Below, piece after piece: positions 1 through 64,000 of a DNA stretch of 64,000 bases (position 1 is the first letter of the stretch; each line of letters opens with the position of its first letter). The DNA lies in NCBI RefSeq assembly GCF_014270105.1, contig NZ_JACNMF010000003.1, positions 310,001 through 374,000 on the forward strand, given 5' to 3'. Made by a program: the position numbers and the translations under genes. This DNA comes from Hyunsoonleella aquatilis (GTDB taxonomy: Bacteria; Bacteroidota; Bacteroidia; Flavobacteriales; Flavobacteriaceae). The notes below the pieces were generated by a model that did not search any database, had not been told where the DNA came from, and worked only from the letters and a program-made list of their open reading frames with translations.

Positions 1-55
1 AATGTTAAAAAATCTATATCTAATACAGTTTTGATATCAATGGCGTCTCAAACGG

Positions 56-97
56 TACAGTACAGGATAGGAATGTTTGTCCCCTACAGTATTTTTG
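56..97 (+). promoter_or_regulatory. Rhamnose operon promoter with shared 15-bp operator
   Basis: The 15-mer TACAGTACAGGATAG lies at 56-70 and begins with the direct repeat TACAG-TACAG. After exactly 19 nt comes TATTTTTG at 90-97, a perfect match to the Bacteroidota -7 consensus TAnnTTTG. The identical 15-mer, with the same 19-nt spacing to a -7 box, precedes the permease gene at 12926, and a diverged copy precedes lutA. The element covers the place where a -33 box would sit, which fits an activator-dependent promoter; that is inference. The regulator is not in the window. Confidence 0.7.
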
Positions 98-123
98 GTT
101 TTATAACTTATTTTAATAAAAAA

Positions 124-2229
124 ATGAAAAACACTACAAAAACCTTCGAATATGTCGATTATTTATGGGATGAGGCAAAAGCGGCATCTTTGGGCGACAA
201 TCAAGTAGAATTATTTCTCTACCGCTCAAATATTTTGGGAGCCGATTTAAGAATAACAAATTATGGTGGCGGAAATACCAGTTGCAAGACAATTGAAACC
301 GATCCATTGACAAACGAAGAGGTTGAAGTAATGTGGGTAAAAGGTTCTGGTGGCGATATTGGGACTTTAACAAGATCCGGTATCGCTGGATTATATACCA
401 AAAGGCTGAGAGACCTTAAAAATGTGTATCAAGGTCTGCATGATGAAGACAGGATGGTGGGGCTTTTTAACCACTGTATATATGATTTGGACAGTAAAGC
501 GCCATCTATTGATACGCCTTTACATGGTTTATTGCCATTTGCACATATAGATCACTTACACCCGGATGCTTTAATTGCTGTAGCGGCCGCTAAGGATAGT
601 GAGAAAGTAACCAAAGAAATTTGGGGAGATACTATGGGATGGGTACCATGGCAAAAGCCAGGGTTCGATTTAGGTCTTCAGTTGGAAAAATGCCTGGCCG
701 ATAATCCTGGAATACGAGGTATCGTTTTAGGTAGCCATGGTCTATTCACTTGGGGAGACACGTCTTACGAATGTTATATGAACAGTTTAGAAGTTATTGA
801 AATGGCCTCTGACTATATTGCGAAGAAAATTGAATCCGGCGGGCCAGTTTTTGGTGGCGAAAAAGTATCAAGCCTTCCTAAAGATGAGCGCGTGGAAAAG
901 GCGGCGCAATTAATGCCATTGCTTAGAGGCTTGTGTTCTTCTGAAAATCGCATGATAGGACACTTCTCTGATTCTGATGTCGTAATGCAATATATCAATA
1001 GTCATGACCTGGAGCGATTGGCCCCAATGGGTACATCTTGCCCAGACCACTTCTTAAGAACAAAAATCCAACCTTTGGTATTGGATTTAGATAAAAATGA
1101 AGACCTGTCAGATACGGAAGCTGTTTTAAAGAAATTGGAACCTGCATTTGAGGCATACCGCCAGGAATATGTTGACTATTACAACACTTGTAAAGTAGAT
1201 AATAGTCCAGCAATTCGAGATGCAAATCCTGTAATCATTATTTATCCGGGGGTTGGTATGTTTAGTTTCGCTAAAAACAAACAAACAACACGTGTTGCTA
1301 GTGAGTTTTATATAAACGCCATAAACGTAATGCGCGGTGCGGAGGCTATTACATCTTACACGTCTTTGCCAAGGCAAGAAGCATTTAATATTGAGTATTG
1401 GTTATTGGAAGAGGCAAAGTTGCAGCGTATGCCCAAAGAGAAGCCACTATCGCGTAAAGTAGCATTGGTTACAGGTGCTGGTGGTGGTATTGGTAAAGCT
1501 ATTGCTGATAAATTGGCTGCGGAAGGTGCAAACGTTGTGCTGACCGATATCAATGAAGAAGCACTTATTGAGGCCAATGGCACTTATGCAAGGGATGTTT
1601 CCGCTTATGCCATTTGCGATGTAACCAATACCGAATCTATAGCAAGTGCCTACAAAAAGGCTGTTATGGAGTTTGGTGGTGTAGATATCGTAGTGCACAG
1701 CGCAGGTTTGGCAATTTCCAAACCATTAGAGGATACTACCGATAAGGATTGGAATATTTTACAAAATATTCTTGTTAAAGGTCAGTTTGATTTGGCCAAG
1801 CAATTTTCAGCTATTACGCGCAAGCAAGGTTTAGGTGGAGATTACATTGCTATAGCAAGTAAAAATGGATTAGTTGCGGGGCCAAACAATGTGGCTTACG
1901 GTACGGCAAAGGCAGCCCAACAGCACATGGTACGCCTGCTGGCGGCCGAATTGGCAAAAGATAAAGTTAGGGTTAATACCGTTAACCCTGATGGCGTAAT
2001 TGTTGGAAGCAAAATTTGGGAAGGCGCATGGGCCGAGGGTAGAGCAAAAGCCAACGGTATTACTGTAGAAGAGCTACCAGCATTTTATGCAAAGCGCAAT
2101 TTATTACATGAAATCATTACCCCAGATGATATTGCTAACGGTGTATTCTCGTTAGTAGGTATTTTGGATAAGTCCACCGGTAACATTATTAATGTAGATG
2201 GTGGTATGGCAAATGCCTTTGTAAGATAA
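124..2229 (+). CDS. rhaEW: Bifunctional L-rhamnulose-1-phosphate aldolase / short-chain dehydrogenase (L-lactaldehyde dehydrogenase)
   Basis: This 701-aa fusion has a class II aldolase part at about residues 10-400 and a short-chain dehydrogenase at about 440-701. The aldolase shows GGGNTS at 48-53, the metal-ligand stretch HIDHLHP around H144 and H146, and GSHG at H205. The dehydrogenase shows the Rossmann motif TGAGGGIG at 450-457 and the YxxxK pair Y592/K596. Families of this layout (RhaEW) cleave L-rhamnulose-1-P to DHAP and L-lactaldehyde and oxidise the aldehyde to L-lactate. I chose the ATG at 124: an in-frame TTG at 31 would place the operator and -7 box inside the gene, and the 31 extra residues have no family resemblance. 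It is the first gene of the rhamnose operon. Whether the SDR half oxidises or reduces lactaldehyde cannot be read from sequence. Confidence 0.9.
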   Translation: MKNTTKTFEYVDYLWDEAKAASLGDNQVELFLYRSNILGADLRITNYGGGNTSCKTIETDPLTNEEVEVMWVKGSGGDIGTLTRSGIAGLYTKRLRDLKNVYQGLHDEDRMVGLFNHCIYDLDSKAPSIDTPLHGLLPFAHIDHLHPDALIAVAAAKDSEKVTKEIWGDTMGWVPWQKPGFDLGLQLEKCLADNPGIRGIVLGSHGLFTWGDTSYECYMNSLEVIEMASDYIAKKIESGGPVFGGEKVSSLPKDERVEKAAQLMPLLRGLCSSENRMIGHFSDSDVVMQYINSHDLERLAPMGTSCPDHFLRTKIQPLVLDLDKNEDLSDTEAVLKKLEPAFEAYRQEYVDYYNTCKVDNSPAIRDANPVIIIYPGVGMFSFAKNKQTTRVASEFYINAINVMRGAEAITSYTSLPRQEAFNIEYWLLEEAKLQRMPKEKPLSRKVALVTGAGGGIGKAIADKLAAEGANVVLTDINEEALIEANGTYARDVSAYAICDVTNTESIASAYKKAVMEFGGVDIVVHSAGLAISKPLEDTTDKDWNILQNILVKGQFDLAKQFSAITRKQGLGGDYIAIASKNGLVAGPNNVAYGTAKAAQQHMVRLLAAELAKDKVRVNTVNPDGVIVGSKIWEGAWAEGRAKANGITVEELPAFYAKRNLLHEIITPDDIANGVFSLVGILDKSTGNIINVDGGMANAFVR

Positions 2230-2282
2230 CATTCAAGAAATTGATTTAGTCAATAATTTAGTTTATTTTAGTGAGAAAGATT

Positions 2283-2330
2283 ACTTCCATGATTGGTTTG
2301 ATATTCATCATGGAAGTGCTTTTCATTTTT
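2283..2330 (+). terminator. Hairpin between the first and second rhamnose genes (attenuator or processing element)
   Basis: A perfect 11-bp inverted repeat (ACTTCCATGAT at 2283-2293, ATCATGGAAGT at 2307-2317) encloses a 13-nt loop and is followed by a T-rich stretch, GCTTTTCATTTTT. It lies in the 129-nt gap between the aldolase fusion and rhaI. No promoter-like sequence clearly restarts transcription after it, so it may act as a partial terminator or an mRNA-stability hairpin that sets the ratio between the first gene and the rest of the operon. Confidence 0.55.
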
Positions 2331-2358
2331 AGAACTATAATAACCAGTCCAAACAATT

Positions 2359-3639
2359 ATGAAAATTAATAAAGAACAACTAGCAGAGTCGAATAAACCA
2401 GGTTTAGGTAATCACAATGAAAACTTCGATTTTTTATCAAACAAGTTAACAAAGCAGGGTCACGACGTAAATGCGATCGTGTCTAAATTAGGGGCTTTTC
2501 AGGTAGCAATACCAAGTTGGGCCTTAGGCGCAGGGGGAACACGTTTTGGGAGGTTCTCGTTTTATGGTGAGCCTTCAAGCTTAGAGCAAAAAATAGAAGA
2601 CATTGGAATAATTCATGGTCTTACACAAACAGCAGGAGCCGTTTCATTGCACATTCCGTGGGACATTCCGTCGGACTACAATGCCATAAAGGAAAAAGCA
2701 GATGCCCTGGATATTAAATTTGATGCCGTAAATTCCAATACGTTTCAAGATCAGGAAGATGCTTCGGAATCATATAAATATGGTTCTTTAAGCAATACAA
2801 GTAAAGCTGTAAGAGATCAGGCGATCCAACATAACTTGGATGTGATCAAAATAGGGGATAAATTAGGGTCCAAAGCATTAGCAGTTTGGTTGGCTGACGG
2901 TTCTTGTTTTCCGGGCCAAAATAATTTTCAAACCGCATTTCAAAATACGCAGGATAGCTTAGTAGAAATTTACAAAGGACTGCCCGATGATTGGAAAATG
3001 CTTGTAGAATATAAGCCTTATGAGCCTAATTTCTACAGTACGGTAATACAAGATTGGGGAGCATCATTGATGTTGGCTAATGGTTGCGGTGATAAGGCCT
3101 ATACACTTGTGGATTTAGGTCACCATTTACCCAATTCAAATATCGAACAGATAGTTTCTATACTTCAACTAAAGGGTAAATTGGGAGGTTTCCATTTTAA
3201 TGATAGTAAATATGGTGATGACGATCTGACGGTGGGAAGCATTAAGCCTTATGCTCTGTTCTTGATTTTTAATGAACTGGTATATGGTATGCAAAACAAT
3301 CCACAAAATCCAGATTTAGCTTGGATGATTGATGCAAGTCATAATGTAAAAGATCCTTTGGAGGATTTAATTCAATCACTTGAAGCAATTCAAGAGGCTT
3401 ATGCAAAAGCAATGTTAATTGACCAAAATGCTCTAAAAGCGGCGCAGATGGACAATGATGTAGTGAAGTGCCAAGAAATATTACAAGGAGCCTATAGAAC
3501 CGATGTTAGGCCATTGTTGGAAAAGGCAAGGTTGAACTCTGGAGGGGCTTTAAATCCAATACAATCCTATCGCTCCTTAGACGTTAGGGGAGGACTTATC
3601 AAAGAAAGAGGAAAGCACACTATTGCCACAGGTTTATAA
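2359..3639 (+). CDS. rhaI: L-rhamnose isomerase
   Basis: The 426-aa protein belongs to the RhaI type of xylose-isomerase-like TIM-barrel sugar isomerases and would interconvert L-rhamnose and L-rhamnulose in the cytosol. Recognisable stretches are WALGAGGTRFGRF near residue 55, VEYKPYEPNFYST near 215, LVDLGHHLP near 252 and FHFNDSKYGDDDL near 274, where acidic and histidine metal ligands of the family lie. Length is normal. It sits second in the operon after a hairpin, and the kinase gene starts 2 nt after its stop codon, so the two are probably translationally linked. Confidence 0.9.
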   Translation: MKINKEQLAESNKPGLGNHNENFDFLSNKLTKQGHDVNAIVSKLGAFQVAIPSWALGAGGTRFGRFSFYGEPSSLEQKIEDIGIIHGLTQTAGAVSLHIPWDIPSDYNAIKEKADALDIKFDAVNSNTFQDQEDASESYKYGSLSNTSKAVRDQAIQHNLDVIKIGDKLGSKALAVWLADGSCFPGQNNFQTAFQNTQDSLVEIYKGLPDDWKMLVEYKPYEPNFYSTVIQDWGASLMLANGCGDKAYTLVDLGHHLPNSNIEQIVSILQLKGKLGGFHFNDSKYGDDDLTVGSIKPYALFLIFNELVYGMQNNPQNPDLAWMIDASHNVKDPLEDLIQSLEAIQEAYAKAMLIDQNALKAAQMDNDVVKCQEILQGAYRTDVRPLLEKARLNSGGALNPIQSYRSLDVRGGLIKERGKHTIATGL

Positions 3640-3641
3640 GT

Positions 3642-5015
3642 ATGAAAAAAGTTACGGCAGTTTTTGATATAGGCAAGACTAATAAAAAGTTTTTCCTCTT
3701 TGATAAAAATTTCAATGAGGTCTATACAGAATACACTTCGTTTGAAGAAATAGAAGATGAGGATGGGCATCCAACTGAGAATCTTGGGGAACTACGGACG
3801 TGGGTAAAAGAAGTATTTGATAAGTTTCTGAAATCAGATACTTATGATGTAAAAGCCATCAACTTTTCTACGTATGGGGCAAGTTTTGTGCATATTGACG
3901 AACAGGGCAATCCTCTAACACCACTTTACAATTATACTAAGCCTTTAGACGGAAAAGTTGTTGATGCTTTTTTTGAAAAGTACGGACCCAGAGAAGAATT
4001 TTTGAAGAACACGGGGTGTACCGAGTTAAGTATGCTTAACTCTGGTCTCCAACTTTTTTGGTTAAAGTATGAAAAGCCAGAGGTGTTCAAAAAAATTAAA
4101 TACTCATTACACTTGCCGCAGTATTTGAGCTTTATGTTTACGGGTATTCCTGTTAGCGAATATACAAGTATTGGTTGCCATACCGCCCTCTGGGACTACT
4201 CAAAGAAGGACTACCATAGTTGGGTTTACAGTGAAGGAATAGATAAAATTCTGCCACCGATTGTGTCTACTGAAACTAGCATAAATATGAACTACGATGG
4301 GCATCGTGTAAAAGCTGGTGTAGGTATACACGATAGTTCTGCGGCGCTTTTACCTTATGTAAGGAGTATCAACAAAAAATTTGTATTGGTTTCAACAGGA
4401 ACGTGGAGTATTGTTTTCAATCCCTATTTTGAAACTCCAATTGAAGAGCAATCCTATGATAAAGATACCTTGAATTACATGCGTATCAATGGAAGACCAG
4501 TCCGTGCAACAAGGCTGTTTTTAGGTAACGAGTACAAAGTACAGGTCGCATATCTTACTAAACATTTTGGAGTAGACGATGACTATCATATGAAGGTGAA
4601 ATTTGATTATGACACCTATTATGAAATTGTAGAGGATTTTAAGAATTGCTTTAAATGGGAGAGTATAGAGGGCGAAAATATGCCAGAACAGACATACATG
4701 CCCTATACGGAGTTTGAACACGCCTACCATCAACTTATGGTTGAGCTGGTTTTAATCCAAATAAAGTGCATCAAGGATGCTTTGGGAGGAAACAATTTTG
4801 CAAGAATATATGTAGATGGCGGATTTAGTAACAACGACATCTATATTAAGTTGTTATGTCATTATTTCAGGGATAAAAAATTGAGCACAACCGATGCGTC
4901 TTTGGGATCAGCTTTGGGAGCCGCCATTTCAATTTCTGACAACAAACTAAATTCCAAATTCTTAAAGAAAAATTATGCGCTTAAAAAACATGTGCCATTT
5001 ATTGTAAATGCATAG
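3642..5015 (+). CDS. rhaB: FGGY-family carbohydrate kinase, probable rhamnulokinase
   Basis: This 457-aa kinase has the N-terminal FGGY phosphate loop VFDIGKTNKK at residues 7-16, a mid-protein GIHDSSAALLPY segment, the STGTWSIVF motif of the ATPase fold, and VDGGFSNN near residue 382. The FGGY family phosphorylates sugars with ATP; its position between rhaI and two aldolase genes makes L-rhamnulose the likely substrate. It starts 2 nt after rhaI. A 61-nt gap follows. Family membership is certain, while the exact sugar is inferred from the operon. Confidence 0.88.
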   Translation: MKKVTAVFDIGKTNKKFFLFDKNFNEVYTEYTSFEEIEDEDGHPTENLGELRTWVKEVFDKFLKSDTYDVKAINFSTYGASFVHIDEQGNPLTPLYNYTKPLDGKVVDAFFEKYGPREEFLKNTGCTELSMLNSGLQLFWLKYEKPEVFKKIKYSLHLPQYLSFMFTGIPVSEYTSIGCHTALWDYSKKDYHSWVYSEGIDKILPPIVSTETSINMNYDGHRVKAGVGIHDSSAALLPYVRSINKKFVLVSTGTWSIVFNPYFETPIEEQSYDKDTLNYMRINGRPVRATRLFLGNEYKVQVAYLTKHFGVDDDYHMKVKFDYDTYYEIVEDFKNCFKWESIEGENMPEQTYMPYTEFEHAYHQLMVELVLIQIKCIKDALGGNNFARIYVDGGFSNNDIYIKLLCHYFRDKKLSTTDASLGSALGAAISISDNKLNSKFLKKNYALKKHVPFIVNA

Positions 5016-5076
5016 TTGACAGCGTACATCGTTACGAGAAAAAAATTAATTAATAAACCAACAATATTGTATTGAA

Positions 5077-6366
5077 ATGTCAAAAAATATAAAATTAGTT
5101 CATCCAAGAGATCAAATTACCGAAATAATAGACCGAGTTTATAAACGGGGCATGACCACAACTTCTGGAGGTAATATCTCTATTATAGACGATGAAGGCG
5201 ATATCTGGGTAACACCTTCAGCCATTGATAAAGGATCCTTAAGAGCATCCGATATTATTTGTGTAAAAAAAGATGGTACCATTATAGGGAAGCACAAGCC
5301 TTCCTCTGAGTTCCCGTTCCATAAAGCTATTTATGAAGCTAGACCAGATATTAAATCTGTAATCCACGCGCATCCACCGGCATTGGTGTCGTTTAGTATT
5401 GTGCGTCAAATACCCAATACAAATATTATTTCTCAAGCAAAACATGTTTGTGGACCAATTGGATATGCAAAATATAGACTTCCTGGTAGTGAAGATTTAG
5501 GCGAAGTAATTGCAGATGAATTTAAAAAAGGTTATAAAGCTGTTATTATGGAAAATCACGGCACCGTTTTAGGAGGAAGTGATTTAACAGATGCCTATGA
5601 GCGTTTTGAAGCCTTAGAGTTTTGTGCAAATACCATTCTATATGGCTCTCAAATTGGAACCCCTAGATATTTGACTGATGACCAAATTGATGAATTTGAA
5701 TCACAGGCAACGGGAGTTCTCCCTGAAATGGAAAGCACTAGTTATACTTCGGATGAAGTAGAAAAGCGATTGGAAATATGCAAAATTGTCCAACGCTCTT
5801 GTGAACAAGGTTTAATGATAAGTTCTTATGGTACTGTGTCTATGCGTTGGAAAGAGAACGATTTTTTAATAACACCAACTGGAGCTAATAGATGGGATTT
5901 AGATTTAGACGATATCGTACAAATAAAGGGTGGTAAGCGAGAAGCTGGTAAAACACCTAGTAGGGCTACTTGGATTCATCAGGAAATTTATAATAAAAAC
6001 CCTGATGTGAATTCTATTATAATGACCCAATCCCCTTATTTGATGGCTTTTGGTGTAACAGGTACTCATTTGAATGTAAGAACCATTCCTGAGAGTTGGA
6101 TTTTCTTGCAGGATATAAACTTTTTAAAGTACGGTGATCATTTCAGAAAAAACAATAATTCAGAAATGGTTGAAGATTGTGCAACTGCATTAATAATAGA
6201 AAATGATTCGGTAATTGTTACTGGAGATAAATTGTTGCAAACATTTGATTATTTGGAAGTTGCGGAATTTAGTGCAAAATCTATTGTTTTAGGCCATTCC
6301 CTTGGAGAAATGGTGCCAATAAATGATGAACAGGTAGAAGATTTAAGAAAGAAATTTTTGACATAA
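5077..6366 (+). CDS. Tandem class II aldolase/adducin-family protein, second domain without metal ligands
   Basis: The 429-aa protein is two class II aldolase/adducin domains in a row, at about residues 10-205 and 228-425. The first keeps the fuculose-1-P-aldolase-type zinc set: E78 (SSEFPFH), H97 and H99 (IHAHPP) and H161 (MENHG). At the matching places the second domain has TPSRATW, MTQSP and IENDS, so glutamate and all three histidines are gone. It is probably a structural or regulatory domain. Substrate is unknown; an aldolase for rhamnulose-1-P is already encoded at 124-2229, so this one may act on a related deoxy-sugar phosphate such as fuculose-1-P or on a side product. The next gene begins 3 nt after its stop codon. 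Confidence 0.82.
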   Translation: MSKNIKLVHPRDQITEIIDRVYKRGMTTTSGGNISIIDDEGDIWVTPSAIDKGSLRASDIICVKKDGTIIGKHKPSSEFPFHKAIYEARPDIKSVIHAHPPALVSFSIVRQIPNTNIISQAKHVCGPIGYAKYRLPGSEDLGEVIADEFKKGYKAVIMENHGTVLGGSDLTDAYERFEALEFCANTILYGSQIGTPRYLTDDQIDEFESQATGVLPEMESTSYTSDEVEKRLEICKIVQRSCEQGLMISSYGTVSMRWKENDFLITPTGANRWDLDLDDIVQIKGGKREAGKTPSRATWIHQEIYNKNPDVNSIIMTQSPYLMAFGVTGTHLNVRTIPESWIFLQDINFLKYGDHFRKNNNSEMVEDCATALIIENDSVIVTGDKLLQTFDYLEVAEFSAKSIVLGHSLGEMVPINDEQVEDLRKKFLT

Positions 6367-6369
6367 AAT

Positions 6370-7518
6370 ATGGCAATAAGTTTTGACACACGTTATCCAT
6401 CTATCGATGACCTAAGAGCTAAAGCTCAAAAAAAGATTCCAAAATTTGCTTTTGAGTATCTTGATGGAGGGTGTAATGAAGATGTTAATTTAGTTCGTAA
6501 TACGGCAGAGCTACGAGAAGTTCAGCTTAAGCCAAACTACTTAAGAAAACACCATGGCTCATCGTTAAAGACTAAATTATTTGGAGTTGAATATGATGCG
6601 CCGTTTGGTATTGCACCGGTTGGACTTCAAGGTTTAATGTGGCCCAATTCGCCGGAAATATTGGCAAAGGCAGCGTTTGAGCATAATATTCCTTTTATTT
6701 TAAGCACGGTAACCACTACTAGTATAGAGCGAGCCAGTGAATTGACAGAAGGAAAAGCATGGTTTCAATTGTACCATCCGGCCGAGGATTCATTAAGGGA
6801 TGATATTATCAATAGGGCCGCCGTAGCGCATTGTCCTGTTCTAGTCATTCTGTGCGATGTCCCTACGTTTGGTTTTAGACCAAGAGATATAAGAAATGGA
6901 TTGGCTATGCCACCTAAAATGAATCTAGCAAATATTTTAGAAGGATTTACACACCCACACTGGAGTTTGCAAACTTTAAAACATGGTATCCCTAATTTTG
7001 CAACCCTGAAACCATATATGCCTAAAAATTTGGATTTAAAGCAATTAGGCAAGTTCATGGACCAAACCTTTAGTGGAAGGCTAAATGCTGAAAAAATAAA
7101 GCCTATCCGCGACATGTGGAAAGGTAAACTTGTTTTAAAAGGTGTAGCATCAGAGTATGATACCGAAGAGGCAATCCGATTAGGATTAGATGGTATTATT
7201 GTGTCCAATCATGGGGGGCGTCAATTAGATGCAGGTCAATCAACGGTTAAGCCATTATCAACTATTGCTGAAAAGTATGGAGATAAGATTGAGGTAATGA
7301 TGGATAGTGGTATTCGTTCGGGACCTGATGTAGCAAGAGCCATGGCAAGCGGTGCTAAATTTACATTTATGGGGCGCTCATTTATGTATGGCGTTTCTGC
7401 ATTAGGTAAAAAAGGAGGTAACCATACTATTTCTTTGCTGAAAACAGAACTGCAACAAGTGATGGATCAACTGTGTTGTGAGACCACTAGTGATTTCCCA
7501 AATCATTTAATAAAGTAG
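6370..7518 (+). CDS. lldD: FMN-dependent alpha-hydroxy acid dehydrogenase, probable L-lactate dehydrogenase
   Basis: The 382-aa enzyme is of the LldD/glycolate oxidase family, a TIM barrel carrying FMN that oxidises L-2-hydroxy acids. Visible hallmarks are FEYLDGG near residue 28, PVGLQGLMWP at 83-92, LKGVAS with K257 and the catalytic SNHGGRQLD with H281 and R284. In this operon L-lactate made from rhamnose-derived L-lactaldehyde is the natural substrate, with electrons passing to quinone. It starts 3 nt after the tandem aldolase. It is functionally redundant with lutABC on the opposite strand. Lactate preference over glycolate or mandelate is inferred from context. Confidence 0.87.
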   Translation: MAISFDTRYPSIDDLRAKAQKKIPKFAFEYLDGGCNEDVNLVRNTAELREVQLKPNYLRKHHGSSLKTKLFGVEYDAPFGIAPVGLQGLMWPNSPEILAKAAFEHNIPFILSTVTTTSIERASELTEGKAWFQLYHPAEDSLRDDIINRAAVAHCPVLVILCDVPTFGFRPRDIRNGLAMPPKMNLANILEGFTHPHWSLQTLKHGIPNFATLKPYMPKNLDLKQLGKFMDQTFSGRLNAEKIKPIRDMWKGKLVLKGVASEYDTEEAIRLGLDGIIVSNHGGRQLDAGQSTVKPLSTIAEKYGDKIEVMMDSGIRSGPDVARAMASGAKFTFMGRSFMYGVSALGKKGGNHTISLLKTELQQVMDQLCCETTSDFPNHLIK

Positions 7519-7568
7519 ATTTAAATCTTTTAGAGGTATAAGAATATTAACTAACTAAACAATATATT

Positions 7569-9008
7569 ATGAAACATTATAGGCAATTTATTAATGGTCA
7601 GTTTATAGATTCAAAGGCCACTTCGGTGATTGAGATACTAAACCCATGCACAGAAGAAGTCATTAGCACCATATCGACAGGAACGATAGAAGACGCCAAT
7701 AATGCCTTGGAAGCTGCACAGGCATCACAACCAGCTTGGGAAGCTTTGCCAGCAATACAGCGGGCTGCATTTTTGCACAAAATGGCTGATGTTATTAGAG
7801 AAAACAGAGTGTTTTTGGCTGAAACTCTGTCTAGAGAACAAGCTAAGGTTATTGGTTTAGCTCAAGTTGAAATAGACGTAACAGCTGATTATTTTGATTA
7901 TAACGCTGGTTGGGCAAGAAGAATTGAAGGTGAAATAATTCAAAGTGATAGAGAAAAAGAACATATCTATTTGCACAAAGTGCCAATCGGGGTAGCAGTA
8001 GGTATTTGCCCTTGGAACTTCCCATTTTTTGTGATGGCACGTAAAGTTGCGGCATCGTTAATCACGGGAAACACTTGTGTTATTAAACCAAGTTCTGAAG
8101 CGCCTAATACTATTATGGAGTTTGCAGACCTTATTCAAAAGATTAAGTTGCCTGCCGGTGTTTTAAATTTTGTTTGCGGCGCAGGTAGAACGGTTGGAAA
8201 TGCTTTGTGTGGAAGTCCCATTACAGGTATTATCAGTTTAACTGGTAGCGTGGGTGCAGGACAAAAAGTAATTAGTGCTGCTGCTGAAAATATCACAAAA
8301 GTTTCTTTGGAATTAGGAGGTAAGGCTCCTGCCATTGTTTGTGCAGATGCTAATATGGAGTTGGCTGTAAATTCCGTTGTATCTTCTAAGGTTATTTTTA
8401 GTGGACAGGTTTGTAACTGTGCAGAACGTGTATATGTAGAGGATAGCATTTACGATGAATTTGTAGATAAGCTCACTAAGAAAATGAGCGAGGTTAAAAT
8501 TGAAGAGGCCTTAACGGGAACTGATGCTGATATGAGTAGTCTGGTTTCTAAAGATCAATTGGATAAAATCACAGAAATGGTTGAGTTTGCCAAGAAAGAA
8601 GGAGCAGAGGTGCTTGTTGGTGGTGGACAACCAGATAAATTTGACAGAGGCTACTTTTACGAACCAACTTTAATTACGGGTTGTCGTCAGGATAGTCAAA
8701 TCATTCAAGAAGAAGTTTTTGGACCAGTATTGCCAGTAATGAAGTTTAATACTTTAGATGAAGCGATTGCAATGTCCAATGACTCGGAATTTGGTTTAAC
8801 ATCATCTATATTTTCTGAAAACTTCAATAACATCATGAAAGCTACAAATGGTCTTCATTTTGGTGAAACTTACGTTAACAGAGAGCATTTTGAAGCTATT
8901 CAAGGATTTCATGCCGGATGGAAAAAGTCTGGTATAGGCGGAGCTGATGGTAAATATGGTATGGAGGAATATTTACATACAAAAGTAGTTTACGCTAAAT
9001 ACTACTAG
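7569..9008 (+). CDS. aldA: Lactaldehyde dehydrogenase
   Basis: The 479-aa protein is an NAD-dependent aldehyde dehydrogenase that follows E. coli AldA along its whole length: GQF near residue 10, ADYFDYNAGWARRIEGEIIQ from about 106, PWNFPFF with N150, K173, E248 in LELGGK, and the nucleophile C282 in SGQVCNCAERVYV. The C-terminal FHAGWKKSGIGGADGK stretch is also AldA-like. It would oxidise L-lactaldehyde to L-lactate. It is the last gene of the rhamnose operon, 50 nt after lldD, and is followed by a strong terminator. The activity overlaps the SDR half of the first gene. Confidence 0.93.
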   Translation: MKHYRQFINGQFIDSKATSVIEILNPCTEEVISTISTGTIEDANNALEAAQASQPAWEALPAIQRAAFLHKMADVIRENRVFLAETLSREQAKVIGLAQVEIDVTADYFDYNAGWARRIEGEIIQSDREKEHIYLHKVPIGVAVGICPWNFPFFVMARKVAASLITGNTCVIKPSSEAPNTIMEFADLIQKIKLPAGVLNFVCGAGRTVGNALCGSPITGIISLTGSVGAGQKVISAAAENITKVSLELGGKAPAIVCADANMELAVNSVVSSKVIFSGQVCNCAERVYVEDSIYDEFVDKLTKKMSEVKIEEALTGTDADMSSLVSKDQLDKITEMVEFAKKEGAEVLVGGGQPDKFDRGYFYEPTLITGCRQDSQIIQEEVFGPVLPVMKFNTLDEAIAMSNDSEFGLTSSIFSENFNNIMKATNGLHFGETYVNREHFEAIQGFHAGWKKSGIGGADGKYGMEEYLHTKVVYAKYY

Positions 9009-9031
9009 AAGTATCATGTAATACATAAAAA

Positions 9032-9070
9032 AAGCTCAGCTATTAAAATTAGCTGAGCTTTTTTGTTTTT
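9032..9070. terminator. Bidirectional intrinsic terminator
   Basis: A perfect 11-bp stem (AAGCTCAGCTA / TAGCTGAGCTT, 9032-9042 and 9050-9060) with a 7-nt loop is flanked by A-runs on the left and T-runs on the right. It lies between the convergent aldA and hydrolase genes and should end transcription from both sides. Confidence 0.92.
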
Positions 9071-9085
9071 TAATATTAGTGTTAC

Positions 9086-9862
9086 TTAATTTCTATTTGA
9101 AAAGTTAAGCATCCAATCTACACATTCAACGTGGCTAAACAGCATTTTGTTTCCTTGTGGATGATTGGCACCGGGGAAAGCAATATACTTTACATTTTTA
9201 TTACCTGCGGCCTTTAAAAGATCGGTCATTTTTTTTGCTGATGCTACGTTTTTACCGTCTTCACCACCCACCATACCATATACAGGGAAATTAGCAAGTT
9301 TGGCAAAATCATCATTTTCCGAAACACCACTAAATCCTCCTAGTCCTGCAGCTGCAAAACGTTCTGGAGATTGCTGTATCCATTCCCATATACCTCGTCC
9401 TCCCATACTGTGTCCTATCAGATAAATTCGGCTTTGGTCTATTTGAGTGTAATTTTCAAGAATATAATCTAGCATAATATTCAAAGTATTAGGATCCCAT
9501 TTTTCAAAAGAGTTGGGTTCCAACAGAATTAAATCTTTACCAGTTAATTCGGCAAGTGAGAGCCCCTTTACTTCCGAAGATCGTTTAAGTTGCTCTTCAA
9601 TGCTCCATGTTTTTCCACCACCGCCATGTAATGATATAAGAAGTGGTAGTTTGCCTTTCGTTTCCTTTTTTGGGAAAGCCATAAAAGCGGTCTTTTTTAA
9701 GTTTCCTAATTTGGGTTGTAAGTCCTCAGGCCAGTTTAAAAGCTTTACTTCCATGTTTTTGAAAGTGTCATTAATATCCTTAAGCGTCTTTTCAATATCG
9801 GGTGCTTGCTGAAAACTGGTCAGCAAAAGGAAAGTAAATATACCGTAAACTAGTTTTTTCAT
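9086..9862 (-). CDS. Secreted alpha/beta hydrolase (prolyl oligopeptidase / PHB depolymerase-like esterase)
   Basis: The 258-aa protein starts with a signal peptide (KKLVYGIFTFLLLTSF) and has the alpha/beta-hydrolase oxyanion stretch SLHGGGG at 78-84, the nucleophile elbow GHSMGG with S152 and a probable catalytic histidine H234 in GANHPQG. Proteins of this kind are esterases acting on polymers or acylated sugars in the envelope. It lies 87 nt downstream of lutC on the same strand and may be co-transcribed with lutABC. In this context it could deacylate rhamnose-containing glycans or hydrolyse a lactate ester, but no substrate can be read from sequence. Confidence 0.75.
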   Translation of the reverse strand: MKKLVYGIFTFLLLTSFQQAPDIEKTLKDINDTFKNMEVKLLNWPEDLQPKLGNLKKTAFMAFPKKETKGKLPLLISLHGGGGKTWSIEEQLKRSSEVKGLSLAELTGKDLILLEPNSFEKWDPNTLNIMLDYILENYTQIDQSRIYLIGHSMGGRGIWEWIQQSPERFAAAGLGGFSGVSENDDFAKLANFPVYGMVGGEDGKNVASAKKMTDLLKAAGNKNVKYIAFPGANHPQGNKMLFSHVECVDWMLNFSNRN

Positions 9863-9949
9863 TATTTAAAAATTTAAATTAATATGTTTAGTATTCTCGA
9901 TACTTTCATCTTGAAATAGTTGTGCTATTCAGTTTCTATTGACAAAATT

Positions 9950-10528
9950 TTAAACCAATAAAACCGTCAAACTCATAGCACCATGAGCACCGACTACCAG
10001 GCATTGCTCTATATCTGCCGTTTTTGAAGGCCCTGAGATAAACACGCCAAAATCCCTGTCTCTTTTGGCAATCTTGTCATAAGCTTCAAGCATGTGTAAA
10101 CAGATGCTGTCCTTTTTCAGAATAATGACCAGATCGTTTGTGATAAAGGGCAGTACGCGGACTATGCTATCTTTAGCAGAAACCCAAACCGCACCATTTT
10201 CTGCAACACCAAGTTCTGCTTCAATAATAGCCAGATCCACAGTTTCAAGATTATGCGGATCCATGTTTTTATCAACAGTGACGGTTCCTAAACTAGATTT
10301 ATCCGTTGTTGAAACAATTCGTGTTTTATCGGGGTAACTTTCCTTTATCGGTGAATCTATAGCCCCTTTATTTGCTTCAATAATATTTCCCCCTACGAGG
10401 GTAATATTGTTTTTAAACCGTTCAATTAAATTGATGTCTTCCTTAAAGGCAGATACATCAATTTCTGGAAGTGGAAGTACTTCTGGCCTGTTCGCTTTTA
10501 CAGATTTCAATATAGCTTCTCTACCCAT
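9950..10528 (-). CDS. lutC: Lactate utilization protein C (LUD domain)
   Basis: The 192-aa LUD-domain protein is the third subunit of the LutABC L-lactate oxidation complex. I place the start at the ATG at 10528 (MGREAILKSVKANRPE); that codon overlaps the lutB stop by 8 nt (AATGGGTAG), a usual coupling arrangement. A longer reading from 10606 would lie deep inside lutB and add 26 atypical residues. The GTVTVDKNMDPHN stretch and the conserved SKTADIEQ near the C-terminus are typical of LutC. Last of the lut genes; the hydrolase gene follows. Confidence 0.9.
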   Translation of the reverse strand: MGREAILKSVKANRPEVLPLPEIDVSAFKEDINLIERFKNNITLVGGNIIEANKGAIDSPIKESYPDKTRIVSTTDKSSLGTVTVDKNMDPHNLETVDLAIIEAELGVAENGAVWVSAKDSIVRVLPFITNDLVIILKKDSICLHMLEAYDKIAKRDRDFGVFISGPSKTADIEQCLVVGAHGAMSLTVLLV

Positions 10529-11888
10529 TTTTCTTTCTTTTTTTATACCAGTTATCAAAACTGTCGTTCTTAACTTTGGGAAGCTCTCGGGCTTTTCCCC
10601 AAGCATTCAACCTGTTGTAAATCATGAATCGCGGTGCATGTTTTAATGCAAAACGAGCGGAATTGCCTGCTATTTTATAAAGTTTAGGCTTAGATAGCAC
10701 TACACCTGCCGTTTTTAAGATAGATTTTTTAACAATAGGCTGTTGGGTCTCCTTTACAATAATTTGTCGCCATTTATAGAGCTGTTCATGAATGTCAATT
10801 TTTACAGGGCAAACATTGGAGCATGAACCGCAAAGTGTGGATGCAAAAGGTAATGAACTGTGTTTTTTCAAATCTTTTCCTGGTGAAAGAATAGAACCGA
10901 TTGGTCCAGGTATAGTATAATCATAACTATGCCCGCCACTTCTTCGATAAATAGGGCAGGTGTTCATACAAGCTCCGCAACGGATACAATGTAATGATGC
11001 TCTAAAATCCGGCCTACTTAATTGTTCCGTTCTACCATTGTCAACAATAACAATATGCATTTCCTTACCATCTTCTGGTTTGTTGAAATGCGAAGAGTAC
11101 GTTGTAATGGGTTGGCCTGTCGCACTTCTAGCGAGTAGCCTTAAAAAAACACCAAGATGCTTTTCCTTAGGGATAATTTTTTCAATACCCATACAGGCGA
11201 TATGTGCTTTTGCAAGATGAACGCCCATATCAGCATTGCCCTCGTTCGTACAAACTACTACGCCACCGGTATCTGCCACGGCAAAGTTTACGCCCGTAAT
11301 GGCCACATCGGCATTAAGGAATTTATCCCTTAAATGCTTTCTGGCTTCTCCAACCAAATAATCTGGATTTCCGCCACTAGGCTTTGTGTTTAAATGCTTC
11401 TGAAACAGTACATCAACATCCTCTTTGGTTTTATGTATAGCGGGTAACACGATATGGCTTGGTGGTTCTTCTGCTAATTGTACGATACGCTCGCCTAAAT
11501 CCGTATCGATTACTTCGATGCCCCTATCCTCCAAAAACGGATTCAAGTGGCATTCTTCGGTTAACATGGATTTACTTTTAACTACTTTTTTAGCATTATG
11601 TTTGCTCAATATATCATTAACAATGTTATTGTGTTCCTCAGCATTTGAGGCCCAGTGTACATGAATGCCCTTTTTTTGTGCGTTAGCTTCAAATTGGATT
11701 AGATATTCATCTAAATTTGACATGACGTGGGCTTTGATACCTGAGCCCAATTGCCTCAAATATTCCCATCCCTGAACGTTATGTGCTGATTTATCACGCT
11801 TTTCCCTAACAAACCAAAGGGCTTTATCATGCCAGTTTACTTTTGCTTCATCTTTATTGAACTCCGTAGCTTTTTGTGCGTGTCCCAT
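10521..11888 (-). CDS. lutB: Lactate utilization iron-sulfur protein B
   Basis: The 455-aa protein has an N-terminal LUD domain (about residues 60-290) followed by a ferredoxin-like part with two [4Fe-4S] cysteine sets: C301, C304, C307, C311 (CIRCGACMNTCP) and C353, C356, C360 (CGSCSNVCP). This is the LutB/YkgF layout. With LutA and LutC it oxidises L-lactate to pyruvate in the cytosol using Fe-S centres instead of flavin. It starts 3 nt after lutA and overlaps lutC, so the three genes form a tight operon. Confidence 0.95.
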   Translation of the reverse strand: MGHAQKATEFNKDEAKVNWHDKALWFVREKRDKSAHNVQGWEYLRQLGSGIKAHVMSNLDEYLIQFEANAQKKGIHVHWASNAEEHNNIVNDILSKHNAKKVVKSKSMLTEECHLNPFLEDRGIEVIDTDLGERIVQLAEEPPSHIVLPAIHKTKEDVDVLFQKHLNTKPSGGNPDYLVGEARKHLRDKFLNADVAITGVNFAVADTGGVVVCTNEGNADMGVHLAKAHIACMGIEKIIPKEKHLGVFLRLLARSATGQPITTYSSHFNKPEDGKEMHIVIVDNGRTEQLSRPDFRASLHCIRCGACMNTCPIYRRSGGHSYDYTIPGPIGSILSPGKDLKKHSSLPFASTLCGSCSNVCPVKIDIHEQLYKWRQIIVKETQQPIVKKSILKTAGVVLSKPKLYKIAGNSARFALKHAPRFMIYNRLNAWGKARELPKVKNDSFDNWYKKRKKNG

Positions 11889-11891
11889 AAC

Positions 11892-12644
11892 TTAAAAAGT
11901 GCTATTTAGAATTTCGGCAATGTGCATTACCTTCAACGGTTGTTTGTTTCTGTTTACAATACCTTCCATGTGCATCAAACAGGAATGGTCGGCGCCGGTG
12001 AGTACCTCCACATCACTGTCAAGATGGTCTTTAACCCGATCATTACCCATTTTAGCCGAAATGGCTTCTTCAAAAACGGCAAAAGTACCTCCAAAACCAC
12101 AACATTCGTCTTTGCGATTGAGGGCCATCAGCTCCAGCCCTTTTACTTTATTTAATAAATCTTCTTCTGTAGAATAATGTTCGCCTTGTACCTCAGAACA
12201 TTTGCCTAATTTAAGGCCTCTTAGTCCATGACAGCTTTTATGAAGTCCTACCTTGTGAGGAAAAGATGCACCCAAATCGGTTTTCCCAAGTATTTTTACA
12301 ATGAATTCACAAAGCTCGTAGGCATTGTTTCTTACCCTCTTTACGTCCTCCGTTTGTTCTAAAATATCGAAGTGATGCTTGATATGGTAAATGCAACTAC
12401 CAGATGGGCCTACAATAAAATCGTAGGCTTTAAAATTCTTGACGAAGTGGTCACAAATGCCTTTAGAATCTTCTTCGTATCCTGAATTCCCTAACGGCTG
12501 CCCGCAACAGGTTTGTCCTTCGGGATAATACACATCGACCCCTAGTTTTTCGAGTAGTTCCAAGGTTGCAATGCCGACTTGCGGATATAATTGATTGATA
12601 TAGCAGGGGATAAAAAGCCCTACTTTTATGGAGTTTGTATTCAT
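11892..12644 (-). CDS. lutA: Lactate utilization protein A (CCG-domain Fe-S protein)
   Basis: The 250-aa protein carries two cysteine-rich CCG domains: C14 with CCGQPLGNSGY at C46/C47, and a second pair at HKSCHGLRGL and ECCGFGGTF near residues 134 and 194. This is the LutA/GlpC-like Fe-S subunit of the LutABC complex. It is the first gene of the lut operon. Upstream on the same strand is a promoter with the operator also found before the rhamnose operon, which ties L-lactate oxidation to rhamnose use. Confidence 0.94.
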   Translation of the reverse strand: MNTNSIKVGLFIPCYINQLYPQVGIATLELLEKLGVDVYYPEGQTCCGQPLGNSGYEEDSKGICDHFVKNFKAYDFIVGPSGSCIYHIKHHFDILEQTEDVKRVRNNAYELCEFIVKILGKTDLGASFPHKVGLHKSCHGLRGLKLGKCSEVQGEHYSTEEDLLNKVKGLELMALNRKDECCGFGGTFAVFEEAISAKMGNDRVKDHLDSDVEVLTGADHSCLMHMEGIVNRNKQPLKVMHIAEILNSTF

Positions 12645-12669
12645 TAAGTTTAGTAAAGTTTTAGTCAGT

Positions 12670-12711
12670 TAAAAATATCCTATATCTTGATGAAAACTGT
12701 CCTGTTCTGAC
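12670..12711 (-). promoter_or_regulatory. lutABC promoter with diverged copy of the shared operator
   Basis: On the minus strand, GTCAGAACAGGACAG (12711 to 12697) matches 11 of 15 positions of the element at 56-70. After exactly 19 nt follows TATTTTTA (12677 to 12670), one mismatch from TAnnTTTG. The spacing equals that at the rhamnose operon and at the permease gene, so the match is unlikely to be chance. Confidence 0.58.
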
Positions 12712-12821
12712 CTGATAAATTGCGTTTAAATTGTTGTTTTTGCTATTTTGCGCTATCGGAGTAGCAATAACTTTTCAACGAATGAATTGCTGATTATTCA
12801 GTTGGCAAATTTAGCATACCA

Positions 12822-12863
12822 TACAGTACAGGATAGAAAAATACAATGGTCATCCTATTTTCG
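12822..12863 (+). promoter_or_regulatory. Permease promoter with exact copy of the shared operator
   Basis: TACAGTACAGGATAG at 12822-12836 is identical to the element at 56-70. TATTTTCG at 12856-12863, one mismatch from TAnnTTTG, again lies 19 nt after it. The site points at the permease gene at 12926, giving a leader of about 55 nt. A second weaker -7-like box, TAATTTAG, lies at 12874-12881. Confidence 0.68.
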
Positions 12864-12925
12864 TTTTTATGACTAATTTAGGAGACTAGCTAAAACAACA
12901 ACTAACCAATTAAACAAAACAAACT

Positions 12926-14320
12926 ATGGCAGAGCATCAAGTAAGTGACGCAGCAGTGGACGATGGAACGGGAGGAGAATTTGAAAGAACCCCTGTACCT
13001 GCGTCTAGACTGAAAAATTGGAAATCTTTTTTGGGGATGTATGCCGGTGAGCATGCTGCCGGTACTGAATTTATGATCGGCCCATTATTTTTAGCGGCAG
13101 GAGCCAGTTTAAAAGATTTAATACTGGGATTATTTATTGGTAACATTCTTGCGATACTTACCTGGAGATACATAGTAGCGCCAATAGCAGTATCAAGAAA
13201 ACTCACCTTATATTATCAATTGGAAAAAATAGCAGGAAAGCACCTTGTAAAGGTGTATAATGTGGTGAATGGGGTACTTTTTTGCTTTTTAGCAGGCGCC
13301 ATGATTACGGTTTCTGCTAGTGCTGTTGGGGTTCCGTTTGGCGTAAGTTTTTCTGTTCCTGAAAATATATTTGGATTGAGCAGTCCTGCTTTTTCTGGCA
13401 TAGTTATTATTGTTGGTATAGTGATGGCTATTGTAGCCGCGGCAGGCTATAATATGGTTTCTAAATTTGCCAACATTGCGGCGCCATGGATGATTATTGT
13501 TTTTGCAGCCTGCGGGATATCTGCATTGTCCCAAATGGAGGTTGATTCTTGGAAAAGTCTGCTAACGGAATGGGATCAAGGAATAAGTGTGGTACAGTCC
13601 ATAAATGGTAAGGTAGATTTTGGTTTTTGGAAAATTGTAATTTTCGCGTGGTTATGTAATGCCGCAATGCATTTTGGAATGTCTGACTTAAGTATTATGC
13701 GTTTTGCCAAAGATACCCGTGCAGGATGGGGACCTTCCATTGGGATGTTTTTAGGGCATTATATGGCATGGATTTGTGCCTCATTGATGCTAGCGGCCCA
13801 AATTAAACTAACAGGAGATATTTCCGCTAATCCAGGTGCTTTAGCATGGAGTGTAGTAGGTTGGACAGGTATTATCTGCGTGATTATTGCTGGTTGGACA
13901 ACGGCTAATCCTACCATATATAGAGCAGGCCTCGCTTTTCAAAGTTTGTTTTCTCCCAATGCAAAAGCCTATTCAGGCGTAATTTTGGCTGGAGTTGTGG
14001 CAACAGTTGCAGGTATTTTTCCAACACTATCCAGTAAATTGCTTGATTTTGTAGGTTTGTATGGCACCATCTTAGGGCCTATGGGTGGGGTGATATTTGT
14101 TAACCATTACCTATCAAAAAAAATGGGCTTTACTGCAGACTATGCGGATGAAAAGGGGTCTAGTTTTAATGTGGCCGTTTTATTAGCTTGGACCATTCCA
14201 GTAGCGTTAGGTTTATACTTTATATTTGCAAAAGGTGTGTTTCCCGCCTACGCCGTAATACCTTGTTGGATTGCTTCTAGTGTATTATATGTACTTATTA
14301 TGAAACTTCAAAAATCTTAA
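12926..14320 (+). CDS. NCS1-family (cytosine/purine permease-like) transporter
   Basis: The 464-aa integral membrane protein has about twelve hydrophobic segments and the NCS1 (purine-cytosine permease) pattern: a soluble N-terminus, the GMYAGEHAAGTEFMIGPL loop before helix 1, and ITVSASAVGVPFGVSF in helix 3. Known members carry nucleobases, allantoin, hydantoins or thiamine, driven by protons or sodium. Its promoter shares an exact operator with the rhamnose operon and it is divergent from lutABC, so lactate, rhamnose or a related acid or sugar is a possible cargo; this is inference and would be unusual for the family. Two tiny membrane ORFs follow. Confidence 0.85.
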   Translation: MAEHQVSDAAVDDGTGGEFERTPVPASRLKNWKSFLGMYAGEHAAGTEFMIGPLFLAAGASLKDLILGLFIGNILAILTWRYIVAPIAVSRKLTLYYQLEKIAGKHLVKVYNVVNGVLFCFLAGAMITVSASAVGVPFGVSFSVPENIFGLSSPAFSGIVIIVGIVMAIVAAAGYNMVSKFANIAAPWMIIVFAACGISALSQMEVDSWKSLLTEWDQGISVVQSINGKVDFGFWKIVIFAWLCNAAMHFGMSDLSIMRFAKDTRAGWGPSIGMFLGHYMAWICASLMLAAQIKLTGDISANPGALAWSVVGWTGIICVIIAGWTTANPTIYRAGLAFQSLFSPNAKAYSGVILAGVVATVAGIFPTLSSKLLDFVGLYGTILGPMGGVIFVNHYLSKKMGFTADYADEKGSSFNVAVLLAWTIPVALGLYFIFAKGVFPAYAVIPCWIASSVLYVLIMKLQKS

Positions 14321-14323
14321 ATC

Positions 14324-14497
14324 ATGAAAATACTAAAATTGATTAGTGTCTTATCAATAAGCGTTTTGATACTACTAGTAGGCATACTTTCTTTCTTAGG
14401 TAAAATAGAGGCAGCCAATATGAAAACAATTATGTTAATTGGGACAATCCTGTGGTTTGCTACTACGCCTTTCTGGCTAAGGGAAGACGAGGAGTAG
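14324..14497 (+). CDS. Small two-helix membrane protein (57 aa)
   Basis: An ORF of 57 codons starts 3 nt after the permease stop. It encodes two hydrophobic helices (about residues 5-25 and 34-50) joined by a short polar loop (GKIEAANMK) and an acidic end LREDEE. The tight spacing and membrane character suggest a small partner of the permease or a conserved operon companion. No family recognised. Confidence 0.65.
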   Translation: MKILKLISVLSISVLILLVGILSFLGKIEAANMKTIMLIGTILWFATTPFWLREDEE

Positions 14498-14533
14498 CGG
14501 GTTTATTACCAATTTTTAAGCATCAGAATTTTT

Positions 14534-14629
14534 ATGAAGGTTTTTGTAATTGTTATTTTGGCGTTGTTTCTGATTAATTGGTGTCTTTTTAAATTCAGTT
14601 GCAATTCTGACACCAAAACTGATAATTAG
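14534..14629 (+). CDS. Possible 31-aa membrane peptide
   Basis: A 31-codon ORF starting at 14534 gives a hydrophobic N-terminus (MKVFVIVILALFLINWCLF) and a short polar tail. It follows the 57-aa gene by 36 nt and precedes a terminator. It could be a very small membrane or lipid-anchored peptide; equally it may be a chance ORF in the 3' region. Confidence 0.25.
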   Translation: MKVFVIVILALFLINWCLFKFSCNSDTKTDN

Positions 14630-14686
14630 AACGAAAAGAGTTTAATACTTTGTAGAGTATTAAAACTCCTTCTGATTGGATAATAA

Positions 14687-14728
14687 AAAAAGCCTTGAAG
14701 TTTATATCTTCAAGGCTTTTTGTTTTTA
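14687..14728. terminator. Bidirectional intrinsic terminator
   Basis: A 14-bp perfect stem (AAAAAGCCTTGAAG at 14687-14700, CTTCAAGGCTTTTT at 14708-14721) with a 7-nt loop sits between the permease transcript and the convergent gene ending at 14745. A second, AT-rich 9-bp inverted repeat (TTTAATACT / AGTATTAAA) lies just before it at 14641-14664. Confidence 0.92.
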
Positions 14729-14744
14729 CTAAACTTTACAAAGG

Positions 14745-15080
14745 TTAACTCCCGAGTCCCATTTGCTCAAATATTTCTTTATTTTGCTCCATGTAAGCTT
14801 CTATACCACCTACGGCCATAATTTGATAAATACCCCAGATCAATGTTAGTGCCGCAAGAACAAGTCCTATAATAGCTATAGTTTTAGCTGTTTTTAGCTG
14901 ACTGAAATTACTATACCGCTCAGGGTTTTCAGCATAAAGTTTGGTATCCTTATTTACTAAATACAAGGCAATCCCCGAAAATATTAATCCTCCAATACCT
15001 GTGCTACAGCAACAGGCGATGAAAGAGATGATACCCAATATAAGGGCAATATTTGCATTAGGTAATTTTTGTTGTTCCAT
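14745..15080 (-). CDS. CCC-motif small membrane protein
   Basis: The 111-aa protein has a short polar start, a first hydrophobic segment ending in ISFIACCCSTGIGG with three adjacent cysteines near residues 23-25, a loop with LVNKDTKLYAENPERYS, and a second segment (TIAIIGLVLAALTLIWGIY). It resembles Bacteroidota proteins named for the CCC motif (DUF4190-like topology). The adjacent cysteines may be lipid- or metal-modified. Fifteen nt upstream ends a DUF2752 gene; the two are commonly neighbours in flavobacteria. Function unknown. Confidence 0.75.
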   Translation of the reverse strand: MEQQKLPNANIALILGIISFIACCCSTGIGGLIFSGIALYLVNKDTKLYAENPERYSNFSQLKTAKTIAIIGLVLAALTLIWGIYQIMAVGGIEAYMEQNKEIFEQMGLGS

Positions 15081-15095
15081 AAAATGATAGTTTTA

Positions 15096-15380
15096 TTAAG
15101 TTAATATTTTAATCAAATAGCTTCCTATAATTGTTGCAACACTCAGTATTGCCAAAGCTGTAATAATCTTATGAGAGTGTTTTATAGTCCAAAACGTATT
15201 GATGCCTACAATAACAAATAAGGGCACCAAGGCATAAATAGCAGGATACATCTGAAAAGCGGCGACAAAGTCTCCTTTTATTAAAAGAAAAAAACTCCGT
15301 TGCAACCCGCAACCCATACATTCAACGCCGAACAAATGTTTGTTAAGGCATGGCAACATATAACTTTCAATATTGGACAT
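15096..15380 (-). CDS. DUF2752 membrane protein
   Basis: The 94-aa protein shows the DUF2752 pattern: CLNKHLFGVECMGCGLQRS near residues 11-29, then hydrophobic segments at about 43-60 and 72-92. The cysteine-rich head next to a membrane segment is diagnostic, but the role of the family is unknown. It lies just upstream of the CCC-motif gene on the same strand, probably in one transcript. Confidence 0.82.
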   Translation of the reverse strand: MSNIESYMLPCLNKHLFGVECMGCGLQRSFFLLIKGDFVAAFQMYPAIYALVPLFVIVGINTFWTIKHSHKIITALAILSVATIIGSYLIKILT

Positions 15381-15506
15381 AAATGTGCTCCAGTGTTAGA
15401 TTCAAAAGAAAAAGGCTACAGCCGTCTCTCAAAATACAACCACTAATATAATAATTGAGAAAGTAATTACTGGTTTATCGAATAGATTTTTTGAGCCCCA
15501 GTGTAG

Positions 15507-17474
15507 TTAATTGCCAGAAATAACAACTTTTTTATTAAGCTTGTTGTAATCTACCAATTTTAAGGAAACAATGTAAATCCCCGGGCTTAGTGATCTGGTT
15601 TTAATGCTTTGTTTGCGTTTTGAGGAGGAAACTTTTTTACTACTTACAAGTTTTCCAGTCACATCGTAAAGTGCTATACTGGTTATTTCGACTTTCTGTG
15701 GATTGTAGATTTCAATTTGGGAACGCCTTCTGTTTTCAAATATTTTGAAATCTTCACTTGAAAGGTCTTCAACACCCAAACTTTGTTGCTCTGTACTAAA
15801 AGTAATCTCGAACCTGCCCTCATGCACCCCTTCATTTAAAGTAATATTGAAAGCATTGTGTTGAATATCAGTATAAATGTTTTCTAATTTGTCATAAATA
15901 TAAACGTGAAGGTCGTTGGGAGTATTCCTGAGTTTAAAAGTTTTGACTTCAAAGGCCGTCCTGTCCTTGTCTGTTTTCAATACGAATGGGATTCTGACAC
16001 TTTCATTATATTTTATGGATTTGATGACAAGAGGCTCTTCGCCAGAAACCAAGTAAGCATCAGAAGCCAGATCATTTATATTCTTCCCATCGAAAAACTT
16101 ATTATAAGTATTGTTGGAGGGTGTGCTTTCCCTAAGGGCTATAACATTTTCTTTGTAATAGGTGTCATTTATATGTGTATGGATTCTAATTTCAGGGACG
16201 ATCGTTGGGTTTTCAAAAATTGACTTATAATCTACCCCGTTGTGCGACATAGGGATAACTCTCTTTTTCTCCACTTTATTTTGACCTTTTACATTGCCAT
16301 GTTTTGCAAAAATGGAACCATCCCCACCGGTTGTGGAGTCTTCAGGGTAATACACCCGCATGGAATTATCAAAGGTAGCATTACCACCGGCGCCACTACT
16401 TTGAATGATAAAACCTTGACCAATCCCCGCATATCGTCTGCTATTATTACCGCTAAAGTCCGCCGTGTTGCCCGTTGTTGTAGTGTTGTCGCTCCCATCT
16501 CCATTATAATTTTCAAATGGGGCAGTAGCATAGGTGCCATTATCGCTTAAATCACCAAGTGGCCCAGGGGTGTAAATGCTATAACCTCCCTCATAATCCC
16601 TTAAGAAATGAGAATTAATATTTTTCTGTTCCCAAAAGAAAATTTCACCGCTTAAATTAGTTTGGTTACCGGCCGAGTTTGCAAAAAACAATTTTAGGTC
16701 CAAAGCCGAAGGGTAAGGATTGCCCGCGAGTGTTTCTGCCGTATTTAGGGTTCCTGATCCGGGTTGGTCATCGGTGCCGTCAAAAGCACAACTTACGGTT
16801 ATTGTTCCATTGTTAGGACGTCCCCTAAGGTCCAAAACATTGTCTGCATTTGGGCTCCCCTTTAAGGTAAAACCATAGCCAGTGCCAACAGCACCAGTAT
16901 CAAAAATCTGGTTCCAACTATAGTAACCCTCGCCATCCCTTAAGGTGTACATCCAATAATTGGACAGTGCTGTGGTCGTACCGTTATAAGCGGGAGTGAA
17001 GGTATACGCCGGAGAGGTAACATTGGTTAAATCGGTATGGTCTGCAGGATCGTGAATGTTAGACCCGTCAAAATCCTCGTTGGCCTGCACAGTACCATTT
17101 ACTGAAACACCCACTGGTGAGCACCAATAATTATATTCAAAAACTCCCGTGGTCTGGTTTTGATAAATAGATAGTTCCCCTGCGTCCGAATTTTTAGAAT
17201 CCGTATTCTGCAGTAGTTGTGCATCGCCCCTCAGATACAAGTTTGATGTTGCTGTTTCCAGTCGGATATCGTCATTTACAAAAAGCACAACATCGCGCGC
17301 GTACATATAGGAATTGTCATCCACATATAAATCCTGGGAAAATAGTGGGGTGCAGCACAGCAATACGACAGGGAAAACCCATGTGGTTTGCAGGCTATTA
17401 ATACAGTATCTTAAAACACCAAGAACGATGTTTTGTAGTTTTGGGGCTGAGAGAATCATATAATAATTAAACAA
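15507..17474 (-). CDS. Secreted protein with type IX (Por) secretion sorting domain
   Basis: The 655-aa protein has a hydrophobic signal region ending near PLFSQDLYVDD at about residues 30-52, a long Asn/Thr/Gly-rich body typical of surface proteins, and a C-terminal type A sorting domain: IEIYNPQ, ALYDVTGKLV, LSPGIYIVSL and a final KKVVISGN. It should cross the outer membrane by the type IX system and be anchored or released. No enzyme motif was found, so the body may be adhesive or structural. The start is uncertain, since the first 20 residues are not needed for a signal peptide and M6 or a later start is possible. Confidence 0.85.
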   Translation of the reverse strand: MFNYYMILSAPKLQNIVLGVLRYCINSLQTTWVFPVVLLCCTPLFSQDLYVDDNSYMYARDVVLFVNDDIRLETATSNLYLRGDAQLLQNTDSKNSDAGELSIYQNQTTGVFEYNYWCSPVGVSVNGTVQANEDFDGSNIHDPADHTDLTNVTSPAYTFTPAYNGTTTALSNYWMYTLRDGEGYYSWNQIFDTGAVGTGYGFTLKGSPNADNVLDLRGRPNNGTITVSCAFDGTDDQPGSGTLNTAETLAGNPYPSALDLKLFFANSAGNQTNLSGEIFFWEQKNINSHFLRDYEGGYSIYTPGPLGDLSDNGTYATAPFENYNGDGSDNTTTTGNTADFSGNNSRRYAGIGQGFIIQSSGAGGNATFDNSMRVYYPEDSTTGGDGSIFAKHGNVKGQNKVEKKRVIPMSHNGVDYKSIFENPTIVPEIRIHTHINDTYYKENVIALRESTPSNNTYNKFFDGKNINDLASDAYLVSGEEPLVIKSIKYNESVRIPFVLKTDKDRTAFEVKTFKLRNTPNDLHVYIYDKLENIYTDIQHNAFNITLNEGVHEGRFEITFSTEQQSLGVEDLSSEDFKIFENRRRSQIEIYNPQKVEITSIALYDVTGKLVSSKKVSSSKRKQSIKTRSLSPGIYIVSLKLVDYNKLNKKVVISGN

Positions 17475-17589
17475 TTTAAGAGCGAAAATAGTAAAAATTT
17501 TTATTACATCGATAAATTTTGCATTTAATCGATGGTTTTAAATGTAGCTTATCGTTTTTAATGACTCTGATTTTCAATTTTATTTAATG

Positions 17590-17597
17590 TAAATTTG
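17590..17597 (+). promoter_or_regulatory. -7 promoter box
   Basis: TAAATTTG matches TAnnTTTG exactly and lies 18 nt before the small membrane protein gene, giving a very short leader. Confidence 0.5.
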
Positions 17598-17614
17598 CGG
17601 TTTACGGTCTTTTA

Positions 17615-17812
17615 ATGATGAAATATTTCAACTACATTCTCATTTTATCGGGTGCCTCGGTCTCCATTTATGCCAAGGCAGGCGCTGATCAAAATCAATT
17701 CGTCCTAATTGGAGGTATAGTGGTTTTAATGATTGGTGTTTACAGACTTTCAAAAACCATTCCAAGTAAGAAAAAGGGAGAAAATGATACTGAAAATGAA
17801 GAAAGGGGATAG
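17615..17812 (+). CDS. Small membrane protein upstream of the Smr gene
   Basis: The 65-aa protein has two hydrophobic stretches (about residues 4-20 and 29-45) and a charged tail KKKGENDTENEERG. It begins shortly after a good -7 box and overlaps the start of the Smr-domain gene, suggesting coupled translation. Flavobacteria often have a small membrane ORF in this place; function unknown. Confidence 0.65.
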   Translation: MMKYFNYILILSGASVSIYAKAGADQNQFVLIGGIVVLMIGVYRLSKTIPSKKKGENDTENEERG

Positions 17813-18347
17813 GGTTTCTGTTTTGGACGAAGACTTGTTCGGTATTGTGAAACAAGTTAATGGCACAACAATTACCATTGAAACTGATGAGGGGTTTTTA
17901 TTGAATTTTTCGCAAAGCGAATTGGTCGTAGAACGTTCCAATAAAGATATTGATAGAGCCCTGTTTTCTGGGGCAACCGTAAACCAGGTCGTTTCTGAAA
18001 AGGAAGGTGCAAAGAAGAGAAAAGCCCAAAAAAAACGGAGTCGCGAAAAACTTCAATCTCCAATGGAAGTGGATTTACACATCCATCAGTTGGTGAATTC
18101 TACAAAAGGAATGACCAATCACGACATGCTAACGCTACAATTGGATACGGCCAGGCGTCAATTGGAATTTGCTTTTCAAAAGCGCATTCAGCGCATCGTT
18201 TTCATACATGGTGTAGGGGAGGGTGTGCTTAAGCTAGAGTTGGAATACCTATTCAACAGATATGAGAATCTAAAATTTTACGATGCCAATTACCAAAAAT
18301 ACGGCCAGGGCGCTACGGAGGTTTATATTTTTCAAAATAAAGTTTAA
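17796..18347 (+). CDS. Smr/MutS2-type DNA-binding nuclease-domain protein
   Basis: The 183-aa protein has an N-terminal beta-rich domain (KKGDRVSVLDEDLFGIV), a basic linker (KKRKAQKKRSREK) and a C-terminal Smr domain with DLHIHQL and HGVGEGVLK, the nicking-endonuclease motifs. Smr domains bind or cut branched DNA or act on RNA. Upstream in-frame starts exist at 17784 and 17733; I prefer 17796 because related proteins begin with MKxGDxV. It overlaps the previous gene by 17 nt, and its stop codon overlaps the stop of the convergent lipoprotein gene. Confidence 0.85.
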   Translation: MKKGDRVSVLDEDLFGIVKQVNGTTITIETDEGFLLNFSQSELVVERSNKDIDRALFSGATVNQVVSEKEGAKKRKAQKKRSREKLQSPMEVDLHIHQLVNSTKGMTNHDMLTLQLDTARRQLEFAFQKRIQRIVFIHGVGEGVLKLELEYLFNRYENLKFYDANYQKYGQGATEVYIFQNKV

Positions 18348-19261
18348 GGGAAGGCCGGTGTTACAGTCCTTTCATTATTCAGGGAGAAACCGCTTCTGCC
18401 ACTAAAAAATCCAAAATCCAAGGAGTCTTGCAATAGAATACTCAAGCTAATTTCCGTTACAGTCATTCGCAAAGTGTAGGTTTGTTTGATAGTGTGTTCT
18501 CGATACGCTGTAGCGTCTACTTTTGTAGACAAAGACGGGTTTAAATAATCTGGCCCCACATCAGGAAAAGTAACATCATCCGCCGGTTCTTGGTTTTGGG
18601 AGTCATTTTCTTCGTCCCGTGTTAAAGTGCCGTCGCCATCATCGTCGTCGTCTAAGTAATCTGGGAGGGGGATAGTTTCTTTGTCGGAATCCGTATTTTG
18701 AGCATCGGCAGGGTCGCCGTCACCATTCGGGTCCGGGTTTTCGTTTTTGGTAAATACATTGTCGCCGTCGTCATCCTCGTCCAAGTAATTGGGTATACCA
18801 TCGCCATCAGTATCGTCATCTTCCAAATTGCCATTGCCGTTAAGGTCTTCAAATTCTGGGTCAATCCCATCATCATCATCTTCAACTAAAGTCCGGATAA
18901 GGGTTACGCCACACGAACTAGTTTCATTAGTAGCTATATTTAGATTTGCAGGAGGGATGTTGGTGCAGAATAAATCCGAAGGCAGATCGGGCCTGCCATA
19001 GGTCCTGTAAAAAAATGTCCCTGTTTTTTCGATGGTGTCATTCGCATCTTCATCAAAAGCATCTGCAATGGTGTAATTAGTGATTAATACTGACAACGTT
19101 TCCGTTGGGTCTTCTTTCGTCTTGTATAGCACCAAATCCGATTCGCCACAGGCATCATATTCATTTTCAAAATCCAATTCAACTTCAAAAACATCTCCGT
19201 CATCACAGGACATGGGAAGTAGCAAGCTAAGTATCGAAAAAACAACAACTAATTTTCGCAT
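18344..19261 (-). CDS. Lipoprotein with thrombospondin type 3-like calcium repeats
   Basis: The 305-aa protein begins MRKLVVVFSILSLLLPMSC, a lipoprotein signal; the cysteine is followed by DDGD, an acidic start like surface-export signals of Bacteroidota lipoproteins. From about residue 140 to 230 it has repeated Asp/Asn-rich units (DGDGIPNYLDEDDDGD, NGNGNLEDDD, PNGDGDPAD, DDDDDGDG) of the thrombospondin type 3 kind, which bind calcium. Probably a cell-surface protein. An in-frame start 20 codons upstream was rejected because it would bury the signal sequence. Confidence 0.78.
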   Translation of the reverse strand: MRKLVVVFSILSLLLPMSCDDGDVFEVELDFENEYDACGESDLVLYKTKEDPTETLSVLITNYTIADAFDEDANDTIEKTGTFFYRTYGRPDLPSDLFCTNIPPANLNIATNETSSCGVTLIRTLVEDDDDGIDPEFEDLNGNGNLEDDDTDGDGIPNYLDEDDDGDNVFTKNENPDPNGDGDPADAQNTDSDKETIPLPDYLDDDDDGDGTLTRDEENDSQNQEPADDVTFPDVGPDYLNPSLSTKVDATAYREHTIKQTYTLRMTVTEISLSILLQDSLDFGFFSGRSGFSLNNERTVTPAFP

Positions 19262-19398
19262 CGGGGTTTTTATTTTAAGCAAAAATAATGGAATTGTATT
19301 TATAACGTAAGGTATTGCCAATAATTTTATTTCAAGTATTTTTGGACTTTAAAATGGTATTTATTTGACCGAAAGCTGTTTTGCTGAGATAATTTTTT

Positions 19399-20547
19399 AT
19401 GGAAATGAAATCCGTTTATTTTGATAACGCCGCTACTACCGCTATGAGGGATGAAGTCATTGAGGTGATGTCCTATGTTATGAAAAATAATTATGGAAAT
19501 GCTTCATCTTCATATAGTTTAGGCAGGTTGTCTAAATCTATAATTGAGACTTCAAGAAAGACGATTGCCAAGGTTCTGAATGCTTCTCCTGGTGAAATTA
19601 TCTTTACCTCCAGTGGTACGGAAGCTGATAATCTAGTATTAAGAAGTGCAGTTCGGGATTTGGGTGTAAAGCATATCATCACTTCAAAAATTGAGCACCA
19701 CGCCGTGCTACATACTGTTAATGAACTAGAAAGGGAATATGGTGTTAAAATAAGTTATCTGGACTTGGATGAATATGGGGTGATTGATTTTGACCAACTC
19801 GAATCGCTTTTAAAGAAACATAAAAATGTTTTGGTAAGCTTAATGCACGTTAATAATGAAATTGGCAATATTTTAGATATAAAGCGGGTTGGCGATTTGT
19901 GCAAGGCCAATAGGGCGTTGTTCCATTCCGATGCGGTGCAATCTATCGGGCATTATCGTTTGGATGTTCAAGAATCACAAGTGGACTTTTTGGCGGCCAG
20001 TGCGCATAAGTTTCATGGTCCAAAGGGGGTAGGCTTCGCGTTTATTAGAAAGAATTCAGGGCTAAAACCTTTAATTTTTGGTGGGGAGCAGGAGCGTGGC
20101 CTCAGGGCCGGTACCGAAAGTGTTCATAATATTGCGGGCCTTGAAAAGGCAATGAGTATGTCATATGACAATCTAGAATCCGAAGTGGAATATGTTCAAA
20201 ACTTAAAGTCCTATTTTGTCTCAAAATTAAAGAAGGCTATTCCAGATATAGAATTTAATGGCCTTTCAGAAGACTTGGAAAAGAGTACTTATACGCTTCT
20301 CAATTTAAGATTGCCAATTGACCCGAATAAATCGGCTATGTTTTTATTTCAATTGGATTTAAAAGGTATCGCTTGTTCCAAAGGAAGCGCCTGCCAGAGT
20401 GGGAGTAATCAAAAATCCCATGTGCTTAAAGAAATTCTTAATGCTGATGAGCTCGAGAAACCTTCTATAAGATTTTCGTTGAGCGTATTCAACACAAAAC
20501 AAGAAATTGACTATGTGGTGGGGGTATTAAAAAGTTTAACTTCGTAA
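19399..20547 (+). CDS. Cysteine desulfurase (NifS/IscS-like)
   Basis: The 382-aa PLP enzyme of the class V aminotransferase fold takes sulfur from cysteine. It shows YFDNAATT at 7-14, the PLP-lysine motif SAHKFHGPKG with K204, H101, and the active-site loop KGSACQSG with C332, the IscS-type position. It stands alone, without iscU or hesB nearby, so it may serve tRNA thiolation or a general sulfur supply; Bacteroidota usually make Fe-S clusters with the Suf system. M3 is an equally possible start. Confidence 0.9.
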   Translation: MEMKSVYFDNAATTAMRDEVIEVMSYVMKNNYGNASSSYSLGRLSKSIIETSRKTIAKVLNASPGEIIFTSSGTEADNLVLRSAVRDLGVKHIITSKIEHHAVLHTVNELEREYGVKISYLDLDEYGVIDFDQLESLLKKHKNVLVSLMHVNNEIGNILDIKRVGDLCKANRALFHSDAVQSIGHYRLDVQESQVDFLAASAHKFHGPKGVGFAFIRKNSGLKPLIFGGEQERGLRAGTESVHNIAGLEKAMSMSYDNLESEVEYVQNLKSYFVSKLKKAIPDIEFNGLSEDLEKSTYTLLNLRLPIDPNKSAMFLFQLDLKGIACSKGSACQSGSNQKSHVLKEILNADELEKPSIRFSLSVFNTKQEIDYVVGVLKSLTS

Positions 20548-20561
20548 TGAAGTTGCGCTAC

Positions 20562-23024
20562 TTAAAACTTCATCGTGGTCCTAACATTAAACACACTTGG
20601 CGTTAAAAAGTTGGGAATGGCAAATTGACGTTTTGAATATACATCCCGAACCCAAGTGTTGGTAATGGAGTTCTGAACGTCAAAAACATTGAATATCTCA
20701 AAACCCAAGGCAAGTTCCTTGAATGGTTTTTTCCAGCCTCTGCTGAACTGTTTCTTTGCGTCCACAAGCACCAATTGAAAGCCTATATCCGCCCTTTTAT
20801 AATCCGGCAGGCGCGTCTGATATTGGTAAGGATCGGCATAGCTTGGCGAGCCACCTGGCAAACCAGTATTGTAGACTAAATTTAAGTACATTTTTAGCGA
20901 AGGGATATTGGGAACATAGTCTTGGAAAAGTGCTGCAAATTTCAATCTTTGGTCCGTCGGTCTGGAAATGTAGCCCCGATTTTCAATGTTTTCCTCAGTT
21001 TTCAAATATCCGAAACTAAACCAGGATTCTGTTCCTGGTACGAACTCCCCGTTAAGGCGCATATCTAGCCCGTAAGCATATGCTTTAGCATTATTTTTGG
21101 CGCGATAACGAATACGCACATTTTCCAGTGTATAGGGGTTTACGTCCGATAGATTTTTGTAAAACAGCTCAGAAGTCAGCTTAAAGGGCCTGTCCCACAT
21201 TTTGAAACTGAAGTCGTTCCCCAGGACCAAATGGAAAGACTTTTGAGCTTTCACATTAGGCTGGACCATTCCCATTGAATCCCGTAATTCCCTATAAAAA
21301 GGAGGTTGGTAGTAAAGCCCTCCTGCAATCCGGAACAGCATGTCCTTTTTCCAATTGGGTTTTATAGCGAATTGCGCCCTTGGGCTAAAAACCGTTTGGT
21401 TTGAAGAAGAAACACCTTCGCCTTTAACACCCCAGTTATGTACACGCAGCCCAGCATTGTACCATACATCGCTAGTGCCTAAAGTTGAGCGTTTGCTCCA
21501 TTGGGCATAGGCCTGTATGCGGTTAATTTGGACTTTGTTGGTAGCTCGCACATTCGTAAAAGGTGTTAGCGGTCCTTCATACGGTTCATATGGCTGTTCG
21601 TTTCCGGGGATAGTTCTGGGTGGCCGGATGGAAAACCCTGCCGAATCGATTACTTCCCATTCCACCAAACGATCCCTGAAATCTTCATTGGTGTATTTGA
21701 TGGACCACTCAATTCTATTATCGTTAATATTGTAGTCGCCTTTGTGCTCGACAGTTGTAATTAGGGCATCCAAATCGTTTCTTCCATGGCTTAACTGGCT
21801 TCCGATACCTTCGCTAAATTCTACTTCACCTAAATCCTCGTCGCCAATATTTCCGTTAACCTCCCCTAAACTATACTGTGCCAAAATATCAAAATACTCT
21901 TCTTCAGTGGTATGGTAGGTCGATGCGGTTAAGTTTAAAGTTAAATTATCATTGGCAAAATATGTGCCTTGTAGCGCTCCAAAAAGTGTCTGATACCTAG
22001 TTTTTTCCTGCCCATCATAAACAACCAAAAGTGCAATTGGTTCTGATAGCGTACCAAAATTGGTTTGCCTAGAAAGCGGTTCGTAATCATAGGTGTTCAA
22101 AGATGCATTTCCCAAAAAACTCATATGAAACTTATTGGTGAATTTATAGGTGAAAAACCCCTGTAAATCAGCAAATACCGGTTGAAAATTAGTTTCTGTT
22201 TCTTTGGCGTTTACCAGCAGACTGTTATCTCTGTAACGTGCCCCAACAATACTTGTAAACTTTGAATCCTTACTGATGTTTTCATAGGACACACTTGCAC
22301 CGAGCAAGCTTATGTCAGCATTCACCTCAAATTGATAAGGCGTTTTGTAGGTGATATCCAAAACAGAGGACAGCCTGTCGCCAAATTTAGCCTGAAATCC
22401 ACCTGCTGAAAAATCCACATTCTGTACTAAATAGGTATTTACAAAACTCAAACCTTCCTGCTGACCGGAACGCACCAAAAATGGACGATAAACCTGAATA
22501 CCGTTGATGTAAACCAAATTTTCATCAAAGTTTCCACCTCGAACTGAATACTGTGTACTTAGTTCGTTATTGTTGCTTACCCCGGGTAATGTCATCAATA
22601 GGTTCTCCACACCTGCATTAGCTCCAGGGATTTTTCTAATGGTTTCGGGTTGCAAAGTCACAATGCCTTCGACTTCTTTTCGACGTGTTCCAGAAATGGT
22701 CACTTCTGAAATCTGCTCCACCGAAATATTCATAACAGGGTTAAACTCTTTAATTACGCCATTTTTTAAATTGAATGTGACCACCACCTTTTTAAACGAA
22801 AGATGCGTAAATTCCAAAATGACATCTTGATTTGCTGGAACATCCAAAGAATAGAAGCCGTTTTCGTTGGTTTCCGTGCCTAAATTTCCAGAGGCAACTG
22901 AAACTTTAGGAATGGGTTTGTTATTATCGTCCAGAATTACACCTTTAATGGTTGCTTCCTGGGCAAATCCAACGGAAATTATAGCAAAAAATAGAATGAG
23001 GGTTTGGAGAAGGTTAGTTTTCAA
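20562..23024 (-). CDS. TonB-dependent outer membrane receptor with carboxypeptidase-like N-terminal domain
   Basis: About 820 aa. A signal peptide (KTNLLQTLILFFAIISVGFA) is followed by a CarbopepD_reg-like beta-sandwich (about 25-105, ILDDNNKPIPKVSVASG), a plug domain (IPGANAGVENLLMTLPGV, YSVRGGNFDENLVYINGI) and a 22-strand-type barrel ending RTTMKF with the terminal aromatic residue of outer-membrane proteins. It would import an unknown ligand using TonB. I suggest a TTG start at 23024: ATG starts at 23096 and 23084 exist but lie inside the upstream peptidase gene and would put about 24 residues before the signal peptide. No SusD partner is adjacent. Confidence 0.85.
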   Translation of the reverse strand: MKTNLLQTLILFFAIISVGFAQEATIKGVILDDNNKPIPKVSVASGNLGTETNENGFYSLDVPANQDVILEFTHLSFKKVVVTFNLKNGVIKEFNPVMNISVEQISEVTISGTRRKEVEGIVTLQPETIRKIPGANAGVENLLMTLPGVSNNNELSTQYSVRGGNFDENLVYINGIQVYRPFLVRSGQQEGLSFVNTYLVQNVDFSAGGFQAKFGDRLSSVLDITYKTPYQFEVNADISLLGASVSYENISKDSKFTSIVGARYRDNSLLVNAKETETNFQPVFADLQGFFTYKFTNKFHMSFLGNASLNTYDYEPLSRQTNFGTLSEPIALLVVYDGQEKTRYQTLFGALQGTYFANDNLTLNLTASTYHTTEEEYFDILAQYSLGEVNGNIGDEDLGEVEFSEGIGSQLSHGRNDLDALITTVEHKGDYNINDNRIEWSIKYTNEDFRDRLVEWEVIDSAGFSIRPPRTIPGNEQPYEPYEGPLTPFTNVRATNKVQINRIQAYAQWSKRSTLGTSDVWYNAGLRVHNWGVKGEGVSSSNQTVFSPRAQFAIKPNWKKDMLFRIAGGLYYQPPFYRELRDSMGMVQPNVKAQKSFHLVLGNDFSFKMWDRPFKLTSELFYKNLSDVNPYTLENVRIRYRAKNNAKAYAYGLDMRLNGEFVPGTESWFSFGYLKTEENIENRGYISRPTDQRLKFAALFQDYVPNIPSLKMYLNLVYNTGLPGGSPSYADPYQYQTRLPDYKRADIGFQLVLVDAKKQFSRGWKKPFKELALGFEIFNVFDVQNSITNTWVRDVYSKRQFAIPNFLTPSVFNVRTTMKF

Positions 23025-23037
23025 ATGTTGCCAAAAT

Positions 23038-24723
23038 TTATTTTCTGTAAAACAGTGTTTCAAAAGTAGAATTATTTCCGACATTATCCGTAACAATTAC
23101 TTTTAAATTATTTTTTGTGTCGGTAACAATGCCGTCATTAAAATCATAAGTTAGGGTCTTCTTTTTATAATCGTACTCCATTAAAATCCACTTTCCGTTT
23201 ACCGTGGCCCTATAGTTTGAAATCCCCGATTCTTTATCTTCAATCTTGATTTTTAAAAACCTGAATTTGCTTAGCCACTGCCCATCTTTAAAATTGATTG
23301 GCGTAATAGTGGGTTTTATACTGTCCGTAGCCAATGTAAAGGTCCCCAGTGTTTTTGTATAGGTGGTCAAGGTGTCTCCGCTACGTTTGGTAAACGTATA
23401 ATATGGGCGTTTGTTGTATCCAGATAGCTTGGCGATGTATAGTTTTTGTTTTTCGGAATTGCCATATTTACTGATATCAAAAGATACCTTTACGCTTTTT
23501 TTGAGGGGTACCACGTCCTTGTGAAGTATTAACGTATCGCTTGTGACTTTGTAATCCATAAAGAAATTGTTGTAGAAGGTGTTGGGGAAAATATTGACTT
23601 CAACCGGGTCTTCTTTCAATGTGGTGGTCTTGTCAGCATGTATATAATAAGGTGTTTCTTCAGGAAATTTCTGAGTAACTGCCTGGCTTTTTTTGCCCTT
23701 AATGGAGAGGGTAACCCAGGTTGCGTTATTCTGAAAATCATTCACCTTTATCTTATAGACTAAATAAGTGCTGTCTTCCACGGAAATTGCGCCTTCGTTC
23801 TCAACATCCTTGTACAGGCTCAATGTGTTGTTGTCCACAAACAATTTTTGAACGCGTTGTCGTTTGGTTTTGTAATGCTCATAATCGATCAGTTGATTGA
23901 TGTGTTTGGTTTCATCAAAAGCAAATCGTCTGAAATCCAATTCAAAATTCTTCCGTCCATTTAAAAATGTTTGGATATTGTGCACCCCATTCTTATTTCC
24001 TGCCAAATCTTGTCGGTCCCAAGTAGTAATACCAAAACCGATTTTGCCAAAAGCCTCAAAATTTTCAACCGTATAATCGCCATTCTTCAATGGGATCAAC
24101 CTCAACTGTTGTTTTTCGTTAGAATTGTTTATATGAGAGTTTTCATTTAAAGGATAAGCAAAGATTGAAGTAACAGTTGGTAACTTACTGTCTTTTATAT
24201 TTATACCAAAAAGCATTGGGTTAATTGGACGTTCAGCATTGTCTCGAATTTCAAAATGAAGATGCGGCCCACCAGAACCTCCAGAATTACCGCTAAAAGC
24301 CACTAAATTGTCCTTTTTCACTAAAAGTTCATCAGCTTTTGGAAATAATTGAATTTCATAAGATTCCTTTTTGTATTGATGTTTTTTGACATAACTTTCG
24401 ATGGCTGGCCCAAACTTTTTAAGGTGGGCGTAAACAGTGGTGTAACCATTTGGGTGCGTAATGTAAAGTGCCTTTCCGTAGCCAAAATGCGATACTTTTA
24501 TACGGCTCACATAGCCATCCGCGCAGGCCTTCACCTTCAATCCTGTGCGTTGTTGGGTTTTTATGTCCATCCCTGAATGAAAATGATTGGAGCGCAGTTC
24601 CGCAAAGGTCCCCGAAAGTATCAAAGGGATTTCTAAAGGACTTGAAAAATAGTCTTGAGGATATATATTTTGGGCTTTGACATATGCCGAAAAGAGCAGT
24701 AATAGGGCAAAAATAGATCGCAT
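23038..24723 (-). CDS. M23-family metallopeptidase (LytM-like), secreted
   Basis: About 561 aa with a signal peptide (RSIFALLLLFSAYVKA) and an N-terminal M23 domain at about residues 30-165, with HFHSGMDIK (zinc ligands H and D) and GPHLHFEIRD (HxH). The remaining 380 residues are beta-rich, with no clear family. M23 domains cut peptidoglycan cross-links; the cell-wall role is inferred. The conserved order peptidase then TonB receptor, 13 nt apart, suggests one transcript. The start at 24723 is preferred to 24729 because it begins the signal peptide directly. Confidence 0.88.
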   Translation of the reverse strand: MRSIFALLLLFSAYVKAQNIYPQDYFSSPLEIPLILSGTFAELRSNHFHSGMDIKTQQRTGLKVKACADGYVSRIKVSHFGYGKALYITHPNGYTTVYAHLKKFGPAIESYVKKHQYKKESYEIQLFPKADELLVKKDNLVAFSGNSGGSGGPHLHFEIRDNAERPINPMLFGINIKDSKLPTVTSIFAYPLNENSHINNSNEKQQLRLIPLKNGDYTVENFEAFGKIGFGITTWDRQDLAGNKNGVHNIQTFLNGRKNFELDFRRFAFDETKHINQLIDYEHYKTKRQRVQKLFVDNNTLSLYKDVENEGAISVEDSTYLVYKIKVNDFQNNATWVTLSIKGKKSQAVTQKFPEETPYYIHADKTTTLKEDPVEVNIFPNTFYNNFFMDYKVTSDTLILHKDVVPLKKSVKVSFDISKYGNSEKQKLYIAKLSGYNKRPYYTFTKRSGDTLTTYTKTLGTFTLATDSIKPTITPINFKDGQWLSKFRFLKIKIEDKESGISNYRATVNGKWILMEYDYKKKTLTYDFNDGIVTDTKNNLKVIVTDNVGNNSTFETLFYRK

Positions 24724-24865
24724 AGGCATGTATTGGGCTAAAATATTAATTTGCTACTAATTGGCAAAGCGAATTCAAAAATCAAGCCATTATTGGCGAA
24801 AGTCTTATTCTTAGGGCATTTCCAAATTTTATGAAAAAACAATTGTAATTTTAGGCGAGGTATGT

Positions 24866-24873
24866 TAACTTTG
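24866..24873 (+). promoter_or_regulatory. -7 promoter box
   Basis: TAACTTTG, an exact TAnnTTTG match, lies 24 nt before the coiled-coil gene and probably drives the coiled-coil - zapA transcript. Confidence 0.5.
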
Positions 24874-24897
24874 TAAGGTAAGTATTGAATTTTGTAA

Positions 24898-25188
24898 ATG
24901 AGTAACATTGAAGGAATTGTTGATTCTCTAGAGAATAAAATCAGTAAGGTTTTGCACCGACTAGAGAATTTGAAGCTTTCAAATTCTAGATTATCAGATG
25001 AATTGAGTGCGGCAAAACAAGAAATTCAAAACCAAAACAGGCAAAATGCCGAATGGGAAGAAAAGTATAATACTCTGAAAATGGCAAATTCAATGCTTGG
25101 TAGTGACGATAATAAAAGAGAAACTAAGCTTAAAATAAATGCATTAATTCGCGATATTGACCACTGCATAACGCAGTTATCCGAATAG
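24898..25188 (+). CDS. Coiled-coil protein upstream of zapA
   Basis: A 96-aa, nearly all-helical protein with heptad-like spacing from residue 5 to 70 (VDSLENKISKVLHRLENLKLS) and no signal or membrane segment. In Bacteroidota such a gene usually precedes zapA, and by analogy with ZapB it may help bundle FtsZ at the division site. The zapA gene starts 15 nt downstream. The functional assignment rests on context only. Confidence 0.72.
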   Translation: MSNIEGIVDSLENKISKVLHRLENLKLSNSRLSDELSAAKQEIQNQNRQNAEWEEKYNTLKMANSMLGSDDNKRETKLKINALIRDIDHCITQLSE

Positions 25189-25203
25189 AGCCAGATAGAT
25201 TCA

Positions 25204-25497
25204 ATGTCAGAGAAGCTTAAAATAAAGCTATCCATAGCTAACAGAGTATATCCTTTAACCATTGATGCAAAACAGGAAGAGGGATTGCGAAAGGCGGCTA
25301 AAAACATTGAGGCCATGATTAGGCAATTTGAGCAAAGTTATTCCGTTAGGGATAAGCAGGATGTATTGGCCATGTGTGCTTTACAATTTGCATCCCAAGT
25401 GGAGCAAAAAACAATAGATAAAGAGTCAAACAATGAGGTTGTTGAGAGCAAATTGGATGCGCTTAACCAATTATTAGAAACTCATTTAGGCTCTTAA
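25204..25497 (+). CDS. zapA: Cell division protein ZapA
   Basis: The 97-aa protein matches ZapA: an N-terminal beta hairpin (LKIKLSIANRVYPLTID), the linking segment GLRKAAKNIEAMIRQF, and a long C-terminal coiled coil from about residue 45. ZapA tetramers cross-link FtsZ filaments at mid-cell. It forms an operon with the coiled-coil gene upstream and is followed by a candidate 6S RNA and rny. Confidence 0.9.
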   Translation: MSEKLKIKLSIANRVYPLTIDAKQEEGLRKAAKNIEAMIRQFEQSYSVRDKQDVLAMCALQFASQVEQKTIDKESNNEVVESKLDALNQLLETHLGS

Positions 25498-25522
25498 CGT
25501 TCTTTAAAATAAGTAGAAAAGT

Positions 25523-25696
25523 TACTACCTACATCGGTTATTTTTTTTGATAAACTCAACATTAATTCTTTAAAAAGGGTGAGTTTAAGTTGTAAAAGCA
25601 TGCTGCCTTTGTCGCAGACCCTTGATCAGCTTGTTAGCCCTAAACTTGTTTTTAAGGAGTTTATACAAAATGCTTTACTGATGTAGGTTTTTTTTA
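25523..25696 (+). ncRNA. ssrS: Candidate 6S RNA (flavobacterial type)
   Basis: The zapA-rny gap folds as a long closed hairpin. The outer stem is ACCTACATCGGT (25527-25538) with ACTGATGTAGGT (25677-25688), 12 bp with one G-U pair. An inner stem pairs ATAAACTC (25550-25557) with GAGTTTAT (25657-25664), separated from the first by an uneven internal loop. A large central region with further short pairings follows, and a run of T directly after the outer stem ends transcription. Size of about 170 nt, shape and place next to zapA are those of 6S RNA, which sequesters RNA polymerase. No covariance model was run. Confidence 0.7.
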
Positions 25697-25721
25697 TATA
25701 TATAATTCAACTAAATTAAAA

Positions 25722-27293
25722 ATGGACCCAATTGTATTAATTGCCGGAGGAGTAATAGTGGGGCTCATCATAGGATTTGTGATAGCCAAAACAATAGAGA
25801 AAAATAATGCATCAAAACTTATAAAGAACGCAAAGAAAAATGCCGCTACTGTCTTAAAGGAAGCGAAAAATGAAGGTGAAACGATAAAAAAGGACAAAAT
25901 CCTTCAGGCGAAGGAGAAGTTTATTGAGCTGAAGGCCGAACACGAGAAGGTTATATTGGCTCGTGACAAAAAAATAGCCGAAGCAGAAAAGCGTACCCGG
26001 GATAAAGAATCTCAAATATCCCAAGAACTGGCCAAGAATAAAAAGCTTAACGGAAATCTTGAAAATAAGATAAAGGATTACGACCATCGTTTAGATGTTT
26101 TGGAGAAGAAGCAATCTGAATTGGATAAGCTTCATAAAAGCCAAGTGCAACAATTGGAGGTGATTTCTAGTTTATCAGCTGAGGAGGCCAAGGAACAACT
26201 GGTGGAATCCCTAAAGGGCGAGGCCAAAAACGATGCTATGGCTTATATTCAAGGAGCTTTGGAAGAGGCAAAATTAACTGCAGAGCAGGAGGCCAAAAAA
26301 GTTATCATAAATACTATTCAGCGTATTGGAACCGAGGAGGCTGTGGATAATTGTGTATCCGTTTTCAATATTGAGTCTGATGACGTAAAAGGTCGAATAA
26401 TAGGTCGGGAAGGTAGAAATATAAGGGCAATTGAAGCAGCAACGGGCGTGGAGATTATCGTTGACGATACCCCTGAAGCGATTATTCTGTCCTGTTTTGA
26501 TGCTGTACGTCGTGAGATTGCTCGATTGTCTCTTCATAAATTGGTGACAGACGGCAGAATACATCCTGCACGTATTGAGGAAATAGTAAAAAAGACCACC
26601 AAACAGATTGAACAAGAAATTATCGAAGTTGGTAAGCGTACGGTGATAGATTTAGGTATCCACAATTTGCATCCAGAATTGATTAAAATGGTCGGCAGGA
26701 TGAAGTACCGCTCATCTTATGGACAAAACTTGTTGCAGCACTCGCGAGAGGTGGCAAAGCTTTGTGGCGTAATGGCGGCTGAATTAGGTTTGAATCCAAA
26801 ACTGGCAAAAAGAGCAGGCTTATTGCACGACATTGGTAAAGTGCCAGATGCAGAAGCGGATATGGAAACGCCTCATGCTATTTTAGGAATGCAATGGGTG
26901 GAAAAATATGGTGAAAAAGGTGACGTTTGCAATGCTGTCGGTGCGCATCATGATGAAATTGAAATGAAATCTTTATTGGCGCCAATAGTCCAGGTGTGTG
27001 ATGCTATTTCTGGAGCAAGGCCTGGGGCACGTCGTCAGGTTTTGGATAGCTACATCCAGCGATTAAAGGATATGGAAGATATTGCCTTTGGGTTTACAGG
27101 CGTGAAAAAAGCCTATGCAATTCAGGCTGGGCGTGAGCTTCGCGTGATTGTAGAAAGCGAAAAGGTAAGTGACGAACAATCAGCAGAATTATCCTTTAAT
27201 ATATCTCAAAAGATTCAAACGGATATGACCTACCCTGGGCAGGTGAAAGTTACTGTAATTAGGGAAACGCGGGCTGTTAATATAGCGAAATAG
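25722..27293 (+). CDS. rny: Ribonuclease Y
   Basis: The 523-aa protein has the full RNase Y layout: one N-terminal membrane helix ([19 protein letters not shown]), a long charged coiled coil at about 30-200, a KH domain with [15 protein letters not shown] near 225, and an HD domain with [12 protein letters not shown] near 367. It is the membrane-anchored endonuclease that starts mRNA decay. Family length is normal. It follows the 6S-like RNA and ends before a terminator. Confidence 0.96.
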
Positions 27294-27322
27294 CTACTTA
27301 CGGTCCTAAAGTTATTTGATAG

Positions 27323-27354
27323 AGTCCAGTTTTTAAACTGGACTTTTCTTTTTT
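27323..27354. terminator. Intrinsic terminator after rny
   Basis: A 10-bp stem (AGTCCAGTTT / AAACTGGACT, 27323-27332 and 27335-27344) with a 2-nt loop as drawn is followed by TTTCTTTTTT. It lies between the convergent rny and xerD. Confidence 0.88.
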
Positions 27355-27359
27355 CAGAC

Positions 27360-28271
27360 CTACTTTCTTGGGTGGTATTTCTCAACCACCTTTGTCAAGT
27401 GGCTTTTATCCAAATGGACATAGATTTCAGTAGTGGTGATGCTCTCGTGGCCCAACATCATTTGGATGGCTCGTAAATCCGCGTTATTCTGTAAAAGATG
27501 CGTTGCGAAAGAATGCCTAAAAGTGTGAGGTGATACATTTTTTTTCAGCCCGATTTTTTCCACTAATTGTTTAATGATGGTGAACACCATAGCGCGGGTT
27601 AATTGTTTGCCCCTGTGGTTCAAAAATAACGTATCCTCAAATCCTTCCTTCACATCGATGTGGGTCCTGATTTGGTCTTTGTAAATGTTGATGTACTTCA
27701 TCGTGGCTTCAACAATAGGCACAAAACGTTGTTTATCTCCCTTACCGGTGACCTTGATAAAACCCTCTTCAAAAAACAAATCTGAAATTTTCAGGTTAAT
27801 GAGTTCGCTTACTCGAAGGCCACAGCCATATAAGGTTTCGAGCATTGCCCTATTGCGCTCCCCAATGTTTATGCCATTAAATTGCTTTGAAAGGTCAATG
27901 GCACCTATTAAATCGTTAATTTCTTCAACACTTAAGGTGTCGGGAAGCTTTCTGCCAATTTTAGGAGTTTCAATCAATTCTAATGGGTTGTCCTTACGGT
28001 AGTCTTCAAATACTAAATAGTCAAAAAAACTGCGCAGGCCAGAAATCAACCTGGATTGCGAACGCTCGTTAAGCCGTTTTGCTTCTTCGTAGATGCACTG
28101 CTGAATTGTCTCAGTTGAGATGGAAAGTGGCGTAGCCTCTATTTTTGCATCCTCTAAAAACGATACAAGTTTGAGTATGTCCAGACTGTAATTCTCAATC
28201 GAATTGCCGGACAGACCCCGTTCTATTTTTAGATGATATTGATAGTCCTTAAGAATGCTTTTCCATTTCAT
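27360..28271 (-). CDS. xerD: Tyrosine recombinase XerD
   Basis: The 303-aa protein has an N-terminal SAM-like DNA-binding domain (about 1-90) and a catalytic domain with the complete set R153 (GCGLRVSEL), K177, H249 and R252 (HTFRHSFATHLL), H275 (GHESI) and Y284. It would resolve chromosome dimers at dif together with FtsK. Length and motifs are those of housekeeping XerC/D, not of a phage integrase, and no attachment repeats flank it. Confidence 0.92.
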   Translation of the reverse strand: MKWKSILKDYQYHLKIERGLSGNSIENYSLDILKLVSFLEDAKIEATPLSISTETIQQCIYEEAKRLNERSQSRLISGLRSFFDYLVFEDYRKDNPLELIETPKIGRKLPDTLSVEEINDLIGAIDLSKQFNGINIGERNRAMLETLYGCGLRVSELINLKISDLFFEEGFIKVTGKGDKQRFVPIVEATMKYINIYKDQIRTHIDVKEGFEDTLFLNHRGKQLTRAMVFTIIKQLVEKIGLKKNVSPHTFRHSFATHLLQNNADLRAIQMMLGHESITTTEIYVHLDKSHLTKVVEKYHPRK

Positions 28272-28370
28272 TCATTTTGTTTTTAGAGAACATCCTAGTG
28301 ATTTTACTGTTAATAAAAGTAGTTTTTTAGAAAATTCGGACGTTTCTATTTTATATCTGCTAAAGTTAAC

Positions 28371-28378
28371 TATATTTG
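28371..28378 (+). promoter_or_regulatory. -7 promoter box
   Basis: TATATTTG, an exact match to TAnnTTTG, lies 24 nt upstream of the beta-barrel gene at 28403. Confidence 0.5.
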
Positions 28379-28402
28379 TTTTATGTATAAAATATTACAA
28401 TT

Positions 28403-28975
28403 ATGAGGAAAATTTTATTGTTAATGGCATTGGTAATTTCTGCCAGTGTATTTTCACAGGACAAAGTATTTAGGATTGGTTTTAAGTTTGGAACTGAAAT
28501 TCCCATTTCAAGTAGCCTCGAGTTTTATGACGGGTATAGTTACACTGATTTTTATGGGCTTAGGCTTGATGGTGGAGCAGTTTTTAATATTTCTTTTACG
28601 GAGAAATTTGGACTGCAACCTGAAATCCTTGTGCAGTATAGGGATGATTTTGATGAATCGGTATATTTAATGATACCTATAATGTTTGACATAAAGCCAT
28701 TTGGTCATGGATTTAGTATTCAAGCCGGTCCGAGATTGGGAACTTCCATTTATGTGGATCAGTATTACGATGACTATTATTATGATGAATATGACGATTT
28801 TTATTATTATGATTTAGGAGGTGCTTTTTCGGATTTTGATTTAGGTGCTCAGGTCGGAGTGCAATATGTTGCGCCCTTCCATCTTTTTACTAGTTTAAGA
28901 TTAGGCTATTCATACAGCACAGGTTACGAAGATGGCGTTTTAGGTCTTGGGGTTTCGCTGGGAATGCTGTTCTAG
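28403..28975 (+). CDS. Outer membrane beta-barrel protein with Tyr/Asp-rich loop
   Basis: The 190-aa protein has a clean signal peptide (MRKILLLMALVISASVFSQ) and alternating beta-strand patterns ending in LGVSLGMLF, as in small porin-family (PorT-like) barrels. One loop, about residues 118-141, is almost entirely Tyr and Asp. Single-gene transcript with its own promoter and terminator. Function unknown; it could bind a cation or glycan at the surface. Confidence 0.78.
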   Translation: MRKILLLMALVISASVFSQDKVFRIGFKFGTEIPISSSLEFYDGYSYTDFYGLRLDGGAVFNISFTEKFGLQPEILVQYRDDFDESVYLMIPIMFDIKPFGHGFSIQAGPRLGTSIYVDQYYDDYYYDEYDDFYYYDLGGAFSDFDLGAQVGVQYVAPFHLFTSLRLGYSYSTGYEDGVLGLGVSLGMLF

Positions 28976-28997
28976 AGAAACAAGAAATTCTTATTGT

Positions 28998-29027
28998 AAA
29001 AAGGAAGCTAATGTGCTTCCTTTTTTT
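28998..29027 (+). terminator. Intrinsic terminator
   Basis: An 11-bp stem, AAAAAGGAAGC / GCTTCCTTTTT (28998-29008 and 29015-29025), with a 6-nt loop and a T-run, just after the first beta-barrel gene. Confidence 0.88.
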
Positions 29028-29199
29028 ATATAGTCGACTTTTGACCCAGCCAATTGTTAATAACTTTTGTTGTAAATTGCTTGTTAAGAGATAAATAAAT
29101 ATTAGGTGTTGATAAGAATGTTAATAAGTAGAGCCTAAATGTTAATAATTGTCCAAAAAAGTATTTAATTTGTTTAATCAAACTATAAACTTTATTATT

Positions 29200-29781
29200 A
29201 TGAAAAAATTACTTTTATCTGCAGCGGTAGCTGTGTTTGTATTAATTGGTGCTAATGCACAAGAAAATGACCAAGGGGTTCAATTTGGTGTGAAAGCTGG
29301 TTATAACTTGGCCACCATTGGAGGGGATTTTGAGGATAACAAAGCAGTTTCGGGCTTTAATGTGGGAGGATTTGTGGTGTTTTCGCTTTTGGAAAACCTT
29401 TTATTGCAAGCTGAAGTAGCATTGTCAAAACAGGGTACTAGATGGGAAGAAGGCGGTTTTAAGGATAAATACCGCTTGGCGTATGTTAATGTCCCAGTTT
29501 TTGCCAAATACAGGATTGTTGATAAGCTTTATGTTGAAGCTGGTCCCCAATTGAGTATTTTAGCTGATGCCAAATACATCGATGATGATGACACCACTGA
29601 TGCTAAGGACAATTTTGAGACAATAGACATTGGTGCCGGTGTAGGAGTGGAGTATAAAATTACAGATCATTTAGGAGCAAATGCTCGCTATGTTTTTGGA
29701 CTTTGTAATATAAATGAAAACAACGATACCTTTAAAATAAACAATAGTGTTTTACAGATAGGCGGTAGTTGGACGTTCTAA
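29200..29781 (+). CDS. Porin-family outer membrane beta-barrel protein
   Basis: The 193-aa protein starts with the signal peptide MKKLLLSAAVAVFVLIGANAQ and has about eight amphipathic strands (GVKAGYNLATIGG, YRLAYVNVPVFAKYRI, VGVEYKITDHLGANARYVFGL) ending in an aromatic residue (GGSWTF), the outer-membrane insertion signal. It is of the PorT/OmpW-like family. An in-frame start 17 codons upstream was rejected because it would precede the signal peptide. Confidence 0.82.
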   Translation: MKKLLLSAAVAVFVLIGANAQENDQGVQFGVKAGYNLATIGGDFEDNKAVSGFNVGGFVVFSLLENLLLQAEVALSKQGTRWEEGGFKDKYRLAYVNVPVFAKYRIVDKLYVEAGPQLSILADAKYIDDDDTTDAKDNFETIDIGAGVGVEYKITDHLGANARYVFGLCNINENNDTFKINNSVLQIGGSWTF

Positions 29782-29800
29782 AGATATATATTTAGCATGG

Positions 29801-29830
29801 AAAAACCGAGGCGTTAGCTTCGGTTTTTTT
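29801..29830 (+). terminator. Intrinsic terminator
   Basis: AAAAACCGA (29801-29809) pairs with TCGGTTTTT (29820-29828) around a 10-nt loop, followed by T residues, between the porin-family gene and aroQ. Confidence 0.82.
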
Positions 29831-29856
29831 ATGCATAAGTTTTGTATTTTTAGCCT

Positions 29857-30270
29857 ATGAAAAAACTAATCATCATCAACGGCCCAAATCTGAATCTATT
29901 AGGAAAGCGCGAGCCAAATATTTACGGTAGCTTGACCTTTACGGAGTTTTTGGAAGAGGTAAAAAGCAAATATCCTGATATTCATATTGACTATTTTCAA
30001 TCAAACATAGAGGGTGAGTTGATCGATAAATTGCATGAAGTGGGCTTTACTTATGATGGTATTATTCTTAATGCAGCTGCCTATACCCATACCTCGGTTG
30101 GGATTGGAGATGCTATTAAAGCGATTGAGACCCCTGTAGTGGAAGTCCATATTTCAAATACTTTTTGTCGTGAGGAGTTCAGGCATCAATCCTATATTTC
30201 ACCAAATGCCAAAGGGGTCATTTTAGGCTTCGGACTACAGAGTTATGAATTGGCAATACAGAGTTTCTGA
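29857..30270 (+). CDS. aroQ: 3-dehydroquinate dehydratase, type II
   Basis: The 137-aa enzyme performs the third step of the shikimate pathway. Family motifs are GPNLNLLGKREPNIYG near the start with the catalytic tyrosine, QSNIEGELID, NAAAYTHTSVGI and VEVHISN with the catalytic histidine. Length matches the type II dodecameric enzyme. It stands alone between two terminators, with a TATTTTTA box about 20 nt upstream. Confidence 0.95.
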   Translation: MKKLIIINGPNLNLLGKREPNIYGSLTFTEFLEEVKSKYPDIHIDYFQSNIEGELIDKLHEVGFTYDGIILNAAAYTHTSVGIGDAIKAIETPVVEVHISNTFCREEFRHQSYISPNAKGVILGFGLQSYELAIQSF

Positions 30271-30276
30271 TCGAAA

Positions 30277-30304
30277 GCCCCGCTAACCTCCCCGAAGAAG
30301 AGGA
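30277..30304 (+). repeat. GC-rich palindromic repeat, left copy
   Basis: GCCCCGCTAACCTCCCCGAA and the following bases form one arm of an inverted pair with 30398-30429, either side of a terminator. The same kind of sequence recurs at 58771-58802. It looks like a dispersed REP-like element and not a gene part. Confidence 0.55.
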
Positions 30305-30334
30305 ATGCCACTCACATGGTAATAGTTTTTATAC

Positions 30335-30383
30335 AAAAAGACAGGGTTCGAAAAAATTTCGAACCCTGTCTTTTTGTTTTTTC
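30335..30383. terminator. Very strong bidirectional terminator
   Basis: A 19-bp perfect stem (30335-30353 with 30357-30375, core GACAGGGTTCGAAA) with a 3-nt loop as drawn is bounded by A and T runs. It separates the convergent aroQ and lpdA genes. Confidence 0.95.
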
Positions 30384-30397
30384 ACTCGAGTAAGAGT

Positions 30398-30429
30398 TCC
30401 TCCCCTTCTGGGAGGTTAGGAGGGGCTTC
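30398..30429 (-). repeat. GC-rich palindromic repeat, right copy
   Basis: CCTCCCCTTCTGGGAGGTTA and the bases after it, in the opposite orientation to the copy at 30277. The unit itself contains a CCTCCC...GGGAGG hairpin. Confidence 0.55.
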
Positions 30430-30437
30430 GTGCTTAT

Positions 30438-31814
30438 TTATATATGTATCACCTCATCATAAGCAGCGGCAACAGCTTCCATAACAGCCTCACTCATCGT
30501 TGGATGCGGGTGTACAGCCTTTAAAACTTCGTGTCCAGTAGTTTCCAATTTGCGTCCTAAAACGGCTTCTGCAATCATATCGGTTACTCCAGCGCCAATC
30601 ATATGGCAACCTAACCATTCGCCATATTTGGCATCAAAAATCACTTTTACAAATCCGTCTTTGTTACCGCCAGCACTTGCCTTACCGGATGCCGAGAATG
30701 GGAATTTACCGACCTTAATGTCAAATCCTTTTTCCTTAGCTTGCTTTTCCGTCAGTCCAACACTAGCAATTTCTGGTGAACAATAAGTACATCCAGGAAT
30801 ATTGCCGTAATCAATAGGCTCAACATGATGACCCGCAATTTTTTCAACACATAAAATGCCTTCTGCAGAAGCGACATGTGCCAAAGCTTGTCCTGGGGTT
30901 ACATCACCAATGGCGTAATATCCCGGAATGTTGGTTTGGTAATAATCGTTTACCAATATTTTATCACGATCAACAACAATACCCACATCTTCCAAACCAA
31001 TGCTTTCGATATTGGTTTTGATTCCCACAGCTGAAAGAATAATGTCCGCCTCTAAAACTTCTTCACCTTTTTGTGTCTTCACATTGGCTTTAACACCTTT
31101 TCCGGAAGTATCTACACTGGTAACTTCTGCCGAAGTCATAATATTAATGCCGCTCTTTTTAAAAGAGCGCTCTAATTGTTTTGATACTTCTTCGTCCTCA
31201 ACAGGCACAATATTCGGTAAATATTCAACGATAGTAACTTCAGTTCCGATAGAATTATAAAAATAGGCAAATTCTACGCCTATCGCTCCCGAGCCTACCA
31301 CAATCATCTTCTTAGGTTGCTTTTTAAGGGACATGGCTTCTCTATAGCCAATTACCTTTTCGCCATCTTGGGGCAAACTCGGCAACTCCCGAGAACGTGC
31401 TCCAGTGGCTATGATAATATGGTCTGCACTATATTCTTTGCCATCAACGTCAACCTTTTTGCCGGGTTTCAATTTTCCAAAGCCATCGATAACATCAATT
31501 TTGTTCTTCTTCATGAGGAATTGCACACCTTTGCTCATCCCTTCGGCAACACCTCTACTACGTTTTACAACCGCATCAAAATCATGATCGGCATCCTTCA
31601 CCTTTAGGCCATAATCTTCAGCATGTTTTAGATATTCAAACACCTGGGCCGATTTTAAAAGCGCTTTTGTTGGGATACAGCCCCAATTCAAACATACACC
31701 TCCAAGATTTTCCTTTTCAATAACAGCGGTCTTAAAACCCAATTGTGATGCACGAATTGCAGTAACATATCCACCAGGGCCACTTCCAAGAACAATAATA
31801 TCGTATTTACTCAT
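30438..31814 (-). CDS. lpdA: Dihydrolipoyl dehydrogenase
   Basis: The 458-aa FAD enzyme reoxidises lipoamide in 2-oxoacid dehydrogenase complexes. It has the FAD site VLGSGPGGYVTA, the redox disulfide C41/C46 in GGVCLNWGCIPTK, the NAD site VVGSGAIGVEFA and the C-terminal HPHPTMSE histidine pair near 435-437. It is not next to E1/E2 genes here. A TAAATTCG box on the minus strand at 31840-31833 may be its promoter. Confidence 0.95.
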   Translation of the reverse strand: MSKYDIIVLGSGPGGYVTAIRASQLGFKTAVIEKENLGGVCLNWGCIPTKALLKSAQVFEYLKHAEDYGLKVKDADHDFDAVVKRSRGVAEGMSKGVQFLMKKNKIDVIDGFGKLKPGKKVDVDGKEYSADHIIIATGARSRELPSLPQDGEKVIGYREAMSLKKQPKKMIVVGSGAIGVEFAYFYNSIGTEVTIVEYLPNIVPVEDEEVSKQLERSFKKSGINIMTSAEVTSVDTSGKGVKANVKTQKGEEVLEADIILSAVGIKTNIESIGLEDVGIVVDRDKILVNDYYQTNIPGYYAIGDVTPGQALAHVASAEGILCVEKIAGHHVEPIDYGNIPGCTYCSPEIASVGLTEKQAKEKGFDIKVGKFPFSASGKASAGGNKDGFVKVIFDAKYGEWLGCHMIGAGVTDMIAEAVLGRKLETTGHEVLKAVHPHPTMSEAVMEAVAAAYDEVIHI

Positions 31815-31965
31815 TTGTTAAAATTTAGGGTACGAATTTACGAAATCGAATTTGAAAAATAAATTAAGAGCGTTATTAATATGAAAAAACACCTGAGTAT
31901 AACGAATCAAGGGTTCGTCCCATGAAATATTGGTAGTAATAAAGTGTCAGTTGAAGTTTGGTAAT

Positions 31966-32496
31966 CTAATTCCGTACGATACACTTGATGGTAATGGTAG
32001 CTTCTTTTCCTACGCGAATGGTACCGTACTCTTTGCCCAGTTCATAATCAAACCGGTCAATGACCAACTCGCCGAAAAACGTATTGTTTTCAAAGGTAAA
32101 TGGGATTTCTACAGCCCGTGTCGTTTCAAGAATTGTCATATTTCCTTTAGTGACGAATCCGTTTGCGGTACGAACAACAGCAGTAGATTCAAAACAAACA
32201 GTGGGATATTTATCCACATCAAAAAAATCAGGATCTTTTAAATGGGCATCCCGCTTTTTGTTTTTGGTGTTGATAGTACTCGCATCAATACAAATATTGA
32301 AATTGGAGTTTTCTAAATTGGTTTCGTCAAAATTGAAATCACCTTTCATGCCCGTAAAAGTCCCTTTAACTTTAAAAAGACCTCCTCCGGTAATATGAAA
32401 TTCTACCTTTGATTTTTTGGCGTCAATAGTTTGGGCAATGGCAGTAGAAATCCCGAAACATAACAAGATAATAAGGGCAAATTTAAATGGTTTCAT
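31966..32496 (-). CDS. YceI-family periplasmic lipid-binding protein
   Basis: The 176-aa protein has a signal peptide (MKPFKFALIILLCFGISTAIAQ) and the YceI lipocalin-like barrel, with KSKVEFHITGGGLFKVKGTF near residue 30 and VGKEATITIKCIV at the end. Family members bind isoprenoid quinones or other long-chain lipids in the periplasm. It lies 150 nt upstream of lpdA on the same strand and is probably transcribed separately. Confidence 0.85.
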   Translation of the reverse strand: MKPFKFALIILLCFGISTAIAQTIDAKKSKVEFHITGGGLFKVKGTFTGMKGDFNFDETNLENSNFNICIDASTINTKNKKRDAHLKDPDFFDVDKYPTVCFESTAVVRTANGFVTKGNMTILETTRAVEIPFTFENNTFFGELVIDRFDYELGKEYGTIRVGKEATITIKCIVRN

Positions 32497-32633
32497 GGCA
32501 TTATTTTTTTAACAAATAGACTGAAAAAATTTCGAATAAAGATAAAGAAAATAAGAGCTATTTAAGTCGTTATTATATCGAAACATTACAGTCTAATGTT
32601 AAATTTAAGAACTCTAAGTATAAATGCTTTTGC

Positions 32634-32641
32634 TAACTTTG
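32634..32641 (+). promoter_or_regulatory. -7 promoter box
   Basis: TAACTTTG, exact TAnnTTTG match, 19 nt before the NDH-2 gene. Confidence 0.5.
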
Positions 32642-32660
32642 CGCTTCAGCTTTTTGTCTT

Positions 32661-33950
32661 ATGAATATTCCTAGAATGAGTTTTCCGAGAGTGGTAATTA
32701 TCGGCGGTGGTTTTGCTGGTGTAGCCCTGGCCAAAAAACTGGCAAAACAAGAAGTTCAGGTGGTTTTGATGGACAAAAACAATTACCACACGTTTCAACC
32801 ACTTTTATATCAAGTGTCAACGGGAGGCTTAGAGCCTGACTCTATTGCATATCCGATAAGAAAGATTTTAAAAGATTTCCCAAACTTTTATTTCAGATTG
32901 GCCAATGTTGAAGAAATCGATACCAAAAAAAATAAGGTTAGGACGAATATTGGTAATTTAAAATTCGATTATTTGGTGGTGGCCACAGGTTCTAAGACCA
33001 ACTATTTTGGCAATTCTGAAATAGAGAAGCATAGTATGGCGATGAAAACCATACCGCAGTCCCTTAATTTGAGAAGCCTGATTTTGGAGAATTTTGAAGA
33101 TGCCCTTTTAACATCGGATTTGAATGAGCGTAACGCTCTAATGAATTTTGTTATCGTTGGGGGAGGTCCAACGGGTGTTGAGTTAGCTGGGGCTTTAGCA
33201 GAAATAAAAAAAGGAATTCTTCCAAAGGATTATCCCGATTTGGATACCAGACTGGCCCAAATTCATATCGTTCAGTCAGGTGACTGTATCCTTAAAGGAA
33301 TGAGCGCCCAGGCGTCTCAGAAAGCAGAAGATTTTTTAGAAAAACTGGGAGTTAATATTTGGAAGAATGTACGCGTTACGAATTATGACGGTAAAACAGC
33401 TACTACAAATACTGATTTGACCTTTGAAACCGCCACGTTGATTTGGGCGGCAGGAGTAAAAGGAGCAACTATAAAAGGCATTGAGGCTCAAGAATTGGTT
33501 GCCAATAGCAATCGTATTATTGTGAACGAATTTAGCCAAATCAAGGGCTTTGAGCATATTTTTGCCATTGGAGATATAGCTTGTATGGTTAACGAAGAGC
33601 ATCCCCATGGACTGCCAATGATGGCCCAACCTGCAATTCAACAGGGAGAACAATTGGGGGACAATTTATTGCGAATTTTAGAGGAAAAGCCTCTAAAGCC
33701 ATTTGTTTATAAAGACAAAGGTTCTATGGCCACCATAGGGCGAAATAAGGCAGTGGTGGACCTTAAAAAATGGAAATTTCAGGGTGTTTTTGCTTGGTAT
33801 GTTTGGATGTATGTCCACCTGTTTTTCCTTATCGGCTTTAGAAACCGCATGGTGGTTTTTGTAAACTGGGTCTATAATTACGTGCGATTTGATAGGGAGG
33901 CAAGATTGATTATCAGGCCGTTTAAAAATAAGCACAAAGTAGAGGTTTGA
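32661..33950 (+). CDS. ndh: NAD(P)/FAD-dependent oxidoreductase, type II NADH dehydrogenase
   Basis: The 429-aa flavoprotein has the FAD motif VVIIGGGFAGVALAKKL at about 10-26, a second nucleotide site FVIVGGGPTGVELAGAL near 165, and the FAD-closing HIFAIGDIAC near 300. A hydrophobic pair in the last quarter (WYVWMYVHLFFLIGF) is the membrane-attachment region of NDH-2. It feeds electrons from NADH to menaquinone without pumping protons. A methionine five codons in is also a possible start. Confidence 0.9.
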   Translation: MNIPRMSFPRVVIIGGGFAGVALAKKLAKQEVQVVLMDKNNYHTFQPLLYQVSTGGLEPDSIAYPIRKILKDFPNFYFRLANVEEIDTKKNKVRTNIGNLKFDYLVVATGSKTNYFGNSEIEKHSMAMKTIPQSLNLRSLILENFEDALLTSDLNERNALMNFVIVGGGPTGVELAGALAEIKKGILPKDYPDLDTRLAQIHIVQSGDCILKGMSAQASQKAEDFLEKLGVNIWKNVRVTNYDGKTATTNTDLTFETATLIWAAGVKGATIKGIEAQELVANSNRIIVNEFSQIKGFEHIFAIGDIACMVNEEHPHGLPMMAQPAIQQGEQLGDNLLRILEEKPLKPFVYKDKGSMATIGRNKAVVDLKKWKFQGVFAWYVWMYVHLFFLIGFRNRMVVFVNWVYNYVRFDREARLIIRPFKNKHKVEV

Positions 33951-34025
33951 CTCTGGCAAGGGAAGTATTGAATGTTGGTTTGTTTGCCGAAAACTGTCCA
34001 CTGAATACTGAGACTGCGAACTGAA

Positions 34026-34577
34026 CTATAGGTCATCTGTAAAATGCCTTCTCCCTTTTTCTTTACTAAATTTTTCGGTGTTATACTTTTTCGAATCGCC
34101 TTTAGGTATGGACAGCGATTGCCAATCTTCACCTTTTAGAAGTTTACCTAAAAATACAATTTGCCCCACGTGATACGCGTAATGTGCCAACTGGCGATTG
34201 ATGGCTTCGGTAACCGTATGGCCTTGGTTTCTGATATAAATTATGCGCTCTAAATCTTTTTCATTTAAAGGCGTGATTGCATCAAAAAGGCATTTCCAAC
34301 CTTTGTTCCATTCGGCAAGCATTTCATTTTTTGATATAAAGGAATCCTCAAATTCGGCATCTCGATGTCTCCATACTTTCTCACCGTCTTCGATTAGAAA
34401 ATTGGCCCAACGACTTAGCATATTACCTGCTAAATGTTTTACAATAATAGTAATGGAATTGGAGTTTTGGGCAAACTCTTTCTGCAATTCTTCAAATGAC
34501 AAATCTTTAATGGTTTTATCGCCCAAAGATTTATAATATTCAAACTGTTTGATAACACTGGTTAAATAGCTGTCCAT
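34026..34577 (-). CDS. DUF1572 family protein (DinB-like four-helix bundle)
   Basis: A 183-aa soluble protein with the DinB/YfiT-type pattern: IIVKHLAGNMLSRW near residue 45 and QLAHYAYHVGQIVFLGK near 130 provide the histidines that bind a divalent metal. DUF1572 members may be thiol-dependent transferases, but the substrate is unknown. It is followed closely upstream by msrB on the same strand (16 nt), perhaps one stress-response transcript. Confidence 0.82.
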   Translation of the reverse strand: MDSYLTSVIKQFEYYKSLGDKTIKDLSFEELQKEFAQNSNSITIIVKHLAGNMLSRWANFLIEDGEKVWRHRDAEFEDSFISKNEMLAEWNKGWKCLFDAITPLNEKDLERIIYIRNQGHTVTEAINRQLAHYAYHVGQIVFLGKLLKGEDWQSLSIPKGDSKKYNTEKFSKEKGRRHFTDDL

Positions 34578-34592
34578 TCCATAAATATAATG

Positions 34593-35066
34593 CTATTTTT
34601 TCGGAACAAACTTCAAGGAAACCCCATTGATACAGTGTCTTTTTCCTGTAGTATTTCTTGGGCCGTCATTAAACACATGCCCCAAATGCCCTCCGCAGGT
34701 AGCACAATGTTCTTCGGTTCGGGCGTAGCCCAAATTATAGTCGGTAGAGTATTCCACATTCCCCTTGATTTCCCGATCAAAACTGGGCCAACCCGTTCCC
34801 GAATCAAATTTATGTTCACTTTTGAAAAGAGGGGTGTCGCAGCCTTTACACAAATAAATGCCTTTCTCATAATTCTTATTTAAAGGGCTTGTAAAAGCCC
34901 TTTCAGTGCCTGCTTTCCGCAAAACGTAGAATTCCAAATCTGTCAATTGGCTTTTCCATTCGGCTTCCGTTTTAGTTACCTCATATTTTTTTTCAGGTAG
35001 CTTTTGAGCAGTGGAGTTGCAGTTAAATAAAATCGTTAAAACTAAAAGAGTGAAGAATTTATTCAT
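34593..35066 (-). CDS. msrB: Peptide-methionine (R)-S-oxide reductase, lipoprotein form
   Basis: The 157-aa enzyme from the ATG at 35066 has a lipoprotein-type leader (MNKFFTLLVLTILFNC, C16). The MsrB domain has zinc cysteines C73/C76 (CKGC) and C121/C124 (CATC) and the catalytic C145 in RHCINGVSLKF. It repairs oxidised methionine in envelope proteins. An ORF start at 35105 was rejected because it would put 13 residues before the signal. The lipid anchor implies periplasmic action. Confidence 0.93.
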   Translation of the reverse strand: MNKFFTLLVLTILFNCNSTAQKLPEKKYEVTKTEAEWKSQLTDLEFYVLRKAGTERAFTSPLNKNYEKGIYLCKGCDTPLFKSEHKFDSGTGWPSFDREIKGNVEYSTDYNLGYARTEEHCATCGGHLGHVFNDGPRNTTGKRHCINGVSLKFVPKK

Positions 35067-35282
35067 GGTATAGAATTTGTTTACATAGGTCGGTTTTCCA
35101 TTCAAATCATAACAGCTATCTAATGAATAATTTTATGTAGGTCAAAAAACCAAATGCTAATCAACTAAATTTTATGAATAATTAAATCATTAAATATCGA
35201 ATAAAAAAGTGACCAATTAAAAGTAAAAGGGTCATAAAATTAAGATTCGATTTTGTACATTTAACTCTAAATTAAAGGAATT

Positions 35283-36107
35283 ATGAATTTAAAAAATACA
35301 ATCATAGGAGCTATTGTTCTGGCAGTTATCGTGGCCTGTGCAACAAATCCATTTACGCAAAAGAAAACCTTGGCATTAGTGCCTAATTCTCAGTTGTTTC
35401 CAACGGCTTTCGCCCAGTACAACCAGTTTTTGAATGAAAATAAGGTAGTAAAAGGAACCAAAGATGCGGAAATGATTACAAGGGTAGGACAGCGAATTGC
35501 GGTTGCTGCAGAACGTTGGTTAAACGCGAATAATCACCAAGGTTATTTGGAGGATTATCAATGGGAATATAATTTAGTAGATGATAAAACGGTGAATGCT
35601 TGGTGTATGCCGGGTGGAAAAATTGTTTTTTATACCGGGATTTTGCCTATTGCAAAAAGTGAAACCGGTGTAGCCGCGATTATGGGCCATGAAGTAGCAC
35701 ATGCTTTGGCCAATCACGGTCAACAGCGAATGAGTGCAGGCATGTTGCAACAGCTGGGCGCCGTTGCAGGAAATATTGCCATTCAAGACGCAAGGAAAAG
35801 AGATATGTTTAATCAAGCTTATGGGATTGGCTCTACCGTAGGGGTGATGTTACCATTTAGTAGAAGCCACGAAAGTGAAGCTGATAAAATAGGAATCTAT
35901 TTGATGGCCATTGCTGGATATAACCCTGACGAGGCTTCTGAATTGTGGAAACGAATGAAAGCTAATAGTGGAGGGCAAGCACCACCGGAATTTTTAAGTA
36001 CGCATCCTTCAAATGATACGAGGATTACCAATTTAAAAGAATGGGCGCCACTTGCAAAAAAGGAAGCCAATAAATTTGGGGTTTCATCCTTTAGAAGTAT
36101 AAATTAA
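35283..36107 (+). CDS. M48-family metallopeptidase lipoprotein
   Basis: The 274-aa protein has a lipobox ending VIVACAT (C19), then an M48 peptidase domain with HEVAH (H136, E137, H140) and the third ligand in HESEAD (E197). Related proteins (BepA/LoiP type) degrade or help fold outer membrane proteins. A single gene with its own terminator immediately after. Length is typical for the short, TPR-less form. Confidence 0.9.
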   Translation: MNLKNTIIGAIVLAVIVACATNPFTQKKTLALVPNSQLFPTAFAQYNQFLNENKVVKGTKDAEMITRVGQRIAVAAERWLNANNHQGYLEDYQWEYNLVDDKTVNAWCMPGGKIVFYTGILPIAKSETGVAAIMGHEVAHALANHGQQRMSAGMLQQLGAVAGNIAIQDARKRDMFNQAYGIGSTVGVMLPFSRSHESEADKIGIYLMAIAGYNPDEASELWKRMKANSGGQAPPEFLSTHPSNDTRITNLKEWAPLAKKEANKFGVSSFRSIN

Positions 36108-36138
36108 CGATCGGAATAAAATATTTTATTACTTTAGA

Positions 36139-36167
36139 AGTCGCGCAAATAAAGCGTGACTTTTTTT
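36139..36167 (+). terminator. Intrinsic terminator after the M48 gene
   Basis: AGTCGCGC (36139-36146) pairs with GCGTGACT (36154-36161) with one G-U pair, followed by seven T. The T-run ends right at the ATG of the next gene at 36168. Confidence 0.75.
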
Positions 36168-37472
36168 ATGAACCAACTTAAAAAAGGAAGCAAAAAACTA
36201 CTGAATGCCTGGGCATTTTACGATTGGGCCAATTCGGTTTATACACTTACCATTACTTCATCCATTTTTCCAATTTTTTACTCCGCATTGTTTCTGTCAG
36301 AAGTTAAAAGGGTAGAAGCTTTTGGAACGGAATTTAAGAGTACTGCGCTCATCACTTTTGTTACAGCATTTACCTTTTTGATGGTGGCGGTAATGTCACC
36401 GATCCTTTCGGGGATAGCCGATTATGTTGGTAACAAGAAAAACTTTTTGAAGTTTTTCTGCTATTTGGGCAGCGCTGGGTGTATTGGTTTATATTGGTTT
36501 AGTTTGGACCGTATCCATCTAAGTTTGCTCTTTTATTTTATGGGCCTTATAGGGTACTGGGGCAGCTTGGTATATTATAATTCCTATCTGCCAGATATCG
36601 CTTTTCCTGAACAACAGGATAGCATTAGTGCCAAGGGCTTTTCTATGGGTTATGTGGGAAGTGTGCTTTTATTGATGGTTAATTTAGGAATGGTAATGAC
36701 TCAGGAGTCCGGTGAATCAAAAATGGCCATGATGCGCTATTCATTTGTTACGGTTGGGTTGTGGTGGGCCTTATTCAGCCAATATTCATTTAAATGGTTA
36801 CCAAAAGGGGTGTCCTCAGGGCACAAAGTCACCAAGGATGTTGTTTTTAACGGATTTAGGGAATTGCATGCGGTTTGGAGGGAGTTATTAGAAAATCTTC
36901 GATTAAAACGGTATCTATATGCTTTTTTTGTATTTAGTATGGCGGTGCAGACGATTATGTTGGTGGCGGTGTATTTTGGCGAGGAAGAAATAGCATGGAG
37001 CAGTAGTGACAGTAAAACCTTTGGATTAATAGGGAGTATCCTTATTATTCAGCTCGTGGCAATATTAGGGGCTTTTTTAACTTCACAGGCGTCTTCAAAA
37101 TATGGCAACATTAGAACTTTAATTGGCATTAATTTCATTTGGATGGCACTGTGCGTTTATGCCTATTTTATGGTGACCCCATATCAGTTTTATTTTGGGG
37201 CCAGCCTGGTTGGTTTTGTGATGGGTGGCGTACAATCCTTAGCGCGTTCTACTTACTCGAAATTTTTACCCCAAACAGAAGACACCACATCTTATTTTAG
37301 TTTTTTTGATGTTGCTGAAAAAATAGGGATTGTTATAGGGATGGTCATTTATGGAACAATTGACCAAATTACCGGTAGTATGCGCAATGCTATTTTGTTT
37401 TTGGTAGTCTTCTTCCTTGCCGGGATAATTTTACTATTTAGAGTCCCAAAATTGGATTCGACACAATCTTAA
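36168..37472 (+). CDS. UMF1-type major facilitator (Atg22-like) permease
   Basis: The 434-aa protein has about twelve membrane helices and the UMF1/Atg22 signature: AWAFYDWANSVYTLTITSSIFP at the start and GGVQSLARSTYSKFLPQ near residue 350. The family exports amino acids or other small molecules; the cargo here is unknown. I use the ATG at 36168, because a GTG at 36156 lies in the terminator stem of the previous gene. The short gap implies that a promoter overlaps the M48 gene or that some transcription reads through the terminator. Confidence 0.87.
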   Translation: MNQLKKGSKKLLNAWAFYDWANSVYTLTITSSIFPIFYSALFLSEVKRVEAFGTEFKSTALITFVTAFTFLMVAVMSPILSGIADYVGNKKNFLKFFCYLGSAGCIGLYWFSLDRIHLSLLFYFMGLIGYWGSLVYYNSYLPDIAFPEQQDSISAKGFSMGYVGSVLLLMVNLGMVMTQESGESKMAMMRYSFVTVGLWWALFSQYSFKWLPKGVSSGHKVTKDVVFNGFRELHAVWRELLENLRLKRYLYAFFVFSMAVQTIMLVAVYFGEEEIAWSSSDSKTFGLIGSILIIQLVAILGAFLTSQASSKYGNIRTLIGINFIWMALCVYAYFMVTPYQFYFGASLVGFVMGGVQSLARSTYSKFLPQTEDTTSYFSFFDVAEKIGIVIGMVIYGTIDQITGSMRNAILFLVVFFLAGIILLFRVPKLDSTQS

Positions 37473-37627
37473 TTGATTTGAGTATGATTGATAAGATTGA
37501 TGTCGGAATTGCCATTCAACTTTAATCTAAGTCACTTCGTAGAAAAGTCGATGGGATAATCGGAATGTTTAGCTTTTAGTTGTTATAAATCCCTATGTTT
37601 GTTTGTGCTAAACATAAGTAGTGCCCA

Positions 37628-38704
37628 ATGAATTTTATGAAATATCTTTCCCGAGTTGTTATTTTGGCTTTAATTTTTGTCTCCTGCAACATCGAGCCTT
37701 TTGAAGGCGAGGTTCCTGAACAAACCGATAATAGTGGTGGCCCTATAGCTTCGAATTGTTCTGAGGCGACACAAAATACGGCTGAAGTGGCCCTAACTTT
37801 TCAAGGGGTTTCTATATCTGATTCCAATTATGGTGAATTTTGTAATGCTTATAAGAAGGCTTTAGAGGATCAAATAGCACTTTGTGGAGATCAGGACGGA
37901 ACACTTCAGATATTGCTTGATGCTTTGGGCGATTGTGAAGAGCAATTAAGTGTGTGTGACGTTGCTGAGGAGAAATCAGCTAATGCCAAGCAAGCATTTG
38001 AAAATGCCAACGATCAAAACTATTCGGCTCTATGTAGTTCATATAAAGTTGCCTTACAAGAACAAATTAGTGCTTGTGGAACTGACGTAAACTTGTCTGC
38101 TATCATACAAAGTTTAGGTGACTGTAGTGTAGATAATTCCTCTGGAAATAATGACTGTGATAATTTAAAGATGTTCGATACTTTCGGGTTGCCTATTCCA
38201 TGTGATTATAGTATATATAAGGATTTAAACATAAGTAAAGTATATCTAGGTAGTGAAACATACCTGGTTGATTTTAATAATGATGGAGAGAATGATCATT
38301 ACAGTAAGTTGTTGTATATCACTGATGGAATAATTACTCTTAATAATGAAAATAGAATAGTTTCAATTACTGATCAGACTTATTTATTGGAATTTGAAAT
38401 TTATTATAAAGGCACAAGCGATAATCAAAAGGTGATTCCTGGCTTATTTGAAATAAGACCTTCGAATGAATCTTATTTAGCAGGAGGCTTTTTTGGTGAC
38501 GAAGGTTGCGATGATGGTTTGTTCTTATGTGATGAGCGAAATATAATTTTTAATGGCGTACTGAGCATTAGTATAGTAGAGGATGGCATTTATAATGTCT
38601 GTTTTGATTCAGTAATTGACTTGTTTGACTCCAGAATTGATGATGATGATTTTCCTTGTTTTAAGTCAAGTTATACCGGGGAAATCCTCCCGATTAATTA
38701 TTAA
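37628..38704 (+). CDS. Lipoprotein with two copies of a cysteine-containing repeat
   Basis: The 358-aa protein has a lipobox (ILALIFVSC, cysteine near residue 20, acidic residues following). Two related segments occur at about residues 45-112 and 118-170: each has YGEFCNAYKKALEDQIALCG or SALCSSYKVALQEQISACG, then a short LxxLGDC. The conserved cysteine spacing suggests a duplicated helical unit with a disulfide. The rest is an Asn/Asp-rich beta-type domain. Not a family I recognise. M4 is an alternative start. Confidence 0.65.
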   Translation: MNFMKYLSRVVILALIFVSCNIEPFEGEVPEQTDNSGGPIASNCSEATQNTAEVALTFQGVSISDSNYGEFCNAYKKALEDQIALCGDQDGTLQILLDALGDCEEQLSVCDVAEEKSANAKQAFENANDQNYSALCSSYKVALQEQISACGTDVNLSAIIQSLGDCSVDNSSGNNDCDNLKMFDTFGLPIPCDYSIYKDLNISKVYLGSETYLVDFNNDGENDHYSKLLYITDGIITLNNENRIVSITDQTYLLEFEIYYKGTSDNQKVIPGLFEIRPSNESYLAGGFFGDEGCDDGLFLCDERNIIFNGVLSISIVEDGIYNVCFDSVIDLFDSRIDDDDFPCFKSSYTGEILPINY

Positions 38705-38720
38705 TACTTTTTAAATCGAA

Positions 38721-38750
38721 AATCCCGCTTATACATTTTTAAGTGGGATT
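38721..38750. terminator. Weak hairpin between convergent genes
   Basis: AATCCCGCTT / AAGTGGGATT (38721-38730 and 38741-38750), a 10-bp stem with one G-T mismatch pair. There is no strong T-run, so termination may be partial. Confidence 0.5.
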
Positions 38751-38763
38751 GATAGATATTCTT

Positions 38764-39525
38764 TTAAGGTATTCGAAGTTTGGAAAATATTTCATTAATT
38801 ACTAATACTCCCGAACCTGAAACCTTTGTATCTAATTTAGGATCACCTCTATACTCGATATCCCCGGAGCCAGTTACTCTAGCCTTTAAAAATTTGTTGC
38901 TCACTACTTCAATATCACCGGAACCGGTAGTTGAGGCCTCAGTATTGTTAGTGTCCAAATCAAATCCGTGGAAATCTCCTGAGCCTGTAATTTTGGTTTT
39001 TAGGTTTTGGTTAAACCCCTTTAAAGTGATGTCTCCAGAACCTGAGATGGCACTTTCGGTAGATTCTGTTTTGATATTTAAAGCAATATCACCTGAGCCC
39101 GAAAGGTGTACGGATAGATTTTCAGTATTAATAATATCCTCGCTTACGATGTCTCCTGAACCACTTAATGATACAGAGCTGATGTCTTCAAAAGGAATTG
39201 TGATTTTAATGGGCTTGCCCCAGCTTGGTTTTATATAAGCGCCCTTTTTTGTCTTCACGATGAGTTTACTATCCTTTACTTCAGTAATGATATACTTCAG
39301 TAAATTTTCCTCCCCTTCAATTTTAATGTTGCCTTCCTCTCCTTTTACAAGAACAAAATCCATTGAACCCGCACATTTTATGCCTTCATAATCACTGGTT
39401 GACCTGGTAATCGTGGTTACTTTTCCGTTGCCTTTTATGCCCTTTCCCCATTGCGCAAAGGCCGTTGAAACAAATAATAAGCTCAAAAGCGTAAATGCAC
39501 ATTGTGTTTTTCTGATTGATTTCAT
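38764..39525 (-). CDS. Head-GIN domain (DUF2807) envelope protein
   Basis: The 253-aa protein has a signal peptide (TQCAFTLLSLLFVSTAFAQ) and a DUF2807 parallel beta-helix whose turns repeat SGSGDI and GSGD about every 20 residues. It is the last of four genes that begin with an ECF sigma factor. Proteins of this kind are common in Bacteroidota sigma/anti-sigma operons; function unknown, possibly a surface sensor or adhesin. Confidence 0.85.
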   Translation of the reverse strand: MKSIRKTQCAFTLLSLLFVSTAFAQWGKGIKGNGKVTTITRSTSDYEGIKCAGSMDFVLVKGEEGNIKIEGEENLLKYIITEVKDSKLIVKTKKGAYIKPSWGKPIKITIPFEDISSVSLSGSGDIVSEDIINTENLSVHLSGSGDIALNIKTESTESAISGSGDITLKGFNQNLKTKITGSGDFHGFDLDTNNTEASTTGSGDIEVVSNKFLKARVTGSGDIEYRGDPKLDTKVSGSGVLVINEIFSKLRIP

Positions 39526-39541
39526 AACTGTTCGTTTTTTG

Positions 39542-39563
39542 GCCCTTCGACTACGCTCAGGGC
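39542..39563. repeat. Short palindromic repeat of CCCTTCGACTxCGCTCAGGG type
   Basis: GCCCTTCGACTACGCTCAGG, closing with GC, is a known kind of dispersed palindrome (GCCCT/AGGGC ends) seen in many bacterial genomes. It sits in the 49-nt gap between the two beta-type envelope genes. A degenerate piece occurs near 54795. Confidence 0.6.
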
Positions 39564-39574
39564 AGTTTGATGAT

Positions 39575-40669
39575 TTAATGTTTGTAGAAAGTTACCCCGC
39601 CATAGTCCGAAGAAATGGTAAGCTTATTGCTTGAGTTTTGAGTGCCGTAATACCCGATGTACTTTTTCCGGTGTGATTCCCGTATGCGCTGTAAAAAATT
39701 GAAATCCGTATCACCACTAATATCGGCATATTCCAAATCCAGATCAAAGTCAAAGTCCAAGCTGGAGTCATATCCAATTTTGATACCCGTATAATCGGTT
39801 TTCAGATTTAATCCTTTAAAACTTGGGTGTAATTTTTCAATTTTAACGGCTCCATAACTCGCTTTGATAGAAACGGCTTTATATATATTTCCCATTAGAA
39901 TTGTGACGTAGTCGCCATTGCCACTTACCGTGTTGGCATTGTGTACTTTTAATGAGCCGTAATCACAGTTATAAGTAATGTCTTCGGCGATATCTACTTC
40001 CGATTGGGTGTAGTCTGCATTGATGTCCAAGGCTTTTGTTTTACCAACCTTGTAACTACTGTAATCTGCGTTTATTTTACCAGTTTTAATGTAGTCGAAA
40101 TAACAACCGCTGGTATAATCAAATGTAAGTTGGTTGTCATCGGCAAGTAACTCTTTGGTCGTGATTTTGCCGTAATCACAATTGATTTTTGCGCGACCTT
40201 TTAGTTTGCCTACATTGATGTTGCCGTAGTCGTTGTTTAAATCGATACTATTAGTGATTGGGACTTTTACGATATAGTTCACTTTCATGTGGACATTATT
40301 TTTACCGCCCCAATTCCACCATGAACTTGATTTGCCTTGGCCGAATTTTGTCCTTGCAGAAACATTGCTATTGTCCGCATTGAATTCCACAGTGATTTCG
40401 TCCAGTTTGTCTTGGACTTTTTCCTCATTGTTGCCCGATGTCATGATCGTAATTTCAAAGACGATTCGGTTTTCGCTCCAAGTTACAATGTCAAGATTAC
40501 CGTAACTGTTGTTCACCGTAAGATTGGCATTTGCCGATACTTTGAATTCTTTTTTAATGACCTTTTCTTTTTTGTATTTACCGGGTAATCCCGAATTGTC
40601 CGTAGCGATAGATAGTAGCGGAATTAAAAAAAGTATAAGGGTTAATTTAAATGGTACTGCTCGTTTCAT
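39575..40669 (-). CDS. DUF4097-like beta-helix envelope protein
   Basis: The 364-aa protein has a signal peptide (FKLTLILFLIPLLSIAT) and repeated short strands with NYGN, DYGK, DYTS, DYTQ and DYGS turns about every 20 residues (NNDYGNINVG, NCDYGKITTK, NADYSSYKVG), a beta-helix of the DUF4097/DUF2807 superfamily. It overlaps the anti-sigma gene by 23 nt and is followed by the DUF2807 gene, so it is an operon member. Possible role in envelope sensing. Confidence 0.78.
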   Translation of the reverse strand: MKRAVPFKLTLILFLIPLLSIATDNSGLPGKYKKEKVIKKEFKVSANANLTVNNSYGNLDIVTWSENRIVFEITIMTSGNNEEKVQDKLDEITVEFNADNSNVSARTKFGQGKSSSWWNWGGKNNVHMKVNYIVKVPITNSIDLNNDYGNINVGKLKGRAKINCDYGKITTKELLADDNQLTFDYTSGCYFDYIKTGKINADYSSYKVGKTKALDINADYTQSEVDIAEDITYNCDYGSLKVHNANTVSGNGDYVTILMGNIYKAVSIKASYGAVKIEKLHPSFKGLNLKTDYTGIKIGYDSSLDFDFDLDLEYADISGDTDFNFLQRIRESHRKKYIGYYGTQNSSNKLTISSDYGGVTFYKH

Positions 40670-41216
40670 TTGATGATGATTTTAATTGTTTTACATGTTC
40701 TATTTCCAACAAAGTCCTTTGTAATATGTCAATTCTGGTCTGAAAATTTGAAATCATGGCGTAAATGACACGTTTATCTTCTTCGCTTTCGGTCAAATCC
40801 ATTTTCAAATTTTGGTATTCTTTTTCCAGCATATTTAATCTCTTAATAGCGTCCTGAATTAAGACTTGTGCGTTAGGGTCGGATTCCGCATTCAATTTGT
40901 TTAATTCTTCTGAAATCGTTGCGCTGAAGAAGTTTTGGGCCTCCGCCATTTCTGGCGATACACTGGCTAAATCCCTGATTTCATTTGTTTTCGGTGCTCC
41001 TAAAGTCAATGCGATGAGCAATACGATAGAAGCGGCCACACCGATTAATGGCTTCCATAAACGACGCCTTTGTTTAGGAGCTTCAACCAAGCGTGGCCCG
41101 CTATTGGTTTGGAGTTTGTTCAAAAAGCGTTGCTCGTGGTCAACGCTTGGCGTCTCAACATCAAATTCCTCCTTTAAATTTTCAAAAAGTTCGTCCAAAT
41201 TATCCTTGTTCATCAC
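40647..41216 (-). CDS. Probable anti-sigma factor (single membrane helix)
   Basis: A 189-aa protein with a cytosolic N-terminal part of about 50 residues, one membrane helix (PLIGVAASIVLLIALTLGA at about 51-69) and a helical C-terminal coiled region outside. It lies 9 nt after the ECF sigma gene. This position and topology are those of an anti-sigma factor that binds the sigma factor at the membrane; no zinc anti-sigma motif is visible, so the mechanism is inferred. Confidence 0.72.
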   Translation of the reverse strand: MMNKDNLDELFENLKEEFDVETPSVDHEQRFLNKLQTNSGPRLVEAPKQRRRLWKPLIGVAASIVLLIALTLGAPKTNEIRDLASVSPEMAEAQNFFSATISEELNKLNAESDPNAQVLIQDAIKRLNMLEKEYQNLKMDLTESEEDKRVIYAMISNFQTRIDILQRTLLEIEHVKQLKSSSNETSSTI

Positions 41217-41225
41217 TTTTATGTT

Positions 41226-41789
41226 TTAGTTCACCAAAGCTTCATTTAGTCTTTTTCTAAGACTGTCTTTGGCTCTTGATATGAGTGTGCGGCAATTACC
41301 GTGGTTTATTTTCATAATTTCACTTATTTCCTCATTATCGTAGCCTTCTATTAAACTTAGCGTCAATGCTATTCTGTAATTATCCTTTAGTCCTTTCATG
41401 GCAGTCAACACCTGTTGTGCTTTGGCATTTTGATAGGTTTGCTCGCTTTCTATGCCATCGCTTTCATCTTCAATTTTATAGAGTACATCTTCCAAAGCCG
41501 TTTCTTGATGCTTAATTCTTTTTCTATAATGATAAATACTGTTGTTCACCACGATTCGTTTTAACCAAGGCCCAAAAGTTTTGGTGTCTTTGAGGGAACC
41601 CAATTTGGTAAAAGCTGTTAAAAACGAATCCTGCATAATATCCTCGGCTTCAAAACTGTTTTTTACAATACGAATGGACGTGTTGTACATGGCCTTGTAA
41701 TATCTATTATAGACTTCCATCTGTGCGCTTTGGTTGCCCTCGATGCACAATGCAATTAGTTTTTCAATATTTTGATGGTTAGGCGTCAA
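41226..41789 (-). CDS. ECF RNA polymerase sigma factor
   Basis: The 187-aa protein has sigma region 2 (about 20-85, NRYYKAMYNTSIRIVKNSFEAEDIMQDSFL) and region 4 (about 125-185, LSLIEGYDNEEISEIMKINHGNC with a helix-turn-helix). It heads a four-gene operon with the anti-sigma and two beta-helix envelope proteins and is likely an envelope-stress regulator that controls its own operon. Confidence 0.9.
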   Translation of the reverse strand: MTPNHQNIEKLIALCIEGNQSAQMEVYNRYYKAMYNTSIRIVKNSFEAEDIMQDSFLTAFTKLGSLKDTKTFGPWLKRIVVNNSIYHYRKRIKHQETALEDVLYKIEDESDGIESEQTYQNAKAQQVLTAMKGLKDNYRIALTLSLIEGYDNEEISEIMKINHGNCRTLISRAKDSLRKRLNEALVN

Positions 41790-41851
41790 AAAAACTAGGT
41801 TTCGTTATTAAAGATATACCTGAATTGAATTTGTTACAGTTAGGAACAAAA

Positions 41852-41884
41852 AAAACCTGCAATCCATAATTTGATGCAGGTTTT
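41852..41884 (-). terminator. Terminator downstream of clpC
   Basis: AAAACCTGCA / TGCAGGTTTT (41852-41861, 41875-41884), a 10-bp stem. On the minus strand it is followed by an eight-T run, placed 24 nt after the clpC stop. Confidence 0.87.
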
Positions 41885-41907
41885 AAATATTTATAATTAT
41901 CTAAAAA

Positions 41908-44457
41908 TTAGGACTCGGCGGGCTTTTCGGCTTTTTCGATATCAATTTTTAGCTCATTCTCCTTTTTATCAAAATCGATAATAATTTTATCGCCATCACC
42001 AATATTTGAGGCGACGATTTCTTCAGCCAAAGCGTCCTCAACATATTTTTGAATAGCTCGCTTTAAAGGACGTGCGCCGTATTGCTTATCAAAGCCTTTA
42101 TCAGCAATGTAATCTTTAGCACTTTTGGTCAATTTAAGTACATAGCCAAGGTCCTTGATTCTAGCTAAAAGCTTGTCCAATTCAATATCAATAATTTTGT
42201 TGATATCCTCTTTTTCAAGAGGGTTGAATACGACCACATCATCAATTCGATTCAAAAATTCTGGTGCAAATGATTTTTTCAATGCATTTTCAATGACTTT
42301 CTGCGCATTGGCATCTTCCTGGGCTTTTTGTGAAGCCGTTCCGAAACCAATACCAGTGCCAAAATCCTTTAGTTTTCTGGCGCCAATGTTTGACGTCATG
42401 ATGATAATTGTATTTCTAAAATCGATTTTTCTTCCTAGACTATCCGTCAAATGTCCGTCATCAAGCACTTGTAGCAACATATTGAACACATCTGGATGCG
42501 CTTTTTCAATTTCATCTAATAGAATTACGGAATAAGGCTTGCGGCGTACTTTTTCCGTCAATTGTCCGCCTTCCTCATAACCAACGTATCCTGGAGGGGC
42601 ACCTACCAATCTAGAAATGGCGAATTTCTCCATGTATTCACTCATATCGATACGTATCAAAGAATCCTCACTATCGAATAACTCGCGAGACAGAACTTTC
42701 GCCAACTGGGTTTTTCCAACACCAGTTTGTCCAAGGAAAATAAAAGAACCAATCGGCTTGTTCGGGTCTTTCAGCCCAGCGCGGTTGCGCTGAATGGCTT
42801 TTACCACTTTGGCAACTGCTTCATCCTGACCAATCACTTTTCCTTTAATTAGGTTTGGCAGTTCGGCCAATTTATTGATTTCAGTCTGCGCAATTCTATT
42901 CACAGGAATACCTGTCATCATAGATACCACATCTGCCACATTGTCCTCTGTTACAATTTCTCGATGCTGTTTGGTTTCCTCTTCCCATTTTTCTTGGGCT
43001 ATAGAGAGTTCCTTTTCCAAACGCTTTTCATCATCCCTTAATTTGGCGGCCTCTTCATATTTCTGCTTTTTGACTACAGAATTCTTGGTTTCCCGAACCT
43101 GTTCCAATTTCTTTTCAAGTTCCAAAATCTGTTGAGGCACATCAATATTCGTAATGTGAACTCTACTTCCGGCTTCATCCAAAGCATCAATAGCTTTGTC
43201 CGGTAGGAATCTATCCGTCATATAGCGATTGGTCAATTTTACACAGGCTTCAATGGCCTCTGGCGTAAAATCAACATTATGGTGCTCCTCATATTTTCCT
43301 TTGATATTGTTTAGGATTTCTATAGTCTCCTCAACGGTAGTGGGTTGTACCAACACCTTTTGGAAACGACGCTCTAAAGCACCATCTTTTTCAATATACT
43401 GTCGGTATTCATCCAAAGTTGTCGCTCCGATGCATTGAATTTCACCACGTGCCAAAGCGGGCTTAAACATATTGGAAGCATCCAAACTTCCCGTAGCACC
43501 ACCAGCACCAACAATGGTGTGTATTTCATCTATAAATAGAATAACATCGTCATTTTTTTCCAGTTCGTTCATCACGGCTTTCATGCGCTCTTCAAACTGG
43601 CCACGGTATTTCGTTCCGGCAACCAAACTCGCCAAATCCAAAGTCACCACCCTCTTATTAAAAAGAATCCTGGACACTTTTCGTTTTACAATTCGAAGCG
43701 CCAAACCTTCGGCAATGGCAGATTTACCAACACCGGGCTCACCAATCAAGAGCGGGTTGTTTTTCTTCCTTCGGCTTAAAATTTGAGAGACGCGCTGTAT
43801 CTCAGCTTCACGGCCTACCACAGGGTCTAACTTGCCTTCCTCAGCCAAAACCGTTAAATCCCTTCCAAAATTATCCAGAACGGGGGTTTTGGACTTCTTG
43901 TTGGACTTGCCAGATGGCGTATTAAAAATATTCTCCTTTGAAGACTCATCTCCTAAATTGGCATCGTCATCTTGGAAAGATTCCGCCTTAGGCTCTATAT
44001 AATCGTTTTCGTTTGTAATCATTTGTTTGAATTGCTCTTTAACATTATCGTAGTCTACCTTAAGTTTATTCAGTAGTTTGGTAGTTGGGTCATTTTCGTT
44101 GCGCAAAATGCATAATAATAAATGTGCAGTATTAATAGAAGAACTCTGAAACAGCTTTGCTTCTAAGAAGGTAGTTTTTAGAGCACGCTCCGCCTGCCTG
44201 GTCAGGTGAAGGTTCTTCTTTTGATTGGAAGCCACACTGATATTTGGGTTGGCCGGGCTTAAAATTTCAACCTTTCGCCTTAAATGGTTCAGGTCGATAT
44301 CTAAAGCGTTCAATATGTCGATAGCCTTGCCGTTGCCATCACGTAACAGCCCAAGCATTAGATGTTCGGTACCTATAAAATCATGGCCAAGACGTAAAGC
44401 TTCCTCTTTGCTGTATGCAATTACGTCTTTTACTCTTGGGGAAAAATTATCATCCAT
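41908..44457 (-). CDS. clpC: ATP-dependent Clp protease ATP-binding subunit ClpC
   Basis: An 849-aa AAA+ unfoldase starting at MDDNFSPRVKDVIAYSKEE. It has two N-terminal Clp repeats (about 3-145), ATPase 1 with Walker A GEPGVGKSAIAEG, a UVR domain (KYEEAAKLRDDEKRLEKEL) and ATPase 2 with GQTGVGKTQLAK, then a D2-small domain. The UVR motif distinguishes ClpC from ClpA/B. It feeds substrates to ClpP. The ATG at 44457 is the family start; 17 extra upstream residues were rejected. Single gene with terminator. Confidence 0.96.
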   Translation of the reverse strand: MDDNFSPRVKDVIAYSKEEALRLGHDFIGTEHLMLGLLRDGNGKAIDILNALDIDLNHLRRKVEILSPANPNISVASNQKKNLHLTRQAERALKTTFLEAKLFQSSSINTAHLLLCILRNENDPTTKLLNKLKVDYDNVKEQFKQMITNENDYIEPKAESFQDDDANLGDESSKENIFNTPSGKSNKKSKTPVLDNFGRDLTVLAEEGKLDPVVGREAEIQRVSQILSRRKKNNPLLIGEPGVGKSAIAEGLALRIVKRKVSRILFNKRVVTLDLASLVAGTKYRGQFEERMKAVMNELEKNDDVILFIDEIHTIVGAGGATGSLDASNMFKPALARGEIQCIGATTLDEYRQYIEKDGALERRFQKVLVQPTTVEETIEILNNIKGKYEEHHNVDFTPEAIEACVKLTNRYMTDRFLPDKAIDALDEAGSRVHITNIDVPQQILELEKKLEQVRETKNSVVKKQKYEEAAKLRDDEKRLEKELSIAQEKWEEETKQHREIVTEDNVADVVSMMTGIPVNRIAQTEINKLAELPNLIKGKVIGQDEAVAKVVKAIQRNRAGLKDPNKPIGSFIFLGQTGVGKTQLAKVLSRELFDSEDSLIRIDMSEYMEKFAISRLVGAPPGYVGYEEGGQLTEKVRRKPYSVILLDEIEKAHPDVFNMLLQVLDDGHLTDSLGRKIDFRNTIIIMTSNIGARKLKDFGTGIGFGTASQKAQEDANAQKVIENALKKSFAPEFLNRIDDVVVFNPLEKEDINKIIDIELDKLLARIKDLGYVLKLTKSAKDYIADKGFDKQYGARPLKRAIQKYVEDALAEEIVASNIGDGDKIIIDFDKKENELKIDIEKAEKPAES

Positions 44458-44671
44458 AGTCAAGTTCCTTTCTGCATTAAAAATACTAAAACATTTTACT
44501 AACGGCAAAAACTGTACCCTAAAATGTAGAAGTCAGGCTAATTGACGAAAAAATATTCATAAAATCAAAGGATATTCGCGGATAACTTATTAACGAAAAA
44601 AGAGGGTGAAATTGTTAATAAAAAGTACCAAAAACGAAACGGAAATCGCTTATTAACACTACGGAAATTCG

Positions 44672-44679
44672 TATATTAG
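44672..44679 (+). promoter_or_regulatory. Possible -7 box of gyrA
   Basis: TATATTAG, one mismatch from TAnnTTTG, 40 nt before the gyrA start. Confidence 0.35.
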
Positions 44680-44719
44680 CACGTTTTGAAAATTTGATAA
44701 AAATTAAATAAAATTTCAT

Positions 44720-47269
44720 ATGGCAGAAGGAGAAAAACTGATACCTATTAACATTGAAGATGAAATGAAATCCGCCTACATTGATTATTCAATGTCGGTC
44801 ATTGTGTCACGTGCCTTACCGGACGTAAGGGATGGCTTAAAGCCGGTTCACCGTCGTGTACTTTTTGGTATGCACGAATTAGGTGTTAGGGCGAATTCGG
44901 CACATAAAAAATCAGCGAGAATCGTTGGTGAAGTTTTAGGTAAGTACCACCCACATGGTGATACCTCAGTTTATGATGCGATGGTTCGTATGGCCCAAGA
45001 TTGGAGTTTGCGCTACATGCTCGTGGATGGCCAGGGTAACTTTGGTTCCATTGATGGGGATAGCCCTGCAGCTATGCGTTATACCGAGGCCAGGATGCAG
45101 AAGATTTCTGAAGAAATGTTGGCGGATATCGATAAGGAAACCGTGGATCATAAGTTAAATTTTGATGACACTCTTCAAGAGCCTACTGTTCTGCCTACTC
45201 GAATTCCAGGATTATTGGTAAATGGCGCGTCCGGTATTGCGGTGGGTATGGCTACCAATATGCCTCCACATAATTTAACAGAGGTGGTGAACGGTACCAT
45301 AGCCTATATTGAAAATAATGATATTGAGGTTGAGGAATTGATGACGCATGTAAAAGCTCCTGATTTCCCTACTGGAGGTACCATTTATGGTTATGATGGG
45401 GTGAAAGAAGCGTTTCAAACAGGTAGAGGCCGTATTGTTTTAAGAGGAAAGGCCAATATTGAAGAGGTAAACGGTCGCGAATGTATTATTGTTGACGAGA
45501 TTCCTTATCAGGTGAACAAGGCGGAAATGATTAAGAAAACTGCCGACCTTGTCAATGAGAAAAAACTGGAAGGGATTTCCACCATTCGTGACGAGTCCGA
45601 CAGGAAAGGGATGCGTATCGTTTACGTTTTAAAACGCGATGCCATTCCAAATATTGTATTAAATAAATTATATAAGTACACGGCGCTACAGTCCTCATTT
45701 AGTGTAAATAACATTGCCCTAGTAAAAGGAAGACCACAACTTTTAAACCTAAAGGATTTAATCCATTATTTTGTAGAGCACAGACATGAGGTTGTCGTTA
45801 GAAGAACGACCTACGAATTGAGAAAAGCTGAGGAACGCGCCCACATTTTAGAGGGATTAATTATTGCCTCAGACAATATAGACGAGGTCATAAAAATCAT
45901 CAGAGCGTCATCAAATGCCGATGAAGCCCGCAACAATTTAATTGAGCGCTTCAAACTTTCTGAAATTCAGGCCCGAGCCATAGTAGAGATGCGTTTGCGT
46001 CAATTAACAGGACTGGAACAGGATAAATTGCGTTCGGAATATGAAGAAATCATCAAAACGATTGCTGATTTAAAAGATATTTTGGACAAGAAAGACCGTA
46101 GAATGGATATCATCAAGGAAGAATTGATTGTTATCCGAGATAAATATGGCGACGAAAGACGTTCAAACATTGAATATTCCGGTGGTGATTTGAGTATCGA
46201 GGATATGATTCCAAATGAAAAGGTGGTTATCACCATTTCGCATGCGGGTTATATCAAACGAACTTCGCTCAACGAATACAAAACTCAGAATAGAGGAGGT
46301 GTTGGACAAAAAGCGTCTACCACGAGAAACGAGGACTTTTTAGAGCACCTTTTCGTGGGCACCAACCACCAATACATGTTGTTCTTTACCCAAAAAGGAA
46401 AATGTTTTTGGATGCGCGTATACGAAATTCCTGAAGGTGCAAAAACATCCAAAGGGCGTGCCATTCAAAACCTAATCAACATTGAGCAGGATGATAAGGT
46501 GATGGCATTCATTTGTACTCAGGACTTAAAGGATGAAGACTATATCAATAGTCACTACGTCATTATGGCCACCAAAAAAGGGCAGGTTAAGAAAACGTCT
46601 TTAGAGCAATATTCCAGACCACGGACCAACGGTATCAATGCGATTACCATTCGAGAAGATGATGAGCTACTTGAAGCCAAGTTAACAACGGGTGAAAGCC
46701 AGGTGATGTTGGCATTGAAATCCGGAAAAGCTATCCGTTTTGAAGAAGCAAAAACCAGACCGATGGGTAGAAACGCCTCAGGTGTTAGAGGTATTACACT
46801 AGCCAATGACAATGATGCAGTGATAGGAATGATTGCCGTAGATGACATGGAAAGCAATATCTTAGTGGTTTCAGAAAACGGATATGGAAAACGCTCTAGT
46901 TTAGACGATTACCGTATTACCAATAGGGGAGGAAAAGGCGTAAAAACCATTTCGATTACCGAAAAAACAGGTAATTTAGTATCTATCAAAAATGTTACGG
47001 ATAACGATGATTTAATGATTATCAATAAATCAGGTGTTGCTATAAGAATGGCGGTTGAGGATTTGCGAGTGATGGGACGTGCTACGCAAGGTGTGAAATT
47101 GATAAATCTTAAAGGCAAAGATTCCATTGCAGCTGTGGCTAAGGTGATGCATGATGAGGATGACGTAAATGGTGACGACGAAGTAGACCATACCACAGAA
47201 ACAGATGTTTCCAACGATGGCACAACTATTGATAATTCAGATAGTGAAGACAACAACAACAATGAATAA
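44720..47269 (+). CDS. gyrA: DNA gyrase subunit A
   Basis: An 849-aa topoisomerase subunit with catalytic tyrosine Y121 in AMRYTEARM, the [10 protein letters not shown] quinolone-region loop (T82 and D86 at the two common resistance positions), the coiled-coil gate, and a C-terminal beta-pinwheel with a GyrA-box-like [10 protein letters not shown] near residue 735. The last 35 residues are acidic and asparagine-rich (ending DNNNNE). With GyrB it introduces negative supercoils. Its terminus is followed after 16 nt by a TPR gene, possibly read from the same transcript. Confidence 0.97.
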
Positions 47270-47285
47270 CACAAATTAAATTAAA

Positions 47286-48533
47286 ATGAGAAAACAGATT
47301 ATTTTAGGCCTAGCTTTTTCAGTTGGTATATTTTCTTTTGCCCAAAAGAAAGAACTAAAGACGGCAGAGAAGGCCATTAAACAAAACAATTTTGCTGAGG
47401 CAAAAGCAGCTTTGGCACAGGTGGAACCTATGTTGGGTTCTATGGAAGATGACTTAAAGGCCAAGTATCATTATTTAAATGGTTTGGCACTATACTCAAA
47501 TGGAGCAGCCAATAACGCAGATTTGGACAAAGCATTAGCGTCCTTTAAAAAATCGGAAGGGGAATATAAAAAAGAGGTAAACGAGGTTAAAAACGATATG
47601 CTTAGCAAAATTCTTGAAAAAGGAAATAAGGCCTATGAAAATAAGAAATATGGACCAGCCTCAAGTTATTTTGAAAAGCTTTATGGTATAAGTAAAAAGG
47701 ATACAATTTATCTTTATTACGCTGCGGCCACTGCCGTAAATATTCCGGACTATGACCGTGCCTTGAAATTGTATGAAAAATTAAAGCAATTGGGCTATAC
47801 CGGGATAACTAAACAACTTTATGCTGTTAACGTTGCCACAGGAGAAAAAGAAAGTTTTCCAAACGATGCTATTAGAAAAGCTTCAGTTGCCTCTAAAACG
47901 CACAAGGACCCTACTGATGAAATGAGCGAATCCAAAAGAGGAGAAATCGTAAAAAATGTAGCTTTAATTTATGTTTCTCAAGGAGATGATGATAAGGCCA
48001 TTAAGGCCATGGAAGATGCTAGAACAGAAAACCCTGAAGATGTAGGCCTTGTTATTTCAGAAGCGAATATCCATTATAAAATGGGCAATACAGAGAAATT
48101 TCAGGAGCTTTTAAAAAAGGCAACGGAAATGGAACCTGATAATGCCGAATTACAATACAATTTAGGTGTTATCGCTGCCGAGTCCGATCATCCGGAAGAG
48201 GCTAAGGCTTACTACAAAAGAGCTATAGAGCTGAATCCAGATTACGTTAACGCATACATCAATTCTGCCGTATTGGTATTAAGTGAAGAAAGCAAAATAA
48301 TTGAGCAGATGAACAACCTGGGAAGTTCCGCAGCGGACGATAGAAAGTATGAGGAACTGAAGGAGAAGCGACAATCTATATACAAAGAAGCTATACCATA
48401 CTTGGAAAAGGCTTTGGAAATAAACCCTAAGAGCGAAAACGCAGCCACTACTTTAATGAATATTTACAGTGTACTGGGTGAAACCGACAAATATAAGGCG
48501 ATGAAAGCCAAAGTAGAAGCCATGGGTGGGTAA
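47286..48533 (+). CDS. Secreted TPR-repeat protein
   Basis: The 415-aa protein has a signal peptide (KQIILGLAFSVGIFSFA) and several TPR units, most clearly at about 95-160, 220-265 and 270-335 (NAELQYNLGVIAAESDHPEEAKAYY interrupted here at the consensus positions), ending in YLEKALEINPKSENAATTLMNIY. It would serve protein-protein contacts in the periplasm. It directly follows gyrA, an arrangement common in flavobacteria; a role in gyrase function is not implied. Confidence 0.85.
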   Translation: MRKQIILGLAFSVGIFSFAQKKELKTAEKAIKQNNFAEAKAALAQVEPMLGSMEDDLKAKYHYLNGLALYSNGAANNADLDKALASFKKSEGEYKKEVNEVKNDMLSKILEKGNKAYENKKYGPASSYFEKLYGISKKDTIYLYYAAATAVNIPDYDRALKLYEKLKQLGYTGITKQLYAVNVATGEKESFPNDAIRKASVASKTHKDPTDEMSESKRGEIVKNVALIYVSQGDDDKAIKAMEDARTENPEDVGLVISEANIHYKMGNTEKFQELLKKATEMEPDNAELQYNLGVIAAESDHPEEAKAYYKRAIELNPDYVNAYINSAVLVLSEESKIIEQMNNLGSSAADDRKYEELKEKRQSIYKEAIPYLEKALEINPKSENAATTLMNIYSVLGETDKYKAMKAKVEAMGG

Positions 48534-48554
48534 TCAATACTTCACCACAAGTTG

Positions 48555-48590
48555 AAAAAATCCGGAGTTTCATAACTCCGGATTTTTTGT
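48555..48590. terminator. Bidirectional intrinsic terminator
   Basis: A 15-bp perfect stem, AAAAAATCCGGAGTT / AACTCCGGATTTTTT (48555-48569 and 48574-48588), with a 4-nt loop, between the convergent TPR gene and rocD. Confidence 0.93.
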
Positions 48591-48602
48591 TTAATTCCTT
48601 TA

Positions 48603-49880
48603 CTACTCAAATTCCTTAAGCGTTGAAACGATTATGGAAACACAATCTAGTAATTGTTCTTCTGTCATTACCAATGGTGGTGCAAAGCGAATGATATTGC
48701 CATGCGTTGGTTTTGCCAATAAACCGTTGTCTCTAAGTGCAAGGCAGACATCCCAAGCTTTATTGGATTTCTCATCATCGTTAATTACAATGGCATTAAG
48801 AAGCCCCTTTCCTCTTACCAATTTTACAACGGAGCTATTTTCAATGTACTTGTTTAATTCTTCCCTGAATAATTCCCCCAACTTATGAGCGTTTTCCGCT
48901 AGGTTTTCTTCTTGTATTACTTTCAGCGCGGCTATAGCCACGGTTGCCGCTATGGGGTTGCCTCCAAATGTACTACCGTGATTACCGGGTCTTATTACAT
49001 TCATAATATTATCGTTGGCCAATACGGCACTTACGGGATAGGCGCCACCGCTCAATGCTTTTCCAAGAATTAGTACATCTGGTTTAACGTCCGGAGTACC
49101 ACTACACATTTTATTCTTACATGAGCAGTTGCCGCAAGTGGCCAATAAACGTCCAGTTCTTGCAATTCCTGTTTGAACTTCATCAGCAATAAATAGAACA
49201 TTGTATTGCTCGCACAAAGCTTTGGCTTTGGCCAAATAACCGTCGCTTGGAACATAAACTCCTGCTTCACCTTGAATTGGCTCTACCAAAAAACCAGCTA
49301 TGTTTGAATTGTTTTTTAGCACATCTTCTAATGCCTCAATATTGTCATATTCAATTTTGATAAACCCCTTGGTATATGGTCCAAAGTTTTCGCGGGCTGT
49401 AGCGTCGTTTGAAAATGAAATAATCGTTGTAGTCCTTCCATGGAAGTTATTTTCACAGACCACAATTTCGGCTTCATTTTCATCAATACCTTTGACTTCG
49501 TAAGCCCATTTACGGGTAATTTTCAAGGCAGTTTCAACAGCTTCAGCTCCAGTATTCATTGGTAATAGTTTATCAAAACCGAATAGCTCACAGGCAAATT
49601 TTTCGTATTGTCCCAACTTGTCGTTGTAAAACGCCCTTGATGTCAAAGTTAATTCCTGAGCTTGCTCGGTCATAGCATTCACAATTTCTGGATGGCAATG
49701 CCCTTGGTTAACTGCTGAATAAGCGGATAAAAAATCATAATACTTTTTGCCTTCAACATCCCAGACATGGACCCCCTTGCCGCGGGTCAGTACCACTGGC
49801 AGTGGGTGGTAGTTGTGCGCTCCATACTTGTTTTCTAAGGCAATTGCATCACCTGAAGTTAATTGTTCTAAAACAGTCAT
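48603..49880 (-). CDS. rocD: Ornithine--oxo-acid transaminase with a cysteine-rich insert
   Basis: The 425-aa PLP enzyme converts L-ornithine and a 2-oxo acid to glutamate semialdehyde. It shows [12 protein letters not shown] near 109-120, FHGRT near 146, the [12 protein letters not shown] stretch at 232-243 and the PLP lysine K274 in [10 protein letters not shown]. Between ATP-like positions 247 and 268 it carries an extra loop with four cysteines: C249, C252, C254 and C259 ([11 protein letters not shown]). This spacing looks able to bind a metal and is not found in the classical enzyme, where a short DYENV-like turn connects these parts. Otherwise normal length. Confidence 0.9.
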
Positions 49881-50005
49881 TTTAAGATAATTTAAAATAT
49901 TTACACTTTTTCATTATGTGAAATATCTCAAATATCATCATAATAATTAAGTGCCGCTAAGCGGATAAAATAACCATTCCTTCTGTACCTTTATTCTTTC
50001 GGAAA

Positions 50006-50023
50006 TCCCGATAGTTATCGGGA
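50006..50023. repeat. TCCCGATA palindrome
   Basis: TCCCGATAGTTATCGGGA, an 8-bp inverted repeat with 2-nt loop, of a type commonly dispersed in Bacteroidota intergenic DNA. It lies in the 217-nt gap upstream of rocD and downstream of the DUF6768-like gene; nothing else was recognised in that gap. Confidence 0.55.
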
Positions 50024-50097
50024 CGAAAAAGCAGCGTGGGAGAGAAATCATCCCTGGATAGGTTTGCAATTTAAGAAATAATAGTAATCCGTAAAAA

Positions 50098-50484
50098 TTA
50101 ATCGGATAATCTTCCGGTTAAGGAGGATAGTTGCAATTCCAACCGTTTAAGTTCCCTTAAAATGGCATTTTTGTCCATTTGCATCCAGGCAAATACCTTG
50201 AGCATGCTTACCCCAATGAGAAATACAAGGCTTCCTGTTGCCCATTTTATGAGCTCAAAAGTACTTTCTACATTAAAAAATTGCACAACGCAGTAAATGA
50301 AAAGGGCAAAGAATACTAGCGTCATAAAGTTCATTAGGTACATAATCCATTTATTCTTTCCTCGGAACAGGCCCCAAACCATTTCCAAAACATTCTGTTC
50401 TTCCAATTCATCATAGAATTTGGCCTCTTCCTCTGTTAAAGTTTCCTTGATCAATTTGTCAATGTCTTCCATATTAGTTTTCAT
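50098..50484 (-). CDS. Small membrane protein paired with ECF sigma factor (DUF6768-like)
   Basis: A 128-aa protein with an acidic N-terminal part (DIDKLIKETLTEEEAKFYDELEEQ), two membrane helices (about 48-70 and 81-97) and a C-terminal coiled segment (ILRELKRLELQLSSLTGRL). It overlaps the sigma gene by 11 nt; an ATG at 50472 would give no overlap. Placed right after a sigma factor, it is a likely membrane partner or anti-sigma. The name DUF6768 is from memory of similar proteins and needs checking. Confidence 0.7.
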   Translation of the reverse strand: MKTNMEDIDKLIKETLTEEEAKFYDELEEQNVLEMVWGLFRGKNKWIMYLMNFMTLVFFALFIYCVVQFFNVESTFELIKWATGSLVFLIGVSMLKVFAWMQMDKNAILRELKRLELQLSSLTGRLSD

Positions 50485-51037
50485 AACGATATTGTTTTAA
50501 AAGTTGTTTTAATGTTTCACGTGCGTGGAACAGTCTTGATTTTGTTGTTCCAACAGATATATTCAAAGTTTTGCTTATCTCTTTAAGCGAGTAATCTTCA
50601 GCATAAAACAATTTAATGACTATTTGTTGGTGCGTTGGTAAAAGGTTGATGGCTTCCAAGAGTTTCACCTTTAGTCGCTCTTTTATGTCCGCTCCCTCAT
50701 CTGGCGAACTTAAAATTTCCTCTTCATGTTCCATCTGCTCTATATGTTTTTGGCTTCGCTTTTTCTTGTTCAACCAGTCCATAGATTTGTTGCAAACGAT
50801 ACGCAATCCCCAGCTTCCGAAGCTTTCAGGTTTTTCTAGAGTGTTTATTTTGTTTATTATGACAGTCCAGCTTTCTTGTGCAATATCTTTTGCAACATCC
50901 GCATCTTTTACTAGCCAGTATGCTTTTTCGCAAAAGGTTTTGTGCCAGCGTTTTACCAATGTATTTAATGCTGTTTTGTCCCCTGATTGAAATTTCAGAA
51001 TGAGCTCACGGTCTATGTCATTTTGGTATTTCGCCAT
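50474..51037 (-). CDS. ECF RNA polymerase sigma factor
   Basis: The 187-aa protein has sigma region 2 (about 8-75, ALNTLVKRWHKTFCEKAYWLVKDADVAKDIAQ) and region 4 (about 125-180, VIKLFYAEDYSLKEISKTLNISVGTTKSR). It forms a two-gene operon with the small membrane protein. Different in sequence from the sigma factor at 41226, so the two probably serve separate signals. Confidence 0.9.
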   Translation of the reverse strand: MAKYQNDIDRELILKFQSGDKTALNTLVKRWHKTFCEKAYWLVKDADVAKDIAQESWTVIINKINTLEKPESFGSWGLRIVCNKSMDWLNKKKRSQKHIEQMEHEEEILSSPDEGADIKERLKVKLLEAINLLPTHQQIVIKLFYAEDYSLKEISKTLNISVGTTKSRLFHARETLKQLLKQYRYEN

Positions 51038-51154
51038 TGAAATATTACCCTTTTAATTGCTAGACGGATAAAAGTGAAAAAGGTTCATTTTTATATAAAA
51101 ATGGAAAAGATTAAAGTTAACCCAAATAAATCAGCATTTATTTATGGCTATTGT

Positions 51155-51162
51155 TATTTTTG
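51155..51162 (+). promoter_or_regulatory. -7 box very close to the rlmD start
   Basis: TATTTTTG ends only 4 nt before the ATG at 51167, so the transcript would have almost no leader. Confidence 0.55.
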
Positions 51163-51166
51163 CACC

Positions 51167-52576
51167 ATGCCTAGAAAAAAACGACATCTGGTATTTGAAA
51201 ACCTGGAGGTGATTGATGCAGGAGCCAAGGGAAAAACCGTGGCTAAAGCGCCCGACGGGAAGGTGGTATTTCTGCCCAATGCCGTGCCTGGTGATGTGGT
51301 AGACGTTCAAACTTTTAAAAAGCGAAAGGCGTATTACGAAGGCAAGGCCACAAATTTTCACAAGTTTTCAGAAAAAAGGGTGGAACCAGTTTGTGACTAT
51401 TTTGGCACCTGTGGCGGTTGCAAATGGCAGGACATGGGCTATGAGCATCAGTTATACTACAAACAAAAAGAGGTGGTGAACAACCTCACTAGAATTGGTC
51501 ACCTGGAATTGCCAAGTATTACTCCAATTTTAGGTTCAAAAGAACAGTATTTCTATCGGAACAAAATGGAGTTTTCCTTTAGCGATAGTCGATGGCTCAC
51601 GAAGGAGGAAATCCAGTCGGATAAAGATTTAGGAGATAGAAATGCCCTCGGGTTTCATATTCCGGGCATGTGGGACAAGATTTTAGATATTGAGAAGTGC
51701 CATTTGCAACGTGATCCATCCAATACCATTCGGAATGCGGTAAAGCGGTTTGCCGTTGAAAATGGAATGCCATTTTTTAATACAAGGCAACAATCTGGAT
51801 TTTTACGAACACTTATGATTCGTACATCCAGTACTGGAGATGTGATGGTCTTATTGCAGTTTTTTAAAGAAGATGTGCCACAACGGGAGTTGCTTTTGGA
51901 TTTCTTGACTGAAACATTTCCTGAGATTACATCTCTATTGTATGTGATTAACGGCAAAAGCAATGATACTATTTATGACCAAGAGGTAATTTGCTATCAT
52001 GGGCAAGATCATATTTTTGAGGAAATGGAAGGGCTACGGTTTAAAATAAACGCAAAGTCCTTTTATCAGACCAATTCCGAACAGGCTTATGAATTGTATA
52101 AAATCACGAGGGAGTTTGCAGATTTAAAAGGTAATGAATTGGTTTACGATCTTTATACCGGAACTGGAACTATCGCTCAATTTGTTTCAAAAAAAGCAAA
52201 GAAAGTGGTAGGCGTCGAGTCCGTTCCAGATGCCATTTCTGCAGCCAAAGAGAACGCACAATTAAATGGGATTGACAACGTTGAATTTGTGGTTGGGGAT
52301 ATGAAGCAGGTATTTAATGAAGCATTCATTGCTAAATATGGGCAACCGGATGTGGTCATTACAGACCCCCCACGCGACGGGATGCATAAGGATGTTGTTG
52401 CTCAGTTGCTTAATATTGGGGCTCAAAAGATTGTGTATGTAAGCTGTAATAGTGCCACACAAGCACGTGATTTGGCATTGATGAAAGATATGTACAATGT
52501 TGTGAAAGTACAACCTGTAGATATGTTTCCACAAACCTTTCATGTAGAAAATGTGGTTTTATTGCAAAAACGTTAG
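51167..52576 (+). CDS. rlmD: 23S rRNA (uracil-5-)-methyltransferase RlmD/RumA family
   Basis: A 469-aa enzyme with an N-terminal TRAM domain (about 5-65), a [4Fe-4S] site C76-x5-C82-x2-C85 with C178, and a C-terminal SAM methyltransferase with VYDLYTGTGTIAQF, ITDPPRDGMH and the nucleophile in VYVSCNSATQARDL. It methylates uracil in 23S rRNA; the exact position (1939, 747) cannot be read. A longer ORF from 51074 was rejected because the perfect -7 box would lie within it and the extra 31 residues look non-coding. Confidence 0.93.
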   Translation: MPRKKRHLVFENLEVIDAGAKGKTVAKAPDGKVVFLPNAVPGDVVDVQTFKKRKAYYEGKATNFHKFSEKRVEPVCDYFGTCGGCKWQDMGYEHQLYYKQKEVVNNLTRIGHLELPSITPILGSKEQYFYRNKMEFSFSDSRWLTKEEIQSDKDLGDRNALGFHIPGMWDKILDIEKCHLQRDPSNTIRNAVKRFAVENGMPFFNTRQQSGFLRTLMIRTSSTGDVMVLLQFFKEDVPQRELLLDFLTETFPEITSLLYVINGKSNDTIYDQEVICYHGQDHIFEEMEGLRFKINAKSFYQTNSEQAYELYKITREFADLKGNELVYDLYTGTGTIAQFVSKKAKKVVGVESVPDAISAAKENAQLNGIDNVEFVVGDMKQVFNEAFIAKYGQPDVVITDPPRDGMHKDVVAQLLNIGAQKIVYVSCNSATQARDLALMKDMYNVVKVQPVDMFPQTFHVENVVLLQKR

Positions 52577-52653
52577 AAGGTTTATTTGTTAAACCCTGCA
52601 CAAAGCACAACTAAACAAATAAACGCATCAACGAATAAACATAATTAATATTG

Positions 52654-53193
52654 ATGAAGAAAATAAGTGTACTGGTTTTAATGCTATTTATAGTGGGCAA
52701 TTATAGTTGCGAACGCGACGACCTTTGTCCCGATTCCACGGCAACCACTCCTAAATTAATTATTGAAAGTTTTGATATTTCCGATCAAGAGGAAAGTAAG
52801 AATATTTTTGATTTGCGTATTGTAGGGCAGGGCAAAGATAACCCACTTTCCATTTTTTTACCTGGAACAGAAAATGAAGTTACTTATGACGGTACGGGAA
52901 ATGTCTCTACAATATATCTTCCTTTAAGAACAGATGAAAACGAAACCGTCTATACTTTTATTCAGGAGTATGCAGTAGACGACGATGGTAATCAGATCGA
53001 AGGTGAGACAGACACCGTGACCATTCGATATGAAACGGAAGAAGTTTACGTGTCTCGGGCCTGTGGCTATAAAACTATTTTTAAAAATGTAACTGTTACG
53101 CCAGGTGATGGTTGGGTTACTCAAATTCAAGCAATCAATGCAAACCAATCTGTAGAGGATGAAAATGAAACACACTTTAAGCTTTTGTTTTAG
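52654..53193 (+). CDS. DUF6452 family lipoprotein
   Basis: The 179-aa protein starts at the ATG at 52654 (a TTG lies just before) and has a lipobox VGNYSC followed by ERDDLC. The body is beta-rich with conserved-looking DLCPDSTATTPKL and RIVGQGKDNPLSIFLPG. DUF6452 genes commonly stand between rlmD and DUF6048 in flavobacteria, as here. The next gene overlaps its end by 35 nt. Unknown function in the envelope. Confidence 0.78.
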   Translation: MKKISVLVLMLFIVGNYSCERDDLCPDSTATTPKLIIESFDISDQEESKNIFDLRIVGQGKDNPLSIFLPGTENEVTYDGTGNVSTIYLPLRTDENETVYTFIQEYAVDDDGNQIEGETDTVTIRYETEEVYVSRACGYKTIFKNVTVTPGDGWVTQIQAINANQSVEDENETHFKLLF

Positions 53194-53908
53194 TATCATA
53201 TTATTTTTTTGGATTGGAACCGATGTTGCCATTGCTCAGGACGATACCGAACAAGAAACATCAAGCGACTCCATTACCGTAAAAGAGAAATATGGATTGC
53301 GATTTGGTGTGGACACCAGCAAATTGATCCGAACCTTTTTGGATGATGAATATACTGGATTTGAGGTTGTAGCCGATTACCGCCTCACAAAAAAACTGTA
53401 CATCGCAGGAGAGTTGGGTAACGAAACCAAAGATAATATCACGGATTTTTTGGATGTGACTACCACCGGAAGCTACCTTAGGGCGGGTATTGATTATAAT
53501 CTTTACCAAAACTGGCTGGACATGGATAATATGGTCTATTTTGGGTTTAGGGTAGGTGCCAGTACGTTTAACCACACCATAAATTCATTCAATGTGTATA
53601 GTACGAATCAATATTGGGAACCTCAATTTACCTCTGAGGGGGAGATCAAAAAAGATGGGCTTTCGGCAATTTGGTCTGAATTGGTCATTGGTATCAAGGC
53701 TGAATTGTTCAACAACCTTTATATGGGTCTGAACGTCCAGCTTAAAGCATTGATCTCAGAAACCATCCCCGAGAATTTTGAAAATATCTACATTCCGGGG
53801 TATCAAAAGACCTATGACAGCTCTCGATTAGGCTCTGGTTATGCCTATACCTTAACCTATAGGCTTCCTTTGTATAAAAAGGACAAGGTGATTGTACCGA
53901 TTGAGTAG
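53159..53908 (+). CDS. DUF6048 family outer membrane beta-barrel protein
   Basis: The 249-aa protein has a signal peptide (MKHTLSFCFSIILFFWIGTDVAIA) and long amphipathic strands (GLRFGVDTSKLIRTF, YFGFRVGASTFNHTI, SGYAYTLTYRLPLY), the DUF6048 pattern. The 35-nt overlap with DUF6452 suggests translational coupling and joint function. M3 at 53165 is an alternative start that fits the signal peptide better. Confidence 0.8.
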   Translation: MKMKHTLSFCFSIILFFWIGTDVAIAQDDTEQETSSDSITVKEKYGLRFGVDTSKLIRTFLDDEYTGFEVVADYRLTKKLYIAGELGNETKDNITDFLDVTTTGSYLRAGIDYNLYQNWLDMDNMVYFGFRVGASTFNHTINSFNVYSTNQYWEPQFTSEGEIKKDGLSAIWSELVIGIKAELFNNLYMGLNVQLKALISETIPENFENIYIPGYQKTYDSSRLGSGYAYTLTYRLPLYKKDKVIVPIE

Positions 53909-53917
53909 AGGATTTCT

Positions 53918-54149
53918 TCATTGCAAGGACGCAGGACGTGGCAATCTAGGGTTCGTCTTTAAAGGATGAGATTACTTCGGTCGTGCCTCCCTCGTAATGA
54001 CGGTATCCTCGTCATTGCGAGCGTAGTGAAGCAATCTCGGATTTGGCATATCAAGAAAAGGATTACTTCGTCTTTCGTACCTCATTCCTCGTAATGACGT
54101 TTGTGGTTTTCATTTTGAGCGCGTCATTGCGATCAAAGCGAAGCAATCT
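53918..54149. repeat. Left cluster of five alternating GTCATTGCGA...GAAGCAATCT palindromes
   Basis: Units in one direction (GTCATTGCGAG-N-GAAGCAATCT) lie at 53918-53947, 54010-54037 and 54121-54149; units in reverse (AGATTACTTCG-N-CTCGTAATGACG) at 53969-54002 and 54061-54099. Ends are conserved, centres vary by length and sequence. The block from 53941 to 54037 is about 80 percent identical by eye alignment to 54554-54650 on the other side of the GIY-YIG gene, with no length change over 97 nt. Confidence 0.85.
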
Positions 54150-54172
54150 TTAAATTAAAACACGACTAAACC

Positions 54173-54478
54173 TCAATCAAAATAAAACAACCATCCATCA
54201 GATAAGTCATTCCATTCGGGATTGTCTTTATTGATTAAATTCTCTTTTCGTTTACGGTTTCCGGATTTTAATTGCTTCTCTCTGGCTATGGCATCATTGA
54301 TATCTGAAAATGTTTCAAAATATACCAGTTTATCACAATTGTATTTAGCGGTGAAGCCTTTTAATGCCTTGGTTTTATGTTGATAGATACGCTTTTCTAA
54401 ATTTGAAGTAACACCAATGTAGATTACCGTATTGTTCTTGTTTGTTAAGAAATAAACGTAGGATTTGTGCATGTTCAA
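54173..54478 (-). CDS. GIY-YIG nuclease-domain protein between repeat clusters
   Basis: The 101-aa protein is a stand-alone GIY-YIG domain (UPF0213-like): YVYFLTNKNNTVIYIGVTSN holds the two tyrosine-glycine motifs, followed by LEKRIYQHK with the arginine, and AIAREKQLKSGNRKRKENLI with the metal-ligand glutamate. Such domains cut DNA with one metal ion. The gene has no partner and is enclosed by two arrays of one palindromic repeat family, reminiscent of REP/RAYT arrangements though the enzyme class differs. M3 is an alternative start. Confidence 0.85.
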   Translation of the reverse strand: MNMHKSYVYFLTNKNNTVIYIGVTSNLEKRIYQHKTKALKGFTAKYNCDKLVYFETFSDINDAIAREKQLKSGNRKRKENLINKDNPEWNDLSDGWLFYFD

Positions 54479-54492
54479 ATATAAAATTAATT

Positions 54493-54762
54493 CGTCGTTG
54501 CGAGGGCAAAGGAGGTGGCAATCTTTCTTTACGTCATTACGAGCGAATGCGAAGTAATCTAGGGTGTCGTTTTATGGGATGAGATTACTTCGGTCGTGCC
54601 TCCCTTGTAATGACGTGTTAATCGTCATTGCGAACACCGTGAAGCAATCTTTGTAATGTTATACGGAATTTATCGTTTTTATTTGGATGAGATTACTTCG
54701 TCGCGCACTCCTCGTAATGACGTTGTGCTCGTCATTGCGAGGAGTGCGCGACGAAGGAATCT
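54493..54762. repeat. Right cluster of six units of the same palindrome family
   Basis: Forward units at 54493-54524, 54532-54560, 54623-54650 and 54730-54762; reverse units at 54582-54615 and 54690-54722. The 447-nt gap from 54479 to 54925 is otherwise without a convincing gene. The flanks (CTAGGGT..CG.TTT.. GGATGAGATTACTTCGGTCG) are copied from the left cluster. From 54763 to 54925 the DNA turns AT-rich, with a degenerate CTTCGACTAAGCTC fragment near 54795. Confidence 0.85.
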
Positions 54763-54925
54763 AGGTTTAGCTTCAAAAAGAACGAGATAATTTTACTTCG
54801 ACTAAGCTCTCTACAGACTTGCTTGTACCTAACTTTTACTAATTATGTGATTGTTGATAATTTCTTTTAGTATCGAATTTAATTTCCTACGAATTAAGTT
54901 AATTTTGATATTATAACCTATAAAA

Positions 54926-55840
54926 ATGTTAATCAAATTTATCATAGTTGTAATATCCTCTCTTCTTCTTGTCAATGAATCGTTTGGCATTTTGGAAAAA
55001 TTCAAGAAAAAGAATAAAAAAATTATTTTGATTATTGTTTTGGCCTTGTTGTTTGTCTTTTCCATTATTGATGTGATTAACACGGTTAGAGAAGGAGATG
55101 AATTGCTTGAAAAGGCAAATACTATAATTAGGCAGTCTGATACTTTAACTGTTAATACAAGGTTGATTGAAGAGGATTTAAGGAAAAATATTGAATCAGT
55201 TAAGGAAACAGGGAAAAGCCTAGCAAAAATCGATAGTGTTTTGAAAGGGGTGAGAGATAGTGTATCTGATCAAGTTGAGATTTTAAAAGGGGCTGTAGAA
55301 AAGTCGAAAGAATTAGTTAGATTGGAGGAGGTGAAATTTAGACAGAATGAAGCGAAATTAATAATAAATAGTAAAAAGGCATATCTAATTAGAGATACTA
55401 TAAATAGCTCAATGTTAGAGTTTAAATATACCTTTGAAAACAAAGGGCAAAGAGATGCCAAAAATATCAAGCCAGTAGTAAAAATATACTATTATAGATC
55501 TTCAAAAGACGAACTCAATAGTATAAATATGAAAAGGATAAATGATCAAATTCTACCATTAAAGATGGCAAATAGCGATGGAATTGATCAAAGGTTCTCG
55601 TTGAAAATTAACATAAATCCTAATGAATTAGATAAGGTGATATTTGTTTTGGGAATTAATTATACCGATGATTTTTCTTATAGAAGACTAAAAACATGTG
55701 CTTACTTAGTTGGGGAGAACTTAACGGAAGATACTATTGATTTGGTTTTATTAAATGATAGATATATGAGCAGATTATTAAATAAAAAACTTTCTGAAGA
55801 TGCTCTCCATGATTATTTGATAGAACTCAAAAATTTATGA
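54926..55840 (+). CDS. Hypothetical membrane-anchored coiled-coil protein, AT-rich
   Basis: A 304-aa protein with two hydrophobic N-terminal stretches (about 2-20 and 33-53), a coiled coil at about 55-130 (VKETGKSLAKIDSVLKGVRDSV) and a beta-type C-terminal domain (EFKYTFENKGQRDAKNIKPVVKIYYY). The codons are strongly AT-biased compared with the neighbouring core genes, and the gene adjoins the repeat arrays, so recent acquisition is possible. No family recognised. Confidence 0.65.
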   Translation: MLIKFIIVVISSLLLVNESFGILEKFKKKNKKIILIIVLALLFVFSIIDVINTVREGDELLEKANTIIRQSDTLTVNTRLIEEDLRKNIESVKETGKSLAKIDSVLKGVRDSVSDQVEILKGAVEKSKELVRLEEVKFRQNEAKLIINSKKAYLIRDTINSSMLEFKYTFENKGQRDAKNIKPVVKIYYYRSSKDELNSINMKRINDQILPLKMANSDGIDQRFSLKININPNELDKVIFVLGINYTDDFSYRRLKTCAYLVGENLTEDTIDLVLLNDRYMSRLLNKKLSEDALHDYLIELKNL

Positions 55841-55847
55841 AGTAATA

Positions 55848-57005
55848 TCACCCCATATACTTCCCCTTCTTGCTCCCCTCATACATCACATATTTTACCA
55901 AACGGGATTCCAGTTTGGCGTTATAAAGCTGTATTTTTTTGGAGGGGCGCAGGCCTACGTGTTTTAGGGCTTCAAGGTTTGAGGTGATAAACCAGGCTTC
56001 GGTGCCGGGATAATTTCGTTTTAGGGTATTGCCTATATTTTGATAGAATTCCTCCATATCCAAATTCAGGCGTTCGCCGTAGGGTGGATTGAACAGTATA
56101 TGTAGTTTGTCTTGCCCGCCTTTTTGGGTCTTAAAAAAATCCTCGTGCTTTATGGTGATAAAATCCTCGAGATTGGCATGTTTTACATTCTCTTGGGCTT
56201 TTCGGATGGCACTTGGGGCTTTGTCGTAGCCTATAATTTGGTGGTGAAAATCCCGTGTTTTTTTCAAAAGGGACTCTTCAATTTTCTCAAATAGATCTAC
56301 ATCCCAGTCCTGCCAACGCTCAAAGGCAAATTCCTTTCGTAGGAGGTTTGGTGGAATGTTGCAGGCGAGCATTGCTGCTTCGATGGCGATGGTGCCCGAA
56401 CCGCACATGGGGTCCATAAAATCGGATTGGCCGTCCCAACCGGATAACATAATGAGTCCTGCGGCGAGCACTTCGTTAATGGGTGCAATATTGGTGGCCA
56501 ATTTGTAACCGCGTTTGTGCAGGGATTCGCCTGAGGTGTCTAAAGACACGGTACATTCCTGTCTGGAGATACGCACATTGATTTTTAAATCGGGAAATTT
56601 TAAATCCACATTGGGGCGTTGCCCTGTGTTTTCGCGAAAACGGTCTACTATGGCGTCTTTTGTTTTTTGGGCGATAAACAGGGAATGCTTAAACATTTCG
56701 GAATGTACCGTGGCATCCACTGCCAAAGAACCGGTGGGTTTTAGATACTGTTCCCATGGCATGTTTTTGATTTGCTCGTACAGGTCATTTTCACTGCGTA
56801 CTCGAAAGGATTTTATGGGTTTTAAAATTTTTATGGCGGTGCGTAATGCCAAATTGGCTTTGTACATAAAGCCTTTGTCGCCCACAAATTCTACAACACG
56901 CACGCCTTTTTTAACGTGCATTGCCCCGAGCTGGGTGAGTTCTTTTTCGAGTATCTCTTCAAAACCAAATAATGTTTTGGCTACCATGTTGAAATTTTCG
57001 GCCAT
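55848..57005 (-). CDS. THUMP-domain class I RNA methyltransferase
   Basis: The 385-aa protein has an N-terminal THUMP RNA-binding domain (about 5-155, ending ISRQECTVSLDTSGESLHKRGY) and a methyltransferase with MDPMCGSGTIAIEAA, GYDKAPSAI and the catalytic NPPYGERL near residue 298, as in the N-terminal half of RlmKL (RlmL, m2G in 23S rRNA) and YpsC. A stand-alone form is usual in Bacteroidota. Divergent from the methyltransferase at 57179. Confidence 0.9.
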   Translation of the reverse strand: MAENFNMVAKTLFGFEEILEKELTQLGAMHVKKGVRVVEFVGDKGFMYKANLALRTAIKILKPIKSFRVRSENDLYEQIKNMPWEQYLKPTGSLAVDATVHSEMFKHSLFIAQKTKDAIVDRFRENTGQRPNVDLKFPDLKINVRISRQECTVSLDTSGESLHKRGYKLATNIAPINEVLAAGLIMLSGWDGQSDFMDPMCGSGTIAIEAAMLACNIPPNLLRKEFAFERWQDWDVDLFEKIEESLLKKTRDFHHQIIGYDKAPSAIRKAQENVKHANLEDFITIKHEDFFKTQKGGQDKLHILFNPPYGERLNLDMEEFYQNIGNTLKRNYPGTEAWFITSNLEALKHVGLRPSKKIQLYNAKLESRLVKYVMYEGSKKGKYMG

Positions 57006-57052
57006 AGTTTTCGTCCAATGAATTTAAGTCGGATAAGATTGCAAAAATAGTG

Positions 57053-57060
57053 TAATTTTG
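57053..57060 (+). promoter_or_regulatory. -7 promoter box
   Basis: TAATTTTG, exact TAnnTTTG match, followed by a leader of about 115 nt that contains the structured element at 57091-57172. Confidence 0.5.
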
Positions 57061-57090
57061 CGGTCAATTAAATGACGACAGCAAATAAGT

Positions 57091-57172
57091 GGGCTAGGGA
57101 TTAAACGGCCTGTTTGAGCTCCTCGAAGAGAGCGAGTAGTGAAAGCCCGACCCGACAGGGGAACCCCCAAAA
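57091..57172 (+). other. GC-rich structured element in the leader of the methyltransferase gene
   Basis: The stretch has internal complementarity: GGGCT (57091-57095) with AGCCC (57144-57148), and a CTCxTCGAAGAGAG hairpin (about 57118-57136), then CCCGACCCGACAGGGGAACC with a CCC/GGG pair. It is more GC-rich than its surroundings and ends 7 nt before the ATG at 57179. It may be a cis-regulatory RNA or a dispersed structured repeat such as those described in flavobacteria (for example Rfam flavo-1, not tested). Confidence 0.5.
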
Positions 57173-57178
57173 TAATTT

Positions 57179-57910
57179 ATGGCGGAAGATACTACAACTT
57201 GGTTTAAATCGTGGTTTGATACGCGGTTTTACCATATTTTATACCGGGACAGGGATGCGACCGAGGCGCAGGTGTTTATGGATAACCTGACGCAGTATTT
57301 AAACTTGCCCGAGGGTGGGAGCATACTGGATTTGGCCTGTGGCAAAGGGCGGCACTCACGGTATTTGAACAAGATAGGCTATGATGTAACGGGGATTGAT
57401 TTGAGCGTGAATAGTATTGCGCACGCCAAGCAGTTTGAAAACCACAGGTTGAAATTTGAGGTGCACGATATGTGCAGTCCCTATCCTAAACAGTTTGATG
57501 CGGTGTTTAATTTATTTACCAGTTTTGGGTATTTTGATAGGGACGAGGACAATTTGAACACGATTAAGGCCATAAAGGCGGATTTGAACGCCACTGGTTT
57601 TGGGGTGATTGATTTTATGAATACGGATTTTGTGCTGGCCAATCTTGTACCGGAGGACACTAAAACTGTGGATGGTATTACCTTTAATTTGAAGCGTTTC
57701 CTGAGGGATGGCTATATTATCAAGACGATTGATTTTGAGGCCAACGGACAAGCCTATAGTTTTGAGGAACGGGTAAAAGCGTTTACCTTAGCGGATTTTG
57801 AAATGATGTTTGAAGCGGCGGGAGTATATTTGCTGGATGTTTTTGGCGATTATAAATTGCGAAAATTTGATGCGCCCACTTCGGAGCGTTTGGTAATGAT
57901 TTTTAAATAG
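57179..57910 (+). CDS. Class I SAM-dependent methyltransferase
   Basis: A 243-aa protein with SAM motif I ILDLACGKGRHSRYL (near 39-53), motif II GIDLSVNSI and motif VFNLFTSFGYF. No further domain. Substrate not predictable; this family includes small-molecule methyltransferases. It may be regulated by the leader element. Divergent from the THUMP gene, 174 nt away. Confidence 0.82.
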   Translation: MAEDTTTWFKSWFDTRFYHILYRDRDATEAQVFMDNLTQYLNLPEGGSILDLACGKGRHSRYLNKIGYDVTGIDLSVNSIAHAKQFENHRLKFEVHDMCSPYPKQFDAVFNLFTSFGYFDRDEDNLNTIKAIKADLNATGFGVIDFMNTDFVLANLVPEDTKTVDGITFNLKRFLRDGYIIKTIDFEANGQAYSFEERVKAFTLADFEMMFEAAGVYLLDVFGDYKLRKFDAPTSERLVMIFK

Positions 57911-57982
57911 GTCGATAATCGACATTTATTTATCTCACTCTTGTGGAGCGAAACCAAAAACTAGATTGAACTAAAATTTTAA

Positions 57983-58657
57983 ATGAATAAATTTCTTTTT
58001 CCCATTTACGCTGTTATAGCTGGGGTTATTATTGCGAGGCTTACCAAGCACAAACGCACTTGGAACACCAAGTTATTGCTGTCCTTTAGCGGGGCTTTTT
58101 TATTGGCCTTAACACTTTTTGAGCTGTTGCCAGAGGTTTATGACCATTTGGATACCAAGATGACAGGGTTGTTTATTATGAGTGGTATTCTGTTGCAAAT
58201 TGTTCTGGAACTGTTCTCAAAGGGAGCAGAACATGGACATGTGCACATTCATAAAGATGCAAAGGCATTTCCTTGGTTATTGTTTATTAGCCTGTGTATC
58301 CATAGTTTTTTGGAGGGCTTTCCAATTCATGAGGAAAACGATATGGTTTATGGGGTGTTGGTACATAAAATCCCGATTGCGGCACTTGTGAGTATTTATT
58401 TGTTTCGATCGGAATACAGTGTTGCCCAAATGGTTATGTTTTTAACCATATTTGCTGCAATGACCCCCTTTGGCACGCTGATTTCCAATACTTCTGATTT
58501 CAGTTTGCAATTGTCACATAGCATTAATGCAATAGTTATTGGTATCTTTTTCCATATTTCCACCACTATTTTGTTTGAAAGCGGAGAAGGACATAAGTTT
58601 AACCTCGGGAAGTTTGTAGCTATTATTTTAGGTGTTGGGATTGCTTATTTTATATAA
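57983..58657 (+). CDS. ZIP-family divalent metal transporter
   Basis: The 224-aa membrane protein has about eight helices, a histidine-rich loop GAEHGHVHIHKDA near residue 77 and the helix motifs CIHSFLEGFPI near 106 and LSHSINAIVIGIFFHIS near 175, with metal-binding histidines and glutamate. ZIP proteins import zinc, iron or manganese. A single gene. Metal specificity not determined. Confidence 0.86.
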   Translation: MNKFLFPIYAVIAGVIIARLTKHKRTWNTKLLLSFSGAFLLALTLFELLPEVYDHLDTKMTGLFIMSGILLQIVLELFSKGAEHGHVHIHKDAKAFPWLLFISLCIHSFLEGFPIHEENDMVYGVLVHKIPIAALVSIYLFRSEYSVAQMVMFLTIFAAMTPFGTLISNTSDFSLQLSHSINAIVIGIFFHISTTILFESGEGHKFNLGKFVAIILGVGIAYFI

Positions 58658-58665
58658 AGAGAAGC

Positions 58666-58696
58666 CTTTCCCTAACCCTTTCCATGGGAAAGGGAA
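58666..58696. repeat. CCCTTTCCATGGGAAAGGG palindrome
   Basis: CCCTTTCCATGGGAAAGGG (58676-58694), a near-perfect inverted repeat directly after the ZIP gene; it could act as a terminator-like hairpin but has no T-run. Confidence 0.6.
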
Positions 58697-58710
58697 CTGT
58701 TGCGGAATTG

Positions 58711-58743
58711 ATTCTCGCAAAGGCGCTAAGTCGCAAAGAGAAT
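58711..58743. repeat. TCTCGCAAAGGCGCTAAGTC-type repeat
   Basis: ATTCTCGCAAAGGCGCTAAG and the bases after it show the CGCAAAGxCGCTAAG pattern, flanked by TTCTC and GAGAA ends; a known type of dispersed repeat in several bacterial phyla. Confidence 0.55.
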
Positions 58744-58770
58744 TTTAAATATTTTTAAAAGTTTGAGTGT

Positions 58771-58802
58771 TTCTTCCCCTTTGGGGAAGATTAAGAAGGG
58801 GC
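58771..58802. repeat. CTTCCCCTTTGGGGAAG palindrome, same family as 30277/30398
   Basis: CTTCCCCTTTGGGGAAG (58773-58789) followed by ATTAAGAAGGGGC. It lies just before the start of the DUF4268 gene and would be included in a false upstream extension of that gene from a GTG at 58767. Confidence 0.6.
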
Positions 58803-58808
58803 CTCTCT

Positions 58809-59237
58809 ATGTTTAGCAAAGAAGAATCTCGCATATTACGACAAGAATTTTGGACCAGTTTTGGGAAATCTTTTCCCAGAAAATGGATTTTGTACAATAC
58901 CAAATTAAAAGGCCTTAGCTTCAAGTTTCATTTTGATATCAAGAAAGCATTGGTGGCTTTGGACCTGGAGGATGATTTAGAATTCCGAATCAAATATTGG
59001 GAAAAACTAGTGGCATTAAAGTCTATTTTAATGGATGATTATTTGCCCGATGCCATTTTTGAAGAAACCTATTTTTTGAAAAACGGAAAGGAAATCTCTA
59101 GAGTTTATGTGCTTTTGGAGCAAAAAGTGTCCATTCATAATAAGAACTCGTGGCGAGAAGTGATGGAATTTTTTAATGAAACCATGAGTTTGTTTGAAGA
59201 CTTTTTTCTAGAATATAAAGAGGTAATTGAGGGGTGA
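58809..59237 (+). CDS. DUF4268 family protein
   Basis: A 142-aa soluble protein beginning MFSKEESRILRQEFWTSFGK, the conserved head of DUF4268, with FKFHFDIKKALVALDLE and an acidic helical end. DUF4268 occurs alone or at the end of nuclease-type proteins; its function is unknown. The ATG at 58809 is chosen since upstream codons are part of a palindromic repeat. Confidence 0.82.
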   Translation: MFSKEESRILRQEFWTSFGKSFPRKWILYNTKLKGLSFKFHFDIKKALVALDLEDDLEFRIKYWEKLVALKSILMDDYLPDAIFEETYFLKNGKEISRVYVLLEQKVSIHNKNSWREVMEFFNETMSLFEDFFLEYKEVIEG

Positions 59238-59250
59238 CAACTTCATATGT

Positions 59251-59323
59251 TGTCATTCAGAAGGAGGAACGACTGATGAATCTCATTCTGGTAGAAAGAT
59301 TCTTCACTTCGTTCTGAATGACA
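59251..59323. repeat. Inverted pair of GTCATTCAGA...GAATCT units
   Basis: TGTCATTCAGAAGGAGGAAC... to GATGAATCT (59251-59283) and AGATTCTTCACTTCGTTCTG...TGACA (59297-59323) are an inverted pair. The layout (GTCATT end, variable centre, AATCT end) parallels the 53.9-54.8 kb family, but the sequence is a distinct subfamily. A TGACAAC/GTTGTCA hairpin (59235-59255) borders it. Confidence 0.75.
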
Positions 59324-59381
59324 AGTTTTCTTTTTATCATCAAACCATGTTAAAACACAGGTTTTAATCGTCACAATTCCG

Positions 59382-59389
59382 TATTTTTG
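59382..59389 (+). promoter_or_regulatory. -7 promoter box
   Basis: TATTTTTG, exact TAnnTTTG match, 25 nt before the ccsBA start. Confidence 0.55.
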
Positions 59390-59414
59390 CACGAGCAAAA
59401 AATAGGCACTTAAA

Positions 59415-62400
59415 ATGCAAGAGAAACTCGCAAAAATCTTTTTTTCTACCCGACTTACTGCTATTTTATTTATCGTTTTTGCGGCCGCCATGGCCACTGG
59501 AACATTTTTGGACGCGGGGCAGGAAACATCACCCACACCTTATACTCGGAATTTAATATACAACGCCTGGTGGTTTGAGGCCATCATGGTATTTTTTGTC
59601 ATCAACTTTGCCGGGAATATTTTCAGGTTTAGGCTGTACAAAAAAGAAAAGTGGGCTACTTTTATTTTGCACATTTCTTTTCTCTTTATTTTGATAGGTG
59701 CGTTCATCACGCGGTATGTGAGTTTTGAGGGGATGATGGCGATTCGTGAAGGGGCTACGGAAAATCAGTTTTTGTCGCAGAAAACCTATATTTCTGGTAA
59801 TATTTATGGCGATTATGAGGTAAATGGTGTTAACCAAATGCGTGTGGTTGAAGAGGAAGTGGACTTTTCCCCTAAATTGAACAATGACTTTAAGATTAAA
59901 ACGGAATATAATGAACAGCCCGTTACCATTGAACTGGAAAAATTTATCGGTGGGGCTGAAGAGGATATCATCCCAAATGAAAACGGCGAATCCTATTTGA
60001 AAATAGTGGAGGCAGGCTCCAACGGCCCACACAATCACTTTTTAAAACTAGGTGAAGTTGCCAGCATACACAATATTTTATTCGCGCTAAACAAACCAAC
60101 ACAGGGCGCAATCAACATCACTTTTGCTGGAGATTCCTTAACTATAAATTCTCCTTTTGAGGGCCAATATATGACAATGGCTACCCGCGCTCAGGGCAAG
60201 CTGGTTAAGGATAGTTTACAATCCCTGCATTTGCGTTCAAGATATGTGATTGGCAATATGCAAATGGTGTTTCCCAAACCTGTGACCAAAGGTGTTTTTG
60301 ATATCGTTCAAAAATCTAAAATGTTGAAGAATGATGATGACGGTGTGGTGTTGAAAATTTCTACAAACGGTGAAACAAAGCGACTTGGCCTTTTGGGCGG
60401 ACAGGGCAGAAGTAGCAACTATAAACAAATTGAAGTGGGCGGATTAGAATTCGCATTTCGTTATGGCTCCAAGGTTTTGGAATTGCCATTTTCCTTAAAG
60501 TTGAATGATTTTGAAGCCGAACGCTACCCAGGAACCGAAAATGGGTATTCAGCCTATTCTAGTGAAGTCACCGTTTTGGATGAGGAAGCCGGTAGTTACG
60601 ATTATAAAATCTTCATGAATAATATTCTGGACCATAAGGGCTATCGCTTCTTTCAATCCAGTTTTGACCCTGACGAAAAGGGTACAATTCTCTCGGTTAA
60701 CCATGATTATTGGGGAACCTTGATTACCTATATTGGTTACATCATGCTCTATTTTGGGTTGATGGCTATTTTATTCAGCAAGGGTTCCCGATTTGGGGAT
60801 TTGAAAGAACGCTTAAAAACCGTCAAAGCTAAAAAGGCTAAATTTTTGAGCGCCATATCACTGTTAATTGGTTTAAATGGATTTGCTCAAACTGAGGAAC
60901 AACATTCTCCAGATGACGGACACGATCATGCCCATCAATTCTCAAAGCCGACAAAGGTCCAGATTGATTCGGTTTTAAAGGCCAACATAACTCCAAAAGC
61001 GCATGCGGATGAGTTTGGACACTTGGTCATTCAGGATTTAAGTGGGCGAATGATGCCTGTGAATACCTATGCATCGGAGATGTTGCGTAAGCTGAGCAAG
61101 AATGACAGCTATGAGAATTTTGATGCCAATCAGGTATTTCTTTCCATGCAGGAAAGTCCGCAATTGTGGTACAATGTGCCTATCATTTATTTGAAATTGA
61201 AAAAGGGCGACTCCATAAGGAGTTTGATTGGAACTGAGAAAGGTGAAAAATATGTTACCCTCGGCGATTTCTTCACTAATGAAGGCCGTTATAAGCTGGC
61301 TCCGTTTTTGGATGAGGCTTATAAGGCACAAATACCCAATGGTTTTCAAAAGGAATTTAAGGAGACCGACCAACGAGTTAACTTGCTATACAATACGATT
61401 CAGGGGCGTTCTTTAAAAATCTTTCCGTTGCCCAATGATGATAACAACAAATGGATATCCAACTTCGATTACCTTATGGACGGTTATAAAGTTGAAGATT
61501 CTTTGTATGGCAATTTTATAAAAAATGGGTTTCGGGCGTATTTGTTTAAAGTAAATGAAGGAAAACACTCAGGTGATTTTTCAGAAGCCTCAAAACTATT
61601 GGAAGCTTTTAAGAAAACCCAGAAACGCTATGGCTCTGAGGTGATGTTGAGCGATGACAAGATTAAAACCGAAGTATTGTACAATAAATATGATATTTTC
61701 AAAAAGCTCTTCAGCTGGTATATGTATGCCGGAACTTTACTTTTCGTCTTGCTAATTGTTCAAATATTTAATGACCGGAGTAAAGGGTTAAATATTGCAG
61801 TCAACGTCTTTAAATGGATTATTTTTGGCCTATTTATATTGCATACGACGGGTCTGATTGTACGTTGGTATATTTCGGGTCATGCCCCTTGGAGTGATGC
61901 TTATGAGTCCATGATTTATGTGGCATGGGCAACGATGTTCTTCGGGTTGGCGTTTGGACGAAAAAGCGATTTGACCATTGCTTCCACGGCATTTGTTACG
62001 GCAATGATTCTAATGATTGCCCACTGGAATTGGATGGATCCTGCCATTGCCAACCTACAACCGGTTCTGAATAGTTATTGGCTAATGATTCACGTGGCGG
62101 TAATCGTGGCCAGTTATGGGCCTTTTGCATTAGGTATGATATTGGGTGTAGTCGCATTGCTGTTAATGGTGTTTACCACAGAAAAAAATAAAAAGGTAAT
62201 GTCCTTGAACATTCAGGAGTTGACCATTATCAATGAAATGGCACTAACCGTTGGATTGGTAATGTTGACCATCGGGAACTTCCTTGGAGGCATGTGGGCC
62301 AATGAAAGTTGGGGGCGCTATTGGGGATGGGATCCCAAGGAAACTTGGGCACTTATCAGTATTATGATTTATGCCTTTGTGATTCATATGCGATTGGTAC

Positions 62401-62621
62401 CTGGTCTTCGTGGCCGCTGGTTTTTTAATTTGATGTCGATTGTAGCCTTCTCAAGTATTTTGATGACCTATTTTGGGGTGAATTTCTATTTGGCAGGATT
62501 GCATTCATACGCCAGTGGTGACCAAATCGTGAGTTTGAAATTCATAGGTATAGCTTGTGGGTTTGTTGCTGTCCTTGGATTCTTTGCGTATCGGGGTTAT
62601 GCGAAATATTATAAAAAATAA
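59415..62621 (+). CDS. Fused cytochrome c biogenesis protein ResB-CcsA (CcsBA)
   Basis: A 1068-aa membrane protein. The N-terminal ResB/CcsB part has helices at about 10-32, 50-70, 75-100 and 430-450 with a large periplasmic part between. A linker with a His-rich stretch (EEQHSPDDGHDHAHQ near 494) leads to the CcsA half with helices from about 770 and the heme-handling WWD motif WGRYWGWDPKETW near 961. The fusion exports heme and attaches it to c-type apocytochromes (system II). The fused form is typical of Bacteroidota and epsilonproteobacteria. No thiol-reductant genes adjoin. Confidence 0.94.
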   Translation: MQEKLAKIFFSTRLTAILFIVFAAAMATGTFLDAGQETSPTPYTRNLIYNAWWFEAIMVFFVINFAGNIFRFRLYKKEKWATFILHISFLFILIGAFITRYVSFEGMMAIREGATENQFLSQKTYISGNIYGDYEVNGVNQMRVVEEEVDFSPKLNNDFKIKTEYNEQPVTIELEKFIGGAEEDIIPNENGESYLKIVEAGSNGPHNHFLKLGEVASIHNILFALNKPTQGAINITFAGDSLTINSPFEGQYMTMATRAQGKLVKDSLQSLHLRSRYVIGNMQMVFPKPVTKGVFDIVQKSKMLKNDDDGVVLKISTNGETKRLGLLGGQGRSSNYKQIEVGGLEFAFRYGSKVLELPFSLKLNDFEAERYPGTENGYSAYSSEVTVLDEEAGSYDYKIFMNNILDHKGYRFFQSSFDPDEKGTILSVNHDYWGTLITYIGYIMLYFGLMAILFSKGSRFGDLKERLKTVKAKKAKFLSAISLLIGLNGFAQTEEQHSPDDGHDHAHQFSKPTKVQIDSVLKANITPKAHADEFGHLVIQDLSGRMMPVNTYASEMLRKLSKNDSYENFDANQVFLSMQESPQLWYNVPIIYLKLKKGDSIRSLIGTEKGEKYVTLGDFFTNEGRYKLAPFLDEAYKAQIPNGFQKEFKETDQRVNLLYNTIQGRSLKIFPLPNDDNNKWISNFDYLMDGYKVEDSLYGNFIKNGFRAYLFKVNEGKHSGDFSEASKLLEAFKKTQKRYGSEVMLSDDKIKTEVLYNKYDIFKKLFSWYMYAGTLLFVLLIVQIFNDRSKGLNIAVNVFKWIIFGLFILHTTGLIVRWYISGHAPWSDAYESMIYVAWATMFFGLAFGRKSDLTIASTAFVTAMILMIAHWNWMDPAIANLQPVLNSYWLMIHVAVIVASYGPFALGMILGVVALLLMVFTTEKNKKVMSLNIQELTIINEMALTVGLVMLTIGNFLGGMWANESWGRYWGWDPKETWALISIMIYAFVIHMRLVPGLRGRWFFNLMSIVAFSSILMTYFGVNFYLAGLHSYASGDQIVSLKFIGIACGFVAVLGFFAYRGYAKYYKK

Positions 62622-62680
62622 GTCCCCTCATTCAAATTAACTTTTCTTTGGATTCAATTTAATTGTTGATGTGAATCCCA

Positions 62681-62688
62681 TAATTTTG
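62681..62688 (+). promoter_or_regulatory. -7 promoter box
   Basis: TAATTTTG, exact TAnnTTTG match, with TTG at about 62664 as a -33-like element; 17 nt before mscL. Confidence 0.55.
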
Positions 62689-62704
62689 CACAAAACAAAA
62701 AATT

Positions 62705-63154
62705 ATGGCGAAGCAATTATTTAAAGAATTCAAGGAGTTTGCAGTAAAAGGTAATATGATGGATATGGCCATTGGTATTATCATCGGTGCGGCATTTAAC
62801 AAAGTGATAGACGTATTAGTGAAAAAGGTGATGTTACCCCCTTTATCTTTACTCACCAATGGAGTGAATTTTCAAAACAAAAAAATTATTCTGCAGGAAG
62901 CCTCTAATGCTGCAGACGGCAAGGTTATCACTGAGGAAGTGGCTATTGGTTACGGGGCTTTAGGTGAAGCTTTTTTGGATTTTATCATTATCGGTTTCAC
63001 GGTGTTTATCGTCGTCAAATTTATGAACCGATTGAAAAAGAAAGCGCAAGATACAACTGATGATACCGTGGTGACCCCAAAGGATATCGAACTATTGGAC
63101 AAGCTTACAAAGTTGATGGAGGAGCAAAATGCATTGTTGAAGTCTAAAAGCTAG
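62705..63154 (+). CDS. mscL: Large-conductance mechanosensitive channel
   Basis: The 149-aa protein shows the MscL pattern: FKEFAVKGNMMDMAIGIIIGAAF (residues 8-30, interrupted by the pore glycines), then a periplasmic loop with insert, a second helix FLDFIIIGFTVFIVVKFM near 91-108 and a charged C-terminal helix. It opens under membrane tension during osmotic downshock. Stop codon lies 2 nt from the stop of the convergent HAD gene. Confidence 0.96.
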   Translation: MAKQLFKEFKEFAVKGNMMDMAIGIIIGAAFNKVIDVLVKKVMLPPLSLLTNGVNFQNKKIILQEASNAADGKVITEEVAIGYGALGEAFLDFIIIGFTVFIVVKFMNRLKKKAQDTTDDTVVTPKDIELLDKLTKLMEEQNALLKSKS

Positions 63155-63156
63155 TT

Positions 63157-63834
63157 TTAGAAATCCACCTTTTTTCCATTGAATACACTACTGATTTTAT
63201 CAAAATAGATATCCTTAAAGTCAGTAATCACTTGATCGGCTTTGGAATAGTCTTGGTTTTTGGAGTGAAAACTATCATAGCCCACACAATAGATGCCTGC
63301 AGACTTTGAAGCCTGAATGCCATTTGTGGAGTCTTCGATTACGATACATTCTTCTCTTTTGAAACCTGAAGCTTCTGCTGCTTTTTCAAAAATTTCAGGA
63401 TGCGGTTTAGATTGTTTTAAGTCACCACCACTCAATTTCGCCTTAAAGTAGGGGTTCAATTCAAAACGTTCAAAAATCATGTTGATACTGGTCATGGCTG
63501 CTGAGGAACCTAAAACCAATGTTAGTCCATTTTCATGATAGTTTTTTATTAGATCCAAGACCCCATCGATTAAATCCAAATCTGAATTTTTATCAAAAAA
63601 CTGCTTGTAATACCTGCGTTTGATGGTCACTAAGGTTTCAGGACTTTCTTTTAAACTGAAATGGTCGCACAGACGTTTGCAAATATTTAAAGTAGATTGG
63701 CCAGTAAAGGAATTGTAAAGTTCTCTTGAAACGTCAATTCCTACTTCATCAAACATGTCATTATAGGCTTTATGGTGCATGGGTTCACTGTCGATAATCA
63801 CCCCATCCATATCAAAAATAACAGCTTTTAGCAT
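63157..63834 (-). CDS. HAD-superfamily phosphatase (beta-phosphoglucomutase-like)
   Basis: The 225-aa protein has HAD motif I FDMDGVIIDSEP (nucleophile D8, D10), motif II GSSAA near 109, motif III lysine in KPHPEIF and motif IV VIEDSTNGIQAS near 167. It is in the subfamily of beta-PGM, YniC and phosphoglycolate phosphatase. Sugar-phosphate dephosphorylation is likely; the substrate is not known. Confidence 0.88.
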   Translation of the reverse strand: MLKAVIFDMDGVIIDSEPMHHKAYNDMFDEVGIDVSRELYNSFTGQSTLNICKRLCDHFSLKESPETLVTIKRRYYKQFFDKNSDLDLIDGVLDLIKNYHENGLTLVLGSSAAMTSINMIFERFELNPYFKAKLSGGDLKQSKPHPEIFEKAAEASGFKREECIVIEDSTNGIQASKSAGIYCVGYDSFHSKNQDYSKADQVITDFKDIYFDKISSVFNGKKVDF

Positions 63835-64000
63835 CCAAAAAAGTTTTTGCGAAGATAGCCTAACTGTAAAACATCACCTAAAGAATTCATTTTGTAAATA
63901 GAAATTAATTCAACATCTTTGTTACATGATTGCATAAGTTGACTTCCAGCTATTTCGAGAATTGCTCTCGAGTACAAAAGACTGAACACTTTCGGTTTGG
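63835..64000. other. Right edge of the window, no gene recognised
   Basis: The last 166 nt hold the upstream region of the HAD gene (a TATCTTCG box on the minus strand, 63857 to 63850) and AT-rich DNA. No ORF or stem-loop worth reporting was seen. Confidence 0.6.

Follow-up and report, generated by a model that had tools for sequence, protein, structure and literature searches.

An 18-bp direct-repeat operator 19 nt before the -7 box at rhamnose and ulvan genes, and GntR1, a GntR/LacI-type protein, as its candidate regulator

Three promoters in the window, by which we mean the whole stretch of 64,000 nt analysed here (C15:310001-374000 of a 3.93-Mb genome), carry versions of one short element, which raises the question of what protein reads it and how far the set of genes under it extends. 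A first-pass annotation had placed the 15-mer TACAGTACAGGATAG on the plus strand at 56-70 and, identical, at 12822-12836, and a related copy (TCAGAACAGGACAG) at 12711-12697 of the minus strand, with a -7 box beginning 19 nt after every copy. All of these positions were confirmed, including the 11/15 match of the minus-strand copy, which lies outside the 3-mismatch limit of our search and was counted by hand. The conserved element begins 3 bp upstream of the earlier 15-mer, so that its first copy spans 53-70 and not 56-70. The operators, boxes and genes are as follows.

53..70, plus strand: operator of the rhaEW operon, CGGTACAGTACAGGATAG; matrix score 42.4, top of 31 hits in 254 kb
90..97, plus strand: -7 box of rhaEW, TATTTTTG, 19 nt after the operator; predicted transcription start at about 102
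124..2229, plus strand: rhaEW, bifunctional rhamnulose-1-phosphate aldolase/dehydrogenase, gene 1 of the rhamnose operon; NF006191 (1330.6 bits) and TIGR02632, both above cut-off
2359..9008, plus strand: rest of the rhamnose operon, made up of the next five genes
2359-3639, plus strand: L-rhamnose isomerase-like (sub-cut-off family match)
3642-5015, plus strand: FGGY kinase-like (sub-cut-off family match)
5077-6366, plus strand: class II aldolase-like (sub-cut-off family match)
6370-7518, plus strand: L-lactate dehydrogenase (LldD)-like (sub-cut-off family match)
7569-9008, plus strand: aldehyde dehydrogenase, NF007497, the only one of these five above a curated cut-off
9950..12644, minus strand: lutC-lutB-lutA-like L-lactate oxidation genes; LutB/LldF-like by TIGR00273 (438.6 bits, just below the cut-off of 444.8), LutA-like by weaker matches, LutC by position only
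12677-12670, minus strand: -7 box of lutABC, TATTTTTA, 19 nt after the operator
12697..12714, minus strand: operator variant of lutABC, CAGGTCAGAACAGGACAG; matrix score 25.6
12819..12836, plus strand: operator of the permease gene, CCATACAGTACAGGATAG; matrix score 31.4
12856..12863, plus strand: -7 box of the permease gene, TATTTTCG, 19 nt after the operator
12926..14320, plus strand: NCS1-like permease (weak NCS1/cytosine permease matches below cut-off)

The 15-mer might have been common elsewhere without a box at the same distance. In the 3.93-Mb genome its exact form was restricted to the two window copies; three more matches appeared at 2 mismatches. One of them, C15:167140, is a site whose box follows at 19 nt; the other two, C15:230657 and C15:574829, lie within ORFs and have no box at that distance. 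A pattern joining the 14-mer, N19 and the -7 box at up to 3 mismatches gave 7 matches in the genome, all of them in C15:134-323 kb, vs. 0 for the reversed pattern, and chance is therefore excluded for the window element. These results support the view that the element is a genuine site of regulation, fixed in its geometry and placed at -33, which the rhamnose operon, the permease gene and lutABC have in common.

An alignment of 37 promoters (30 loci of relatives plus 7 sites of the own genome) gave an 18-bp consensus, CRGTACAGTACAGGAYAG. Bases upstream of those in the search pattern were also conserved (C at position 1 in 34/37 promoters and G at position 3 in 30/37), whereas the 19-nt spacer and the sequence further upstream showed little conservation; beyond the 4 bp preceding the 14-mer used in the search, this alignment had no strongly conserved position. 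As the 37 promoters had been found with the 19-nt spacing imposed, the spacing was tested separately (see below). Periodicity was determined on 25 of the 26 own-genome sites scoring above control, C15:210066 being left out. Direct identity at period 10 was 0.69 vs. 0.26 in shuffled sites, at period 5 it was also raised (0.50 vs. 0.26), and at period 9 or 11 it was 0.17. An inverted-repeat or palindromic reading was rejected, symmetry being 0.51 vs. 0.50 in shuffled sites. We read the operator as two 8-bp half-sites, predicted as CAGNAYAG and CAGGAYAG, which form a direct repeat with a step of 10 bp. The direct repeat TACAG-TACAG described earlier is part of this structure, although the strongest repeat is the one with the 10-bp period. 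Since the flavobacterial -7 box is described as occupying -12 to -5 (PMC9723704), the operator lies at about -49 to -32, with its centre at -40.5.

The rhaEW promoters of relatives were collected from 89 partly overlapping GntR1 loci, GntR1 being the GntR-domain gene next to rhaEW that is described below; of the 59 further genomes with a close GntR1, 56 contributed one locus each (G224, G271 and G297 were omitted), and 33 were named loci. RhaEW was found within 73 of the 89, giving 68 distinct promoters, and in 67/68 the nearest GntR1 had the orientation opposite to rhaEW. The 18-mer, with a consensus learned partly from the same genomes through the 37-promoter alignment, was present at up to 3 mismatches in 66/68 of these promoters vs. 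0/1360 shuffles. A box with 5 or 6 of 6 matches to the sigma-A flavobacterial -7 sequence TAnnTTTG stood at 19 nt in 66/66 of the operator-bearing promoters, in contrast with at most 10 at any other offset from 10 to 30; relatives share ancestry, so that these are not 66 independent events, although the spacer is little conserved. The two promoters without a site were those of L081, where RhaT intervenes and a site with a poor box precedes RhaT, and L136. Among the 16/89 GntR1 loci without RhaEW, 14 had at least one other site at score 18 or more, and no site of score 13 or more was present in L090 and L094.

The first-pass annotation had also placed the regulator outside the window, and this agrees with what we found: the candidate, GntR1, is encoded just left of it.

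C15:308593-309633, minus strand: GntR1, start codon 368 bp to the left of window position 1, divergent from rhaEW
C15:307398-308447: second GntR1 copy, a GntR-domain gene, also just left of the window and likewise divergent from rhaEW

The two tandem copies (C15:307398-309633; L021:17398-18447 and 18593-19633) are 66% alike, and tandem GntR1 pairs also occur in the relatives L060, L061, L062, L067 and L074. Another GntR1 homologue, of 60% identity, is located away from the rhamnose region at C1:616089-617117, with a weak site-like match at C1:613809. Among relatives, the ulvan-using flavobacterium Nonlabens ulvanivorans also has GntR1. At its N-terminus GntR1 carries a winged helix of the GntR type (PF00392, above cut-off at E 6.4e-11), its sequence matches in the PDB were YvoA and the DNA-binding domain of AraR, and its C-terminal domain matched Peripla_BP_3 and LacI structures, thus showing the GalR/LacI homology that marks the AraR subfamily. 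The best NCBIfam match was PdxR, over the DNA-binding domain (2.6e-13, far below cut-off), and HTH_18 was not found in GntR1 at E 1e-5. By its domain build GntR1 is a member of the AraR subfamily; by its operator it would not be an AraR, because that operator has a period-10 direct identity of 0.69 and its inverted symmetry stays at the shuffled level.

The operator was also present where GntR1 is not the neighbour of rhaEW. Ten rhaEW promoters came from genomes with the best GntR1 elsewhere; in all ten the operator was present, with 0-3 mismatches and its box 19 nt away. Three of them have GntR sequence near the operon: G011 and G227 each have a second GntR homologue next to rhaEW, and G110 has a GntR piece of 111 residues. 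In the other seven (G061, G071, G115, G134, G152, G159, and G164), which lack a GntR gene directly upstream of rhaEW, the operator was kept in 7/7, and no GntR match was found in about 1.5 kb upstream or, for the six fetched, in about 19 kb downstream. This argues for action in trans. The piece in G110 (L184:453-785) is a GntR1-like stretch of 59% identity just upstream of rhaEW, with a full-length copy about 11 kb away, and is perhaps a remnant.

Site and candidate were compared across 299 genomes of the family. RhaEW was found in 70 of them, 59 also having GntR1. The 14-mer with its box (up to 2 mismatches) was found in 65/299 genomes, with about 150 matches vs. 8 in the control (hand sums). 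A search with GntR1 at E 1e-30 reached 128/299 genomes, so that tracking holds for the close GntR1 group only, which comprised the 60 genomes with a best match of at least 366 bits (the next genome had 260). With this definition, 56 genomes had both site and GntR1, 9 the site only, 4 GntR1 only and 230 neither; that is, sites occurred in 56/60 genomes with close GntR1 vs. 9/239 others. Among the nine site-only genomes, a GntR4-type gene adjoins the site in G019 and G246, and a GntR homologue lies next to rhaEW in G222. RhaEW occurs without a close GntR1 in 11 genomes, 10 of which were examined (G298 was left out): six lacked the operator before rhaEW, and four had a degenerate operator at the same 19 nt, together with a GntR homologue (39-45%) beside rhaEW. 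In two of the six, G037 and G247, a GntR homologue of 39% lies about 3.5 kb from rhaEW, with no operator directly before rhaEW. On this sequence evidence, the regulator of the operator is very probably GntR1, a chimera of GntR HTH and LacI-type sensor.

The same controls bear on the possibility that the repeats arose by chance or belong to a mobile repeat instead of being an operator. In favour of this explanation, only two exact 15-mers had been seen at first; with 66/68 promoters against 0/1360 shuffles, 26 own-genome sites above the best control and the excess over control in the 299 genomes, it was refuted by shuffled, reversed-sequence and family-wide controls alike, and we regard its probability as negligible. 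A wider scan of the phylum (up to 3 mismatches) matched 46/395 genomes, with 11 control matches (hand count). Many of its matches are probably chance, and it was used only to indicate that the occurrence of sites does not stop strictly at the family border. Two genomes of other families in the same class (G305 and G468) each have three sites whose box lies near 19 nt, with forms such as CAGGACACTACAGGATAG or CAGGACAGTACAGGATAG; this suggests a system reaching into other families.

Proteins of the AraC type usually bind direct repeats, and one of these had been put forward in the first-pass annotation as a guess at the binder. The region has two genes of the relevant kinds.

C15:195960-196835 (L017:15960-16835): AraC-type gene, close to the PL28 ulvan lyase gene
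C15:274758-278804: hybrid two-component gene

The AraC gene had a match in 15/299 genomes, 12 of these 15 also having sites (p 1e-6); it was present at 66% identity or more in 12 of the 15 matched genomes, the own genome included. It was unmatched, however, in 53/65 site-bearing genomes, and the motifs of Bacteroides AraC and hybrid two-component regulators are described with a period near 21 bp (PMC3870299, PMC3878776), in contrast with 10 here. On its spread of 15/299 genomes the AraC protein was rejected as main regulator, whereas GntR1 tracks both the site and the rhamnose operon; we consider binding of the element by an AraC-type or hybrid two-component regulator highly improbable. The AraC gene is possibly an ulvan-specific second regulator.

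The extent of the regulon in the own genome was evaluated with a matrix trained on 102 sites of relatives, none from the own genome, with the box at 19 nt built in. The scan covered 254 kb (ten stretches over C15:120001-310000 plus the window) and gave 31 matches at score 8 or higher vs. 2 in reversed sequences; 26 of them, three being those of the window, exceeded the best control score of 12.8. With the 18-mer alone and the box unscored, 22 matches reached score 14 vs. 1 in the reversed control, and a box (at least 5/6) stood at 19 nt in 17 of these 22, compared to 4 or fewer at any other offset from 10 to 30. Genes behind the above-control sites included those for a PL28 ulvan lyase and a second protein with an ulvan-lyase beta-trefoil domain, GH78 and GH106 alpha-rhamnosidase-family, GH2-family and sulfatase genes, a SusC-like receptor, RhaT, an SDR-UxuA-KduI-like run and a MocA-type oxidoreductase. 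Just under the best control score were sites at a GH3 gene and at another beta-trefoil protein (12.7 and 12.5). With a looser pattern run over the whole genome, 19 of the 25 places having 0-2 mismatches fell in C15:133-323 kb; its control is high (107 reversed vs. 151 at up to 3 mismatches), so that it supports clustering only. The three window promoters thus form the right-hand end of an ulvan and rhamnose region of about 190 kb, and the operator appears to tie rhamnose catabolism, lactate oxidation and transport to this large ulvan-degradation region. The regulon of rhamnose, lactate and permease genes described earlier holds for its three promoters and is far wider than these.

Paralogs of GntR1 within the region may share in the reading of these sites.

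C15:133612-134613: GntR4, GntR/LacI paralog
C15:273505-274545: further GntR/LacI paralog, candidate for ulvan sites

GntR4 has a site before its own gene (C15:133510, in L014), 19 nt before the box TTATTTTG, which suggests autoregulation, and a second one at C15:134664, before SDR-UxuA genes. Reading 20 of the 38 listed places in relatives, we found CAGGAYRGAGCAGGACRG directly behind GntR4 in 5/7 close orthologs, before SDR-UxuA genes where these were in view. In the 13 loci of distant GntR4-like homologs (50-56%; L156-L168) a site (score 13 or more) lay just upstream of the GntR4-like gene in two (L163 and L164), and L160 and L168 had sites at other genes. Related GntR/LacI proteins thus probably share an operator grammar with small changes. 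The ulvan sites might then be mainly under GntR4, the second GntR1 copy or the protein of C15:273505-274545 and not under GntR1, a reading that is compatible with control of rhaEW by GntR1. Besides the arrangement behind GntR4 in close orthologs, it is favoured by a distal half of CAGGAYA, found outside the window in 9/23 sites of the own genome. The half-sites differ little, however, and 14/23 sites lack that distal half, so that we consider this division of labour possible, with a chance somewhat short of even.

LldD and LutABC oxidise lactate. RhaEW is described as uniting rhamnulose-phosphate aldolase and lactaldehyde dehydrogenase (PMC3870299), and with lactaldehyde dehydrogenase activity from RhaEW and lactate oxidation from LldD/LutABC the grouping is metabolically sensible. 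In 20 loci of relatives, read downstream of rhaEW (377 kb, no site in the reversed control), lutA was present in 4/20, with a CAGGTCAG-type site before it in 4/4. An NCS1-like permease occurred near the rha genes in 17/20; it had a site of its own in three of the 17 (L190, L193, and L197) and otherwise mostly followed close behind the rha genes. In a genome of the same genus (L189), RhaT takes the place of the permease behind the same operator. Because of this proximity in 17/20 loci and the exchange for RhaT in L189, the NCS1-like permease of the window is a probable L-rhamnose transporter.

From the computed site, its structure, spacing and spread, and its tracking with GntR1, we infer binding, a head-to-tail mode, activation and an effector. 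In this mechanism GntR1 would be a sugar-responsive protein in which a GntR winged helix at the N-terminus is joined to a C-terminal sensor of LacI/periplasmic-binding type. Two GntR domains would sit head-to-tail on the two 8-bp half-sites, at about -49 to -32, where a -33 element would lie; rhamnose or a product of rhamnose would bind the sensor, and GntR1 would then, in class II fashion, bring RNA polymerase with sigma-A to the -7 box that follows 19 nt after the operator. Activation through contact with RNA polymerase is proposed because the spacing is constant before rhaEW across many genomes and at the majority of sites in the own genome, and the earlier suggestion that the binder is probably an activator gains support from the same fixed spacing. 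An operator of GntR1 with class II-type activation of the rhamnose and ulvan genes is our best explanation of the observations, and a likely one.

The same GntR/LacI regulator and operator could instead act in repression, covering the -33 region and blocking RNA polymerase until rhamnose frees the operator. AraR, of the same two-domain build and named arabinose metabolism transcriptional repressor in the PDB, is a repressor, which counts against activation by GntR1; the overlap of the operator with the -33 region, taken alone, fits a repressor too, and a Zobellia study reportedly, by its title, concerns a GntR family repressor of alginate catabolism. Blocking, however, requires no precise distance, yet 66/66 rhaEW promoters and 17/22 own-genome 18-mer matches have their box at 19 nt, and the place of the -33 element is filled by operator bases; both are arguments and not proof. 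A lack of -33 signal is shared by 108 other TAnnTTTG candidates (TTG in 10/108 vs. 1/52) and was given no weight for activation. We consider activation by GntR1 likely and repression rather unlikely.

More generally, marine Bacteroidota may have a GntR/LacI subfamily of class II activators whose operator, a direct repeat of one helical turn, takes the place of the -33 element at a fixed 19 nt from the box. Its paralogs (GntR1, GntR4 and others) would read slightly different half-sites of a shared operator code, and a programme of about 190 kb for ulvan, rhamnose, uronate and lactate would be switched by intracellular sugars and not by the usual hybrid two-component systems. This generalisation is tentative, and we give it close to an even chance.

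With this assignment, the use of rhamnose and ulvan by a large group of bacteria that degrade seaweed gains an operator and a candidate regulator. The 18-mer, the 19 nt and the -7 box together make a search tool for ulvan and rhamnose regulons and for missing transporters, and the system is a clear test case of whether a GntR/LacI chimera can activate from a direct repeat. The rhamnose regulators in the literature found belong to other families only and, within this phylum, to Bacteroidales only. The RhaR types described in PMC3870299 are of the AraC, DeoR and LacI families; GntR1 carries a GntR domain and falls in none of these DNA-binding families. The term 'flavobacter' was not found in the main text of that article, and in openly licensed literature we found no description of this operator/regulator pair nor of a GntR-type rhamnose regulator in Flavobacteriaceae, an absence that is weak evidence of novelty.

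The operator of AraR is palindromic. AraR of Bacillus subtilis, of the AraR subfamily of the GntR family, has the same build of GntR HTH and LacI sensor as GntR1, but it is a repressor and governs arabinose and related sugar genes in Firmicutes, whereas GntR1 is assigned to rhamnose and ulvan genes in Bacteroidota and to a 10-bp direct repeat at one fixed promoter position. Regulators of the MocR subfamily (GabR, PdxR, TauR) share the GntR DNA-binding domain, and they are described as often acting on direct repeats, as including several activators and as often encoded divergently from their targets (PMC5320631). Their sensor is aminotransferase-like and their published direct repeats are two or three helical turns apart; GntR1, in contrast, has a LacI-type sensor, which sets it outside MocR, and an operator of one turn. 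XylR of E. coli and the marine XylRA also combine a LacI-type sensor with activation from direct repeats (PMC12125979), but their DNA-binding domain is AraC-type and C-terminal, whereas that of GntR1 is GntR-type and N-terminal. Within the same phylum, RhaR of Bacteroides thetaiotaomicron (BT3768) is described as a positive regulator of the rhamnose operon (PMC3870299; locus number from PMC3878776); it belongs to the AraC family and has a motif with a 21-bp period, in contrast with the GntR family and the period of 10 of GntR1. FucR (BT1272) and ManR (BT2103) are GntR-family sugar regulators of Bacteroides, likewise of this phylum, for fucose and mannose (PMC3878776).
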